DNA of 40,870 nt from positions 1 through 40,870 of the IMG/VR virus record IMGVR_UViG_3300031841_003028; one strand, given 5' to 3'. Made by a program: the position numbers and the translations under genes. The first letter of the stretch is position 1; the number at the start of each line of letters is the position of its first letter. This DNA comes from a virus. The notes beneath the pieces are model-generated. The model did no database searches. It saw only the letters and a program-made list of their open reading frames with translations, and was not told where the DNA came from. Below, piece after piece: positions 1 to 40,870 of this stretch.

Positions 1-72
1 ACCACTTGAAACAATGGTTCTCTGATTTTTTACTACATCATTATCTTCATCAAATCTTTGAAATACTGACAT
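1..72 (-). CDS. Partial structural protein, N-terminus only
   Basis: An open frame starts at ATG 72 and runs off the left edge, giving only the first 24 residues (MSVFQRFDEDNDVVKNQRTI and a few more). A ribosome-binding site, GGGAGATTGAGG, lies just upstream, and the frame begins 13 bases after the stop of the 213-residue gene before it. The position, downstream of baseplate genes on the same strand, suggests another tail or baseplate component. The opening resembles those of tail proteins in marine T4-like phages, but too little is present to assign a family. Confidence 0.6.
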   Translation of the reverse strand, partial: MSVFQRFDEDNDVVKNQRTIVSSG

Positions 73-85
73 TCCTCAATCTCCC

Positions 86-727
86 TTAATTAGTTGAACT
101 ATTCACGGCTGTTTGAACTGAGATATTAGAAACCACACCAGTTCCAAGTCCTTGAATAGTTAAATTTGTTGTTATTGCCGAATTCAAACTCTTACCAATT
201 AGTTTTGCAGATTTTGCATTTATAGTTATTGATTTGGTTGAGTCTAATGGTGCTGTAAAGTTTATGGTTTGACCAGTATCTGGTTCTGTACCTGCTACTT
301 GTACTTCAAGAGTTGCTGCGTCACTATTATGTAGTGTGAATCTATATCCAACTTGGTCATCTAAAGTAGAATTATCAGTTGATGGTGTTATGATTGCAGT
401 TGTACCTGAATTTAAAGGTACTGGTGAAGTTGCACCAATGTTAATTTTTGGCATCTTTGTTGTATTTTTGTTCAAAGTAATAAGTTTGTATCTCATTATT
501 TGATTCTCATCTACGAAAGATTCTAATAGAGGCATGTTTTCAATCACTGCTCCATAATATGATGAACCATTAGGATGTGTTACATCCCAAAGATTATAAT
601 CAATCTCATCATCTGCTAATGCAAATTTCGTGATGTTAAATTCGTTCTGTCCTCTTGCTAAAAGTTCACGACCTTTTTTAGTAAGAACAGCATCTACCGT
701 TATACTTGTATTATCTAAAAATCCCAT
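86..727 (-). CDS. Predicted tail/baseplate structural protein (213 aa)
   Basis: No catalytic motif or transmembrane segment is seen. The first 80 residues are mixed charged and hydrophobic (MGFLDNTSITVDAVLTKKGR opens the protein). The remainder, from about residue 90, is rich in Thr, Ser, Asn and short beta-type stretches, as in phage fibre or baseplate decoration domains. An AGGAG site lies about 8 bases before the ATG. It sits at the downstream end of the baseplate gene run, 70 bases after the giant 1718-residue protein, so a virion structural role is inferred. Similar proteins with this N-terminus are, to my knowledge, found in the tail clusters of marine T4-like phages. The exact position in the virion cannot be told from sequence. 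Confidence 0.6.
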   Translation of the reverse strand: MGFLDNTSITVDAVLTKKGRELLARGQNEFNITKFALADDEIDYNLWDVTHPNGSSYYGAVIENMPLLESFVDENQIMRYKLITLNKNTTKMPKINIGATSPVPLNSGTTAIITPSTDNSTLDDQVGYRFTLHNSDAATLEVQVAGTEPDTGQTINFTAPLDSTKSITINAKSAKLIGKSLNSAITTNLTIQGLGTGVVSNISVQTAVNSSTN

Positions 728-797
728 TATTTTTACTCCTGTTGAATAGATATAACTTTACTATAGATAAATAGTGTTATACCTAATTTTTCTTAAA

Positions 798-3700
798 TTA
801 ATTTACTTTTAATTTTGAATCACCTGGTTCTTTTGTTATAAGTTGTGTTGGTGTTGTAGTTGTTGTTTCAACTGGTTCTCCACCATCAAATGTATTTGAT
901 GATACGGTTAATTGTCCACTTCCAAGACTTACACTACCAATAAATGGTGATTTACTTGAAGTAGGATGACTTGTTTGTCCATCATCTCTTGTTACTGAAC
1001 CACCAATAAATGACCTAAATAATCTTGTATCATAATAAACACTCTGATGTTCACTTGGTACAAATGAAGAACTATAATGTAGTCCTCTTGATGCACTCAA
1101 ACTTGATGAATAAAAGAATACTTTTTCTTGATTATGTTCTGCCAATCTTGAACCTGTTATTACTGGTTGTAATACTTCACCAAATGTTATACCTTCTCCA
1201 CCAAATGTTACACTTGCAGTTGCATAGTTGTAAGAGTGTGGTGTTTTTGCATCTATGACACCTAACTTAACTAATGTAGGTTCTCCCAATCCACCAAGTG
1301 AACCACTATTATCATGATAGACTGCATTCAATCCACTTTCATAATATTTTTGTTCACCACCTATATCAAAGTATGCATCATCTTTTGAACCACTAATAAA
1401 TCTTGTTACTGGTACACCATCTTCAAACTCATTTGCATTTTCAAAGTAACGATTATCAAACTCAGGTCTATCACCTATTACTTGTTTACTTCTTTCTAAA
1501 ATATTTGGTTCTATCAATACACCTGTAGTTGCCTTACTTCTTGCAGGAACCCAATTCTTTAATTGTGTAAATACACTTGGGTCATAGAATGTTAAAATTC
1601 TTAAATAATCAAAAAAGTTATTTGGACTTGAATATTTTTGAAAATATTCAGTTTGTAATCTTTTAAGACCTCTATAGTTTAATTTGTATTGGTCTCGTGG
1701 GTCACCGATATAATCATCAAAATTAAAGTCTGCAATACTATATAATATATCCTCATTAACAACATCAACTGGTGAAAAATAAATACCAACTTTCTCACTA
1801 TCTATTGGTGCAAAATCTTGTGATGATTTTTCTTTTCTTTCATCAGGTGATAAATTACCAATAATAGTACTATCTTCTACCCTAACTTTAGTTGCATTTC
1901 TTCTTGTAGGGCCAATGTTTGGTACTTTCAATTGTTCCTTATCAACTAAACTTCTAAATGTATTACTTGTAAATCCATTTACTGAACCTGTTGTATCCAT
2001 TTGTGATGTTACGAAATAGTTTTGTCTATTACTAACACTACTAACAAATGAAGTTGATGATAAATTAACATTATTATCAAGTGGATATCTTACTAACAAG
2101 TCGTGGTATGAAGAACTATATGAATTACCATTATAAGCTCTTGGTGCCCTAACATGATTATCAAATACACTTTGTGATAATGGTTCTGACCATAGACGAT
2201 ACTCCATTAATGAACCACTATATCTTGAACCGAAGTTTGTATTTTGTCCACCAAGATAAACAAATTTTGAACCAACACTACCTGTAAATGCAGCATTGAT
2301 TGCACTACTACTTGCGTGTCCGATACCAGTTGTTAAACTTGAACTTGTTTGGAACTTAATTTTTTCTCTTGTTGAGTCATATTGTTTTGTAGTTAATTCA
2401 TATTTTACATTTCTTGTGATTAAATCATCAGTCATTTGTGCACCACTTGCACTTACTCGTGTTAACATCACACTCCACATCTCATCATTATAGAATGGTA
2501 AGAGTGAAGAAGTTATACCATAAACTCCTGTTGATGCACTAACACTAAATTTTAAATACCCATAATCATCTGTAGTACCATTGTCTTTTAAATGTATTGC
2601 CCAATCATTTTCTTTTTGTGCAATCACCATACTACCAGAACTTCCTACACTATTTGGTGTTCTAAATCTTAATTCTAAAGCTTGTGGATATTGACTATTT
2701 AAATCGGTTGTCCATAAACTTTTTACATATTGTGAACTATGAAAATCTAATGCATATGTAAATTTTCTTTTTACTTCATAACTTACTCGTTCTTGATTAT
2801 CAGGCCCACCATATTCTCTAACTCTTAATATAGAACTTGGAATACCATAACAATTTAAAATCCCTTTTAAACATCTGACACTACCTTTTGACTTGATAAA
2901 GAATGGAATGTTATTTAATAATCGTTTCCATATTTCTTCCGTTACTTCTTCTTGTGGTGTTTCATACTTTGTGGAACCATCAGGATTTTTACCCTCAAGA
3001 TATTCAGGTAATATCAATAAGTCATTACCATTTGTAAGTTCCAATCCAAGTGATTTCGCAAACTCTGATGCAATGTCTTTACTTATACCCTCTGAAACAT
3101 TAGGTGAAAGATTATTAACATCTGTAAAGTGTTTTGTATATGTCCATATCTCATCAAATTGTTGACCAGTCATATCCATAAATTCTATAAATGTATTGTT
3201 CATCGTATCATCTTTAACATGCATAGGTAAATTATTACCAAGTCTATCATTATTAGTAGAATCGTAAGTTGACGCAGACAATATCATATTGTCAAACCAA
3301 TTACTTACTTCAGAACCACTTGAATGATAAAGTACATATGGTTTAGAACTATTTTGTTTAGGCCAACTATTTTCATGATATTGTCCAGCCGATGAACTTA
3401 CATAAGATGAACTTTCAAAATACATATAATGTTCAAATGGGTCAAAGGAATTAATTACTCTTGCTCTTTTATCTTCATTTGATTGTATGTCACTTAGTGA
3501 ACCTGTTAGACTTACCAATGATGAACTTGTTTCACTATATGTTTCTATATACTCAATTTTTTTCTTAAAATTTCTTAATCTTCTCTCTGCACTTGAGTAA
3601 TGTATGAAATTACCAAATCCAATATCATCAGATTCTAAATTTAAATCTACTGATGTTCTATTAAACTCTGTATTAACTTGTACATCTAATAAACTACCAC

Positions 3701-5954
3701 TTACTAATTTTCTTTCAATATCTTTATTAAGTTGGTTGTCACTTCCTAATAATGTGTTATGTGTTTCAAATCTTGTTGACCTAAAATTAATTGGATTATC
3801 AACTGAATTTAAATTAGGTAATTGTAAAAATAAACCATCTGGTTCTTCATCTATAAATGGTATTAATCTAACCACCTCAACATGAGATGGTAATCTTTTT
3901 TCTACAAAATATACTTTGTCTAATTCTTCTTTGTCACCTGCCAATGGTAGTTTTAATTTAAATACTCTTTTTGAATCTTGAGTTTCAAAGAAGTTTTTAT
4001 TTTCATTTGTGATTAAATAATAATCATCATCACAAACCATATAGGTTTTAAATCTTTCTATATTATTTTTCTCATATAAAACATTCCATCCATACCAATC
4101 AGTATCTCTACCACTTGGGCCATCATGACCAACATTATCTGCAGCATCTTGATATGATATACTTACTCTTACTTTATTATAATCAAGAACCTCTGTAATT
4201 GTTGCAACATAATCAAAGTGAAATGTTTCATTTTCAAATCTTTCAACCCAACTTTCAACAACACGAGTTTCGTACTCTATTGTTTCTTCCTCTTCAGGTG
4301 AAATAGGTAATGGTGTTTGTCTAATGAATTCTTCTAATGCAGGTAACTCTGCATGTAATACCACCTCTTCTTTAATGTCTGGTACAATAACTTCGTTTTG
4401 ATATATGTTGTTATTGTTTGCACCATATAAACCCCATCCATCTCCACCATCTATTAATCCACCTTGTGGTAAACCATTACCTGGTGTTAATGGGTCTGTA
4501 CCTTCTTCACCTAAATCTGCATTACCTGTTACATCAAAATCAATGTATGCAGGTCTGGCAGAACCTTGTCTACTTGCACGATATGGGTCAACATAACCAC
4601 TTGCTGCTCTTTGTTCTGCAAGTTGTTGTGCTCTTTTTGACTGACCCATTCTAAATCTATTTCTGTCTTCAAGAAATCTTTCTTGCCAATGTTTAGTCTC
4701 AGTAGTCTTCCATTTACCAAGAGTCGCTGCAACTATATTGTTTGCAAAAATTGTGTGGTCTTTATCTAATACTAAGTTCCACACTTTAAAAGGTGGTTTC
4801 TGATAATATACTTTACCAATCTCTCTTGACATGAACCAACCATCTTTTGTTCTGATAGGATGGTGGTCGGTAACGATAAGGTTTTTATATTTAACCATCA
4901 AGTCACCAAAACCTCTTTCACTCTTTATGACTTTCTTAACTCTTGCAACACCTTTATCTGTTCTGACTTTCATACCAATCTTCATCATCTTGATTGGAAC
5001 TTGTCTACCACTACTTAATGTTACTTTTGTATTAGGATGAAAACAAACTCCATCGTAATCAAACATACCACCATAATCCTCATCTTCTTCATCAGGTAGG
5101 TCTGGTGGTGGTGGGTCTGGTTCAGGTGGTAACTCATCATAAATTGGTGGAGGTGGAGGCGGGTCTGGAATACTATCATCTAAACTATGAGTAATCTCAA
5201 CAGGAACCTCTATCGTTTCTACCACACTTTCAAGATATTGTCTTGTTATTGTTTTTTCAAATATTCTTGGTAATCTAATTTCACCACCAACCATATTTTG
5301 TGTAAACCCTCTATCATTATCTTGTAGGTTTGCAACTAATATTCCTGGTTCATTTTCATCAAACTTAATAGAACCATTTGCTCCACTACCTGCAGTAAGA
5401 AATGGTTGAAACTTTACAATAGAATTCATCTCTCTAAAGTTTTTATGATATGTTTGGTTTTTAAAATCTTGTGTTTTAACTACGATTTCTGTTCTATCAC
5501 CACTAATCTTATCAAGTGAATATTTTAAATCTCGTATAAATAATTCTTTTGGTGGATTATCTGCAAGTGATTGAGCAGATGCATTTGGTGGTGGGGCAGT
5601 ATAATATCTTGTTTCACCATTTACATTTTTTGTGACAACTTTACCTGCATATAATTCACCATCACCATTTACCATTACTAAATGGTCTCTACCTGCTAAC
5701 TTTCTTAGAAATCTATATTGTACAATATATTCACCATCCGATAATCCATTATCTCTTAGATGTTGACCAACATTTAAATCTAAAAACCCTTCAGTATTTA
5801 CATCAGGATTAAACTTATCTGTGAGCACAAGTTCATCATTTTGGAAAACTTCTAAAACTATATAGTCTTTACTATCTCTTCCAAAACTACTATATACCCT
5901 TTCAGGTTTATAATATTGTTCTCTCTCTTGATTATTAAATCCGTATTCTGCCAT
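798..5954 (-). CDS. Giant tail/baseplate protein with embedded Hint domain and LamG-like domain (1718 aa)
   Basis: Domains visible in order: an N-terminal beta-rich region (1-250); a proline-rich acidic linker (about 255-300, with a run of six prolines); a Hint domain (about 304-407); a low-complexity Gly/Arg segment; long Ser/Tyr-rich structural regions; and a LamG/concanavalin-like fold (about 1085-1300). The Hint domain opens with Cys304 (CFHPNTKVTL), carries a TDHHPI block B equivalent to the TxxH motif, and ends in HTIFANNIV near Asn406. It has no room for a homing endonuclease. An intein needs His-Asn followed by Cys, Ser or Thr; here the end is Asn-Asn-Ile, so full splicing looks unlikely while N-terminal cleavage at Cys304 is possible. 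The gene lies directly downstream of baseplate wedge genes; tail or host-contact function is inferred. Confidence 0.75.
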   Translation of the reverse strand: MAEYGFNNQEREQYYKPERVYSSFGRDSKDYIVLEVFQNDELVLTDKFNPDVNTEGFLDLNVGQHLRDNGLSDGEYIVQYRFLRKLAGRDHLVMVNGDGELYAGKVVTKNVNGETRYYTAPPPNASAQSLADNPPKELFIRDLKYSLDKISGDRTEIVVKTQDFKNQTYHKNFREMNSIVKFQPFLTAGSGANGSIKFDENEPGILVANLQDNDRGFTQNMVGGEIRLPRIFEKTITRQYLESVVETIEVPVEITHSLDDSIPDPPPPPPIYDELPPEPDPPPPDLPDEEDEDYGGMFDYDGVCFHPNTKVTLSSGRQVPIKMMKIGMKVRTDKGVARVKKVIKSERGFGDLMVKYKNLIVTDHHPIRTKDGWFMSREIGKVYYQKPPFKVWNLVLDKDHTIFANNIVAATLGKWKTTETKHWQERFLEDRNRFRMGQSKRAQQLAEQRAASGYVDPYRASRQGSARPAYIDFDVTGNADLGEEGTDPLTPGNGLPQGGLIDGGDGWGLYGANNNNIYQNEVIVPDIKEEVVLHAELPALEEFIRQTPLPISPEEEETIEYETRVVESWVERFENETFHFDYVATITEVLDYNKVRVSISYQDAADNVGHDGPSGRDTDWYGWNVLYEKNNIERFKTYMVCDDDYYLITNENKNFFETQDSKRVFKLKLPLAGDKEELDKVYFVEKRLPSHVEVVRLIPFIDEEPDGLFLQLPNLNSVDNPINFRSTRFETHNTLLGSDNQLNKDIERKLVSGSLLDVQVNTEFNRTSVDLNLESDDIGFGNFIHYSSAERRLRNFKKKIEYIETYSETSSSLVSLTGSLSDIQSNEDKRARVINSFDPFEHYMYFESSSYVSSSAGQYHENSWPKQNSSKPYVLYHSSGSEVSNWFDNMILSASTYDSTNNDRLGNNLPMHVKDDTMNNTFIEFMDMTGQQFDEIWTYTKHFTDVNNLSPNVSEGISKDIASEFAKSLGLELTNGNDLLILPEYLEGKNPDGSTKYETPQEEVTEEIWKRLLNNIPFFIKSKGSVRCLKGILNCYGIPSSILRVREYGGPDNQERVSYEVKRKFTYALDFHSSQYVKSLWTTDLNSQYPQALELRFRTPNSVGSSGSMVIAQKENDWAIHLKDNGTTDDYGYLKFSVSASTGVYGITSSLLPFYNDEMWSVMLTRVSASGAQMTDDLITRNVKYELTTKQYDSTREKIKFQTSSSLTTGIGHASSSAINAAFTGSVGSKFVYLGGQNTNFGSRYSGSLMEYRLWSEPLSQSVFDNHVRAPRAYNGNSYSSSYHDLLVRYPLDNNVNLSSTSFVSSVSNRQNYFVTSQMDTTGSVNGFTSNTFRSLVDKEQLKVPNIGPTRRNATKVRVEDSTIIGNLSPDERKEKSSQDFAPIDSEKVGIYFSPVDVVNEDILYSIADFNFDDYIGDPRDQYKLNYRGLKRLQTEYFQKYSSPNNFFDYLRILTFYDPSVFTQLKNWVPARSKATTGVLIEPNILERSKQVIGDRPEFDNRYFENANEFEDGVPVTRFISGSKDDAYFDIGGEQKYYESGLNAVYHDNSGSLGGLGEPTLVKLGVIDAKTPHSYNYATASVTFGGEGITFGEVLQPVITGSRLAEHNQEKVFFYSSSLSASRGLHYSSSFVPSEHQSVYYDTRLFRSFIGGSVTRDDGQTSHPTSSKSPFIGSVSLGSGQLTVSSNTFDGGEPVETTTTTPTQLITKEPGDSKLKVN

Positions 5955-5962
5955 TACTTACC

Positions 5963-6475
5963 TTATTCTAAAACTATGTTATCTTTTAATGGAATTCTTG
6001 GTTGATAACCTGATGGTGCTTCAGGAGTACCAAAGGTATCATCTCTACCACCTATTGGTTCTTCATCAGGTTCTGGTAAATTAATTGGTGGATTAAACGA
6101 TACTTCAGGTCTTGGTTGTTTTTTCTTTCCATCTGTAGATGAATAAAAATTATTAAAATTATCAATGATAAATTCAGAAAATTCTCTTTCTTTATCTATT
6201 TCTGGTAACATATCATCATTAAAATATTGTTGTTGATTGATAACACGAACATTTTGATAAACTTGTTCAACTGCATTACCAAGATTGTCTGGGTCTTCAT
6301 AAGATAATATTATACCATTACCATCTCTTAATGGATTTGTTGCATCCCAAGACCCACTTATTTTCATAAGTTCTCTATTGGTTTGTATTTCACGATTTAA
6401 GGCTATTCGTTCCTCATTAATAATTCTATCGTATAATTCGGAATTTAATACTGCCTCATCTTTTGTATATGGCAT
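5963..6475 (-). CDS. Hypothetical structural protein (170 aa)
   Basis: Not recognised. The N-terminal half is helical and charged (DEAVLNSELYDRIINEER). The C-terminal third is Pro/Glu/Asp-rich with low complexity (about 115-165), so it is probably a flexible tail. It has no signal peptide or membrane segment. It is packed two bases after the 391-residue beta-rich protein and eight bases before the giant Hint protein, so the three are almost certainly co-transcribed. A small adaptor or linker in the baseplate or fibre is a reasonable guess from position alone. Confidence 0.55.
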   Translation of the reverse strand: MPYTKDEAVLNSELYDRIINEERIALNREIQTNRELMKISGSWDATNPLRDGNGIILSYEDPDNLGNAVEQVYQNVRVINQQQYFNDDMLPEIDKEREFSEFIIDNFNNFYSSTDGKKKQPRPEVSFNPPINLPEPDEEPIGGRDDTFGTPEAPSGYQPRIPLKDNIVLE

Positions 6476-6477
6476 TG

Positions 6478-7653
6478 TTATCTCTCAATGTTTCTTACAA
6501 CCTTAAATGACCATGCTGGGTCACTATAGTAATTTATCAATTCATCTGTGGTTCCACTACCACTAACTACTTTAAGATGTATGTCATAATGTCTTTCTGA
6601 TTGGAAACTATCCATTCTTAAATTAAAGTAATTACCAGTACCATCACAACTAACAATTGAACCTGTACCAAATGGTACTATTGTTTCTTCAGTTACAGAA
6701 TCTTTAATTGAATAGAAAGTTGAACCACTTGGTAATGTTCGTACGGTAAGACCTTCAGGTGTTGTACCAAACACTCTATCATTGTATCTTGGTCTACCAA
6801 CTAATCTAAATCTTGATATTGATTTTTCTAAATATTCCTCTCGTATACCTTTAAAATAAATTACGGTATCGTCTAATGCACTACCTGTAAGTTGTGCTAA
6901 ACTTCCTGTTGTCCACTTTGAATCATCCCAAACAACTTCTAATGATGGTGGATAAATTGTATGTGTTTCTCTTGAAAAGAATTGTAGTGTACCAAGTCGT
7001 GAAGTTCCACCTTCATCTGAGGTAGTATCACCACTATATGAATAAGTTGTTCCATATGAACCTGTAGATTCTCTCTTAATTATAAATCCATTATTTGGAT
7101 AAATAGAACTTGAAAAAATATGATTTCTAACCAAATCAGTTACATCAAATCTAACATCTCGTTTATCATAAGTTAAACCAAAAGACCCACTTATGTTATA
7201 TTGTGAATAAGAATCTTGTGAACCACTAAACCAAGAACCACCATCTGTCAAGAGTGAACCTGTCACCCATGGTAATTTTTGGTCTTGGTCTCTGTATTGA
7301 TATGATGCACCATTTGTAGTTATAGGACTATCAAACTTTTTACCAGTTCCTGATTTCCAACTTCCACTAACCATATAGATAACAAGGTTTTGTTCTGCCT
7401 CTATATCTTTTGAACCTGCATCATATAAATTTAAATAAAATTTTGCATCTGTAGGTATCTTACCATCTTGAATTGACTTAGATACATACGAGTAGTCTGC
7501 ACTTAATAATATACGAGATACATTTATTGTACTACCATCTGAACTTACTTCTTTTACAACTTCTAATATTTCATCATGACCAGCATTTAACGATGATGTT
7601 GTACCACCTGAATAAATTGTTGTGTCTCTGTTTATGTATTCAAAATAATGCAT
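6478..7653 (-). CDS. Beta-rich tail protein with DNRLRE-like domain (391 aa)
   Basis: The protein is dominated by Ser, Gly, Thr and Tyr beta-strand sequence. The central part has the pattern of DNRLRE-type carbohydrate-binding modules: a strand RDVRFDVTDLVRNHI (about 168-182), followed by a glycine/serine-rich sheet and IKRESTGS. This family is often attached to secreted or fibre proteins that contact glycans. It overlaps the last base of the gp6 gene (start and stop share position 7653) and precedes two further structural genes. A role as a baseplate-attached fibre or receptor-contact protein is inferred. The domain call is by pattern only and should be regarded as tentative. Confidence 0.6.
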   Translation of the reverse strand: MHYFEYINRDTTIYSGGTTSSLNAGHDEILEVVKEVSSDGSTINVSRILLSADYSYVSKSIQDGKIPTDAKFYLNLYDAGSKDIEAEQNLVIYMVSGSWKSGTGKKFDSPITTNGASYQYRDQDQKLPWVTGSLLTDGGSWFSGSQDSYSQYNISGSFGLTYDKRDVRFDVTDLVRNHIFSSSIYPNNGFIIKRESTGSYGTTYSYSGDTTSDEGGTSRLGTLQFFSRETHTIYPPSLEVVWDDSKWTTGSLAQLTGSALDDTVIYFKGIREEYLEKSISRFRLVGRPRYNDRVFGTTPEGLTVRTLPSGSTFYSIKDSVTEETIVPFGTGSIVSCDGTGNYFNLRMDSFQSERHYDIHLKVVSGSGTTDELINYYSDPAWSFKVVRNIER

Positions 7654-9626
7654 TAAAAGTCTCCTACTACTCTACCCTCAATATCTGTATTGGGTAGTTT
7701 GACCTCAAAACAACTTGGGTCTAATGATGGATAAAGAACACCATCTCGTAGTGCAGATTGTATATCGTATATGTTTCCACTATATCCTTCTGCAACTACA
7801 TGTTTGTTTTCAATTACAATTATATCTTTATTTGGATTATTGTCTTCAGGTGGAACTAAACTTGCCACACCTTCTACCAATGAAATCTGATATGCAATAT
7901 CACTCAAGACAATCGGTTGACCTATTTGCCATTTTTGTATATCAAAGTATTCTTTAACTTTTTGGATTGCCTTAAATAATACATCATTTTTGTTATAATT
8001 TCTTTTTGTAATAATACTAAATTTTACACCAATGTTTATAATATATGCATTTTTAATATTGATTGCATCTGTTACCATTCTGTATTGTGAAAGGTAAGTT
8101 CTTAAATTTTCTTTTACTGCTCTATTAATTGGTGTTAGTTTTCTATCTACATCATATCCAAGAACATACATGTTTAGTGCCAATGGATTATCTGCAGTAC
8201 TTACATTTTCATTTTCTACAACTTTACCTGTTACACTATCTACATATGTTTCTGTTTTCTTTTCTAATTGTTCATCTTGAACTACAAATGCCTTTGCAAT
8301 ATTACCATACTTCTGTGGTAATGAATAAACACGAGTAATGTAATCTTTTTGTGTTACTGCACGACCTTGAGCATTATGGTTAGCTGCCGCATTGAGACGA
8401 ATTTGTTGTAATGATTCTTCACCACTACCACCACTTGCAGGATTTGGATTAGTAAACGATAAACTCTGTTCTGACTCTCCTACTTTCGTACTATCAAGTC
8501 CTTCTGAGTTTATAGTAAATACAACATCATTTTGATTTTGTATTGTATTTGACCTTACATTATGTTCAACTGCTCCACCATAATTATAAGTTACGGTAAG
8601 TGTTGTATTACTTGGTGCCAAACCAAATGTCTTTGTTTTTAAAAAGTTACTTGGGTCAAATGTAGCATCTATTTTAGATACACCAGTTGCCAAAGATGAA
8701 CCTACATTATCTGGATTTGGAATTATTTCCTCGTCAGGATTATCACTAACACCTGAACCAAATAGTATTTCTGTTTTTAAATCTTCACCTCTAACATGTG
8801 TTGCAAATCTTCTTGATGTTTTAATAAGTTTTAACAAATACGGTGTATCATTGAAGAATTGTGCAAGTGCTGGGTCATTGTCTGTATTATTTTCTTCATC
8901 TTCAAATACGGTGTCTTGTGCTAAGAAAGGAACATGATACCATTTGTTACCATTACTATCTGTTACAGAAATAACCTCAGTAACATTAGGTTCTGATAAA
9001 ACTATCTTATCAAACTTAACAGCGTTTGAAAATGTAAATGTTTCTGATTTTCTTGTTCCACTTTTTGAACCTATAGTTTTTGTTAATTTAAATTTTTCTG
9101 GTATAGTACCTGATGATGGTTGAACTATTTCAACTTTCATTGGGTCTAACGAACTTGATACTTTAAAATTAACTGAATCTTGTAAAGTAAATGTAGTACC
9201 ATTGTTTGAACTTAAGATAGCATTCTCAGTTATTATACCTGCGTATTTTAAATCAGGTGCATAACTATCACCATTTGTTCTAGCCGGTACGGTTTGTGAT
9301 ACTTCTATTTTTGCACTTGCAGGTGAAGAAGTTTTAGGTGTATATCCCATTGATTGTGCAATCTCATAAATATTTTTTTTCTCTTCTGCCTGTAATATTA
9401 ATGTTTCCCTAAACTGATTATCTATATAAAAGTTAAGTACATCACCAACATATGCTGCCATCTCAATAAACATCATACCAGGGTCTGCCTCATTAAAATC
9501 ATTATATGTGTTTGGAAAATATGATTTTGCAAACTCTATGATATTTTGTCTAATGGAAGAAAAGTCTCTACCGAGATAATTTACTTCTTTTGAAATTGTT
9601 TTTTTATTTGTCCCATAGTCTGGCAT
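7653..9626 (-). CDS. 6: Baseplate wedge protein, T4 gp6 type (657 aa)
   Basis: Length (657) is close to T4 gp6 (660). The N-terminus NYLGRDFSSIRQNIIEFAKS, then FPNTYNDFNEADPGMMFIEM and DVLNFYIDNQFRETLIL, is the conserved hallmark of the gp6/baseplate J family. The C-terminal region around 400-600 includes the shared R-x-D-Y element QKDYITRVYSLPQKYGNIAK. In T4, gp6 dimers form the inner ring of the baseplate and join the wedges, and the ring changes shape on infection. Context agrees: the gp25-like wedge gene lies immediately upstream. An AAGGGAAG site lies 6-7 bases before the ATG. Confidence 0.93.
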   Translation of the reverse strand: MPDYGTNKKTISKEVNYLGRDFSSIRQNIIEFAKSYFPNTYNDFNEADPGMMFIEMAAYVGDVLNFYIDNQFRETLILQAEEKKNIYEIAQSMGYTPKTSSPASAKIEVSQTVPARTNGDSYAPDLKYAGIITENAILSSNNGTTFTLQDSVNFKVSSSLDPMKVEIVQPSSGTIPEKFKLTKTIGSKSGTRKSETFTFSNAVKFDKIVLSEPNVTEVISVTDSNGNKWYHVPFLAQDTVFEDEENNTDNDPALAQFFNDTPYLLKLIKTSRRFATHVRGEDLKTEILFGSGVSDNPDEEIIPNPDNVGSSLATGVSKIDATFDPSNFLKTKTFGLAPSNTTLTVTYNYGGAVEHNVRSNTIQNQNDVVFTINSEGLDSTKVGESEQSLSFTNPNPASGGSGEESLQQIRLNAAANHNAQGRAVTQKDYITRVYSLPQKYGNIAKAFVVQDEQLEKKTETYVDSVTGKVVENENVSTADNPLALNMYVLGYDVDRKLTPINRAVKENLRTYLSQYRMVTDAINIKNAYIINIGVKFSIITKRNYNKNDVLFKAIQKVKEYFDIQKWQIGQPIVLSDIAYQISLVEGVASLVPPEDNNPNKDIIVIENKHVVAEGYSGNIYDIQSALRDGVLYPSLDPSCFEVKLPNTDIEGRVVGDF

Positions 9627-9627
9627 T

Positions 9628-10083
9628 TTAACTTCCCTTATTTATCGGTGCTTCTTGTGTAAACTCTTCCGATGCAAACTGACCAAAATTAAATGTAATG
9701 GTCTGTAAAGATTCTTTATCAGTTTGTATTGTATATTCTAATTGAACCAATACAGCATTTTGATTTCTTTCGTCACTCCTAACGATTATTTCATTAACAA
9801 TAACATATGGTAACCATCTTTCTATTGCATCAGTAATTGCAACTTCAATCCTATCTTCTAAGTCTGGAGTATATTGTTCAAAAATTAATCTTGTTAAATC
9901 ACTACCAAACTCTGGTTGAAATACTCGTTCACCTTTTGTGGTTAATAATAAGTTTCTAAGATTTGATTTAGTTTGTTGTAAAAGAGTTTTACTTTGTTCA
10001 AAAGTAGAGAACGCAGTTAAGTCTAATGGAAATGTTAAACCTACAAACTTATCAGGATTTTTATCTGTTTCTCTTACACTCAT
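9628..10083 (-). CDS. 25: Baseplate wedge protein, gp25/W family (151 aa)
   Basis: The protein matches the GPW_gp25 family in length and pattern: a short N-terminal strand (VGLTFPLD), a helix, LLLTTKGERVFQPEFGSDLT at about 46-65, the helix DRIEVAITDAIERWLPYV, and a C-terminal paired-strand region ending in TITFNF. In contractile-tail phages this small protein interacts with gp6 and the sheath initiator at the centre of each wedge. It is one base from the gp6 gene and four from a small helical protein upstream, in an order typical of T4-like baseplate clusters. Confidence 0.93.
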   Translation of the reverse strand: MSVRETDKNPDKFVGLTFPLDLTAFSTFEQSKTLLQQTKSNLRNLLLTTKGERVFQPEFGSDLTRLIFEQYTPDLEDRIEVAITDAIERWLPYVIVNEIIVRSDERNQNAVLVQLEYTIQTDKESLQTITFNFGQFASEEFTQEAPINKGS

Positions 10084-10086
10084 TTA

Positions 10087-10566
10087 TTATTTTTTCCCTT
10101 TGAACTTATCGTGTTTCATCAAATCACTATAGTCACGAGTTAATGCATTTACTAATGATTCAGGTACTTGTTCAGAATTAACTCCTGCTTCTTTCATAGT
10201 CATTGCAGCATTTATATTTCTTTGAGCTTCTTTATCACCACCTGCCATCATAGAATCACCATAACCTAATAACTCTGAAGCTCTACTTGAATCAAATACA
10301 CCACCACCTAATGTTGGATACTCTTCGGTATCACCTTTGGATAGACCTACCGTTTCATTTAAAATTTCATTCAATGAATCATTTGATGTGTAGGTAACCT
10401 TTTCATGTTTCTTAACAACAGGTTTTGGTTTTTGTTGTATTGTTTCTTGTGCGAGAGACTTAAGAGATTTTTGTCTGTTCTCCTTAATAAATATCTCGTT
10501 AACTTGTTTTTTTACTTCTTTACGAACTATTAATTCTATTACTTTTATTAGTTCTCGTTTTTTCAT
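10087..10566 (-). CDS. Small conserved baseplate-cluster protein (159 aa)
   Basis: Function not recognised. The N-terminal 45 residues are a lysine-rich amphipathic helix, the middle is disordered and Thr/Asn/Gly rich, and the C-terminus ends in a basic KHDKFKGKK. I chose ATG 10566 rather than 10572 because AAAGGAG lies 8 bases before it and only two before the other. Position between the gp25 gene and a small structural gene suggests a baseplate assembly or virion protein. Proteins of this kind are, as I recall, seen at this place in other marine T4-like phages. Confidence 0.6.
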   Translation of the reverse strand: MKKRELIKVIELIVRKEVKKQVNEIFIKENRQKSLKSLAQETIQQKPKPVVKKHEKVTYTSNDSLNEILNETVGLSKGDTEEYPTLGGGVFDSSRASELLGYGDSMMAGGDKEAQRNINAAMTMKEAGVNSEQVPESLVNALTRDYSDLMKHDKFKGKK

Positions 10567-10578
10567 TTTCATACTCCT

Positions 10579-11013
10579 TTATGTAACCGTATAGACACCA
10601 CTAAATGTGGCACCACTCGCTGTATTAGTAAATATCACCGAGTCTAAATGTTCTTTAAAATAATCTCCAATATTTGATAAAAATCCATCCAATGTATCAT
10701 CTTCCCATGTTGATGTTGGTGGTACTCCACCTGCAGTCACAAATGTACCATTAGTCAATGCTGTCCAATATAAAACTAATCCTGCACCAACACCACTAAG
10801 TAATACTGATGTAGATTGTGATAATAGTCCTGCCTTCATTGGTGTTAATATTAAATCTTTTTGACCAAGAGTCATATTGTATGCACCACCACCTGCTGTT
10901 ATAGCAGTATGATATTCATCTACAATAAACTCTGCACATTCATCAGTAGTGTTGAAGAACTGACCATTGTTCATTCTATTTCTATAATTATTTTGTAATG
11001 TATCAAACGCCAT
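10579..11013 (-). CDS. Hypothetical structural protein (144 aa)
   Basis: Not recognised. The N-terminus is helical with several acidic residues (DECAEFIVDEYHTAITAGGG). The middle is glycine-, serine- and threonine-rich with short hydrophobic stretches that do not reach a convincing transmembrane length, and the C-terminus returns to a beta pattern. The start overlaps the stop of the gp5-like gene (TAATG type), so the two are probably translated together. A minor hub or tail-tube-associated role is an inference from position. Confidence 0.5.
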   Translation of the reverse strand: MAFDTLQNNYRNRMNNGQFFNTTDECAEFIVDEYHTAITAGGGAYNMTLGQKDLILTPMKAGLLSQSTSVLLSGVGAGLVLYWTALTNGTFVTAGGVPPTSTWEDDTLDGFLSNIGDYFKEHLDSVIFTNTASGATFSGVYTVT

Positions 11014-12194
11014 TATTTATCAATTCTATGTTTCTCACTTAATGCATCTTTGACTGCACTTAATGCAGATGTTACAGCTGGCCAACTTGGTGCTGCACTT
11101 ACAGGTCCTGGTGTTGGGCCTGTTGGTGTTGGTATACCAGTAACATTACCAATTGCAGTTACTAATGCATCTAATTTATCATATAGTGTTTGACCTAATA
11201 CTTGTGGTTCTTCTGCAGTCTCACTACCAATTTTTACTTCTGTTGATTGTATAACAACAAGTGGTGATTCAACATAAACATCGTTGACCGAACCTATTGA
11301 TATTTTATCACCTGAAAATATTCCAATTGAATTTCCTTCAGATTTTTTTGTAGTAAAAATTAATCTATCACTACGAATTTGAACTTGTGCCTTATCATAA
11401 TCTTTTACATCTTGTATTCTTATAGATTCAATTGGTAAATCAAAATTTTGTTTTTCGTTATAAGTTAAGTGAATTGAATTTAAATCACTTTTAATATTTT
11501 CTAATGTTAAATTATTATTATTAGTGTATCCTGTTAATCCACTTGTAATTTTTATGTTAGTTGAACCTATTTGTTCATCATGTTGATTACTTCCCAAACG
11601 AATAGAGTTTCCAAATCTTCCTTGTATTATTGTATCACCTTCAAAGAGTTTCAAAGGTCGTACTGGACTAAGTGCTTCGTAATAATATCCTGGTTTATAC
11701 TTACCTACATTTGGTGAATTAGTATATTTTTTATCGTCATTTGAAATGTTTGTACCAATTTTATCTAAGGTTGAAATATTTGGTTGTGCATTATTAGTTA
11801 CAGAAAAATTATTAAAAATATTACCAAAATAAAATCTATCACCTTCATCCTCAAACCCAAAAAATATTTCACCTATTATTGGTACTCGTGTCATATTATT
11901 GTTTAATGGTCTGAAAAATTTACATTTATCTATTTCAAGATTTTGTTCAGAATAAACATATCTACCTAAAATAGAACCATAGTAAGAATAATCAGGATTT
12001 CCTTTAGTATCTGGTGGTAAATCTTTTTCGGTCAAACAAACATTAAGAACTTCTACTGGTTCTAATTCATTAAATCTATTTCTATCTGCCATTAATTTCA
12101 TAGCAGTTTGTAATGAATCTACATTAATAATTCCTTTTTTATTAGAAGATAAACCTACTGGTTGTGATGTGACATTTTTTTTAGTATAACCCAT
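11013..12194 (-). CDS. 5: gp5-like baseplate hub/OB-fold protein (393 aa)
   Basis: The segment LKLFEGDTIIQGRFGNSIRL around residues 180-200 is the element found in gp5-type hub proteins of marine T4-like phages. It is preceded by beta-rich sequence that would fit the OB fold (IIGEIFFGFEDEGDRFYFGN). A lysozyme domain, present in T4 gp5, is not seen, and the length is correspondingly shorter than T4 gp5 (575). The C-terminal 100 residues are strand-rich, then Pro/Gly/Ala-rich, then helical. In the virion this protein would sit under the tail tube and carry the spike. The order with gp25 and gp6 genes supports a hub role. Assignment to gp5 rather than another OB-fold hub protein is moderately sure. 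Confidence 0.7.
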   Translation of the reverse strand: MGYTKKNVTSQPVGLSSNKKGIINVDSLQTAMKLMADRNRFNELEPVEVLNVCLTEKDLPPDTKGNPDYSYYGSILGRYVYSEQNLEIDKCKFFRPLNNNMTRVPIIGEIFFGFEDEGDRFYFGNIFNNFSVTNNAQPNISTLDKIGTNISNDDKKYTNSPNVGKYKPGYYYEALSPVRPLKLFEGDTIIQGRFGNSIRLGSNQHDEQIGSTNIKITSGLTGYTNNNNLTLENIKSDLNSIHLTYNEKQNFDLPIESIRIQDVKDYDKAQVQIRSDRLIFTTKKSEGNSIGIFSGDKISIGSVNDVYVESPLVVIQSTEVKIGSETAEEPQVLGQTLYDKLDALVTAIGNVTGIPTPTGPTPGPVSAAPSWPAVTSALSAVKDALSEKHRIDK

Positions 12195-12583
12195 TAATCA
12201 CCTTTGATTGAAGATATAATTTTATCTTGATGGTCTTGTAAATCGTGAACATCTCCTTCTATGGCATCCATTAATTGTTTCTTTTCTGCATCGGTTAGTC
12301 CAAATTCACTACCACTATCATCACTTATTCTACCCTCGGCAGCCATGATTCTTTGTACAACCGTAGCAAGTTTAACTAATTGTTCATCATTTTTTACATT
12401 GATTTCTAAATATTCTTTTAACATAGGAATGATTTGCACAGCCGTGTCACCATCCTTAATAAACCCAACTACTTCTTTCATAAGTACTTCTAATTGTTGT
12501 TTATTAGTTTTGGAATTGTCATAGATGTCTTTGAACACATCGGATAAGGTTTTACCTTCAAATATTTCGTAATCGTTTGCCAT
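12194..12583 (-). CDS. Small helical protein at head of baseplate operon (129 aa)
   Basis: Not recognised. The protein is acidic and predicted to be almost wholly helical, with regular heptad-like spacing in the C-terminal half (DAEKKQLMDAIEGDVHDLQD). No signal peptide or membrane segment is seen. Its stop shares position 12194 with the start of the gp5-like gene. It is the first gene of the leftward late operon. The region before its ATG (12584-12640) has no TATAAATA on the minus strand and only a weak ribosome-binding site. A chaperone or assembly role is possible, but nothing in the sequence proves it. Confidence 0.55.
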   Translation of the reverse strand: MANDYEIFEGKTLSDVFKDIYDNSKTNKQQLEVLMKEVVGFIKDGDTAVQIIPMLKEYLEINVKNDEQLVKLATVVQRIMAAEGRISDDSGSEFGLTDAEKKQLMDAIEGDVHDLQDHQDKIISSIKGD

Positions 12584-12638
12584 AATTTTGCCTGTTCGTT
12601 ATCATTAATAAATATTAAAACTTCAAAAAATCGTTGTA

Positions 12639-12646
12639 TATAAATA
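12639..12646 (+). promoter_or_regulatory. T4-type late promoter TATAAATA
   Basis: An exact TATAAATA octamer, the -10 element recognised by T4-type late sigma (gp55) holoenzyme, lies on the plus strand about 79 bases before the only plus-strand gene. Flanking sequence is AT-rich with no -35 element, as usual for late promoters. A start about six bases downstream would give a leader of roughly 70 bases. The gp55-type sigma is encoded just to the right, which supports the reading. Confidence 0.7.
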
Positions 12647-12689
12647 TATATTAGACCATAAAAGTCCAATATATATAATAGTTATTTAT

Positions 12690-12706
12690 GTCGGTGAAAA
12701 TCCGAC
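12690..12706 (+). promoter_or_regulatory. Leader hairpin before the 73-aa gene
   Basis: GTCGG at 12690-12694 pairs with CCGAC at 12702-12706 around a seven-base loop. The hairpin ends eight bases before the ribosome-binding site (CGGAGAAA) of the downstream gene. A leader hairpin set close to but not covering the ribosome-binding site could stabilise a strongly expressed late message. Confidence 0.5.
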
Positions 12707-12724
12707 TATAACGGAGAAACATAA

Positions 12725-12946
12725 ATGAAGGAAATCATAACAATAGTTAAGGGATATATCAATGACCTAGCGGATTTGATGTTATCTTTGGTAGCCATAG
12801 GTGCGATTTCTGAAGTAATATTTGGAAGTGGTATCTTCGGTGTAAATGTTATCGGTAACCTAACATCAATCATAAACACATTCGGCGAATCCGGTTTCGC
12901 TGGGTTAGTCGCGTTGTTGGTGTTGGTGGGTTTATTCCGTAAATAG
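12725..12946 (+). CDS. Small membrane protein, lone plus-strand late gene (73 aa)
   Basis: The protein has an amphipathic N-terminus and two hydrophobic segments, about residues 16-40 and 57-71, and ends in a short basic tail (LFRK). GGAGAAA lies seven bases before the ATG. It is a complete transcription unit: late promoter, leader hairpin, gene and strong terminator within 360 bases. Coding GC looks higher than that of neighbours. The two-helix, very small, membrane-bound architecture would fit a holin-like or virion-associated membrane protein. It has no holin family signature that I recognise, so function stays open. Confidence 0.75.
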   Translation: MKEIITIVKGYINDLADLMLSLVAIGAISEVIFGSGIFGVNVIGNLTSIINTFGESGFAGLVALLVLVGLFRK

Positions 12947-12966
12947 TACTAATTCGGATAGAAATG

Positions 12967-12996
12967 AAAAAGGGAAGTGTAAAAACTTCCCTTTTT
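12967..12996. terminator. Bidirectional intrinsic terminator
   Basis: AAAAAGGGAAGT at 12967-12978 pairs perfectly with ACTTCCCTTTTT at 12985-12996 around a six-base loop. The stem is flanked by A residues on one side and T residues on the other, so it can end transcription in both directions: rightward from the 73-residue gene and leftward from the late-sigma gene, whose stop lies at 13001. Confidence 0.88.
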
Positions 12997-13000
12997 TGTT

Positions 13001-13726
13001 TTATAGATTATTCCAACTACCAGTATATCGTGTCTCCACAGAACCAGTAGCAAGATAGTTCCTTTGTAAGTTTACATGATGTTTCTTCATCACATTAACA
13101 ACACGAGTAATGTGTTGTGTGTTGGAACCTGTCATCTCACGAATCAAAATATATAGAGCTTTCTTATTGAAGTTCTCAATATTCTCACGAGTTTCAAACA
13201 AATATATTACTGCATTAGCAACATCAATATCTTGTTTTCTTTTGAATACGGTTGTCAAGTTATTTGTCCAATACTCAACAAATAAATCAAGATACTCTTT
13301 CTTTGCACTCTTCATATCAAGGATATCTGTTTCACGAACAGGGTCTCGTTTATAATCAGTAACCTCTTCACCATCATGCATCTTCATCTTCTTGTAGTTA
13401 TTGTTGTTATGTAGAATCAAATAATTCTTAGCAACGATACTAAAGTAAGAAAATGCCTTACCCTTACCCTCTGTGAACTTGTGCATGTTCATATACAAGA
13501 AACTAACTACCTCGTGTTTAACATCATCTGATGGAACATCAAAGTAATAAAACTTAAATGTATGAATGATATTCTCTGCCAACTTTTCAAATGGTGTACG
13601 AATATGTTCATTATAGATTCTCTGTCTCATGTGTGGACGAGTTTCTTTATTATGTCTGATTACTGCCTGTTCAGTTGAATCTGTAAAATAATATCTTGTT
13701 GAACCTTTTTTTGCTTTTCTTGGCAT
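13001..13726 (-). CDS. 55: Late transcription sigma factor, T4 gp55 type (241 aa)
   Basis: The protein is a small, divergent sigma70-family factor like T4 gp55. The conserved region-2-like part lies at about residues 45-105: a helix FEKLAENIIHTFKFYYFDVP, then DDVKHEVVSFLYMNMHKF and GKAFSYFSIVAKNYLI. The N-terminus is basic. The C-terminal half is helical and basic. In T4, gp55 directs host RNA polymerase, with the sliding clamp and gp33, to TATAAATA late promoters. An exact TATAAATA lies in this window at 12639. AAAGGATATATA precedes the ATG. It shares its start base with the upstream small membrane protein's stop. Confidence 0.85.
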   Translation of the reverse strand: MPRKAKKGSTRYYFTDSTEQAVIRHNKETRPHMRQRIYNEHIRTPFEKLAENIIHTFKFYYFDVPSDDVKHEVVSFLYMNMHKFTEGKGKAFSYFSIVAKNYLILHNNNNYKKMKMHDGEEVTDYKRDPVRETDILDMKSAKKEYLDLFVEYWTNNLTTVFKRKQDIDVANAVIYLFETRENIENFNKKALYILIREMTGSNTQHITRVVNVMKKHHVNLQRNYLATGSVETRYTGSWNNL

Positions 13727-13977
13727 TATATATCCTTTTCTGTTATTTTGTTTAAATCTTCTATTGTAGTTTTGATACCTTCAAACACTACACCAATTTC
13801 ATCGTCTGCTTCAAATTTACCCTCTGAATCTAATTGGTCAAGTGTAGTTTTGGTCTGTATCACTCTATCAGTATATTCTTCAACCCAAGTTTCTAATCTT
13901 TCTACTTTTTTAAGTAGGTTAAAACTTGTATATCCAAATGTAACTGCGAGACATCCAAATATTATCTCTAAGACCAT
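13726..13977 (-). CDS. Membrane-anchored coiled-coil microprotein (83 aa)
   Basis: One N-terminal hydrophobic segment (about residues 2-22) is followed by a long charged helix with heptad spacing (LLKKVERLETWVEEYTDRV) and an acidic tail. The likely topology is an inner-membrane anchor with a cytoplasmic or periplasmic coil. Family not recognised. The gene overlaps the methyltransferase upstream by ten bases and touches the late-sigma gene, so the three are one transcription unit. Confidence 0.65.
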   Translation of the reverse strand: MVLEIIFGCLAVTFGYTSFNLLKKVERLETWVEEYTDRVIQTKTTLDQLDSEGKFEADDEIGVVFEGIKTTIEDLNKITEKDI

Positions 13978-14639
13978 TTCTCTATACTCCCTATTGTTGA
14001 TTGATTAATTCTGTTCATACCCATTTCAAATGTTTCACTATCTATTTCGGAACCTAAATATTTACGATTTAACTTTTTACATGCAAGTGCAGTAGTTCCA
14101 ATTCCCATAAAAGGGTCATAAACAATATCACCCTCTTCTGTATAATTACCTATACATCTTTCTGCAACTTCTTGAGGCATATTATATGAATAACCTTTGT
14201 AAGAATGATGTGGATGAAACCAAGTATCGTATTTAAATAATTTTGTGTTTTTAGATTTAAAACCCTTTCGTGCATAAGACATAACAAAAGCATAATTGTA
14301 TCTAAACATATTTATCTCTCTTGACTTTTCCCATATCTTTTGATTTAATAAATCATATCCTAAATTTTTCATAATGTCTGTACAATACTGATGTTTTGGT
14401 ATTGTCTTTCGTTTAAATCTTCTGTCACTTATTACAATAGTTACAATATTTTTTCTTGGATTAAATTTACTATAAACTTCTTCCATCCAACCAAAGTATT
14501 TCTTATCATCTTTAAGTGGTTCTAATCCCATCTCTGAATATTCAGGTGGGGAAAAGAATACATAATCATATTCTAATTCCCTACCTAAAGTAATCAGACA
14601 ATCTTCGTTATAGATGTTACTTATCTCCGAATAACTCAT
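13968..14639 (-). CDS. Amino-type DNA methyltransferase with SPPE motif (223 aa)
   Basis: The fold is the N4/N6 amino-methyltransferase type. The catalytic motif comes first (FFSPPEYSEM, residues 28-37) and the AdoMet-binding motif near the end (DPFMGIGTTALACKKLNRKY, from about 175), which is the beta-class order. In most members the catalytic tetrapeptide is DPPY, NPPY or SPPY; here it is SPPE followed by Tyr, so catalysis or base choice may differ. I chose ATG 14639 because AAAGGA lies eight bases before it; an upstream GTG at 14663 has no such site. The gene overlaps the HD-domain gene by 23 bases. It would modify phage DNA, possibly to evade restriction; no restriction partner is seen. 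Confidence 0.7.
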   Translation of the reverse strand: MSYSEISNIYNEDCLITLGRELEYDYVFFSPPEYSEMGLEPLKDDKKYFGWMEEVYSKFNPRKNIVTIVISDRRFKRKTIPKHQYCTDIMKNLGYDLLNQKIWEKSREINMFRYNYAFVMSYARKGFKSKNTKLFKYDTWFHPHHSYKGYSYNMPQEVAERCIGNYTEEGDIVYDPFMGIGTTALACKKLNRKYLGSEIDSETFEMGMNRINQSTIGSIEKWS

Positions 14640-15396
14640 CAAATAAATCCTTTGCAGATGCACTTGGTTGTGTTTCTACCTTTTCTTTTACTTGTTTACC
14701 TACTGCTTGTTTGATATTGGTAACTGATTTGTTTACCTTTTCAGTAGTTTTCTTTTCTGAGTATTTCCATTCGGTGTACTCTGCTCTTGTTGCCATGTGG
14801 TCTGCCCAATGTATAAGATAAGGAAGACTTGATTGGAAACTATGTTCAGGTTTAAATGTTTTTAAGTACTGAACATTTGCATCATCATACATACCATCAC
14901 TAACCTTGATTGCCAACCATTCTAATTGTGATACTTTAACATCAAAGTGTTGTAACAACCATAATGCTCTATCTGTAACACCCATGAACTGCATCTCAGG
15001 ATTCTGAGTAAACAATTCATTAAGTTTCTTTCGTCTCCAATCATCTTCTTGAACGAGATAGTATTCATATTCTAAATCACCAACTTTACCGAAGTCGTGA
15101 TGTAAACCTGCAAATACTAACTCTTCATCAGTATAATCAATGACTGCACCGATAGACTCATATACTTTTGTTAACTTTCTTGCCGTATCAACTATATGTA
15201 AAACATGAAGAACATAACCACCTGCAAAAGCATAATGGTAATTTGGTTTACCACTTGCAGGTGCAACAATGATTCTGTCTTCAAAGAAGTCATACATCTT
15301 ATTCAAATTATCAAGTCGTTCACCTGTAAATGTTTCATTTACTATGTTTCTCAACTTGGTGTAATTATCCAATAGTTGTTGTTCTGTTAGATTCAT
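14617..15396 (-). CDS. HD-domain metal-dependent phosphohydrolase (259 aa)
   Basis: The residues follow the HD pattern: His64 and His67 in GGYVLHVLHIVDTA, the paired HHD at 99-101 in LVFAGLHHDFGK, a later His in LLQHFD and an Asp in IHWADHMATRAEY. This set binds two metals in HD hydrolases that act on nucleotides, cyclic dinucleotides or nucleoside phosphates. The C-terminal 50 residues are lysine- and glutamate-rich and probably flexible. It is the first gene after promoter 15435-15464. Similar HD proteins occur in T4-like marine phages. The substrate is unknown; nucleotide-pool or signal-nucleotide cleavage are both plausible. Confidence 0.75.
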   Translation of the reverse strand: MNLTEQQLLDNYTKLRNIVNETFTGERLDNLNKMYDFFEDRIIVAPASGKPNYHYAFAGGYVLHVLHIVDTARKLTKVYESIGAVIDYTDEELVFAGLHHDFGKVGDLEYEYYLVQEDDWRRKKLNELFTQNPEMQFMGVTDRALWLLQHFDVKVSQLEWLAIKVSDGMYDDANVQYLKTFKPEHSFQSSLPYLIHWADHMATRAEYTEWKYSEKKTTEKVNKSVTNIKQAVGKQVKEKVETQPSASAKDLFDELFGDK

Positions 15397-15434
15397 ATTT
15401 ATAACCTTTGTATTTTCGTTTTTTATATACCCTT

Positions 15435-15464
15435 AATATACAACATTTTTACCGCTGTTGTCAA
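15435..15464 (-). promoter_or_regulatory. Sigma70-type early promoter P1
   Basis: On the minus strand an A-tract and GC are followed by TTGACA (15459-15464), an 18-base spacer and TATATT (15435-15440). It precedes the HD-domain gene, whose ATG is at 15396 with AAAGG just upstream. Confidence 0.85.
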
Positions 15465-15483
15465 GCTTTTTTTTAATTTATTT

Positions 15484-16797
15484 TTAATCAACATACCAAT
15501 CTGGTTGTTTGTTACTTGGATATTTGTAACTACTATCCACTAACCATTTTCTTAACTCAGGTCCTGATTTAACATCTATGATTAAATGATATCTATCCTC
15601 TTCACCAAAGTTAATAGCAGTGTGTGGTTTTCTCATATCTAAATACCACAACTCACCTTTACCCATTTGAGATTTAGTAACACTACCATCACAATTCCAT
15701 TGAGTAAACTCAACCTTTGGATTTGTCTTTAATGGAAAGTGTAGTCTTGCCCATTGTCCATCACTAATACCAGCTTCTACATCTTGTCTATCAGTATGTC
15801 TTTCAAGTTCACCCTCACCTTGACTTAATTTCAAGATACGAATTCTTTCATGTTCAAATGGTAAGAGTTTAGCAAACTTCTCTACTTCAGTAAGTCTTTC
15901 TCTAAGTGGTGTATCCTCTACCTTCCACTCCAACTTTTCTGCATTTTCTTTTCTCCACTTTTGATTCATCTCTGCAGGTTTGATAATAAAGTCTTCTTTA
16001 CCACCATAACCACGAACCACAATACCACTCCATGAATTACCTTTATTGTAATTACTATAGTGGTTAGCAAAGTCTTCTTGTAGTTCAAAAATTTGTTCCA
16101 TTAATGGGTCTGTATCTTGAACATCTAAGTCTAATCTCTGTAATGAGATTTCTTGTGATTTTGCAAGTTCACCTGTATGTTCTCCTTTGAACCAATAACC
16201 ATACATATCTGCAAAACTCGTAATCAAGTTATCTCTTCTTTCATAACCTAAGTCTTTTAATATACCGACCATTCTTTTGTTTTGCATATCACATTCAACT
16301 ACGGTTGTCCCTTCGTCAAATATACTACTACCTTCTGACTCATGTCTTTTTATCAAGTCATATAAATGTTGTTCTTGACCAGGATAACATGCAATCTCAC
16401 GAATATATGCATCACTTTTTGTAACTAATTTATATTCTGCTCCTGTAAAAGATTTAATCTTTTTGAATGTTGTTTTCATATTTTTCATATTGTAATATAA
16501 AATACATGCAACAATCTTACCATCATTATCTTCTACCCAATCAACTTCGTAGGCATGTCCTTCACGACCTTCTACATGGTCAAATGCTAATTGTAAGTCC
16601 ATTTTATTTAATTTTCTAAATGGGTCTCGTAATCTCGTGTTACCATATTGTTCACGAATTTTTTTCTCACCCTCTGGTCTTTGTGTTTCCATAAAACAAT
16701 CTAATAAATTCTGATATGTTGGTGTATCATCATAAATCCATTGTTTACCATTATGATATGGTTTAGGAATCTCTACATCGTAATCTCTAAATTTCAT
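15484..16797 (-). CDS. GNAT-like domain fused to aspartyl/asparaginyl beta-hydroxylase domain (437 aa)
   Basis: The C-terminal part (about 300-410) fits the aspartyl/asparaginyl beta-hydroxylase fold of 2-oxoglutarate/Fe(II) oxygenases: an HTD metal pair near 332 (GELERHTDRQ), a distal His in MRKPHTAINF and the 2-oxoglutarate-binding Arg in RYHLIIDVK. The first 200 residues resemble a GNAT acyltransferase: AYIREIACYPGQEQHLYDLI and VECDMQNKRMVGILKDLGYE are the usual late strands and helices. I chose ATG 16797 because AAAGGAG lies eight bases upstream; the GTG at 16806 does not fit. It overlaps no gene but follows the large methyltransferase by five bases, so they are likely one operon. The substrate is unknown; a modified base, peptide or host protein are possible. 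Confidence 0.65.
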   Translation of the reverse strand: MKFRDYDVEIPKPYHNGKQWIYDDTPTYQNLLDCFMETQRPEGEKKIREQYGNTRLRDPFRKLNKMDLQLAFDHVEGREGHAYEVDWVEDNDGKIVACILYYNMKNMKTTFKKIKSFTGAEYKLVTKSDAYIREIACYPGQEQHLYDLIKRHESEGSSIFDEGTTVVECDMQNKRMVGILKDLGYERRDNLITSFADMYGYWFKGEHTGELAKSQEISLQRLDLDVQDTDPLMEQIFELQEDFANHYSNYNKGNSWSGIVVRGYGGKEDFIIKPAEMNQKWRKENAEKLEWKVEDTPLRERLTEVEKFAKLLPFEHERIRILKLSQGEGELERHTDRQDVEAGISDGQWARLHFPLKTNPKVEFTQWNCDGSVTKSQMGKGELWYLDMRKPHTAINFGEEDRYHLIIDVKSGPELRKWLVDSSYKYPSNKQPDWYVD

Positions 16798-16802
16798 CTC
16801 CG

Positions 16803-18356
16803 TCACTCCTTTGGTTTATAAAAAATTAATATTGGTTCAAATTTAAAGTAATCACCACCACGACTAAGTGGATGTGATTTTATCATTACTGAATTCTTTA
16901 CATTGGATGCATCTATACCGACCATCCTTGTCATTAACATTTTGTAAATACCTTGGTATTCACCACCAAGACTTTCCACTACATCAATACTATCTTGTTC
17001 TAATGGAATGTATTTATTACTACCTACTTTGATATCTGCAATATTCCAACACAAATATCTATCAGGTTTTAAGTAAGTGTACATTGTTTCAAGAGTTGGT
17101 CTGAGAAAGTTATCTCTCCAATCTTCATATGCACCAAACTTTTTAAAACTTTGATTCTCATCTTGTGAGTATTGTTCTCTGTTAAAGTACGGTGGTGATG
17201 TGAAAACCATATCCAAGCGTCCCTTATACGATTTAAACTTAGGATTGTTCCCAACTTCTTCACTACCCTCTCTAAATATTTCATATGTGTTTGGTTCACC
17301 TTTACCCCAAAATGGATTAGGATTAAAACAATGTTTGTTATAATAGTCGGCAACCTCTTCATATCTACCTAAGTTATCAGGATTTGGGTCAATACCAACA
17401 TAGTGAATATCTCTATCACTACTCATTGCACCAAGGATTCTACCACCCCAACCACTACTTGGGTCACATATAATTAATTTATCATCTTTGATATGTTTTG
17501 TAAAATGTTCATATAAAAACTTTGCAGTCAATGGTGGAAAGTTTACTGCAGGTTGTCCAAGTCCTAATCTAAATACTTGAAGTGCACTTGGAAAAATTCT
17601 TTGTTTTCTTTTATACTTTCTAATATAATAATGGTAATATCTTTTCTCACCATTTTTTAATTCATAACTATTTTTTAGTTCATCACCAATTGTTCTGAGA
17701 TTTTGTTCTGTCAAACAACCTGTGGTTAAGTACATTTCTACTTCACTCTTTTTTAATATAAGATATTGAGAATTTATATCTACTGGTTTGGTATCACTTT
17801 GTCTAATAACCATAATACCATAAGTTGGGTCTTGGTTAGTTTGTTTTAAGAAATCAGATACATTACTCATACCCATTTCCTTAACCTTAACACTTAAACT
17901 AAAAGTATACATTGAGTCTTTATATAGTGACCTTAACATAGCCTTCTTAAATGTTTCTCTTAGATTATCTTCTTTGAAGTGGTCATAAATAGAAGTTGCA
18001 CCTTCACTACTTACACCTGTAGATATTTTTGTTTTTAACATTGTTGGAAAGAACTGATTCACTCCACTTGCATACTTGTTGAAGTTCTTTATGACTTTTG
18101 TTTTTTCATCAAAGAACCCTTCTACATCATACCCAAATAATTTTTTCCAATTACTGATTATCTCATCTTCATTCTGACCAATAACAGGTGGTTGACCATT
18201 CTCATCCCATTGGGTAATAACATATGTACGAAGTTCATCAATCCACTTCTCTACATCTGAATCACTTTTGTGAAGTAACTCATCGTAGGTTATATTAATT
18301 GGATTGTCTTTACTCGCAATGTTAGACTTTTCATAAAACCATTTTTGTTTTTTCAT
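16803..18356 (-). CDS. Large amino-type DNA methyltransferase (517 aa)
   Basis: Two methyltransferase motifs are clear: DPSSGWGGRILGAM (about 297-310), the AdoMet loop, and FTSPPYFNREQY (from about 383), the catalytic TSPPY of N4-cytosine or N6-adenine enzymes. About 290 residues come before them, longer than a solitary methylase, and may hold target recognition. In this part a hydrophobic, charged mix with no known motif is seen. The ATG at 18356 overlaps the stop of the upstream membrane gene (TGATG), so it is probably coupled. There is no adjacent nuclease, so defence evasion or gene-expression timing is more likely than restriction-modification. Confidence 0.75.
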   Translation of the reverse strand: MKKQKWFYEKSNIASKDNPINITYDELLHKSDSDVEKWIDELRTYVITQWDENGQPPVIGQNEDEIISNWKKLFGYDVEGFFDEKTKVIKNFNKYASGVNQFFPTMLKTKISTGVSSEGATSIYDHFKEDNLRETFKKAMLRSLYKDSMYTFSLSVKVKEMGMSNVSDFLKQTNQDPTYGIMVIRQSDTKPVDINSQYLILKKSEVEMYLTTGCLTEQNLRTIGDELKNSYELKNGEKRYYHYYIRKYKRKQRIFPSALQVFRLGLGQPAVNFPPLTAKFLYEHFTKHIKDDKLIICDPSSGWGGRILGAMSSDRDIHYVGIDPNPDNLGRYEEVADYYNKHCFNPNPFWGKGEPNTYEIFREGSEEVGNNPKFKSYKGRLDMVFTSPPYFNREQYSQDENQSFKKFGAYEDWRDNFLRPTLETMYTYLKPDRYLCWNIADIKVGSNKYIPLEQDSIDVVESLGGEYQGIYKMLMTRMVGIDASNVKNSVMIKSHPLSRGGDYFKFEPILIFYKPKE

Positions 18357-18871
18357 CAATTATTATTCATTACTAAATTTGTCTTTACTATTTTTGCACT
18401 ATCAAACTTGTAAGGTTTAGTTCCTGGTGATTCTAAGATATCAATACGATTAACAAATCTTTTATTCATCGTATCTTTAACTTGGTAAACACCATCCTTA
18501 CCATCAGTTCCTTTTAAAATAATGAAATCACCATAATCTAAGAAACCACCATGTCGTTTCAGAAGATTTCTACTCACCGCTATAAATTTATATTCACTTG
18601 CCTTGTGGACTCTTATTCGCGTTCCATCCGCGAGAATGTTCGGTGTAGAATCTGTCTGACGACTAACAGGGTGATACATAGTTACCGTCACTTCCATTCC
18701 CTCTAATTTGAACTCCGATACAAGAGCATTTAATCTCTCGTTTTCTCTCTGAAGTTCAGATGTCATTACTAATATATTTTCCTTATACTTTTTAAAAATT
18801 GTTGTCCAAACAAAAGTATTAAATACCAACATTGGTATTAATATTATTATTGATAATTTTAATTTGTTCAT
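18356..18871 (-). CDS. Membrane-anchored 3D/RlpA-like double-psi barrel protein (171 aa)
   Basis: An N-terminal hydrophobic segment (about 5-25 after the chosen start) acts as an anchor. A short coil follows (ELQRENERLNALVSEFKLEG). The C-terminal half (about 80-170) has the 3D/RlpA-like double-psi beta-barrel pattern: VTVTMYHPVSRQTDSTPNIL, then ADGTRIRV and DYGDFIILKG, with a late VYQVKDTMNKRF. Such domains occur in murein-acting proteins such as lytic transglycosylases. A role in the cell envelope, perhaps in lysis or entry, is inferred. I chose ATG 18871 (AGGA eight bases upstream); ATG 18913 with GGGAGA ten bases upstream is an alternative that would add 14 residues. Confidence 0.65.
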   Translation of the reverse strand: MNKLKLSIIILIPMLVFNTFVWTTIFKKYKENILVMTSELQRENERLNALVSEFKLEGMEVTVTMYHPVSRQTDSTPNILADGTRIRVHKASEYKFIAVSRNLLKRHGGFLDYGDFIILKGTDGKDGVYQVKDTMNKRFVNRIDILESPGTKPYKFDSAKIVKTNLVMNNN

Positions 18872-18975
18872 TTCATTTTTCCTAAAGTTAAGGAAATCCT
18901 TTACAATAGTCATATATAAATATCTCCCAATGTTGTTAAAATTCATTTTAATTGTTTATAACCTATATTTTTTAG

Positions 18976-19317
18976 TGGAGCTGGCGGGAATTGAACCCGC
19001 GTCCAGCCTATTTTCCAAGTTAAGTCGTTCACAACTTAGTTGATTCCAAATCGGTAGTCACCAACAACCCACCATGTCCCATTTTACACAGAATGGTTTA
19101 ACTGAGATTTCATTTAGACTCTAAATCTGAAGTGAGTGGTCTTACCGATTCTGACGCCACATCCCATTATCGGTGTCATGGTGTGACGACTTACGAACTA
19201 AGCGTAAGCAAAATTGACTTGATTGTCAATTAGAATTGTGAGTCTTTTCTGAACGAGACATACTCAATCTCTGTTGCACTCAATCCCTTCCAATACCTGT
19301 CAATACCAGTCAGCCCC
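18976..19317 (-). ncRNA. ssrA: tmRNA, one-piece (ssrA-type), phage-encoded
   Basis: The 5' end GGGGCUG (19317-19311) pairs over seven bases with the 3' end CAGCUCC (18977-18983), followed by an A discriminator. The D-loop-like ACUGGUAUUGACAGG resembles the tmRNA consensus. The T-arm reads GCGGG-UUCAAUU-CCCGC. About 90 bases in, an open tag frame ends in DNQVNFAYA and a UAG stop, a typical hydrophobic alanine-ended degron. The resume codon is not assigned with certainty. The 3' CCA is not encoded. After the tag the molecule contains several inverted repeats, as expected for pseudoknots. tmRNA rescues stalled ribosomes and tags their products for proteolysis. It is 342 nt and not permuted. Confidence 0.93.
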
Positions 19318-19320
19318 ATA

Positions 19321-19479
19321 TTAATCAATCTCATCATGGTCATCTTCCCATTCAAATACTTCGTCACCTTCACCTATCGTGATGTGAGTATCTAACACAT
19401 CTATTAAATCTTCAACGATGTTCCAATCTTCTTGATTGTACGCTTCTTCTAATCTTTTTTTAATTTCTACCAAGGACAT
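19321..19479 (-). CDS. Acidic microprotein beside tmRNA (52 aa)
   Basis: The protein opens MSLVEIKKRLEEAYNQEDWN and is strongly acidic at its end (EWEDDHDEID). It has no hydrophobic segment and would be mostly helical. AGGAGT lies six bases before the ATG. It overlaps the end of the secreted-protein gene by 20 bases, and its stop is three bases from the 5' end of the tmRNA, so it is probably co-transcribed with it. Function unknown. Confidence 0.65.
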   Translation of the reverse strand: MSLVEIKKRLEEAYNQEDWNIVEDLIDVLDTHITIGEGDEVFEWEDDHDEID

Positions 19480-20050
19480 ATTCTACTCCTATTTTAAATT
19501 TATAGTATTTCCTACCTTTGATATCATTATAATCAAAGATATTAGTAAGTATCAACTTCTCTGATATTTTCCAATTAATTTGTGCATAATCTTCCATATC
19601 AAAACGATTTTCACCAGTTAATTCATCTCTGAAATAATAACCATCCCATTTTACTTCCATTGAGAATTTATCATTAATTTCTTTTTTTCTTTGAACACCT
19701 ATAGATATACCACTTTCAAATTGTTTATCTGAATATAATCCAGTATATCCAATTGAGTAATCACCATTACGATAACGAATATCAGCCTTACCATATTGTA
19801 AATCACGAGATGTTTTATTAACATATTGTGGTTTAAAATAAAAGTTCTTAGGTTCCCATTCAAACCATACCTCATCATCAATATAAGATTGTCCTAACTC
19901 TCGTTCCCAATCTCGTTTCAGATATATGTTTTCATTTTTAAAACCAAGTGCAACTTCGTAATCATCTTTAAGGATGGATTCATCATTTGGTGTTCTCATA
20001 CTGAATGATGTGAATAATATTAATCCACTTAATAAACTTTGTAACATCAT
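19460..20050 (-). CDS. Exported beta-strand-rich protein, possible outer-membrane barrel (196 aa)
   Basis: The first 20 residues (MMLQSLLSGLILFTSFSMRT) look like a signal peptide. The rest is alternating polar/hydrophobic strand sequence with many Tyr, Phe and Trp residues (FYFKPQYVN, YSIGYTGLY, FKIGVEYVLGRN), the pattern of a small outer-membrane beta-barrel. It ends in a strand, as barrels do, but not in the usual terminal Phe. It overlaps the small membrane-protein gene upstream by four bases. A phage-encoded surface protein could alter the host envelope, for example in superinfection exclusion; this is inference. A lysis accessory is the main alternative. Confidence 0.6.
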   Translation of the reverse strand: MMLQSLLSGLILFTSFSMRTPNDESILKDDYEVALGFKNENIYLKRDWERELGQSYIDDEVWFEWEPKNFYFKPQYVNKTSRDLQYGKADIRYRNGDYSIGYTGLYSDKQFESGISIGVQRKKEINDKFSMEVKWDGYYFRDELTGENRFDMEDYAQINWKISEKLILTNIFDYNDIKGRKYYKFKIGVEYVLGRN

Positions 20051-20187
20051 CTCATTATCCTATCCAATTCAACCCATGCCTCCATTCCTTGAGAAAACTG
20101 ATACATCACATATAATAAAATACATCCTGCACCAAGTTTAAGACTTGTAATTATGATATCAAATATCATTTCTACTTTTGGATTCAT
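20047..20187 (-). CDS. Membrane microprotein (46 aa)
   Basis: One long hydrophobic stretch lies at about residues 8-31 (IFDIIITSLKLGAGCILLYV), followed by a short amphipathic end. GAGGAAGAA lies just before the ATG, and the start overlaps the previous stop (ATGA). Its own stop overlaps the start of the exported beta-rich protein. Family not recognised; the gene order with the exported protein suggests a shared envelope role. Confidence 0.65.
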   Translation of the reverse strand: MNPKVEMIFDIIITSLKLGAGCILLYVMYQFSQGMEAWVELDRIMR

Positions 20188-20333
20188 TTCTTCTTCCTCG
20201 TATATTTTCTTTTGGTTTTAGTTTTAAGGTTAGGTTTTATTTTTCTTGTTCTCTTTTTCTTTTGTAAAAGAGTTTCTTTTTTCTTACCAACTAATATTTC
20301 AGTTAATAAATTACATGCCTCTACGAATGTCAT
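20184..20333 (-). CDS. Basic microprotein (49 aa)
   Basis: The first 16 residues are hydrophobic to neutral (MTFVEACNLLTEILVG). The remainder is a lysine/arginine-rich tail (KKRTRKIKPNLKTKTKRK), with no acidic residues after position 20. Such a tail would bind nucleic acid or, less likely, membrane. GAGGTAATATA precedes the ATG and the start overlaps the previous stop (TAATG). Not recognised. Confidence 0.6.
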   Translation of the reverse strand: MTFVEACNLLTEILVGKKKETLLQKKKRTRKIKPNLKTKTKRKYTRKKK

Positions 20334-20536
20334 TATATTACCTCTACGATTTTAGATTCTTTAACTACTTTAACTTCAAAGACATAAGGTGAATCTTTTA
20401 ATACCTCATTTACCTTTGCTTCTGCTACTGATACAGAATCACACTCAACTAAAAACGCTCTACGAGTTTTCTTTTCTCTTACACCATTCTTTGTTGGTAT
20501 CTCTTCTGTAAATACTACTTGTGCTTCAAAATACAT
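20333..20536 (-). CDS. DUF4494-like small protein (67 aa)
   Basis: The sequence follows the DUF4494 pattern: an opening aromatic strand (MYFEAQVVF), a basic turn, AFLVECDSVSVAEAKVNEVL and a final strand FEVKVVKESKIVEVI. The family is uncharacterised and, as I recall, found in phages and Bacteroidota. It has no known catalytic residues and no membrane segment. It is coupled to both neighbours by stop/start overlaps. Confidence 0.6.
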   Translation of the reverse strand: MYFEAQVVFTEEIPTKNGVREKKTRRAFLVECDSVSVAEAKVNEVLKDSPYVFEVKVVKESKIVEVI

Positions 20537-20733
20537 TATATCTCCTTTGTGTATTTATGTTTATTTTCTTTCCAATATTCATTAATATCTTTTTTTGTTC
20601 CACCTTGTTTTTCAAATGATTCTTTACGAGTCATCATTGTCATAGGAACATCAGATAAATTATATGGTCTACCAAAGGTATCTCTAAATACCATTTCATT
20701 CAACCATTCTTTTTTTGTCATTTGTTTTGTCAT
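20536..20733 (-). CDS. Hypothetical small protein (65 aa)
   Basis: Not recognised. The protein is charged and helical, with a cluster of Met (MTKQMTKKEWLNEMVF) and a basic end (NEYWKENKHKYTKEI). I start it at ATG 20733, which has GAGG about six bases upstream, rather than at ATG 20763 inside the oxygenase gene. Its stop overlaps the next start. It could be a regulator or inhibitor of a host protein, but nothing shows this directly. Confidence 0.55.
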   Translation of the reverse strand: MTKQMTKKEWLNEMVFRDTFGRPYNLSDVPMTMMTRKESFEKQGGTKKDINEYWKENKHKYTKEI

Positions 20734-20740
20734 TATAACC

Positions 20741-21388
20741 TCATATAGTTTTATAATATCCACCGATTCTAAAAGGTATCTTTGTGTTTATAGACACGGC
20801 GGAAGACTCAGAATAATTCACTTTCTTCATAACTCTAAAGTCCATAGATACTCTTGTAAACTCGGTTTTATTTTGTTTATTACCATGTGTGAGATTCGCT
20901 CCATCCCACATCACTAAATCTCCATACTCACAATCCATAGGTGAGTAGTCACCTTTATCAGGTTCACTCTCTACCCAAATCGTTGCAGTATTCTTTGCAT
21001 TTGTTAATGGTAAAAAGAAATTTCTTTCTTTTATTTTCTTTACCCATTCTTTATCCTCACGATACTTACTATCTTTATGAAATTCACCTACACCAAGATT
21101 ATTTGGAAGTTGAACTCTAAATGATGGTTTAGCTTGATAGACTATTTCATCATTATCAAACAATGGTTTAACTACCTTTACCATAAAGTCATCATACATA
21201 TTTCTTAACTCAGAATCATTGTCCCATGAATTATAAAATATTTTGTGAAACTCAGTTTGTTGGTCTGTTTCTCTTGTTCGTAATTCATAATCTTGTGCAA
21301 CATGAAAAGATTCAAATGCAACATTATAGTGTTTTTGTATCTTTTCTCTAAAGTTAAATTTTCCGATATTGTATATTATTTTTTTCAT
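20741..21388 (-). CDS. 2-oxoglutarate/Fe(II) oxygenase, StrG/phytanoyl-type (215 aa)
   Basis: Motifs visible: the metal pair HKD in VGEFHKDSKY (about 119-121), NFFLPLTNAKNTATIWVESE forming the core sheet, GDLVMWDGANLTHGNKQN with the distal His, and TRVSMDFRV carrying the 2-oxoglutarate-binding Arg. This is the pattern of the StrG/phytanoyl-CoA branch. Such proteins hydroxylate small molecules; marine phages commonly carry them and the substrate is seldom known. The start is coupled to the stop of the nucleotidyltransferase gene (TAATG). Confidence 0.75.
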   Translation of the reverse strand: MKKIIYNIGKFNFREKIQKHYNVAFESFHVAQDYELRTRETDQQTEFHKIFYNSWDNDSELRNMYDDFMVKVVKPLFDNDEIVYQAKPSFRVQLPNNLGVGEFHKDSKYREDKEWVKKIKERNFFLPLTNAKNTATIWVESEPDKGDYSPMDCEYGDLVMWDGANLTHGNKQNKTEFTRVSMDFRVMKKVNYSESSAVSINTKIPFRIGGYYKTI

Positions 21389-21843
21389 TATCTTCTAAAT
21401 GCATTAGGTTCATCATACTCAACTAATCCAGTCATGTCTGATGATGAACGAATCTTTTCACCTAAACCATCTACCATCTTGATGTTTAGTTTACTACAAA
21501 CTTTAGCTTCAGGTATATCACCAAAGTGTCTATCACCACCATTACAAAAAGTCAATTCTGCCATAGGTTTAAATTGTGCTACCATTTCTAAAGATTTACA
21601 CACGGTTTTATCTTCATCAACTGACATCAATACTTCGTCAACCATATCTAAATGAAAGACAATATCTAATCTATCACGCTCGTCCATAAACTCATCAGCC
21701 TTTTTTATAAGTGCTTGTTTACGATTATTCACAATAACCACTAATGTATCACCCATTGATTTTGCCATTTTTAAATATTCTATATGACCTACATGAAGTG
21801 GGTCAAAGTATCCACTACATATAACTACTTTTTCTTTACTCAT
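21388..21843 (-). CDS. Cytidylyltransferase-like nucleotidyltransferase (151 aa)
   Basis: The protein opens with ICSGYFDPLHVGHIEYLKMA, the nucleotide-binding element of the cytidylyltransferase superfamily, with HVGH at about residues 17-20. VVIVNNRKQALIKK and a late EKIRSSSDMTGL sit where the second phosphate-binding part lies. Members make CDP-glycerol, ADP-heptose or FAD precursors. It is close in size to glycerol-3-phosphate cytidylyltransferase (about 130-150). The start at 21843 is supported by GGAGAAG nine bases upstream. The open frame goes further upstream, but that part is the overlapping small gene read in another frame. A link to glycan building in the right-hand cassette is possible. 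Confidence 0.75.
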   Translation of the reverse strand: MSKEKVVICSGYFDPLHVGHIEYLKMAKSMGDTLVVIVNNRKQALIKKADEFMDERDRLDIVFHLDMVDEVLMSVDEDKTVCKSLEMVAQFKPMAELTFCNGGDRHFGDIPEAKVCSKLNIKMVDGLGEKIRSSSDMTGLVEYDEPNAFRR

Positions 21844-21976
21844 CTTTTTTCTTCTCCGTTTTGCTTTTCTTCTTTTTACCGAAAATCTTTTCCCAATTAT
21901 CATCATATCTTTTCTTATCTGATGTTCTTGGTGCACTACCCTTTGTAGTACCTGAATCATATATTGATTTACCCAT
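21836..21976 (-). CDS. Small basic hypothetical protein (46 aa)
   Basis: The N-terminus is MGKSIYDSGTTKGSAPRTSD and the C-terminal half is lysine-rich (NWEKIFGKKKKSK). There is no membrane segment. Its 3' end overlaps the nucleotidyltransferase start by eight bases in a different frame, and its start overlaps the membrane microprotein stop. Small proteins opening this way are, to my knowledge, common in marine phages. Function unknown. Confidence 0.6.
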   Translation of the reverse strand: MGKSIYDSGTTKGSAPRTSDKKRYDDNWEKIFGKKKKSKTEKKKDE

Positions 21977-22079
21977 AAAATCTCTCGTCAAATAATAATA
22001 CATAGATTGATATCAATCCTATAATACCAACAACCACTCCAATAATAATTTGAAACAATGTAAACAATGCACTAAACAT
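21969..22079 (-). CDS. Membrane microprotein (36 aa)
   Basis: The protein is almost one transmembrane helix (LFTLFQIIIGVVVGIIGLIS), with a short acidic end (FDERFYG). GAGGGAA lies about six bases before ATG 22079, which coincides with the stop of the peptide deformylase gene. Its end overlaps the next small gene by eight bases. Not recognised. Confidence 0.6.
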   Translation of the reverse strand: MFSALFTLFQIIIGVVVGIIGLISIYVLLFDERFYG

Positions 22080-22738
22080 TATTGTTCCCTCTTCCAATCT
22101 TCATATAACATCCAATCTCCACTTTGTATGAACTTCTGAGCCTTCTTCCATTTCATCTTTGTAACAACATTCATATGTCCACCACCAATAAGTTCTACAA
22201 TTTCATTACGACCAATCTTTTTCGTATCTCGTTTATAAGTTGTTTGAATCTTTCTGTCCATACATATAATACCATTCAAGTGGTCAATCTCGTGTTGTAC
22301 ACATACTGATTCTAACAACCTTAAGTTCCTATCATCACCACCATCTTTTTCCCAACTACCTTTACCTTCTGTATTAGTCTCAACACCACTAAATATCATA
22401 GAACCCTCAACGCCTTCCGAGATAACCTCTATAGTCTCATATCTTTTAGTATTGACACCTTTCTTTGGGTAACTTAAACAACCCTCGTAATATGTTATTT
22501 CATTTTCTTTTCTGATAATTTTTGGGTTAATGAGAACCAAAGGTTCAAGAACATTGACAACGGCCACTTGTGCATCAATTCCCACTTGATTAGCTGCCAA
22601 CCCAATACCGTCTTTTCTTTTGTTAAGTATCTGAAATAATTCTGTTGCAATAGTTCTTCCTTCTTCAAGTGAAACCTCTTTTAGTTTTTTATTAATTAAA
22701 GGATTATCATGTTTTAAACAATTAATTACTTGTTTCAT
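22079..22738 (-). CDS. def: Peptide deformylase (219 aa)
   Basis: All three deformylase motifs are present: GIGLAANQ at about 44-51, EGCLSYP at 85-91 with the metal Cys, and QHEIDHLNG at 148-156 with the metal pair and catalytic Glu. The enzyme removes the formyl group from new proteins. A segment of about 30 residues (about 110-140, with SWEKDGGDD) is inserted between the second and third motifs, and a C-terminal extension of about 60 residues follows; phage deformylases are usually shorter. The start 22738 has AAGGAAA six bases upstream and overlaps the UvdE gene by 17 bases. Deformylase genes are known in marine phages, where they are thought to help phage-driven protein turnover. Confidence 0.92.
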   Translation of the reverse strand: MKQVINCLKHDNPLINKKLKEVSLEEGRTIATELFQILNKRKDGIGLAANQVGIDAQVAVVNVLEPLVLINPKIIRKENEITYYEGCLSYPKKGVNTKRYETIEVISEGVEGSMIFSGVETNTEGKGSWEKDGGDDRNLRLLESVCVQHEIDHLNGIICMDRKIQTTYKRDTKKIGRNEIVELIGGGHMNVVTKMKWKKAQKFIQSGDWMLYEDWKREQ

Positions 22739-23678
22739 ATGTTTCCTTATATTGTTGAACTGCCAATTCTTTTGCTTTTGCCTCAACCATAATATCAATC
22801 CTATGACCATATGTATTAATGTAATCAGTAATATAATCTGAATGAGCTTGTGGTCTGATACTTTCATCCAATTGTTCTCTTCTACGAGATTCAGAGTAAT
22901 GAACTGCTGGGACAATATCATCAGGCCATGTTGAGATAGCCAACTCTAATGCTTTTTGTTCTGTTAAGTCACCTGTACAGAAACCATGGTGATGATAATC
23001 AAACACAATTGGAATACCAATTCGTTTGTAAATACCATCATACAAATCTTGTACTGAATACATACTTGCCTTATCATCATTCTCAACCGTAAGTCTTGTC
23101 TGAACTGATTCTGGTAGTCGTTCAAAGTTTTTACAAAATCTTTCCATAGCAGATTGTTTATCTCCATAGACACCACCCAAGTGAATGTTAATCTTGTTGT
23201 ATGGTGTTCTTGATAACCCCATCATATCAAACTCATCACCATGAATAGTCAAGTCTTTGATACAATTCTCAACAACATGTTCATGTGGTGATACCAATAC
23301 ATTGAAAGGGCCAGGATGAGAAGTCAACCTAACTCCATGAGTAGTAGCCATTGTACCTACTGAATGAAACCATTGTTTGATTTCTTTAATATCTTTTAGG
23401 TCTTCCCATTCGTACTCAGTTTTCCATGGTGACATATCTGATGATATACGAAAGAAGTCGTAACCATTAGTAATGTTCCATGCCACAATCTTATGTAGGT
23501 CTTTTACATTTTGTAAACAAATTTCTGATGCATAATCTACACCTTTCTCATCAAAAGTTCTACGAATCATACTACGATTGGTAGTAATTCTTTCAGTTCC
23601 TCGTGGTTGATTACCATACTTAGTAGGATAACTAAGTTGCATATTGATACATGCATAACCGATTTTATTATTTACCAT
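22722..23678 (-). CDS. uvdE: UV damage endonuclease, UvdE type (318 aa)
   Basis: The sequence follows the UvdE TIM-barrel: NKIGYACINMQL at the start, DFFRISSDMSPW, RLTSHPGPFNVL, KINIHLGGVYGDK (about 164-176), RLTVENDDKASMY and FDYHHHGFCTG. These supply the His, Asp and Glu residues that bind the metal cluster. The enzyme nicks DNA 5' to pyrimidine dimers and other lesions without light. The length, 318, matches the family. It is the first gene after promoter 23759-23787. Repair of UV damage suits a surface-water phage. Confidence 0.9.
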   Translation of the reverse strand: MVNNKIGYACINMQLSYPTKYGNQPRGTERITTNRSMIRRTFDEKGVDYASEICLQNVKDLHKIVAWNITNGYDFFRISSDMSPWKTEYEWEDLKDIKEIKQWFHSVGTMATTHGVRLTSHPGPFNVLVSPHEHVVENCIKDLTIHGDEFDMMGLSRTPYNKINIHLGGVYGDKQSAMERFCKNFERLPESVQTRLTVENDDKASMYSVQDLYDGIYKRIGIPIVFDYHHHGFCTGDLTEQKALELAISTWPDDIVPAVHYSESRRREQLDESIRPQAHSDYITDYINTYGHRIDIMVEAKAKELAVQQYKETYETSN

Positions 23679-23758
23679 TCTTCATTTCTCCCAAAATCAT
23701 TTTTGTCAATTCTCATTTTTAAATGTCTTTTATATAACCAAAAAAAGTATATGTTCCT

Positions 23759-23787
23759 AATATATGAAAATATATTACGAATGTCAA
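23759..23787 (-). promoter_or_regulatory. Sigma70-type early promoter P2
   Basis: TTGACA (23782-23787) and TATATT (23759-23764) on the minus strand are separated by 17 bases, with an A-rich stretch and CTGC upstream. It lies about 80 bases before the UvdE gene. A 14-codon frame in the leader ends over the UvdE start and could be a leader peptide, but this is weak. Confidence 0.8.
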
Positions 23788-23795
23788 GCAGTTTT

Positions 23796-23996
23796 TTAAT
23801 TTTCAATAATATAACCTCTTAAATAATCTTTTGTAAGTTGTTTTTCAACTTTAAGTCTTGTTTTGTAATCATCAAATGATTCACCCTTTAATCGTTTATC
23901 ACCTTTTAAAAGTTCACTAACCTGAACCCTTGGGTCTCTATTATCTTTTTGCATGTCCTTGGTTTGAACAGGATAAACAAATTCACTTTGTCTCAT
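23796..23996 (-). CDS. Hypothetical protein (66 aa)
   Basis: Not recognised. The protein is charged and helical (MRQSEFVYPVQTKDMQKDNR at the start, then SFDDYKTRLKVEKQLTKDY), with near-equal acidic and basic residues. AGGAGTTATA precedes the ATG. It is nine bases after the 145-residue basic gene and the last gene before promoter P2. It has the look of the small early proteins that phages use to bind host factors. Confidence 0.6.
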   Translation of the reverse strand: MRQSEFVYPVQTKDMQKDNRDPRVQVSELLKGDKRLKGESFDDYKTRLKVEKQLTKDYLRGYIIEN

Positions 23997-24004
23997 TATA
24001 ACTC

Positions 24005-24442
24005 CTATATGTTATGGTTTAAAAAGTCTTGTTGTTTCTTAAGTTCTTTTTTGAGTTTTTGTTTCTCTTTATATTTCGCAACTAATATCTGGTCTTTAGT
24101 TTTTCTTTTCTTTTTCTTCTTAGGTGGTTTAACCTTTGTAGGTTTTAATGTACCTTTTAACTTAGGTTGTTCCACACCCTTGTGAAAAACATTACCATCT
24201 TTATCTACGAACTCATTCATAAAATGCCATCCTGCAGGACGACCTGTTTTTTGTCGTTGTGGTTTGATAGCTGTTTCAAATGTTTCAGGAAACATTTTAT
24301 ACATTCTTGATTGTAGTGCCTTATCACCAATCACTTCTTTTGCTTCTGTACTTACATTTTTGACAGGTTCACCTGTGATTTTACAATCCATGTATGGAAC
24401 ACCATCAATATAATATCCACCATTGTCTTCAAACTTACCCAT
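24005..24442 (-). CDS. Basic hypothetical protein (145 aa)
   Basis: The N-terminal 90 residues are mixed (DNGGYYIDGVPYMDCKITGE; later GRPAGWHFMNEFVD). The last 45 form a strongly basic, lysine-rich coil (KPPKKKKKRKTKDQILVAKY). DNA or RNA binding is suggested by charge alone. AAGGAAAGTTAC precedes the ATG. The single Cys and the WHF motif do not fit any family I know. It is co-oriented with the 66- and 77-residue genes. Confidence 0.6.
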   Translation of the reverse strand: MGKFEDNGGYYIDGVPYMDCKITGEPVKNVSTEAKEVIGDKALQSRMYKMFPETFETAIKPQRQKTGRPAGWHFMNEFVDKDGNVFHKGVEQPKLKGTLKPTKVKPPKKKKKRKTKDQILVAKYKEKQKLKKELKKQQDFLNHNI

Positions 24443-24459
24443 GTAACTTTCCTTTGTTA

Positions 24460-24693
24460 TTAAGATTCCCCAATGGAACCTGATTTTATCCCTTCAGTAA
24501 TTAAGAATTTCACGAAGCTTTCGTCTTCCTTGAATTGAGTTACAAGATGTTTACTACCTTCTTGCATTAGTTTATTCATTTCCATGTCAATCTCAATCAA
24601 GTCATTAATCAAATTGTAACACAAATCTCTTGCCTTACCCTTTGTTTCTTTTTCTATTTCTTCTATCCTCGTTACTAATTCACTAATTCTCAT
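24460..24693 (-). CDS. Coiled-coil hypothetical protein (77 aa)
   Basis: The protein is helical throughout, opening MRISELVTRIEEIEKETKGK with heptad spacing, then ITEGIKSGSIG. No membrane or metal motif is seen. AGGATAAG lies 5-6 bases before the ATG. It lies between the tRNA and the 145-residue gene. Function unknown. Confidence 0.55.
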   Translation of the reverse strand: MRISELVTRIEEIEKETKGKARDLCYNLINDLIEIDMEMNKLMQEGSKHLVTQFKEDESFVKFLITEGIKSGSIGES

Positions 24694-24711
24694 TTTCTTA
24701 TCCTAAATTTG

Positions 24712-24785
24712 AGGGCAGGATAGGATTTGAACCTACGAACAATGGATTTGCAATCCACCCCATTAGACCACTCTGGCACCTGCCC
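24712..24785 (-). tRNA. trnC: tRNA-Cys (GCA)
   Basis: A complete 74-nt cloverleaf. GGGCAGG at the 5' end pairs with CCUGCCC at the 3' end. The anticodon stem GUGGA/UCCAU encloses UUGCAAA, with anticodon GCA reading UGU and UGC. The T arm has UUCAAAU, and the discriminator is U. CCA is not encoded. The 5' 23 bases lie under the stop end of the SWIM-type gene. Confidence 0.93.
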
Positions 24786-25044
24786 GGCCACGACTTTGTG
24801 CCTGTCTAACTCGTTGTTCAAACTTTCTATTCTGCACTTCATTAATATGTTTACAATATTTTATCTTGTGTCTCCTACGAAATTTAAATGCTGGACAATC
24901 ACATGCCCACTCAATTCGTGAAGGGTCAAAACGAATATCGTATGTTTTACCCTTGATGGTGTAATGTTCCCAGCCATTCTCATCTACTAAGACACCATCA
25001 AAAACTTCAATAATATAATCTATTAAACTTTGTTCCATCATCAT
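24763..25044 (-). CDS. SWIM-like zinc-binding protein (93 aa)
   Basis: The motif CDCPAFKFRRRHKIKYCKHI (about 49-68) has the C-x-C...C-x-H spacing of SWIM zinc fingers, which bind DNA or proteins. Before it lie an acidic start and a beta pair (YTIKGKTYDIRFD). The C-terminus is Arg/Gln-rich and basic. The last seven residues, RAGARVV, and the stop are encoded inside the tRNA-Cys gene. It starts by stop/start overlap with the small membrane gene. Confidence 0.7.
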   Translation of the reverse strand: MMMEQSLIDYIIEVFDGVLVDENGWEHYTIKGKTYDIRFDPSRIEWACDCPAFKFRRRHKIKYCKHINEVQNRKFEQRVRQAQSRGRAGARVV

Positions 25045-25169
25045 TAAATATTAAATAGTACCATAAAAAACCAAAATACAAAAAAAATCCAAAGTACGGT
25101 TAAAAACTCTGCACACCTATATAGAAATAATCCTATCTTTTTTCTCATTACAAAGTTACTATATCCCAT
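25044..25169 (-). CDS. Membrane microprotein (41 aa)
   Basis: A basic start (MGYSNFVMRKKIGLFLYRCA) is followed by a very hydrophobic aromatic segment (about 22-39, with FFVFWFFMV). The start and stop both overlap neighbouring genes (TAATG type), which supports it as a real gene although it is short. Function unknown. Confidence 0.6.
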   Translation of the reverse strand: MGYSNFVMRKKIGLFLYRCAEFLTVLWIFFVFWFFMVLFNI

Positions 25170-25399
25170 TATAACTGCTCCATTGGTTCGTGAATTCCTG
25201 TCTTACAAGCCCTATCCAATAGGTCTCGTTCTAACTCATCAATTAACTCTAATTGACCTTGTTTACCCATCCAACTATGTCTATGGTACTTACCATTAAG
25301 TGTCATCTCAACAACCTTAACAGCATTGGAAACTGATGATAGAACATATTCTACCACTAATTCTCCCATAGATGTTTGTTTACTAAATACATAAGTCAT
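25169..25399 (-). CDS. Hypothetical early protein (76 aa)
   Basis: Not recognised. It has a beta-like N-terminus (TYVFSKQTSMGELVVEYVLS) and a helical acidic C-terminus (ELIDELERDLLDRACKTG). AAGGAGAATTAT precedes the ATG. It is the first full gene after promoter 25425-25454, whose likely start lies about 20 bases upstream. It is probably expressed early. Confidence 0.6.
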   Translation of the reverse strand: MTYVFSKQTSMGELVVEYVLSSVSNAVKVVEMTLNGKYHRHSWMGKQGQLELIDELERDLLDRACKTGIHEPMEQL

Positions 25400-25424
25400 A
25401 TAATTCTCCTTTATTTTACCCTTA

Positions 25425-25454
25425 AAGATACGAATAAAATACTATACATGTCAA
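25425..25454 (-). promoter_or_regulatory. Sigma70-type early promoter P3
   Basis: TTGACA (25449-25454), an 18-base spacer and TATCTT (25425-25430) on the minus strand, with an A8-GC tract upstream. It drives the 76-residue gene and the following SWIM and tRNA region. A second promoter of the same form lies 140 bases upstream. Confidence 0.85.
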
Positions 25455-25462
25455 GCTTTTTT

Positions 25463-25561
25463 TTATCTTTTTTTTAACTTTATTATACAAGGTATACAAA
25501 GTAGTGGATAAAAAATAGTCCCAACAAAATTTGTAGTATTACAATTTTCACAATTATTCAT
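25463..25561 (-). CDS. CxxC-CxxC microprotein, tentative (32 aa)
   Basis: The frame opens MNNCENC and contains a second pair CIPC at about 22-25, a spacing that could bind one zinc ion. The end is basic (KLKKR). The ATG lies only six bases after the -10 box of promoter P4, so the message would have almost no leader and no ribosome-binding site. The only supports are the two cysteine pairs and the position between two promoters. Confidence 0.4.
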   Translation of the reverse strand: MNNCENCNTTNFVGTIFYPLLCIPCIIKLKKR

Positions 25562-25566
25562 ACTCT

Positions 25567-25596
25567 AAGCTACAAAAGAAAATATATAAATGTCAA
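25567..25596 (-). promoter_or_regulatory. Sigma70-type early promoter P4
   Basis: TTGACA (25591-25596), an 18-base spacer and TAGCTT (25567-25572) on the minus strand, with an A-rich GC tract that overlaps the end of the PhoH gene. Its downstream part resembles promoter P7 closely (TTTTCTTTTGTA shared). Confidence 0.75.
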
Positions 25597-25605
25597 GCTT
25601 TTTTT

Positions 25606-26433
25606 TTAGTTTTTTTCCCAATATCCCATTTTAGGTATTTCGTATGTAGGATGTTCCAACCATTTACTCAAGGTTACTTCTGCCTTTACATTAGGTATTT
25701 CCCAATCTTGGTATCTATTAAGTAAGTCTGCAACTATCGGATGTCTAACAACATCTTCTAATTCAAATTGAGTAAATCCACATCCATATACACCCGTAAA
25801 CCTTTTTATAGAATCTTCTAATCCATTGTCTGTTTTGGTTCTTAAATCACTTTGTTGTAAATCACCACTTACGATATACTTAGAACCCATTCCAATTCTC
25901 GTAAGAAATGTTTTAATTTGTGATGGTGTTGAATTTTGTGCCTCGTCTAGCATTACGATTTTATTCTGAAGTGTTAATCCTCTCATATATGCCATTGGAA
26001 TAACTTTGATTATACCAGCCTTTCTCAAGACTTCTAATCTTTGTTTACCAATTATCTGTTCCATATTATAATATACTGACTGCATAAATGGTTCTGTTTT
26101 CTCATCTATATCACCAGGTAAATATCCTATTCTCTCACCATCAACCTCTACCATTGGTTTAGTAACAATGATACCATCATAGTTTGTATTTTTGTTTACA
26201 AGATTCTGTAGTGCCCAATATGTAGCAACATATGTTTTACCACATCCTGCAGGCCCAACACAAAATGTAATAGTATTGGAATCAATACCATCCCAAAAAT
26301 ATTGTTGGTTTCTTGTTTTTGGTGTGAAATTCCACCTGATTCGTTTCATTTGAGAAAGTGCCTGACGATGATTCTGACACTCTTGGTTAGTTACAACCTT
26401 TGTAATAGTTTCTACTTTTCGTTTTCTACTCAT
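25606..26433 (-). CDS. phoH: PhoH-family ATPase (275 aa)
   Basis: Walker A is GPAGCGKT at 60-67 and Walker B is MLDEAQN at 161-167, with the RNA-helicase-like core around FLTRIGMGSKYIVSGDLQQ and PMAYMRGLTLQNK. The length and pattern match the PhoH family. Its role in phages is unknown; in bacteria it is an RNA-associated ATPase induced by phosphate starvation. The gene is a common marker of marine T4-like phages. AAGGGGCGTTACT precedes the ATG. Confidence 0.93.
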   Translation of the reverse strand: MSRKRKVETITKVVTNQECQNHRQALSQMKRIRWNFTPKTRNQQYFWDGIDSNTITFCVGPAGCGKTYVATYWALQNLVNKNTNYDGIIVTKPMVEVDGERIGYLPGDIDEKTEPFMQSVYYNMEQIIGKQRLEVLRKAGIIKVIPMAYMRGLTLQNKIVMLDEAQNSTPSQIKTFLTRIGMGSKYIVSGDLQQSDLRTKTDNGLEDSIKRFTGVYGCGFTQFELEDVVRHPIVADLLNRYQDWEIPNVKAEVTLSKWLEHPTYEIPKMGYWEKN

Positions 26434-26498
26434 AGTAACGCCCCTTATTGTTTATGGTTAGTTATAACTTGGGTTCTTACTAATAAGTATAATATATA

Positions 26499-27449
26499 TT
26501 AGTTCTTAATACCACCTCTTGCGGTTGGTGTTAAATCTTTTCTTTGAAGTTTTTTTTCTTCAGGTTCTACAACATCATCACTATCATCATCGTCAAATAA
26601 TGTATCTTGTGAATAGATACTTTTCCAATTATTATGTTGAGTATCATCTTTCTTTTCTTCACCATACATTTCCCAAAACTTCCACCACGATTTGTTTGCG
26701 ATTGCAGGCCCCGTGGCTTTGCGCTTTGCAAAATCTTCACCACCTTCTTCTCTAAGTATTAGTGCTTGGTTAAATGCTACCACTAACATAACTGCTAATG
26801 GGTCAAACACAAAGATAAGAATAAAGATAAAGAACTTCACGACTGAATCCACATCGGTATCAAATGTTCTGGCAAGATATATAGCTGGCCCTACATCAAC
26901 TCCTGTCTCAACCAACTCAACTTTCAAATCACCAACCACACCTTTAACTCTGAGTATCTCATCGTTAACTGCTTGGATTCGTGGATTATATTCTTCTCTT
27001 AGTTTTCTTTTTGCAGTGATATAGTTATCAGGTAAATCGTTTACTTGAACTTCTAATTCCTCTTTTAAAAATTCTTTATCTTCAAGTAATTGGTCTAACC
27101 TATCTTCATTTGCAATTAAGGAATTTGATTGTTTCTCAAAGGTTACGGTTGCACCTTGGTAGGCATTACTTAAGTATCCAAAGATACCAGCACTTGTGAT
27201 TAATACTAATGTTACTACTGCAGTCATCAAATATGTTTTTTGAAATAGATTAATCTTATCCCAATATCTATACAAAAAAGCGGCAGTCACTAACTTACCA
27301 AATTCTAACGAACCTGCCATGATGATTACACTAAATGCTGCTCCTGCAAACAATTTAGATAATCCGAATACTGAAAAGAATCCAGCACTCCCTGCAATAA
27401 GTAACGCTGCGATTCCCAAATAAATATGGAAATTTTTAGAGCGTTCCAT
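26499..27449 (-). CDS. Membrane protein with central coiled coil (316 aa)
   Basis: About four hydrophobic helices are visible: near 10-30, 33-55, 72-94 and one around 207-230 (FIFILIFVFDPLAVMLVVAF). Between the third and fourth lies a coiled coil (about 100-180; EDKEFLKEELEVQVNDLPDN). The C-terminal 80 residues are hydrophilic and acidic, with an Asp run. This layout, with the coil outside the membrane plane, resembles large membrane proteins of marine T4-like phages. The function is not known; an envelope-associated or signalling role can only be guessed. AGGAGAAAATA precedes the ATG. Confidence 0.65.
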   Translation of the reverse strand: MERSKNFHIYLGIAALLIAGSAGFFSVFGLSKLFAGAAFSVIIMAGSLEFGKLVTAAFLYRYWDKINLFQKTYLMTAVVTLVLITSAGIFGYLSNAYQGATVTFEKQSNSLIANEDRLDQLLEDKEFLKEELEVQVNDLPDNYITAKRKLREEYNPRIQAVNDEILRVKGVVGDLKVELVETGVDVGPAIYLARTFDTDVDSVVKFFIFILIFVFDPLAVMLVVAFNQALILREEGGEDFAKRKATGPAIANKSWWKFWEMYGEEKKDDTQHNNWKSIYSQDTLFDDDDSDDVVEPEEKKLQRKDLTPTARGGIKN

Positions 27450-27462
27450 TATTTTCTCCTAT

Positions 27463-27645
27463 TTACGCATCGTCTTCTAATTCAACGATATTTTGTAGAT
27501 ACTCAAGTTTCTTAATACAATTGTCTACAATCCTTAACCATAACTCAAATTGTGGATTTACATCAACTGGTATTCTATCTTTGAGTCTTCCAATCTCAGC
27601 ATCTATATCTGAAATCTTATCTAATACATCATTTTTTCTTCTCAT
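27463..27645 (-). CDS. Coiled-coil microprotein (60 aa)
   Basis: The protein is helical with heptad spacing (NDVLDKISDIDAEIGRLKDR; then WLRIVDNCIKKLEYLQNIVE). It has an acidic end. The ribosome-binding site AGAGG lies before the ATG, and a 13-base unit carrying it is present twice in tandem. The gene lies between the J-domain and membrane genes. It could be a partner of either. Confidence 0.6.
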   Translation of the reverse strand: MRRKNDVLDKISDIDAEIGRLKDRIPVDVNPQFELWLRIVDNCIKKLEYLQNIVELEDDA

Positions 27646-27649
27646 TATT

Positions 27650-27675
27650 AACCTCTATTATTAACCTCTATTATT
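27650..27675 (-). repeat. 13-bp tandem duplication carrying a ribosome-binding site
   Basis: Two adjacent copies of AATAATAGAGGTT (minus strand) lie at 27650-27662 and 27663-27675, followed by AATAATG. The nearer AGAGG is about seven bases before the ATG of the 60-residue gene; the farther one is a duplicate 13 bases upstream. Confidence 0.75.
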
Positions 27676-27685
27676 ATATAAATAT

Positions 27686-28261
27686 CTATTCAACTTGTAA
27701 TTGTTGTAAAACATATTCTCTAAATGTCTTCTTTTGGTTATTGGGTAAATGTACCCAAGTCCATGCCATTGTGGTTTTCATCATTTCAATGTTCTTTACG
27801 ATTGCACCACATTGTTTTTTCATTTCGTATACTAACTTATCATCAATGTTTATGTCAACTCCAAGTTCATCTGCCATCTCTAATAGATGACCGAAATCTT
27901 TATTCCTATTTGCCTTATTGGCAATCTTAAATAATTTTTCATCACCACCCTTTTTATCAGGATGTGTTTTACCAGCCACTTTACGATACACTTCTTTTAT
28001 TGTATCATCATCTACATCTGTTTCTATTTTCTCATAAGGGTCTAATTGTACTTTTCTATTTACCTCAATCTCTTCTTGAGTAGTACCTATAAAGTCTTCA
28101 CTAAAATCTTTGTTAAATTTTTCTAAAGAGTTCTTGTAGATTAATTTTGTTTCTTCTAACTCAGTTTGTAAGTATCTGAGTTTTAGTCGGACTTTCCTTG
28201 AATGTAACTTTTGTAATTCTTTCATATGTAATAAGTATGTTTCGGCGTGAGAAAATACCAA
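27686..28261 (-). CDS. J-domain (DnaJ-like) co-chaperone (191 aa)
   Basis: The J-domain is in the middle: TIKEVYRKVAGKTHPDKKGG (about 87-106) contains HPD at 100-102, the motif that stimulates Hsp70 ATPase, followed by EKLFKIANKANRNKD. The first 80 residues form a coil (ELQKLHSRKVRLKLRYLQTE). The C-terminus (about 150-190) is helical. There is no zinc or G/F domain, so it is a class III-like J protein that probably recruits host DnaK to a phage client. The start is uncertain: the open frame begins with TTG at 28261 and ATG 28225 is the next choice, neither with a clear ribosome-binding site. Confidence 0.75.
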   Translation of the reverse strand: MVFSHAETYLLHMKELQKLHSRKVRLKLRYLQTELEETKLIYKNSLEKFNKDFSEDFIGTTQEEIEVNRKVQLDPYEKIETDVDDDTIKEVYRKVAGKTHPDKKGGDEKLFKIANKANRNKDFGHLLEMADELGVDINIDDKLVYEMKKQCGAIVKNIEMMKTTMAWTWVHLPNNQKKTFREYVLQQLQVE

Positions 28262-28473
28262 TGTTTTATTGATATCTTATAAATTTGCTATATCAAACTT
28301 ATATTCTCGTACACTACGAGATAATACTATACTTTGGTCTACAACCCAGCCTAACTTATAGTATCCTATGTTCTGTTTAGTAGGACTTTTGTTTGGTCGC
28401 TAATCCAAACCTTTCACTCATATTATCCGAAACGAACAACCCACCGAAGTGGTAACAAGAAATCACGACTCTA
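28262..28473 (-). ncRNA. Candidate structured non-coding RNA
   Basis: This 212-base stretch has no credible reading frame. It contains three well-formed hairpins: CCAC-UUCG-GUGG (28441-28452, a C(UUCG)G tetraloop), GUUUGG/CCAAAC (28391-28410, loop of eight) and UCUCGUA/UACGAGA (28305-28321, loop of three). The composition is less AT-rich than most spacers here. It lies between a small gene with an odd start and the J-domain gene, in the same direction. No known RNA family is recognised. It could be a long leader of the J-domain gene or a stand-alone RNA. Confidence 0.45.
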
Positions 28474-28680
28474 TTATGTTTCTTGATTTTCTAATTCTTC
28501 AAACTCTACTTCTATTAGTTTAGAGCATATATAATACACATCACCATTTCTTAGAACGGCGTCGGCCAATCCATATAAGGATTTCAAATGTTCGGGAGAA
28601 TAACCAGAATCAACCTTGGCCGTTCCAAGAACGGAATATCTGTCATTTCCTACAGAGACTAATTTAGGAAATTTTAACAG
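28474..28680 (-). CDS. Small protein, possibly CTG-started (68 aa)
   Basis: A protein-like frame (KFPKLVSVGNDRYSVLGTAK, then GYSPEHLKSLYGLADAVLRN and a late acidic end) runs to a stop at 28474. It has no ATG, GTG or TTG before the conserved-looking part; the only likely initiator is CTG at 28680, with AGAGAA a few bases upstream. It overlaps the end of hsp20 in another frame. A programmed frameshift from hsp20 is the alternative. The codons look more GC-rich than the neighbours. Not recognised. Confidence 0.55.
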   Translation of the reverse strand: MLKFPKLVSVGNDRYSVLGTAKVDSGYSPEHLKSLYGLADAVLRNGDVYYICSKLIEVEFEELENQET

Positions 28681-29137
28681 AAGTTCTCTTTGGTTTCTCT
28701 GGTTCTATTTTTGGTATTTCAATAGAGAGAAGTCCATCTTTAAATGATGCCTTTACTTTGTCTCCATTTAATAATTCACCCAACTCAAAAGAACGCTTGA
28801 ACGATGAATGTTTTAATTCTCTACGAATTACTTTAGCTCCTTCATCATCAAACAATCCATGTTTATCTCCAGCAATAGTTAAAACACCATCTTCCACATC
28901 TATTGATAAATCTTTTTTATCAAGACCTGGTATCTCGGCGATAACACCAACTTTATCATCATACTCATATACATTTACTTTTGGATATGCAGTACCTTGA
29001 TATGGTTTTACACCTACTTGTTTTTCTATTTGTGGGAATTGTGTATTGATTATTTGGTCAAACATCCTGTCAAAGGGTGTTAGAAATTCGTCCCTATCTA
29101 TTACAGGAACTTTGTGGTTTACAACGAACTTAGTCAT
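28664..29137 (-). CDS. hsp20: Small heat-shock protein, Hsp20/alpha-crystallin (157 aa)
   Basis: The alpha-crystallin domain spans about 48-140: YDDKVGVIAEIPGLDKKDLS, the strand LTIAGDK, then SFKRSFELGELL and ASFKDGLLSIEIPKIE, where GLL and IEIPK are family marks. The N-terminus (FDRMFDQIIN) and short basic tail complete the usual plan. It binds unfolding proteins without ATP. Hsp20 is a core gene of many marine T4-like phages. AAGGAGAAATAAA precedes the ATG. Confidence 0.93.
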   Translation of the reverse strand: MTKFVVNHKVPVIDRDEFLTPFDRMFDQIINTQFPQIEKQVGVKPYQGTAYPKVNVYEYDDKVGVIAEIPGLDKKDLSIDVEDGVLTIAGDKHGLFDDEGAKVIRRELKHSSFKRSFELGELLNGDKVKASFKDGLLSIEIPKIEPEKPKRTSVKIS

Positions 29138-29274
29138 TTTATTTCTCCTTGTTGTTTAGTTAACTTATCGTTCAACTCGTATCCTCATTAGAGCGATACA
29201 TCGTTATAGTATATTAATCTCATACGAGCATTAATTCTTTACTACATATATAAATATATAGAAGTTTTATAAAA

Positions 29275-29451
29275 TTACATTTTTTTTAATATTTTTTTTG
29301 GAACCCAAACTATCTTACCCATGTCATCTAATCCTTTAACTTTTTCATCATATTGTTTAGAATTAAATTCTGATTCCTCTACTTTTATTTTAGTATCTTT
29401 ATATATCATTCCTTCAATTGTTGGGTAATCAAACTCAACTATTACTTTCAT
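29275..29451 (-). CDS. Small hypothetical protein (58 aa)
   Basis: The frame starts at ATG 29451, overlapping the thioredoxin stop by four bases (ATGA), and reads MKVIVEFDYPTIEGMIYKDT, then a charged helix and a basic end (VPKKILKKM). The beta-strand start and length suggest a small folded domain. Not recognised. Translational coupling to thioredoxin supports it. Confidence 0.65.
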   Translation of the reverse strand: MKVIVEFDYPTIEGMIYKDTKIKVEESEFNSKQYDEKVKGLDDMGKIVWVPKKILKKM

Positions 29452-29693
29452 GATATTGATTCCAAAATAGTATCTCGTGTCTGAACACCTACATATCTAT
29501 TTATCTCAGTTCCATTTTCTTCTACTACGGTTGTAGGTACACTACGAATATTATATTGTTGTGTTAACTCACCTTCTGAATCAATATCTACAAACTGAAT
29601 ATTATATCCTTCTGATTTTAGTTCTTCCATGATTGGTTTATAAGCCTTACATGGCCCGCACCAAACTGCACTAAAGTATTTTACACTTTTCAT
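29448..29693 (-). CDS. trx: Thioredoxin-like protein (81 aa)
   Basis: The active site WCGPC is at 11-15, followed by KAYKPIMEEL. IQFVDIDSEG and the cis-proline element VPTTVV (about 53-58) complete a short thioredoxin or glutaredoxin-type fold. Eighty-one residues is shorter than bacterial thioredoxin (about 105), as in phage glutaredoxin/thioredoxin proteins. It reduces disulfides, for instance of ribonucleotide reductase. GGAG lies eight bases before the ATG, which directly abuts the previous stop (TAAATG). Confidence 0.9.
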   Translation of the reverse strand: MKSVKYFSAVWCGPCKAYKPIMEELKSEGYNIQFVDIDSEGELTQQYNIRSVPTTVVEENGTEINRYVGVQTRDTILESIS

Positions 29694-29813
29694 TTACTCA
29701 CTCCATTTTATTTTGTTATAACTTAAAGTAGTTGTTTCAATAGCATAAGGAACTACAATTTTATATGTCTTTGATTGATTCCTTAGCTTTTTGTTTTTCT
29801 TCTTTGATTTCAT
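29694..29813 (-). CDS. Basic microprotein overlapping thermonuclease gene (39 aa)
   Basis: The frame begins at ATG 29813, inside the end of the nuclease gene in another frame, with AAGGA eight bases upstream. It reads MKSKKKNKKLRNQSKTYKIV and then a mixed, less charged end (VVPYAIETTTLSYNKIKW). The stop TAA abuts the thioredoxin ATG. The 53-base part beyond the nuclease stop is also open, and the ribosome-binding site and abutting stop argue that it is real. Function unknown. Confidence 0.6.
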   Translation of the reverse strand: MKSKKKNKKLRNQSKTYKIVVPYAIETTTLSYNKIKWSE

Positions 29814-30255
29814 TTTTAAAATCCTTCTTCTTACCACCATGATAGTCGTATGCATGTCCTTCTTCAATTAAGATATCATTAACTGACACCCAACCATCAA
29901 CAGACAAATCAATTGAACTTTCTGGATTAGATATACATTCATTAATGTGGTCTCCAACTATGTCTGGTGATACAAAGATTTCTCCAAGTACTCTACCAAA
30001 CTTACCAGTTCCATGTGATATAAGTTTGAAAACTCCACCCTCTAATAATTCTTTATTACGAGCTTTTGCTGCCAAACCTTTTTTCTTTTCATCTAAATCA
30101 CGAGTTCTACTTTCCCAAGTATCTATACCCATGTATCTAATTCGTTTTTTAATTTTTAGATTGAAACCTAAATCAATCCAACAATCAATCGTGTCACCAT
30201 CAAGAACTTTAATTAGTTCTGCCTGATACTCACGAGTATCTAATTTCTTACCCAT
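29761..30255 (-). CDS. Thermonuclease-like (SNase-family) protein (164 aa)
   Basis: The staphylococcal nuclease pattern is clear: VLDGDTIDCWIDLGFN (about 17-32, with the metal Asp), KKRIRYMGIDTWES (catalytic Arg and the following acidic position), KKKGLAAKARNKELL and GKFGRVLGEIFV with the second Arg. The C-terminal EEGHAYDYHGGK also matches. It would hydrolyse nucleic acid, perhaps host DNA or RNA. No signal peptide is seen, so it is likely intracellular. The length fits the family. Confidence 0.85.
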   Translation of the reverse strand: MGKKLDTREYQAELIKVLDGDTIDCWIDLGFNLKIKKRIRYMGIDTWESRTRDLDEKKKGLAAKARNKELLEGGVFKLISHGTGKFGRVLGEIFVSPDIVGDHINECISNPESSIDLSVDGWVSVNDILIEEGHAYDYHGGKKKDFKNEIKEEKQKAKESIKDI

Positions 30256-30302
30256 TGTATTTCTCCTGTTACATAACCAAGAGAAAACAATGTTTCTCTA
30301 AT

Positions 30303-30593
30303 TTAGATTTTGATTCCTAATTGTGCAGTAATTAATCTTACCATATTAAATGAAGCGTCATACTTACCAGTATCTAATCCATCTTGGATTCTACCGATTT
30401 CTCCTGCAGTAAGATTACTCACATACATTTCTCCATTATAAGTATAAGTGTTCTGCTGTTTACTACACATGAGTGTTAGTATTTCCATTATTTCAGTAAG
30501 ATTAGTAAAACCCTCATACCCACCAGACAAATATTTACATTGGTCTGCAACTACTACATACTTGTCATAACCTGACCATTTTTCTCGTTTCAT
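30303..30593 (-). CDS. Hypothetical protein (96 aa)
   Basis: Not recognised. Aromatic-rich N-terminus (MKREKWSGYDKYVVVADQCK), helical middle (NLTEIMEILTLMCSKQQNTY) and an amphipathic C-terminus. AGGAGATATAACTA precedes the ATG. The start lies at the stop of the 196-residue CxxC gene, so they are coupled. A short hairpin (AGAGAAA/UUUCUCU) lies in the 46 bases after its stop but has no U-run. Confidence 0.55.
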   Translation of the reverse strand: MKREKWSGYDKYVVVADQCKYLSGGYEGFTNLTEIMEILTLMCSKQQNTYTYNGEMYVSNLTAGEIGRIQDGLDTGKYDASFNMVRLITAQLGIKI

Positions 30594-31183
30594 TAGTTAT
30601 ATCTCCTAACTATGTTTTCTTTTTCCGCTTCCCAATCTGTAACTAAAATCCTCTTGGTATAGTCATCACCACTTTTTCTTTTAGTGATAGTCTTACCACC
30701 ATCTGGTGATTCATATATCCATGATTCTAATTCAGGAAACAATTCCATTTGTTCACCTTCTTGAACAGACTCATCTTCGGCCTTTAACTCACAACCTAAA
30801 TGATTTCTGTTATTACCTAAGTAATCATATTCAACTTCGTGTGTGTTCTTACCACAATGGTCACACTTCCATTGGTCTAAGTATTCTTGAGATAGTGGTT
30901 CTTCTTTACCATCCCAACCTTTCCACATTGTAATGTTAAGTGGATTATCTTTTGCCTTACCATGAGACCATGCGTCTTGGTGTTCTTTTTCACCTTTAGA
31001 CATTTCGTTCTGAATAAACTCATAGTTTCTTTTTTGTAATAAAGCTTCTTTCTTATTATCTTCTAATTCAAGATTACTTGAAATCTCAACTGATAACATA
31101 TCACGAAAAGAATCGGAACCAATATTACCTTGTCCATCTTTGTGTCTATCAAGAACATTTTTTATTATATTCTTATATACCAT
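30593..31183 (-). CDS. Hypothetical protein with CxxC zinc site (196 aa)
   Basis: Near the middle lies WKCDHCGKNTHEVE (about 106-119), with a second ligand set NRNHLGCEL about 15 residues later, giving a plausible one-zinc site. The surrounding sequence is charged and mostly helical. I start it at ATG 31183, with GGGAGAA five bases upstream, not at the earlier ATG 31204 in the aminotransferase gene. It overlaps the aminotransferase-like gene by 11 bases. Function unknown; an HNH-like or adaptor role cannot be shown. Confidence 0.55.
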   Translation of the reverse strand: MVYKNIIKNVLDRHKDGQGNIGSDSFRDMLSVEISSNLELEDNKKEALLQKRNYEFIQNEMSKGEKEHQDAWSHGKAKDNPLNITMWKGWDGKEEPLSQEYLDQWKCDHCGKNTHEVEYDYLGNNRNHLGCELKAEDESVQEGEQMELFPELESWIYESPDGGKTITKRKSGDDYTKRILVTDWEAEKENIVRRYN

Positions 31184-32054
31184 TATATTTCTCCCATACA
31201 TCATTTGCTATACAAACTCTATTTTTAGAGTTTCCACGATTTAACTCATCGTAGTCTGAACCACCTAATCCAATTACTATTGTATCACTTGGTTCAAAAT
31301 CTTTTTCTTTACATACTAAATTATAACTTGTTTCAAATTTATCCCAATTATAATCAACATGATAATTATCCATAATTGATAAACCAACTACACACGACAT
31401 TTTAGATATCTGTTGATACTCATTGATTAAATCAATACCATCATCTCTATTAATTCTACTTAGTCTTAGTCCACATCTGAAGTGTTGTAGACCATCTGCA
31501 AACTTGGATAAAGAAAAACTTATTGTATCTATACAAGGATGTGTTAAGTCAACATGTATATTTTTTCCAATAGTATAATAACACATATCCAATAATACAG
31601 GTATGTTTAGTTCATCACAATTTAATAAAATATTTTCAAGGTCTTCAGGTGATTTACCTGTATCACTAAAAGGAACACTAATAATTAATGCATCACCTTC
31701 TTGTAAATCATCTTCAAGATAATTGTAATCAAAACCTTTACTTAAACAAGCCTTATGATAAAAAAAATCACCTTTCAGTATTCTAAATCTTTTGTCTTTA
31801 TTTTGTATATAAAATAAATCAAATGATTGAGTACTACCATAACAATATTGTTTATGCGTAAACTCTTCAATACCCTTTAGGTGATTTCTGTTTGATTGTT
31901 GAATCCAATCATAAAAGACATTTTTATATTTATCAAAGACCCAATCAGAATCTCTTCTCATCCACTTTGAATAATCTATGCCTTCTAAAAATTCTGATAT
32001 TTCAGAATTAGGTATAGGTTCAACACCTTTGTATTTTAATATTTTTTTATTCAT
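31173..32054 (-). CDS. PLP-dependent aminotransferase-like protein, reduced (293 aa)
   Basis: Elements of fold-type I aminotransferases are present: YGSTQSFDLFYI, ALIISVPFSDTGKSPEDLEN (proline-rich turn), VLLDMCYYTIG with the PLP-contacting Asp, and DTISFSLSKFADGLQHFRCG, whose SxSK gives a candidate Schiff-base Lys (about 184). The protein is about 293 residues against a usual 370-420, with a shortened N-terminal domain, so it may have lost activity or use an unusual substrate. It sits upstream of small unknown genes rather than an amino-acid pathway. Confidence 0.6.
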   Translation of the reverse strand: MNKKILKYKGVEPIPNSEISEFLEGIDYSKWMRRDSDWVFDKYKNVFYDWIQQSNRNHLKGIEEFTHKQYCYGSTQSFDLFYIQNKDKRFRILKGDFFYHKACLSKGFDYNYLEDDLQEGDALIISVPFSDTGKSPEDLENILLNCDELNIPVLLDMCYYTIGKNIHVDLTHPCIDTISFSLSKFADGLQHFRCGLRLSRINRDDGIDLINEYQQISKMSCVVGLSIMDNYHVDYNWDKFETSYNLVCKEKDFEPSDTIVIGLGGSDYDELNRGNSKNRVCIANDVWEKYNGI

Positions 32055-32081
32055 ACTCTATAACCTTCTTATATAAATATA

Positions 32082-32142
32082 AAGGTAGGTCGGGAAAGAA
32101 AGGAATAAAAACCGACCTACCTTGTGTCTCGTTATCCGAGAC
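32082..32142 (-). promoter_or_regulatory. Two hairpins after the MoxR-type gene
   Basis: AAGGTAGGTCGG (32082-32093) pairs perfectly with CCGACCTACCTT (32112-32123) around an 18-base loop. GTCTCG (32126-32131) pairs with CGAGAC (32137-32142). They follow the MoxR stop on the minus strand. There is no clean U-run after either, so an attenuator or mRNA-end stabiliser is as likely as a terminator. Confidence 0.5.
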
Positions 32143-32147
32143 TAATC

Positions 32148-33338
32148 TTAGAACTCAGAACTCTCGTCTTCGTTGAAAAGATTCTCATCTGAACCATCGT
32201 TCATGAACTTCTGAACTAATTGTTTTACAAAAGTTCTCTCAGAGTCAACACCACCATCATCCATGAATTGTGGGTAGATAGAAACTTCAGAAGCCTCATC
32301 CAATCCGAAACCATCGTAAACCAAACCAGCCATCTCAACTGAAGTTCTCGTAGAAACACCACTTGAAACTTTACCATTATCTGATTTAGATTCCATTCTT
32401 GTAGTGTGAGAAATCTCAGAGATAGCCTGAAGTAAAGTTGGGTCAACATGTGGGAACATGTAACTTAACAAACCAAACTCTTCTTCATCAGTTAGAACAT
32501 CCATCTCAACGATAGTGAATCTATCCATAAGAGCCTTATCCATAACACGAGTAGAAGTATACTCATTACCGATGTTAGCGGTGGCCACGAATGTGACACC
32601 CTCGGCAACTGGGATAGTTTCTTGACCATCAGACTCATCAAGTCTCAAGTATCTTTGACCTTGGTCAAGAACGGTCATCAAGATGTTCCATGCATCTGGA
32701 TGAGCTCTTGATAACTCATCAAGAAGAATCACAGCGTTTGGTGTTTGAATAGCCTTTACAAATAAAGACTCAGAAAAGTAAGTACCTTTCTTCTTATCAA
32801 ACTGAACATTACCAACTAAGGTAGCTCTTGGGTCTTGAGTAGAACCCATGTTGAAATAGAAGTCAGGTCTATCCAACGAATTAACAAGTGACTTAGCAGC
32901 CATGGTTTTACCACAACCAGCCGGGCCAGTCATCAAAATGTTTTTACCTCTTACGGCAGACCTAATCAAGTATTTCCACTTGAGTTCAGACATAACCAAA
33001 CCTTGTGGTTTTAGTTTGTAAGAAGTGTGAATAAAATTCAACATCTCTGCGTGGTCTGTAGGAACATCCACAGAAGAGACATCAAATACAGGAGCAGATG
33101 TCTTCTCAAATTCAGACATTGGAACTGCCCACCAATATGTTTTACCAGATTTGTTGACCCTTTGTTCAAGAGCCATACCATTGTTAAATGCTTTTTTACG
33201 AGCACCGGTAGTAATAGACGAAGTATACTTGACTCCATTAGAGTCCCAAGCATTATACCTATTACCAGATTTTTCTACTTTTACAACAATATTATTCATA
33301 TTATTTTTTTCCTTTTCTTTTGTTAATTTTTCACTCAT
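32148..33338 (-). CDS. MoxR/CobS-like AAA+ ATPase (396 aa)
   Basis: Walker A GPAGCGKT is at 138-145 and Walker B ILLDELS at 204-210, followed by the sensor region FVATANIGNEYTSTRVMD. Before the AAA+ core is a 110-residue extension with a basic start and a WWAVPM motif. The C-terminus is acidic. MoxR-type ATPases remodel partner proteins together with a VWA protein, and one is encoded next to it here. In cyanophages a related protein is annotated cobS. The start is uncertain: MSEK at 33338 has almost no leader after promoter P5, and ATG 33299 with AGGA about 11 bases upstream is an alternative. Confidence 0.8.
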   Translation of the reverse strand: MSEKLTKEKEKNNMNNIVVKVEKSGNRYNAWDSNGVKYTSSITTGARKKAFNNGMALEQRVNKSGKTYWWAVPMSEFEKTSAPVFDVSSVDVPTDHAEMLNFIHTSYKLKPQGLVMSELKWKYLIRSAVRGKNILMTGPAGCGKTMAAKSLVNSLDRPDFYFNMGSTQDPRATLVGNVQFDKKKGTYFSESLFVKAIQTPNAVILLDELSRAHPDAWNILMTVLDQGQRYLRLDESDGQETIPVAEGVTFVATANIGNEYTSTRVMDKALMDRFTIVEMDVLTDEEEFGLLSYMFPHVDPTLLQAISEISHTTRMESKSDNGKVSSGVSTRTSVEMAGLVYDGFGLDEASEVSIYPQFMDDGGVDSERTFVKQLVQKFMNDGSDENLFNEDESSEF

Positions 33339-33350
33339 TATTTATACCTA

Positions 33351-33380
33351 AATATACTAATAAAAACCTATATGTGTCAA
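33351..33380 (-). promoter_or_regulatory. Sigma70-type early promoter P5
   Basis: TTGACA (33375-33380), an 18-base spacer and TATATT (33351-33356) on the minus strand, with A8-GC upstream. The downstream TAGGTAT is shared with promoter P6. It precedes the MoxR-type gene, whose first ATG lies only 12 bases after the -10 box. Confidence 0.85.
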
Positions 33381-33398
33381 GCTTTTTTTTCACTTTTT

Positions 33399-33587
33399 TT
33401 AATTTTTTTTCTTGTACCAATGTAATGTTCCATTTGCTGTTTGGAATGTACCCCAACCACAAGACTTCCAAATACATTTCCATTCTATTCTAAATATAGA
33501 ATCTTTGTATGGTTTCATATTCCATTTACATTCCATACACTCTGGTGTATGTTCTCTCCAAAATTTATTATGTAACCATCTCATCAT
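33399..33587 (-). CDS. Zinc-ribbon microprotein (62 aa)
   Basis: CMEC at about 17-20 and a later pair C...C in WKCIWKSCGWGTFQ (about 37-44) give a four-cysteine zinc ribbon. The sequence is aromatic-rich, with several Trp, and basic at its end (HWYKKKN). Two-Cys pairs about 17 residues apart are typical of small DNA-binding or protein-binding ribbons. GGAG lies about seven bases before the ATG. It lies between the VWA and MoxR genes, so it may be a third part of that system. Confidence 0.7.
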   Translation of the reverse strand: MMRWLHNKFWREHTPECMECKWNMKPYKDSIFRIEWKCIWKSCGWGTFQTANGTLHWYKKKN

Positions 33588-35768
33588 TTATTTCTCCAAG
33601 AATTTAGAGTTCATTGTTTTACTAATCTGAGTAACATTTTGTAGATTGATGAACTCAGCATCTTTACCATACATTTTTTTGAAATCGGTCATGTTTTGAC
33701 CACGGTCATAGTTATCACCAACAAAGTAACTAAGAACTTTGATACCCATTTTTCTGAACTCATTAACTTGAGTTTTAGTGTGATTAACAGCTTCATCGTT
33801 ATAGTAATTGAAATCAGAACTACTGAACATAGGCATTCCATCTGAAAGATTTAAGAAGTAAGAGTCACGACCATTTATACTTGGTAACATATCTTTCATA
33901 AGAGCCTCAAAACATAATCCTTCAGGAGTAGTTCCACCAGGATAAATATGTGGGAACATTTTCTTTACTTTGTTAAACTTGTCAACTCTTGAATCATAAC
34001 CAACAAGAACCAAAGGATATTCACCACCATAACCACGAGAGTTAGTAGAGTGTGTACTTCTGAAAGAAACTTGAACATCAACATTAGAAATCATGTCAAC
34101 TGCCTTTATGATTGCCACTACAGAAGTCATAGTGTTTTTCCATTTGTCTCCACTCATAGAACCACTAGCGTCAACTGAAATATGTAAGAATGCATCTGAG
34201 TATTGTTCTGTGAAAGTAGATTGAAAAACTCTCTCATTACCAAAACCTAACTCAGCGATTAATCTTTTGTCAATACGACCTTTATCTTGTCTTGTCCACT
34301 TTAAGTCACGAGACTCACCACGAACTTGAAGTTTTCTACCCAACTTAGTTCCAAGTGAAATACCATTAGTCAACCACTCAGGTGATTCTTCATGGTAGTA
34401 ACCACCACTTCTAACCAAGTAAGGAAATGCATTTGTATCAATCATTGATTGAGTAAGTTTCTTAACATAGACAACTTCACAACCATTTTTAATCATGGTG
34501 TATTCACCAGTGTTGTAATCATAAGAACCACGAGTTTCAATATCAGAACCAGCCTTAACTTTTTCAACTCCAGCACTTTCCATAGTTTGAATCATTTTAG
34601 AATCTTTCTTACTTAAGATACCAGTCTTTTGTGGTTTTCCATCATTAAATTTTTTCTGTTTATCAAGAGCATTTTGTAATTGTTTTTGTTGTTTCTCAGA
34701 TAACTCAACATCCGAAGTTGGTGTTGGATAATCTTTTTGGTCAATTGATTCAGGAAGAAAATCTTCTGAAGTAGGTAAATCAATACCAGCTTCTTCAGGT
34801 GTTAATGGGTCTAAACCATTTCTCTCTCTGTGATAATTCTCAGTATCTAAATCATCAAGAGCTTGAGCAAGTTTTCCATTCATCTCTTGATTCTCTAATC
34901 TGTTCTCATCAGAAACCTCAGGAAGAATATTAACATTATCAAGGATGTATCCATAAACTTCAAGAGCCACATTGAAAGCGTCTTCAGTAGATTCTAAATT
35001 TTTAACTCTACCACCACCAAAGATTGTTTTGTAAATTTTATCAAGGTCAGGAAGAACATCTAATCTACGATTCTCATTAGTTAGATTTAAGATTCTGAAA
35101 ATATATGAATCCCAATCTAAATCAGTATACTCATTAGATTTGATACCTTTATCAATGATATTAGAATGGAAGTACTTGTTGTACATTGATTGATAATAAC
35201 CTTTGTAACCAGGTGAAGAAGAATAAACATACCAATCAATTCGTCTATCTTCAACATAGTTTAATAAATTTTTGACATGACCAATAACATCATATCTTGA
35301 GTAACCAATCTTTTCAGCGTCTAAGTAAATCTCTTCAGTAATGTTACTCTCAAGATTCTTTAAGAACTCAAAGTTAGATAACTTAATGTGAGAACCCTCA
35401 TGAAGAGCCAACCCAACAATAGGGTCAAAGTTTTTCTCATCAATCTTGGAACCAATAACTACGGTCTTACCATTAGTGTAAGACTCATCACGATTTTGAA
35501 ACTTAACAGGAATGTCACTACGACCAGTAACAATGTTTACAAAGTTTGAGATAGCTCGTCTGTAAGAAGCCAACTGAATGTGGTCAATACCTTTCTTGAC
35601 TGGTTGTTCATCATCAAGAATATCAGTTCTACGAGTAGACCAATCATTATCAGACCAAAACGAAGAGAATGGACTATTGGTTTTGTTACCAACAGAATAT
35701 TTCTCACGAAGAGCCATTGGATTAAAATGTTTAAAATTGTTGTTTTTCAAATTATTTCCCTTTTTCAT
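33588..35768 (-). CDS. VWA-domain protein with HExxH motif, CobT-like (726 aa)
   Basis: A C-terminal von Willebrand A domain carries a full MIDAS: DASGSMSG from about 533, the Thr in GGTTPEG near 611 and the Asp in LSDGMPMF near 643. Near the N-terminus, GLALHEGSHIKLS places HEGSH at 123-127, a HExxH metal site as in VWA-linked metallopeptidase-like domains. The middle (about 300-430) is charged and low in complexity. VWA proteins with MoxR/CobS ATPases act as chaperone or metal-insertion pairs, and the neighbour is such an ATPase. AGG lies just before the ATG, 8 bases after the -10 of promoter P6; a TTG at codon 7 with AAGGGAA is an alternative start. Confidence 0.8.
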   Translation of the reverse strand: MKKGNNLKNNNFKHFNPMALREKYSVGNKTNSPFSSFWSDNDWSTRRTDILDDEQPVKKGIDHIQLASYRRAISNFVNIVTGRSDIPVKFQNRDESYTNGKTVVIGSKIDEKNFDPIVGLALHEGSHIKLSNFEFLKNLESNITEEIYLDAEKIGYSRYDVIGHVKNLLNYVEDRRIDWYVYSSSPGYKGYYQSMYNKYFHSNIIDKGIKSNEYTDLDWDSYIFRILNLTNENRRLDVLPDLDKIYKTIFGGGRVKNLESTEDAFNVALEVYGYILDNVNILPEVSDENRLENQEMNGKLAQALDDLDTENYHRERNGLDPLTPEEAGIDLPTSEDFLPESIDQKDYPTPTSDVELSEKQQKQLQNALDKQKKFNDGKPQKTGILSKKDSKMIQTMESAGVEKVKAGSDIETRGSYDYNTGEYTMIKNGCEVVYVKKLTQSMIDTNAFPYLVRSGGYYHEESPEWLTNGISLGTKLGRKLQVRGESRDLKWTRQDKGRIDKRLIAELGFGNERVFQSTFTEQYSDAFLHISVDASGSMSGDKWKNTMTSVVAIIKAVDMISNVDVQVSFRSTHSTNSRGYGGEYPLVLVGYDSRVDKFNKVKKMFPHIYPGGTTPEGLCFEALMKDMLPSINGRDSYFLNLSDGMPMFSSSDFNYYNDEAVNHTKTQVNEFRKMGIKVLSYFVGDNYDRGQNMTDFKKMYGKDAEFINLQNVTQISKTMNSKFLEK

Positions 35769-35887
35769 ATACCTAAATATACCACTTTTTTAGTATATAA
35801 GTCAAGCATTATTTTATTTTTTTTTAAATTAATTGGATTCGTTAACCCAACAAAAATCACAAAAACTAAATATAATACCTTTCTCAT
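35765..35887 (-). CDS. Hydrophobic microprotein spanning a promoter, tentative (40 aa)
   Basis: The frame starts 8 bases after the -10 of promoter P7, reads MRKVLYLVFVIFVGLTNPIN with a signal-like hydrophobic part, and its TGA overlaps the ATG of the VWA gene (ATGA). It runs through promoter P6. The ATGA coupling is the main support. The near absence of a leader and ribosome-binding site argues against. Confidence 0.3.
   Translation of the reverse strand: MRKVLYLVFVIFVGLTNPINLKKNKIMLDLYTKKVVYLGI
35776..35805 (-). promoter_or_regulatory. Sigma70-type early promoter P6
   Basis: TTGACT (35800-35805), an 18-base spacer and TATATT (35776-35781) on the minus strand. It differs from the others by TTGACT and a less regular A-tract. 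The ATG of the VWA gene lies at 35768, eight bases past the -10, leaving almost no leader. Confidence 0.75.
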
Positions 35888-35894
35888 ATACCAT

Positions 35895-35924
35895 AAGATA
35901 CAAAAGAAAACCTATATGTGTCAA
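35895..35924 (-). promoter_or_regulatory. Sigma70-type early promoter P7
   Basis: TTGACA (35919-35924), an 18-base spacer and TATCTT (35895-35900) on the minus strand, with a long A-tract and GC upstream. The spacer shares CATATAGGTTTT with promoter P5 and the -10 side resembles P4. It lies between the cassette and the VWA gene. Confidence 0.85.
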
Positions 35925-35938
35925 GCTTTTTTTTTTAT

Positions 35939-36673
35939 TTATTGAAAATAATTATCATTATTCTTTTTAGAATTTCTACGCTTCCAAGTTCTATATAGTA
36001 TTTTAAGTACATTTGGAATGAATGAAATTACCACATTTATTATGTTGTGTTTGTTAATAAAATTATCAGTCAATATAACTGATGGTTTTATATTTGTTAC
36101 TTTATGTATCATACCACCTGGTGTATAAACTAAGTCACCCTTTTTTTGTACACCATGATATTCAGTAAATAATGTTTTAAACTTCCATCTCTTCTCACCT
36201 TGGATACATATTGCCCATGCACTACTACTTAATATATCTATATGCCAATCTGAATATGAATTCTTAGGCCCTATATAAAATGAAAAGAATAGTTTATCTT
36301 TAAACCACTTAATATTATTCCAACTACTAAATTCTTTTGGATACTTTACTTTGTTCTTTATATTACTCACAAACGATGGTGTTAATGATATTGACCAGTC
36401 TACCAAATAATATGGTTCTTTATCTTTTGTTGTTCTGATATAATCAATATAAGAACTTAGACTCATTTGTTTAGAATCGTTTCTCCATTTCATTTCTTTA
36501 TTAGAACGATATACTATAACATCCATATTACCAAATTGTTTTTTCAATCTACTAAGATTCCACTTTTTAATTATATTCCAATCAAATAATTTATCTGCAG
36601 AAATTATAAATGGTTTTTTATAATCTATATCATCTATGGATTCTATTCTATTTATTGGTAATATTTTTTTCAT
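35939..36673 (-). CDS. JmjC/cupin-type 2OG oxygenase (244 aa)
   Basis: The JmjC pattern is visible: SDWHIDILSSSAWAICIQGE holds HxD (about 143-145); GEKRWKF and GDLVYTPGGMIHKVTN follow, with the distal His near 188. Such enzymes hydroxylate protein side chains or small molecules. The C-terminal 30 residues are basic. The ATG overlaps the stop of the ATP-grasp gene (ATGA). It is the last gene of the right-hand cassette. Substrate unknown. Confidence 0.75.
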   Translation of the reverse strand: MKKILPINRIESIDDIDYKKPFIISADKLFDWNIIKKWNLSRLKKQFGNMDVIVYRSNKEMKWRNDSKQMSLSSYIDYIRTTKDKEPYYLVDWSISLTPSFVSNIKNKVKYPKEFSSWNNIKWFKDKLFFSFYIGPKNSYSDWHIDILSSSAWAICIQGEKRWKFKTLFTEYHGVQKKGDLVYTPGGMIHKVTNIKPSVILTDNFINKHNIINVVISFIPNVLKILYRTWKRRNSKKNNDNYFQ

Positions 36674-37641
36674 ATTAATTTAAAATATTTTAAAATGGAT
36701 TTTTGTTGTTTGTTTAAAAAATCTGGTATTGATGTATCTACTTTATTAAATTTATCATTGTGATAATCATAACTTATATAATAATCTTTACCAGGTAATA
36801 TCTCACCATACACATAACAAAATTCTAATATCTTATTATCCATGATATCAAATTTTAAGTTTGGTGTATTTAATTCTTTTTTAATTCTTATCATTTCATC
36901 TAATAATTCTTCATTGAATTCTTCTTCTTCCAATCCAATTAAATTTTCTTGAATCCAATTAGAGTCTTTTCTTTTATACCATGGAATATTTAGATAATCT
37001 ATATCATGTGGAAAACTTGTTGGACTATCCCAATTTTTAAATTGTCTAATCTTAACTCCATATATCTCATCTTCAGTAATAATAATTCTATGTTCAAATT
37101 CTACATCAATATAATCCATAACAAAACATGGAAAAAAATTTCCACCATTAGGTAATGATTCTCCAATTAATTGTTCTAAGATTTCTTTTTGTAAAAATTG
37201 TTCATCATATATGTGGAATAAAGATTCTGAACCTGCACCCTTAGATGATTTAACTACGGTTCCTACTTCTACATGTTCTAACAACTCATCAAAATTATTA
37301 CACACTATAGCATAAGGTCTGTATCGTTCATCAATTAATTCAAATTGTTTTATCTTATCTTCAAAATACTCATATGTAGTTTTATTAGGCCACATATTAT
37401 CACCATAGTGTTTATGTAGTTTTGGATAAACTTTTGTATGTTGTTCCATATCATCTTTATCTTGTGCAAACCTACCAATGAATATATCACTATATCCTTC
37501 ATACTCTACTATTTCATATGGAATGTTATGTTGGTCAAATAAATTAATAAACTTTGGATGATACCATCCATGTAATTGTTGTACTAATTTATCTGCCTCA
37601 TTAGGAATTTTGTATAATGTATCTTTATGTAGTGTTATCAT
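36670..37641 (-). CDS. ATP-grasp-like ligase (323 aa)
   Basis: The ATP-grasp pattern is seen in GTVVKSSKGAGSESLFHIYD (about 127-146, nucleotide-binding Lys and Gly loop), CFVMDYIDVEFEHRIIITED (about 173-192) and LKFDIMDNKILEFCY near 270, where metal-binding acidic and Asn residues sit. It would join a carboxylate to an amine or thiol using ATP. The start AAGGTATTT lies about nine bases upstream. It overlaps the aminotransferase gene by 17 bases. It may add an amino acid to a sugar or peptide, which is inference from context. Confidence 0.65.
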   Translation of the reverse strand: MITLHKDTLYKIPNEADKLVQQLHGWYHPKFINLFDQHNIPYEIVEYEGYSDIFIGRFAQDKDDMEQHTKVYPKLHKHYGDNMWPNKTTYEYFEDKIKQFELIDERYRPYAIVCNNFDELLEHVEVGTVVKSSKGAGSESLFHIYDEQFLQKEILEQLIGESLPNGGNFFPCFVMDYIDVEFEHRIIITEDEIYGVKIRQFKNWDSPTSFPHDIDYLNIPWYKRKDSNWIQENLIGLEEEEFNEELLDEMIRIKKELNTPNLKFDIMDNKILEFCYVYGEILPGKDYYISYDYHNDKFNKVDTSIPDFLNKQQKSILKYFKLI

Positions 37642-38233
37642 TTTTAAATACCTTATATGTTGTTAAGTCTCTGTAAGGTGGGTCTTCAATTAAATCAGGA
37701 TTATCATCTTCTAATATATCCATTAACTGAATACCTCTGATGGCTTGTTCTGGTGTCATATACATATTCCAACCACAAAACTCTAAGTCATCATCATGAT
37801 AACTCATACCGAAAGTTCTTCCTTCATATCTTGCCTTCTTAAACCACTCATAGTCTTCTTTATTATCACAAAGTATTGCACCACCTTTACCAATTGGAAT
37901 ATGTTTTAAAATATGAAAGGACAATCCAATATAACTTCCTTTAATATACATATTTCTTTTTAATCGTTTTGCAGAATCCCATATTGGATATGGTTTGAGT
38001 TGATACATTCCTTCCCACTCTCTATCTTCAAACTCTACTTTACCACCTGAATGTATAACTGACATTGGAATAGATAAGTAAGTATGTTTAGGTAATATTG
38101 TTTTCTCAACACCCAACCTCTTACATATTAAAAATATGGCATTAGTACAACTATCTACACATGCAACATATGGTGCACCTGTATACTCACTTAGTTTCTT
38201 TTCAAATTCTTCTACAACTATATATGGGTTCAT
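37625..38233 (-). CDS. DegT/DnrJ-family aminotransferase, shortened (202 aa)
   Basis: The family marks are present: EYTGAPYVACVDSCTNAIFL near the start, WDSAKRLKRN and SFHILKHIPIGKGGAILCDN, in which Lys (about 109) matches the PLP Lys of the usual SFHxxK. The whole is 202 residues against about 370 for these sugar aminotransferases, so most of the C-terminal domain is absent. It may work with another subunit or bind sugar without transamination. GGAGTAGATATA precedes the ATG. It lies in the glycan-like cassette beside WbqC. Confidence 0.7.
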   Translation of the reverse strand: MNPYIVVEEFEKKLSEYTGAPYVACVDSCTNAIFLICKRLGVEKTILPKHTYLSIPMSVIHSGGKVEFEDREWEGMYQLKPYPIWDSAKRLKRNMYIKGSYIGLSFHILKHIPIGKGGAILCDNKEDYEWFKKARYEGRTFGMSYHDDDLEFCGWNMYMTPEQAIRGIQLMDILEDDNPDLIEDPPYRDLTTYKVFKNDNTT

Positions 38234-38844
38234 ATTATATCTACTCCATTGATAAATATATTATCCAATACTGAAAAATAGTTTTTTGTTTTATAATCAA
38301 TATACTCTAATTTGATATCATTAAATAAACTTTCATCAATATAATTTGTTGCACTTGGGCCTGATACATAATGTGTTCCACCAAGTTCTTTTATTAATTG
38401 AACTAATCTTTCTGATGAATTTCCTTTTAGATTAAAGTCTTCTGAATAATAAAACTCTGTATTGATGTTTAAGGTTTTAGAAATCTTTTTCATAGTGTAC
38501 CGATTTAACTCGTATAGATATTTCCAATCTTGTAAATAGAAATCTAATAAATGTTTATATTGGTTAAAGTATTTTTCTTTACCATATTTCTGTACAATAC
38601 TTTTATAATGTTTCTTTTTCCAATTAATTTTATTACATATTTTAATATCAATTATATTTGTATCTAAACTTTCTCTATGAATTGGAACTGATAACCATTG
38701 ATTAGGTCTAATCTTATTTCGTGTTCTCCAATCTTGTTTGGTGAATTGTACATTGTCGTAAAAGACAAACTTATCTACTGAATTAATTAATTCAAATACA
38801 CCAGTCCAAGGTAGGTAATTACTTTGTAGTATTGCTATCTTCAT
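38230..38844 (-). CDS. wbqC: WbqC-like protein (204 aa)
   Basis: The start MKIAILQSNYLPWTGVFELI and the following FVFYDNVQFTKQDWRTRNKI are the WbqC family signature. The C-terminal half (RLVQLIKELGGTHYVSGPSA) also fits. WbqC proteins lie in O-antigen and other surface-glycan clusters and are thought to take part in modified-sugar synthesis; the reaction is not settled. I start at ATG 38844 because it matches the family N-terminus; earlier ATGs would add up to eight residues. It overlaps both neighbours. Confidence 0.8.
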   Translation of the reverse strand: MKIAILQSNYLPWTGVFELINSVDKFVFYDNVQFTKQDWRTRNKIRPNQWLSVPIHRESLDTNIIDIKICNKINWKKKHYKSIVQKYGKEKYFNQYKHLLDFYLQDWKYLYELNRYTMKKISKTLNINTEFYYSEDFNLKGNSSERLVQLIKELGGTHYVSGPSATNYIDESLFNDIKLEYIDYKTKNYFSVLDNIFINGVDII

Positions 38845-39904
38845 CAAACATTTCATCCCAATTGTCATCCCAATATGGTTGAGTTAATCTTGCACCATAA
38901 GAATCGGTATACATATAATCTGTATTAAAACTTCCAGTTTGTATTATATTACCATCTTTACCATACTCTACAAATGTTCCTGTATTTTGGTCTTCTTCTA
39001 ACCAAAGGGTTCCATCAGTATAAAACTCTAATTGTGTTCCATAGTGTTCATTATCTTTCCAATTTCTTACAATCTTTAATTTACCATTTGGCCACCAACT
39101 TAAAGATTTACCATCAGTTCGTTTACCATCTTTATAATTCCATTCATATCTCTTGACACCATTTGGCCAATATAATGTGAATGTCCCATCAATAGGTGTT
39201 TCATAATGTATCCCAACTTCCCTATCCATTTGATTAGCAAATCTATCATGTAGTATTGGGTCAATATTCCAATTCTCAATGTTATGAAAATACTCACCAT
39301 CATACCATTTGTATCCAATATATAATTGTGAGTAATCATTCCAAGTATCTTTATCACACCAATTGATTATTAATATTCTTCTCTTACCTTTAAATTCTTC
39401 TGGTGTAAACGCATGCCACCTTTTAATCTTATTAGAATTTTTCCAACCCACACCACCATTTGGTTTCCAATCTAACTTTGTATGTAATGTGGTCTCATCA
39501 CTATATAAGTCTGTTGCTAAGTTTTGTTCATCATCTTTATCTATATAAAGTAATATAGATAATAACTTTTCATCTAAGTCGGTATGTACTTCAAGTTCAA
39601 ATGGATATCTATCATCTACTAATTCAGGTCGTAAATAACAATTTGATAAGTCCACATCAAATACATCTTCCCACATTTTTCTATCATTTATAGATTCCAT
39701 TAGACTTCTAAATTGTGGATTCTCGTCTACAAATTTATCATTAAGGAAAACTCTATTATCAACACTCTTCCTTTTTAATCCATCTATATTACTATAGTCT
39801 GAATCTAATTCAGAATAATTTAATAATAAATTAAATTCATTTTTGTCCAAAACATTTTCAAATAAAAAATGTTCCCAAGGTTCATTTACTTTTTTTGATT
39901 TCAT
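38819..39904 (-). CDS. 2OG oxygenase fused to YwqK/MORN-like repeats (361 aa)
   Basis: The N-terminal part (about 80-190) has a prolyl-hydroxylase-like oxygenase pattern: FELEVHTDLDEKLLSILLYI with HxD near 107, then RWHAFTPEEFKGKRRILIIN with the distal His near 163 and an Arg for 2-oxoglutarate. From about 240, short repeats of the form W/Y-x-NG-x4 (TLYWPNGVKRYEWNYKDGKR, then SWWPNGKLK and LEFYTDGTLW) are YwqK/MORN-like. The start at 39904 overlaps the previous stop (ATGA). The fusion is unusual; the repeats may bind the substrate or a partner. Confidence 0.7.
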   Translation of the reverse strand: MKSKKVNEPWEHFLFENVLDKNEFNLLLNYSELDSDYSNIDGLKRKSVDNRVFLNDKFVDENPQFRSLMESINDRKMWEDVFDVDLSNCYLRPELVDDRYPFELEVHTDLDEKLLSILLYIDKDDEQNLATDLYSDETTLHTKLDWKPNGGVGWKNSNKIKRWHAFTPEEFKGKRRILIINWCDKDTWNDYSQLYIGYKWYDGEYFHNIENWNIDPILHDRFANQMDREVGIHYETPIDGTFTLYWPNGVKRYEWNYKDGKRTDGKSLSWWPNGKLKIVRNWKDNEHYGTQLEFYTDGTLWLEEDQNTGTFVEYGKDGNIIQTGSFNTDYMYTDSYGARLTQPYWDDNWDEMFDEDSNTTK

Positions 39905-40506
39905 TTTTGTATTACTCCATTCAGATAGTCTGCCCATAATTTATGTGACTCTTTCGTTGGGTGACCATCAAACCCTCTCGTCATTGATTCACCATTATTA
40001 ATACAATAACTTCTAAAGTTTAACTCTTCATCAAATAAACTTGGAAAGGTTTCTTTATCAATAAGTTTAATATAATCAATATAATCTTTTCTATTGATAG
40101 TATCAAATGTTAAGAAAAAGAAAAACTTCTTTTGATTGTATTTCAAATAATTCTGTAATGTTAAAACTTGGTTTATAAAGTTTAAGTAAAACCAATCATC
40201 CTTAAACCATTGTAATTGGTTATTGATTGTCTTGTTCATACTTTTAAACTTTTCACCACCTGTTGGATTTTGTTTTATCCACTCATCATAATAATATTCA
40301 TATCTATAGATAGATGTCCAACCAATTATATAATAGTCGTATTCTAAGTCTCGGTCTAATGTTGTTCTTAAGATATATTGATTACTTATACCACATTGTG
40401 CATCGTTGGTTACATCACCATTTAATAAATATGGAAAGGCCTCATTCTCTCTATCCTTTAATTCATCACCATATACAAAACTACAACCATTAGTATATAT
40501 CTTCAT
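39901..40506 (-). CDS. SGNH/GDSL-hydrolase-like protein (201 aa)
   Basis: The N-terminus KIYTNGCSFVYGDELKDREN holds the block-I-like GCSF serine. The C-terminus FDGHPTKESHKLWADYL has the D-x-x-H pair of block V (DGHPT). The middle is aromatic and Lys-rich and not diagnostic. SGNH proteins remove or transfer acyl groups, often on glycans. The start is set at ATG 40506, with GAGG about seven bases upstream; it overlaps the sulfotransferase gene. Confidence 0.7.
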   Translation of the reverse strand: MKIYTNGCSFVYGDELKDRENEAFPYLLNGDVTNDAQCGISNQYILRTTLDRDLEYDYYIIGWTSIYRYEYYYDEWIKQNPTGGEKFKSMNKTINNQLQWFKDDWFYLNFINQVLTLQNYLKYNQKKFFFFLTFDTINRKDYIDYIKLIDKETFPSLFDEELNFRSYCINNGESMTRGFDGHPTKESHKLWADYLNGVIQK

Positions 40507-40870
40507 ATTTGTCCTCAACATAATTTATCATTTCTTGATTAGTATAATATTCCATATAAGGTTTATGATTTGAACTTTCTATCTTTTCTAAAGTTGATTT
40601 TGATTTACCAATCAATTCACAAACTCTATCAAATCCTTCTTGTAGGTTTTCAAAATTTATTATATAATCCAACTCATCAGGATTATCTAAAAATGGATTA
40701 GGTAGATTAGGAACATCCTTACTCCATTCTATATAATCTTCAAATGTCATTTTAGTTATATCTTTATCAAAGTGTTTAAAAAAGAAATCAGAGTTTACTT
40801 GTTTGTTGTGATGATAACATGATACCATCCAATCAAGTGGATTTCTAACTACCGTAAACTTAAAGTAAGT
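40490..40870 (-). CDS. Sulfotransferase-like protein, partial (right edge)
   Basis: The frame is open to the right edge, so the N-terminus is missing. The visible part contains TVVRNPLDWMVSCYHHNKQV, which matches the 3'-phosphate-binding (F/V-VRNP-x-D-x-x-S-x-Y) element of sulfotransferases, and later DYIINFENLQEGFDRVCELI with the usual helix near the C-terminus. The end SSNHKPYMEYYTNQEM fits the C-terminal part. The enzyme moves sulfate from PAPS to a sugar or peptide. At least 126 residues are present. Confidence 0.75.
   Translation of the reverse strand, partial: TYFKFTVVRNPLDWMVSCYHHNKQVNSDFFFKHFDKDITKMTFEDYIEWSKDVPNLPNPFLDNPDELDYIINFENLQEGFDRVCELIGKSKSTLEKIESSNHKPYMEYYTNQEMINYVEDKYEDIY

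Follow-up and report, generated by a model that had tools for sequence, protein, structure and literature searches.

tmRNA releases ribosomes that have stalled and adds a tag to their incomplete proteins. During trans-translation, alanine is added ahead of the encoded tag, and the G3·U70 pair of the acceptor stem is the identity element recognized by alanyl-tRNA synthetase (AlaRS). A tmRNA typically contains four pseudoknots. ARAGORN is the tool behind most surveys of phage tmRNAs, and SAR406 (Ca. Neomarinimicrobiota), to which much of what follows refers, is a widespread marine phylum. Phage tmRNAs are already known from Bacillus phage G, the mycobacteriophages Bxz1 and Wildcat and others, ten named phages in all (PMC4131195), and also from huge phages (PMC7162821). 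A survey found tmRNA in 402 of 18,146 phage genomes, one-piece forms being rarely marine, and the marine phages Melnitz and Mosig were described with a two-piece permuted tmRNA (PMC9004378). Two departures from the ordinary form have been reported: an extended tag ending in AFA in Mycoplasma, alongside the loss of ClpXP (PMC3985003), and a tmRNA consisting of the TLD only in mycobacteriophage DS6A, which was reported to inhibit tmRNA (PMC4131195).

The locus described here lies in an IMG/VR virus record (G000) that comes from an uncultured ocean phage, spans 40,870 bases and carries no completeness estimate; "the window" refers to this whole stretch of DNA. As in phage G, Bxz1, Wildcat and the huge phages, the ssrA gene is part of a phage genome, but phage group and host differ, a microprotein gene is linked to it, and the tag ends in AYA. 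As with Melnitz and Mosig, the phage of the window is a marine T4-like myophage that encodes its own tmRNA; here the tmRNA is unpermuted, and nothing seen indicates a SAR11 or other alphaproteobacterial host. The standard tmRNA of SAR406 (RF00023) agrees with that of the window in its covariance match over the full length, its G3·U70 acceptor and T-arm, its nine-residue tag with stop codon and its one-piece order; the window's tmRNA differs in being phage-borne, in its separate clade and lower score, in its acceptor sequence (GGGGCUG against GGGGGCG) and in its resume codon (Asp, Gly in sister phages, mostly Ala in SAR406). The extended Mycoplasma tag, being long and altered at its C-terminus, is the nearest precedent of the long tags of sister phages, whereas the window's own tag is short. 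To our knowledge, the Mycoplasma sequence is unrelated to the phage long tags. The DS6A form resembles a tagless 121-nt RNA in one relative, while the tmRNA of the window has a full tag. Phage tmRNA as such is already known; judged by the open-licence literature searched, a single lineage that combines a linked microprotein with long-tag and tagless forms appears new.

Table 1. Coordinates of the tmRNA gene, its parts and its neighbours in the window.
Feature	Position	Strand	Basis or remark
One-piece tmRNA	18976..19317	-	RF00023, 99 bits over full length; acceptor and T-stem covariation in 44 phage tmRNAs
Acceptor stem, 5' strand GGGGCUG	19311..19317	-	Pairs with CAGCUCC 18983-18977; G3·U70
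Acceptor stem, 3' strand CAGCUCC	18977..18983	-	A73 at 18976; sequence
T-arm GCGGG-UUCAAUU-CCCGC	18984..19000	-	RF00023 alignment and compensatory T-stem changes
Tag frame, resume codon GAC, DNQVNFAYA, stop UAG	19198..19227	-	GAC aligned on the RF00023 consensus resume codon; codons 19227-19198: GAC AAU CAA GUC AAU UUU GCU UAC GCU UAG
Acidic microprotein gene, 52 aa, MSLVEIKKRLEEAYNQEDWNIVEDLIDVLDTHITIGEGDEVFEWEDDHDEID	19321..19479	-	Stop codon ends 3 nt ahead of the tmRNA
Shine-Dalgarno-like AGGAG of the microprotein	19486..19490	-	Sequence
Exported or membrane-anchored protein, 196 aa, 3' of the tmRNA	18356..18946	-	N-terminal membrane/signal segment; 63% identical syntenic homologue beside the G016 tmRNA
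Upstream neighbour gene, 196 aa	19460..20050	-	Homologue likewise flanks the G016 tmRNA
Candidate promoter TTGATA-18-TATAAT of the microprotein-tmRNA unit	19526..19555	-	Consensus match 11/12

The tmRNA gene (342 nt without CCA) had been predicted from the sequence alone as a complete, one-piece, phage-encoded tmRNA, and the covariance search bore this out. The Rfam model RF00023 (374 positions, gathering cut-off 47 bits) matched 19317-18973 on the minus strand end to end, from model position 1 to 374, with 99.0 bits and an E-value of 1.2e-37. The predicted bounds were exact to the base, from the first G at 19317 to the discriminator A73 at 18976, only the minus strand having been left unstated, and the matching acceptor stem, the T-arm and the DNQVNFAYA frame were all read in the sequence. 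The acceptor stem consists of 7 bp with G3·U70 and A73. The next bases, 18975-18973, are CUA, so CCA is not encoded and must be added. In the RF00023 alignment, the 5' half, the tag and the 3' half stand in standard order, which rules out a two-piece permuted RNA of the alphaproteobacterial type. The interior pseudoknots fall in mid-alignment, where posterior probability is low, and the single-sequence fold (z -1.7) is of a kind that cannot show pseudoknots. ARAGORN did not call the tmRNA in the window, and of the 44 phage tmRNAs on which it was run it failed to detect 10.

The window was assigned to a T4-like myovirus, of which it is a fragment, because baseplate wedge and PhoH genes are present; direct DNA similarity to isolated phages was not detected. 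Both neighbours named in the original prediction, a protein with an N-terminal membrane or signal segment and a microprotein, are present beside the tmRNA. A large relative, G016, shows extensive synteny with the window and carries its tmRNA between homologues of the same two flanking genes (Table 1). Elsewhere in the window are a peptide deformylase-like gene (22079-22921, minus strand, phrog_2890), which is a second translation-related gene of the fragment, a phage-borne protein with MORN_2 repeats (38819-39937, minus strand) and a tRNA-Cys(GCA) gene (24711-24785, minus strand); the only other Rfam match in the window was a tRNA, called tRNA-Cys by ARAGORN.

Relatives were gathered with the PhoH protein of the window, giving 71 related viral loci, and a tmRNA above the RF00023 cut-off was found in 23 of 50 whole records of these relatives. 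The same query found no relative in GTDB genomes. A search of IMG/VR with the tag pattern gave no match, the pattern being too strict because the resume codon and residues vary among relatives. Covariation was assessed on 44 phage tmRNAs, the window included and some of them near-copies. G3·U70 is kept in all 44, acceptor pair 5-68 occurs as C-G, G-C, A-U or U-A, and the T stem varies in a compensatory manner, which in a comparison of sequences is strong evidence for a maintained tRNA-like domain. Tag frames are readable in nearly all relatives, and the majority of phage tags have the C-terminus AYA or AYAA. The near-identical sister L400 has the resume codon GGC and the tag GNQVNFAYA, so the Asp resume codon of the window is one base away from GGC.

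The origin of these RNAs was examined with a quick maximum-likelihood tree, tag columns removed, of 36 phage, 79 SAR406 and 8 other FCB tmRNAs. The phage tmRNAs formed one group (SH-aLRT 99) apart from the 87 host tmRNAs, and the window's tmRNA was placed beside the long-tag tmRNAs, with support of 89 and 83 and a long end branch. By this phylogeny, the phage tmRNAs are an old phage lineage; recent capture from the host is disfavoured by a tree that was quick and has long end branches, the window's among them. The donor lineage that the original prediction hoped to locate by comparison with bacterial tmRNAs is, on this tree, an old lineage of phage tmRNAs.

That the gene is a functionless relic or hitchhiker of a host tmRNA gene is scarcely credible. 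The missing ARAGORN call and a score below those of the host tmRNAs would suit such a relic, but the separate grouping, the compensatory pairs, the conserved tag end and a neighbour gene that is both fixed and under selection speak against it.

This neighbour, the microprotein, has a dN/dS of 0.04-0.10 against three relatives. When viral contigs were searched with the microprotein family alone, 22 loci were recovered, and a tmRNA lies downstream in all 22, at 3-7 nt in 18 and at 75-135 nt in four; all of them come from related phages, so the linkage is shown for one lineage only. No second copy of the microprotein occurs in the window, G016 or G058. In L007 about 1 kb separates its gene from the tmRNA; in L022, a record without a tmRNA match, a distant relative of it is found near the record end. 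The candidate promoter of the unit is weak, because promoter-like sites in the region are as many as expected from shuffled sequence, and a terminator-like stem-loop was not found near the tmRNA. The AlphaFold model (mean pLDDT 77.7) is a hairpin of two helices whose acidic tail is disordered. This model is unlike SmpB, and the microprotein was rejected as an SmpB look-alike. Comparison with phage proteins, PHROG and PDB folds gave no convincing match, none being significant among solved structures.

The position of the microprotein stop codon 3-7 nt before the RNase P cut, or inside the tmRNA acceptor stem as in L165, L166 and L172, implies that maturation of the tmRNA would shorten the microprotein mRNA to or past its stop. 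By analogy, this may create a feedback loop of the ArfA type, in which trans-translation represses the nonstop mRNA of ArfA (PMC10107115). The geometry was not accepted as proof of feedback: an unrelated protein likewise ends 1-3 nt before the tmRNA in another subgroup, so close packing of genes could account for it by itself. A SAR406-phage cassette in which the co-transcribed microprotein aids the tmRNA as adaptor, protease modulator or regulator, with ArfA-like feedback, and in which the long tags of sister phages redirect stalled proteins to a partner outside the host's degradation route, is entertained as a tentative and rather doubtful extension.

The original prediction presupposed an alphaproteobacterial host and took the one-piece form as a sign of a different host lineage. 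Nothing was found that points to an alphaproteobacterium, and the evidence leads to SAR406, whose own tmRNAs are one-piece: among 245 SAR406 genomes, 177 show an ordinary one-piece tmRNA (standard tmRNA counted at E <= 1e-25), so this form is what a SAR406 host uses. In the SAR406 genome bin G267, contig C60 is syntenic with the window and its relative G058, and contig C77 carries a 451-nt tmRNA with the long tag GDNSLDGLVIDWHLAEYDYSPMVPVSNDEPTYAYA, while the bin's own tmRNA has the tag ADYGYAAAA. Two large relatives have a gene for a TonB-dependent receptor that contains a CarboxypepD_reg domain; the best genome matches of this receptor are in SAR406 (most 56-66% identity, top 66%). The receptor genes (L184:5267-8056, minus strand; L191:3599-6337, plus strand) belong to T4-like phages and are 83% identical to each other; perhaps they serve for receptor replacement or as a superinfection block. 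AYA or AYAA ends about 19 of the 79 SAR406 tags read by script (for example ADYGQFAYA, ANYGNVAYA and ADNYAYAA) and none of the 8 tags of other FCB genomes, which end in LAA or MAA. The original prediction suggested that the phage RNA may recode or override the host tagging system; the tag of the window resembles host tags in its C-terminus and differs in its N-terminal part. SAR406 is therefore very probably the host of the window's phage, with some reserve because contigs may be misassigned in binning and the connection concerns the phage group as a whole; it draws on one binned genome, gene similarity and tag ends, which come mainly from relatives and not from the window itself. Second, divergent tmRNAs were also seen in two SAR406 bins, L396 (G130:C208:176162-176529, tag read as DESVHMLQAA) and L394 (G272:C9:8407-8738, tag read as ANNNLHFEQRLAA), possibly from prophages or other phages.

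In sister phages the tag has taken other forms. A pattern search found long tags of 34-42 aa in 44 stretches of viral DNA (long-tag records: L103-L146, L075, L084, L088, L089, L091-L093), and 35 of the 36 long-tag records searched were above the RF00023 cut-off. The conserved core of these tags is SLxGLxIDWHLAEYDY, and they finish in sequences such as QPSYAYAA. Across 27 distinct cores, pS was 0.44 and pN 0.065 (pN/pS 0.15, or 0.06 without two free positions), and the long-tag peptide itself is therefore selected; some of the invariant codons also sit in small hairpins. No convincing counterpart of the long tag was found among isolated phages or in the PDB. ClpP-like genes occur in two long-tag phages, L385 (G048:C1:79453-79947) and L386 (G016:C1:85869-86330), with Ser-His-Asp motifs recognized by eye. 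Present in just 2 of 33 records, phage ClpP was dismissed as a general partner of the tmRNA. In L095 (G035:C1:29775-29895), the tmRNA-like RNA is 121 nt long and tagless, with acceptor and T-arm intact. It begins at the stop codon of the preceding gene, a tRNA (anticodon TGC by eye) follows it, and the protein gene before it resembles the gene preceding full tmRNAs in its subgroup.

The selection on the long-tag core would fit a retagging device, in which the phage tmRNA outcompetes that of the host and a different tag leads the product to another protease or adaptor, or protects it, the long tags being the elaborated version. The listed SAR406 tmRNAs (346-390 nt) include none long enough for a tag of 34-42 aa, and the two phage ClpP-like genes and the extended tag of Mycoplasma (PMC3985003) lean the same way; yet in the window itself the tag is short, with a host-like end, and ClpP was seen in only those two of 33 records. 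Retagging is considered unlikely for this tmRNA. Far less probable is a decoy: the phage RNA would sequester SmpB and inhibit trans-translation by the host, the effect reported for the tmRNA of DS6A (PMC4131195). The RNA of L095, placed like the full tmRNAs of its subgroup, would suit that role, but the window and nearly all relatives have a full tag frame with a stop codon and a conserved tag end.

The search for a phage SmpB suggested by the original prediction found none in 29 phage records (the window and 28 related ones), although the window is a 40.9-kb fragment and SmpB could exist elsewhere in the phage. SmpB was found in 13 of 14 SAR406 genomes; it was not found in G267, the bin with phage contigs, which is probably a partial assembly. 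Given this absence from the phage records and presence in SAR406, the simplest mechanism would be trans-translation in which the phage RNA relies on the SmpB, AlaRS, RNase P and proteases of its host, and use of the host SmpB is likely. We regard it as probable that the gene encodes a functional one-piece tmRNA, belongs to an old lineage of SAR406 phages and acts in ribosome rescue and tagging with host SmpB. Counted against this explanation are the D-loop region GGUAUUGAC, which differs from the usual GGNUUCGAC, the poor alignment of the interior pseudoknots, and the score of 99 bits, far under the 165-207 bits of host tmRNAs. The RNA anatomy and its conservation, the microprotein linkage, the lack of SmpB in the phage records searched, and the SmpB and one-piece tmRNA of SAR406 are observed; processing, charging, the partnership with host SmpB, tagging, the protease step and the phage benefit are inferred. 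The tmRNA would probably be co-transcribed with the upstream microprotein, and host RNase P would free its 5' end. After completion of CCA, host AlaRS would charge it with alanine through G3·U70, and in the infected cell host SmpB would bring it to ribosomes that have stopped on truncated mRNAs, where A-DNQVNFAYA would be added to the stalled chain. The AYA end resembles degrons of part of the SAR406 phylum, and host proteases may destroy the product while the freed ribosomes return to phage translation. The benefit to the phage could be more rescue capacity while mRNAs are cut, amino-acid recycling or retagging.

Phage tmRNAs are rare and those described from marine phages are mostly two-piece, whereas here a one-piece family is present in SAR406-linked phages. 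Members with short, very long or no tags lend themselves to comparison on a single tree, and the co-encoded microprotein gives access to the use that phages make of ribosome rescue. How the tag evolved as a targeting signal becomes testable with reporters in E. coli.
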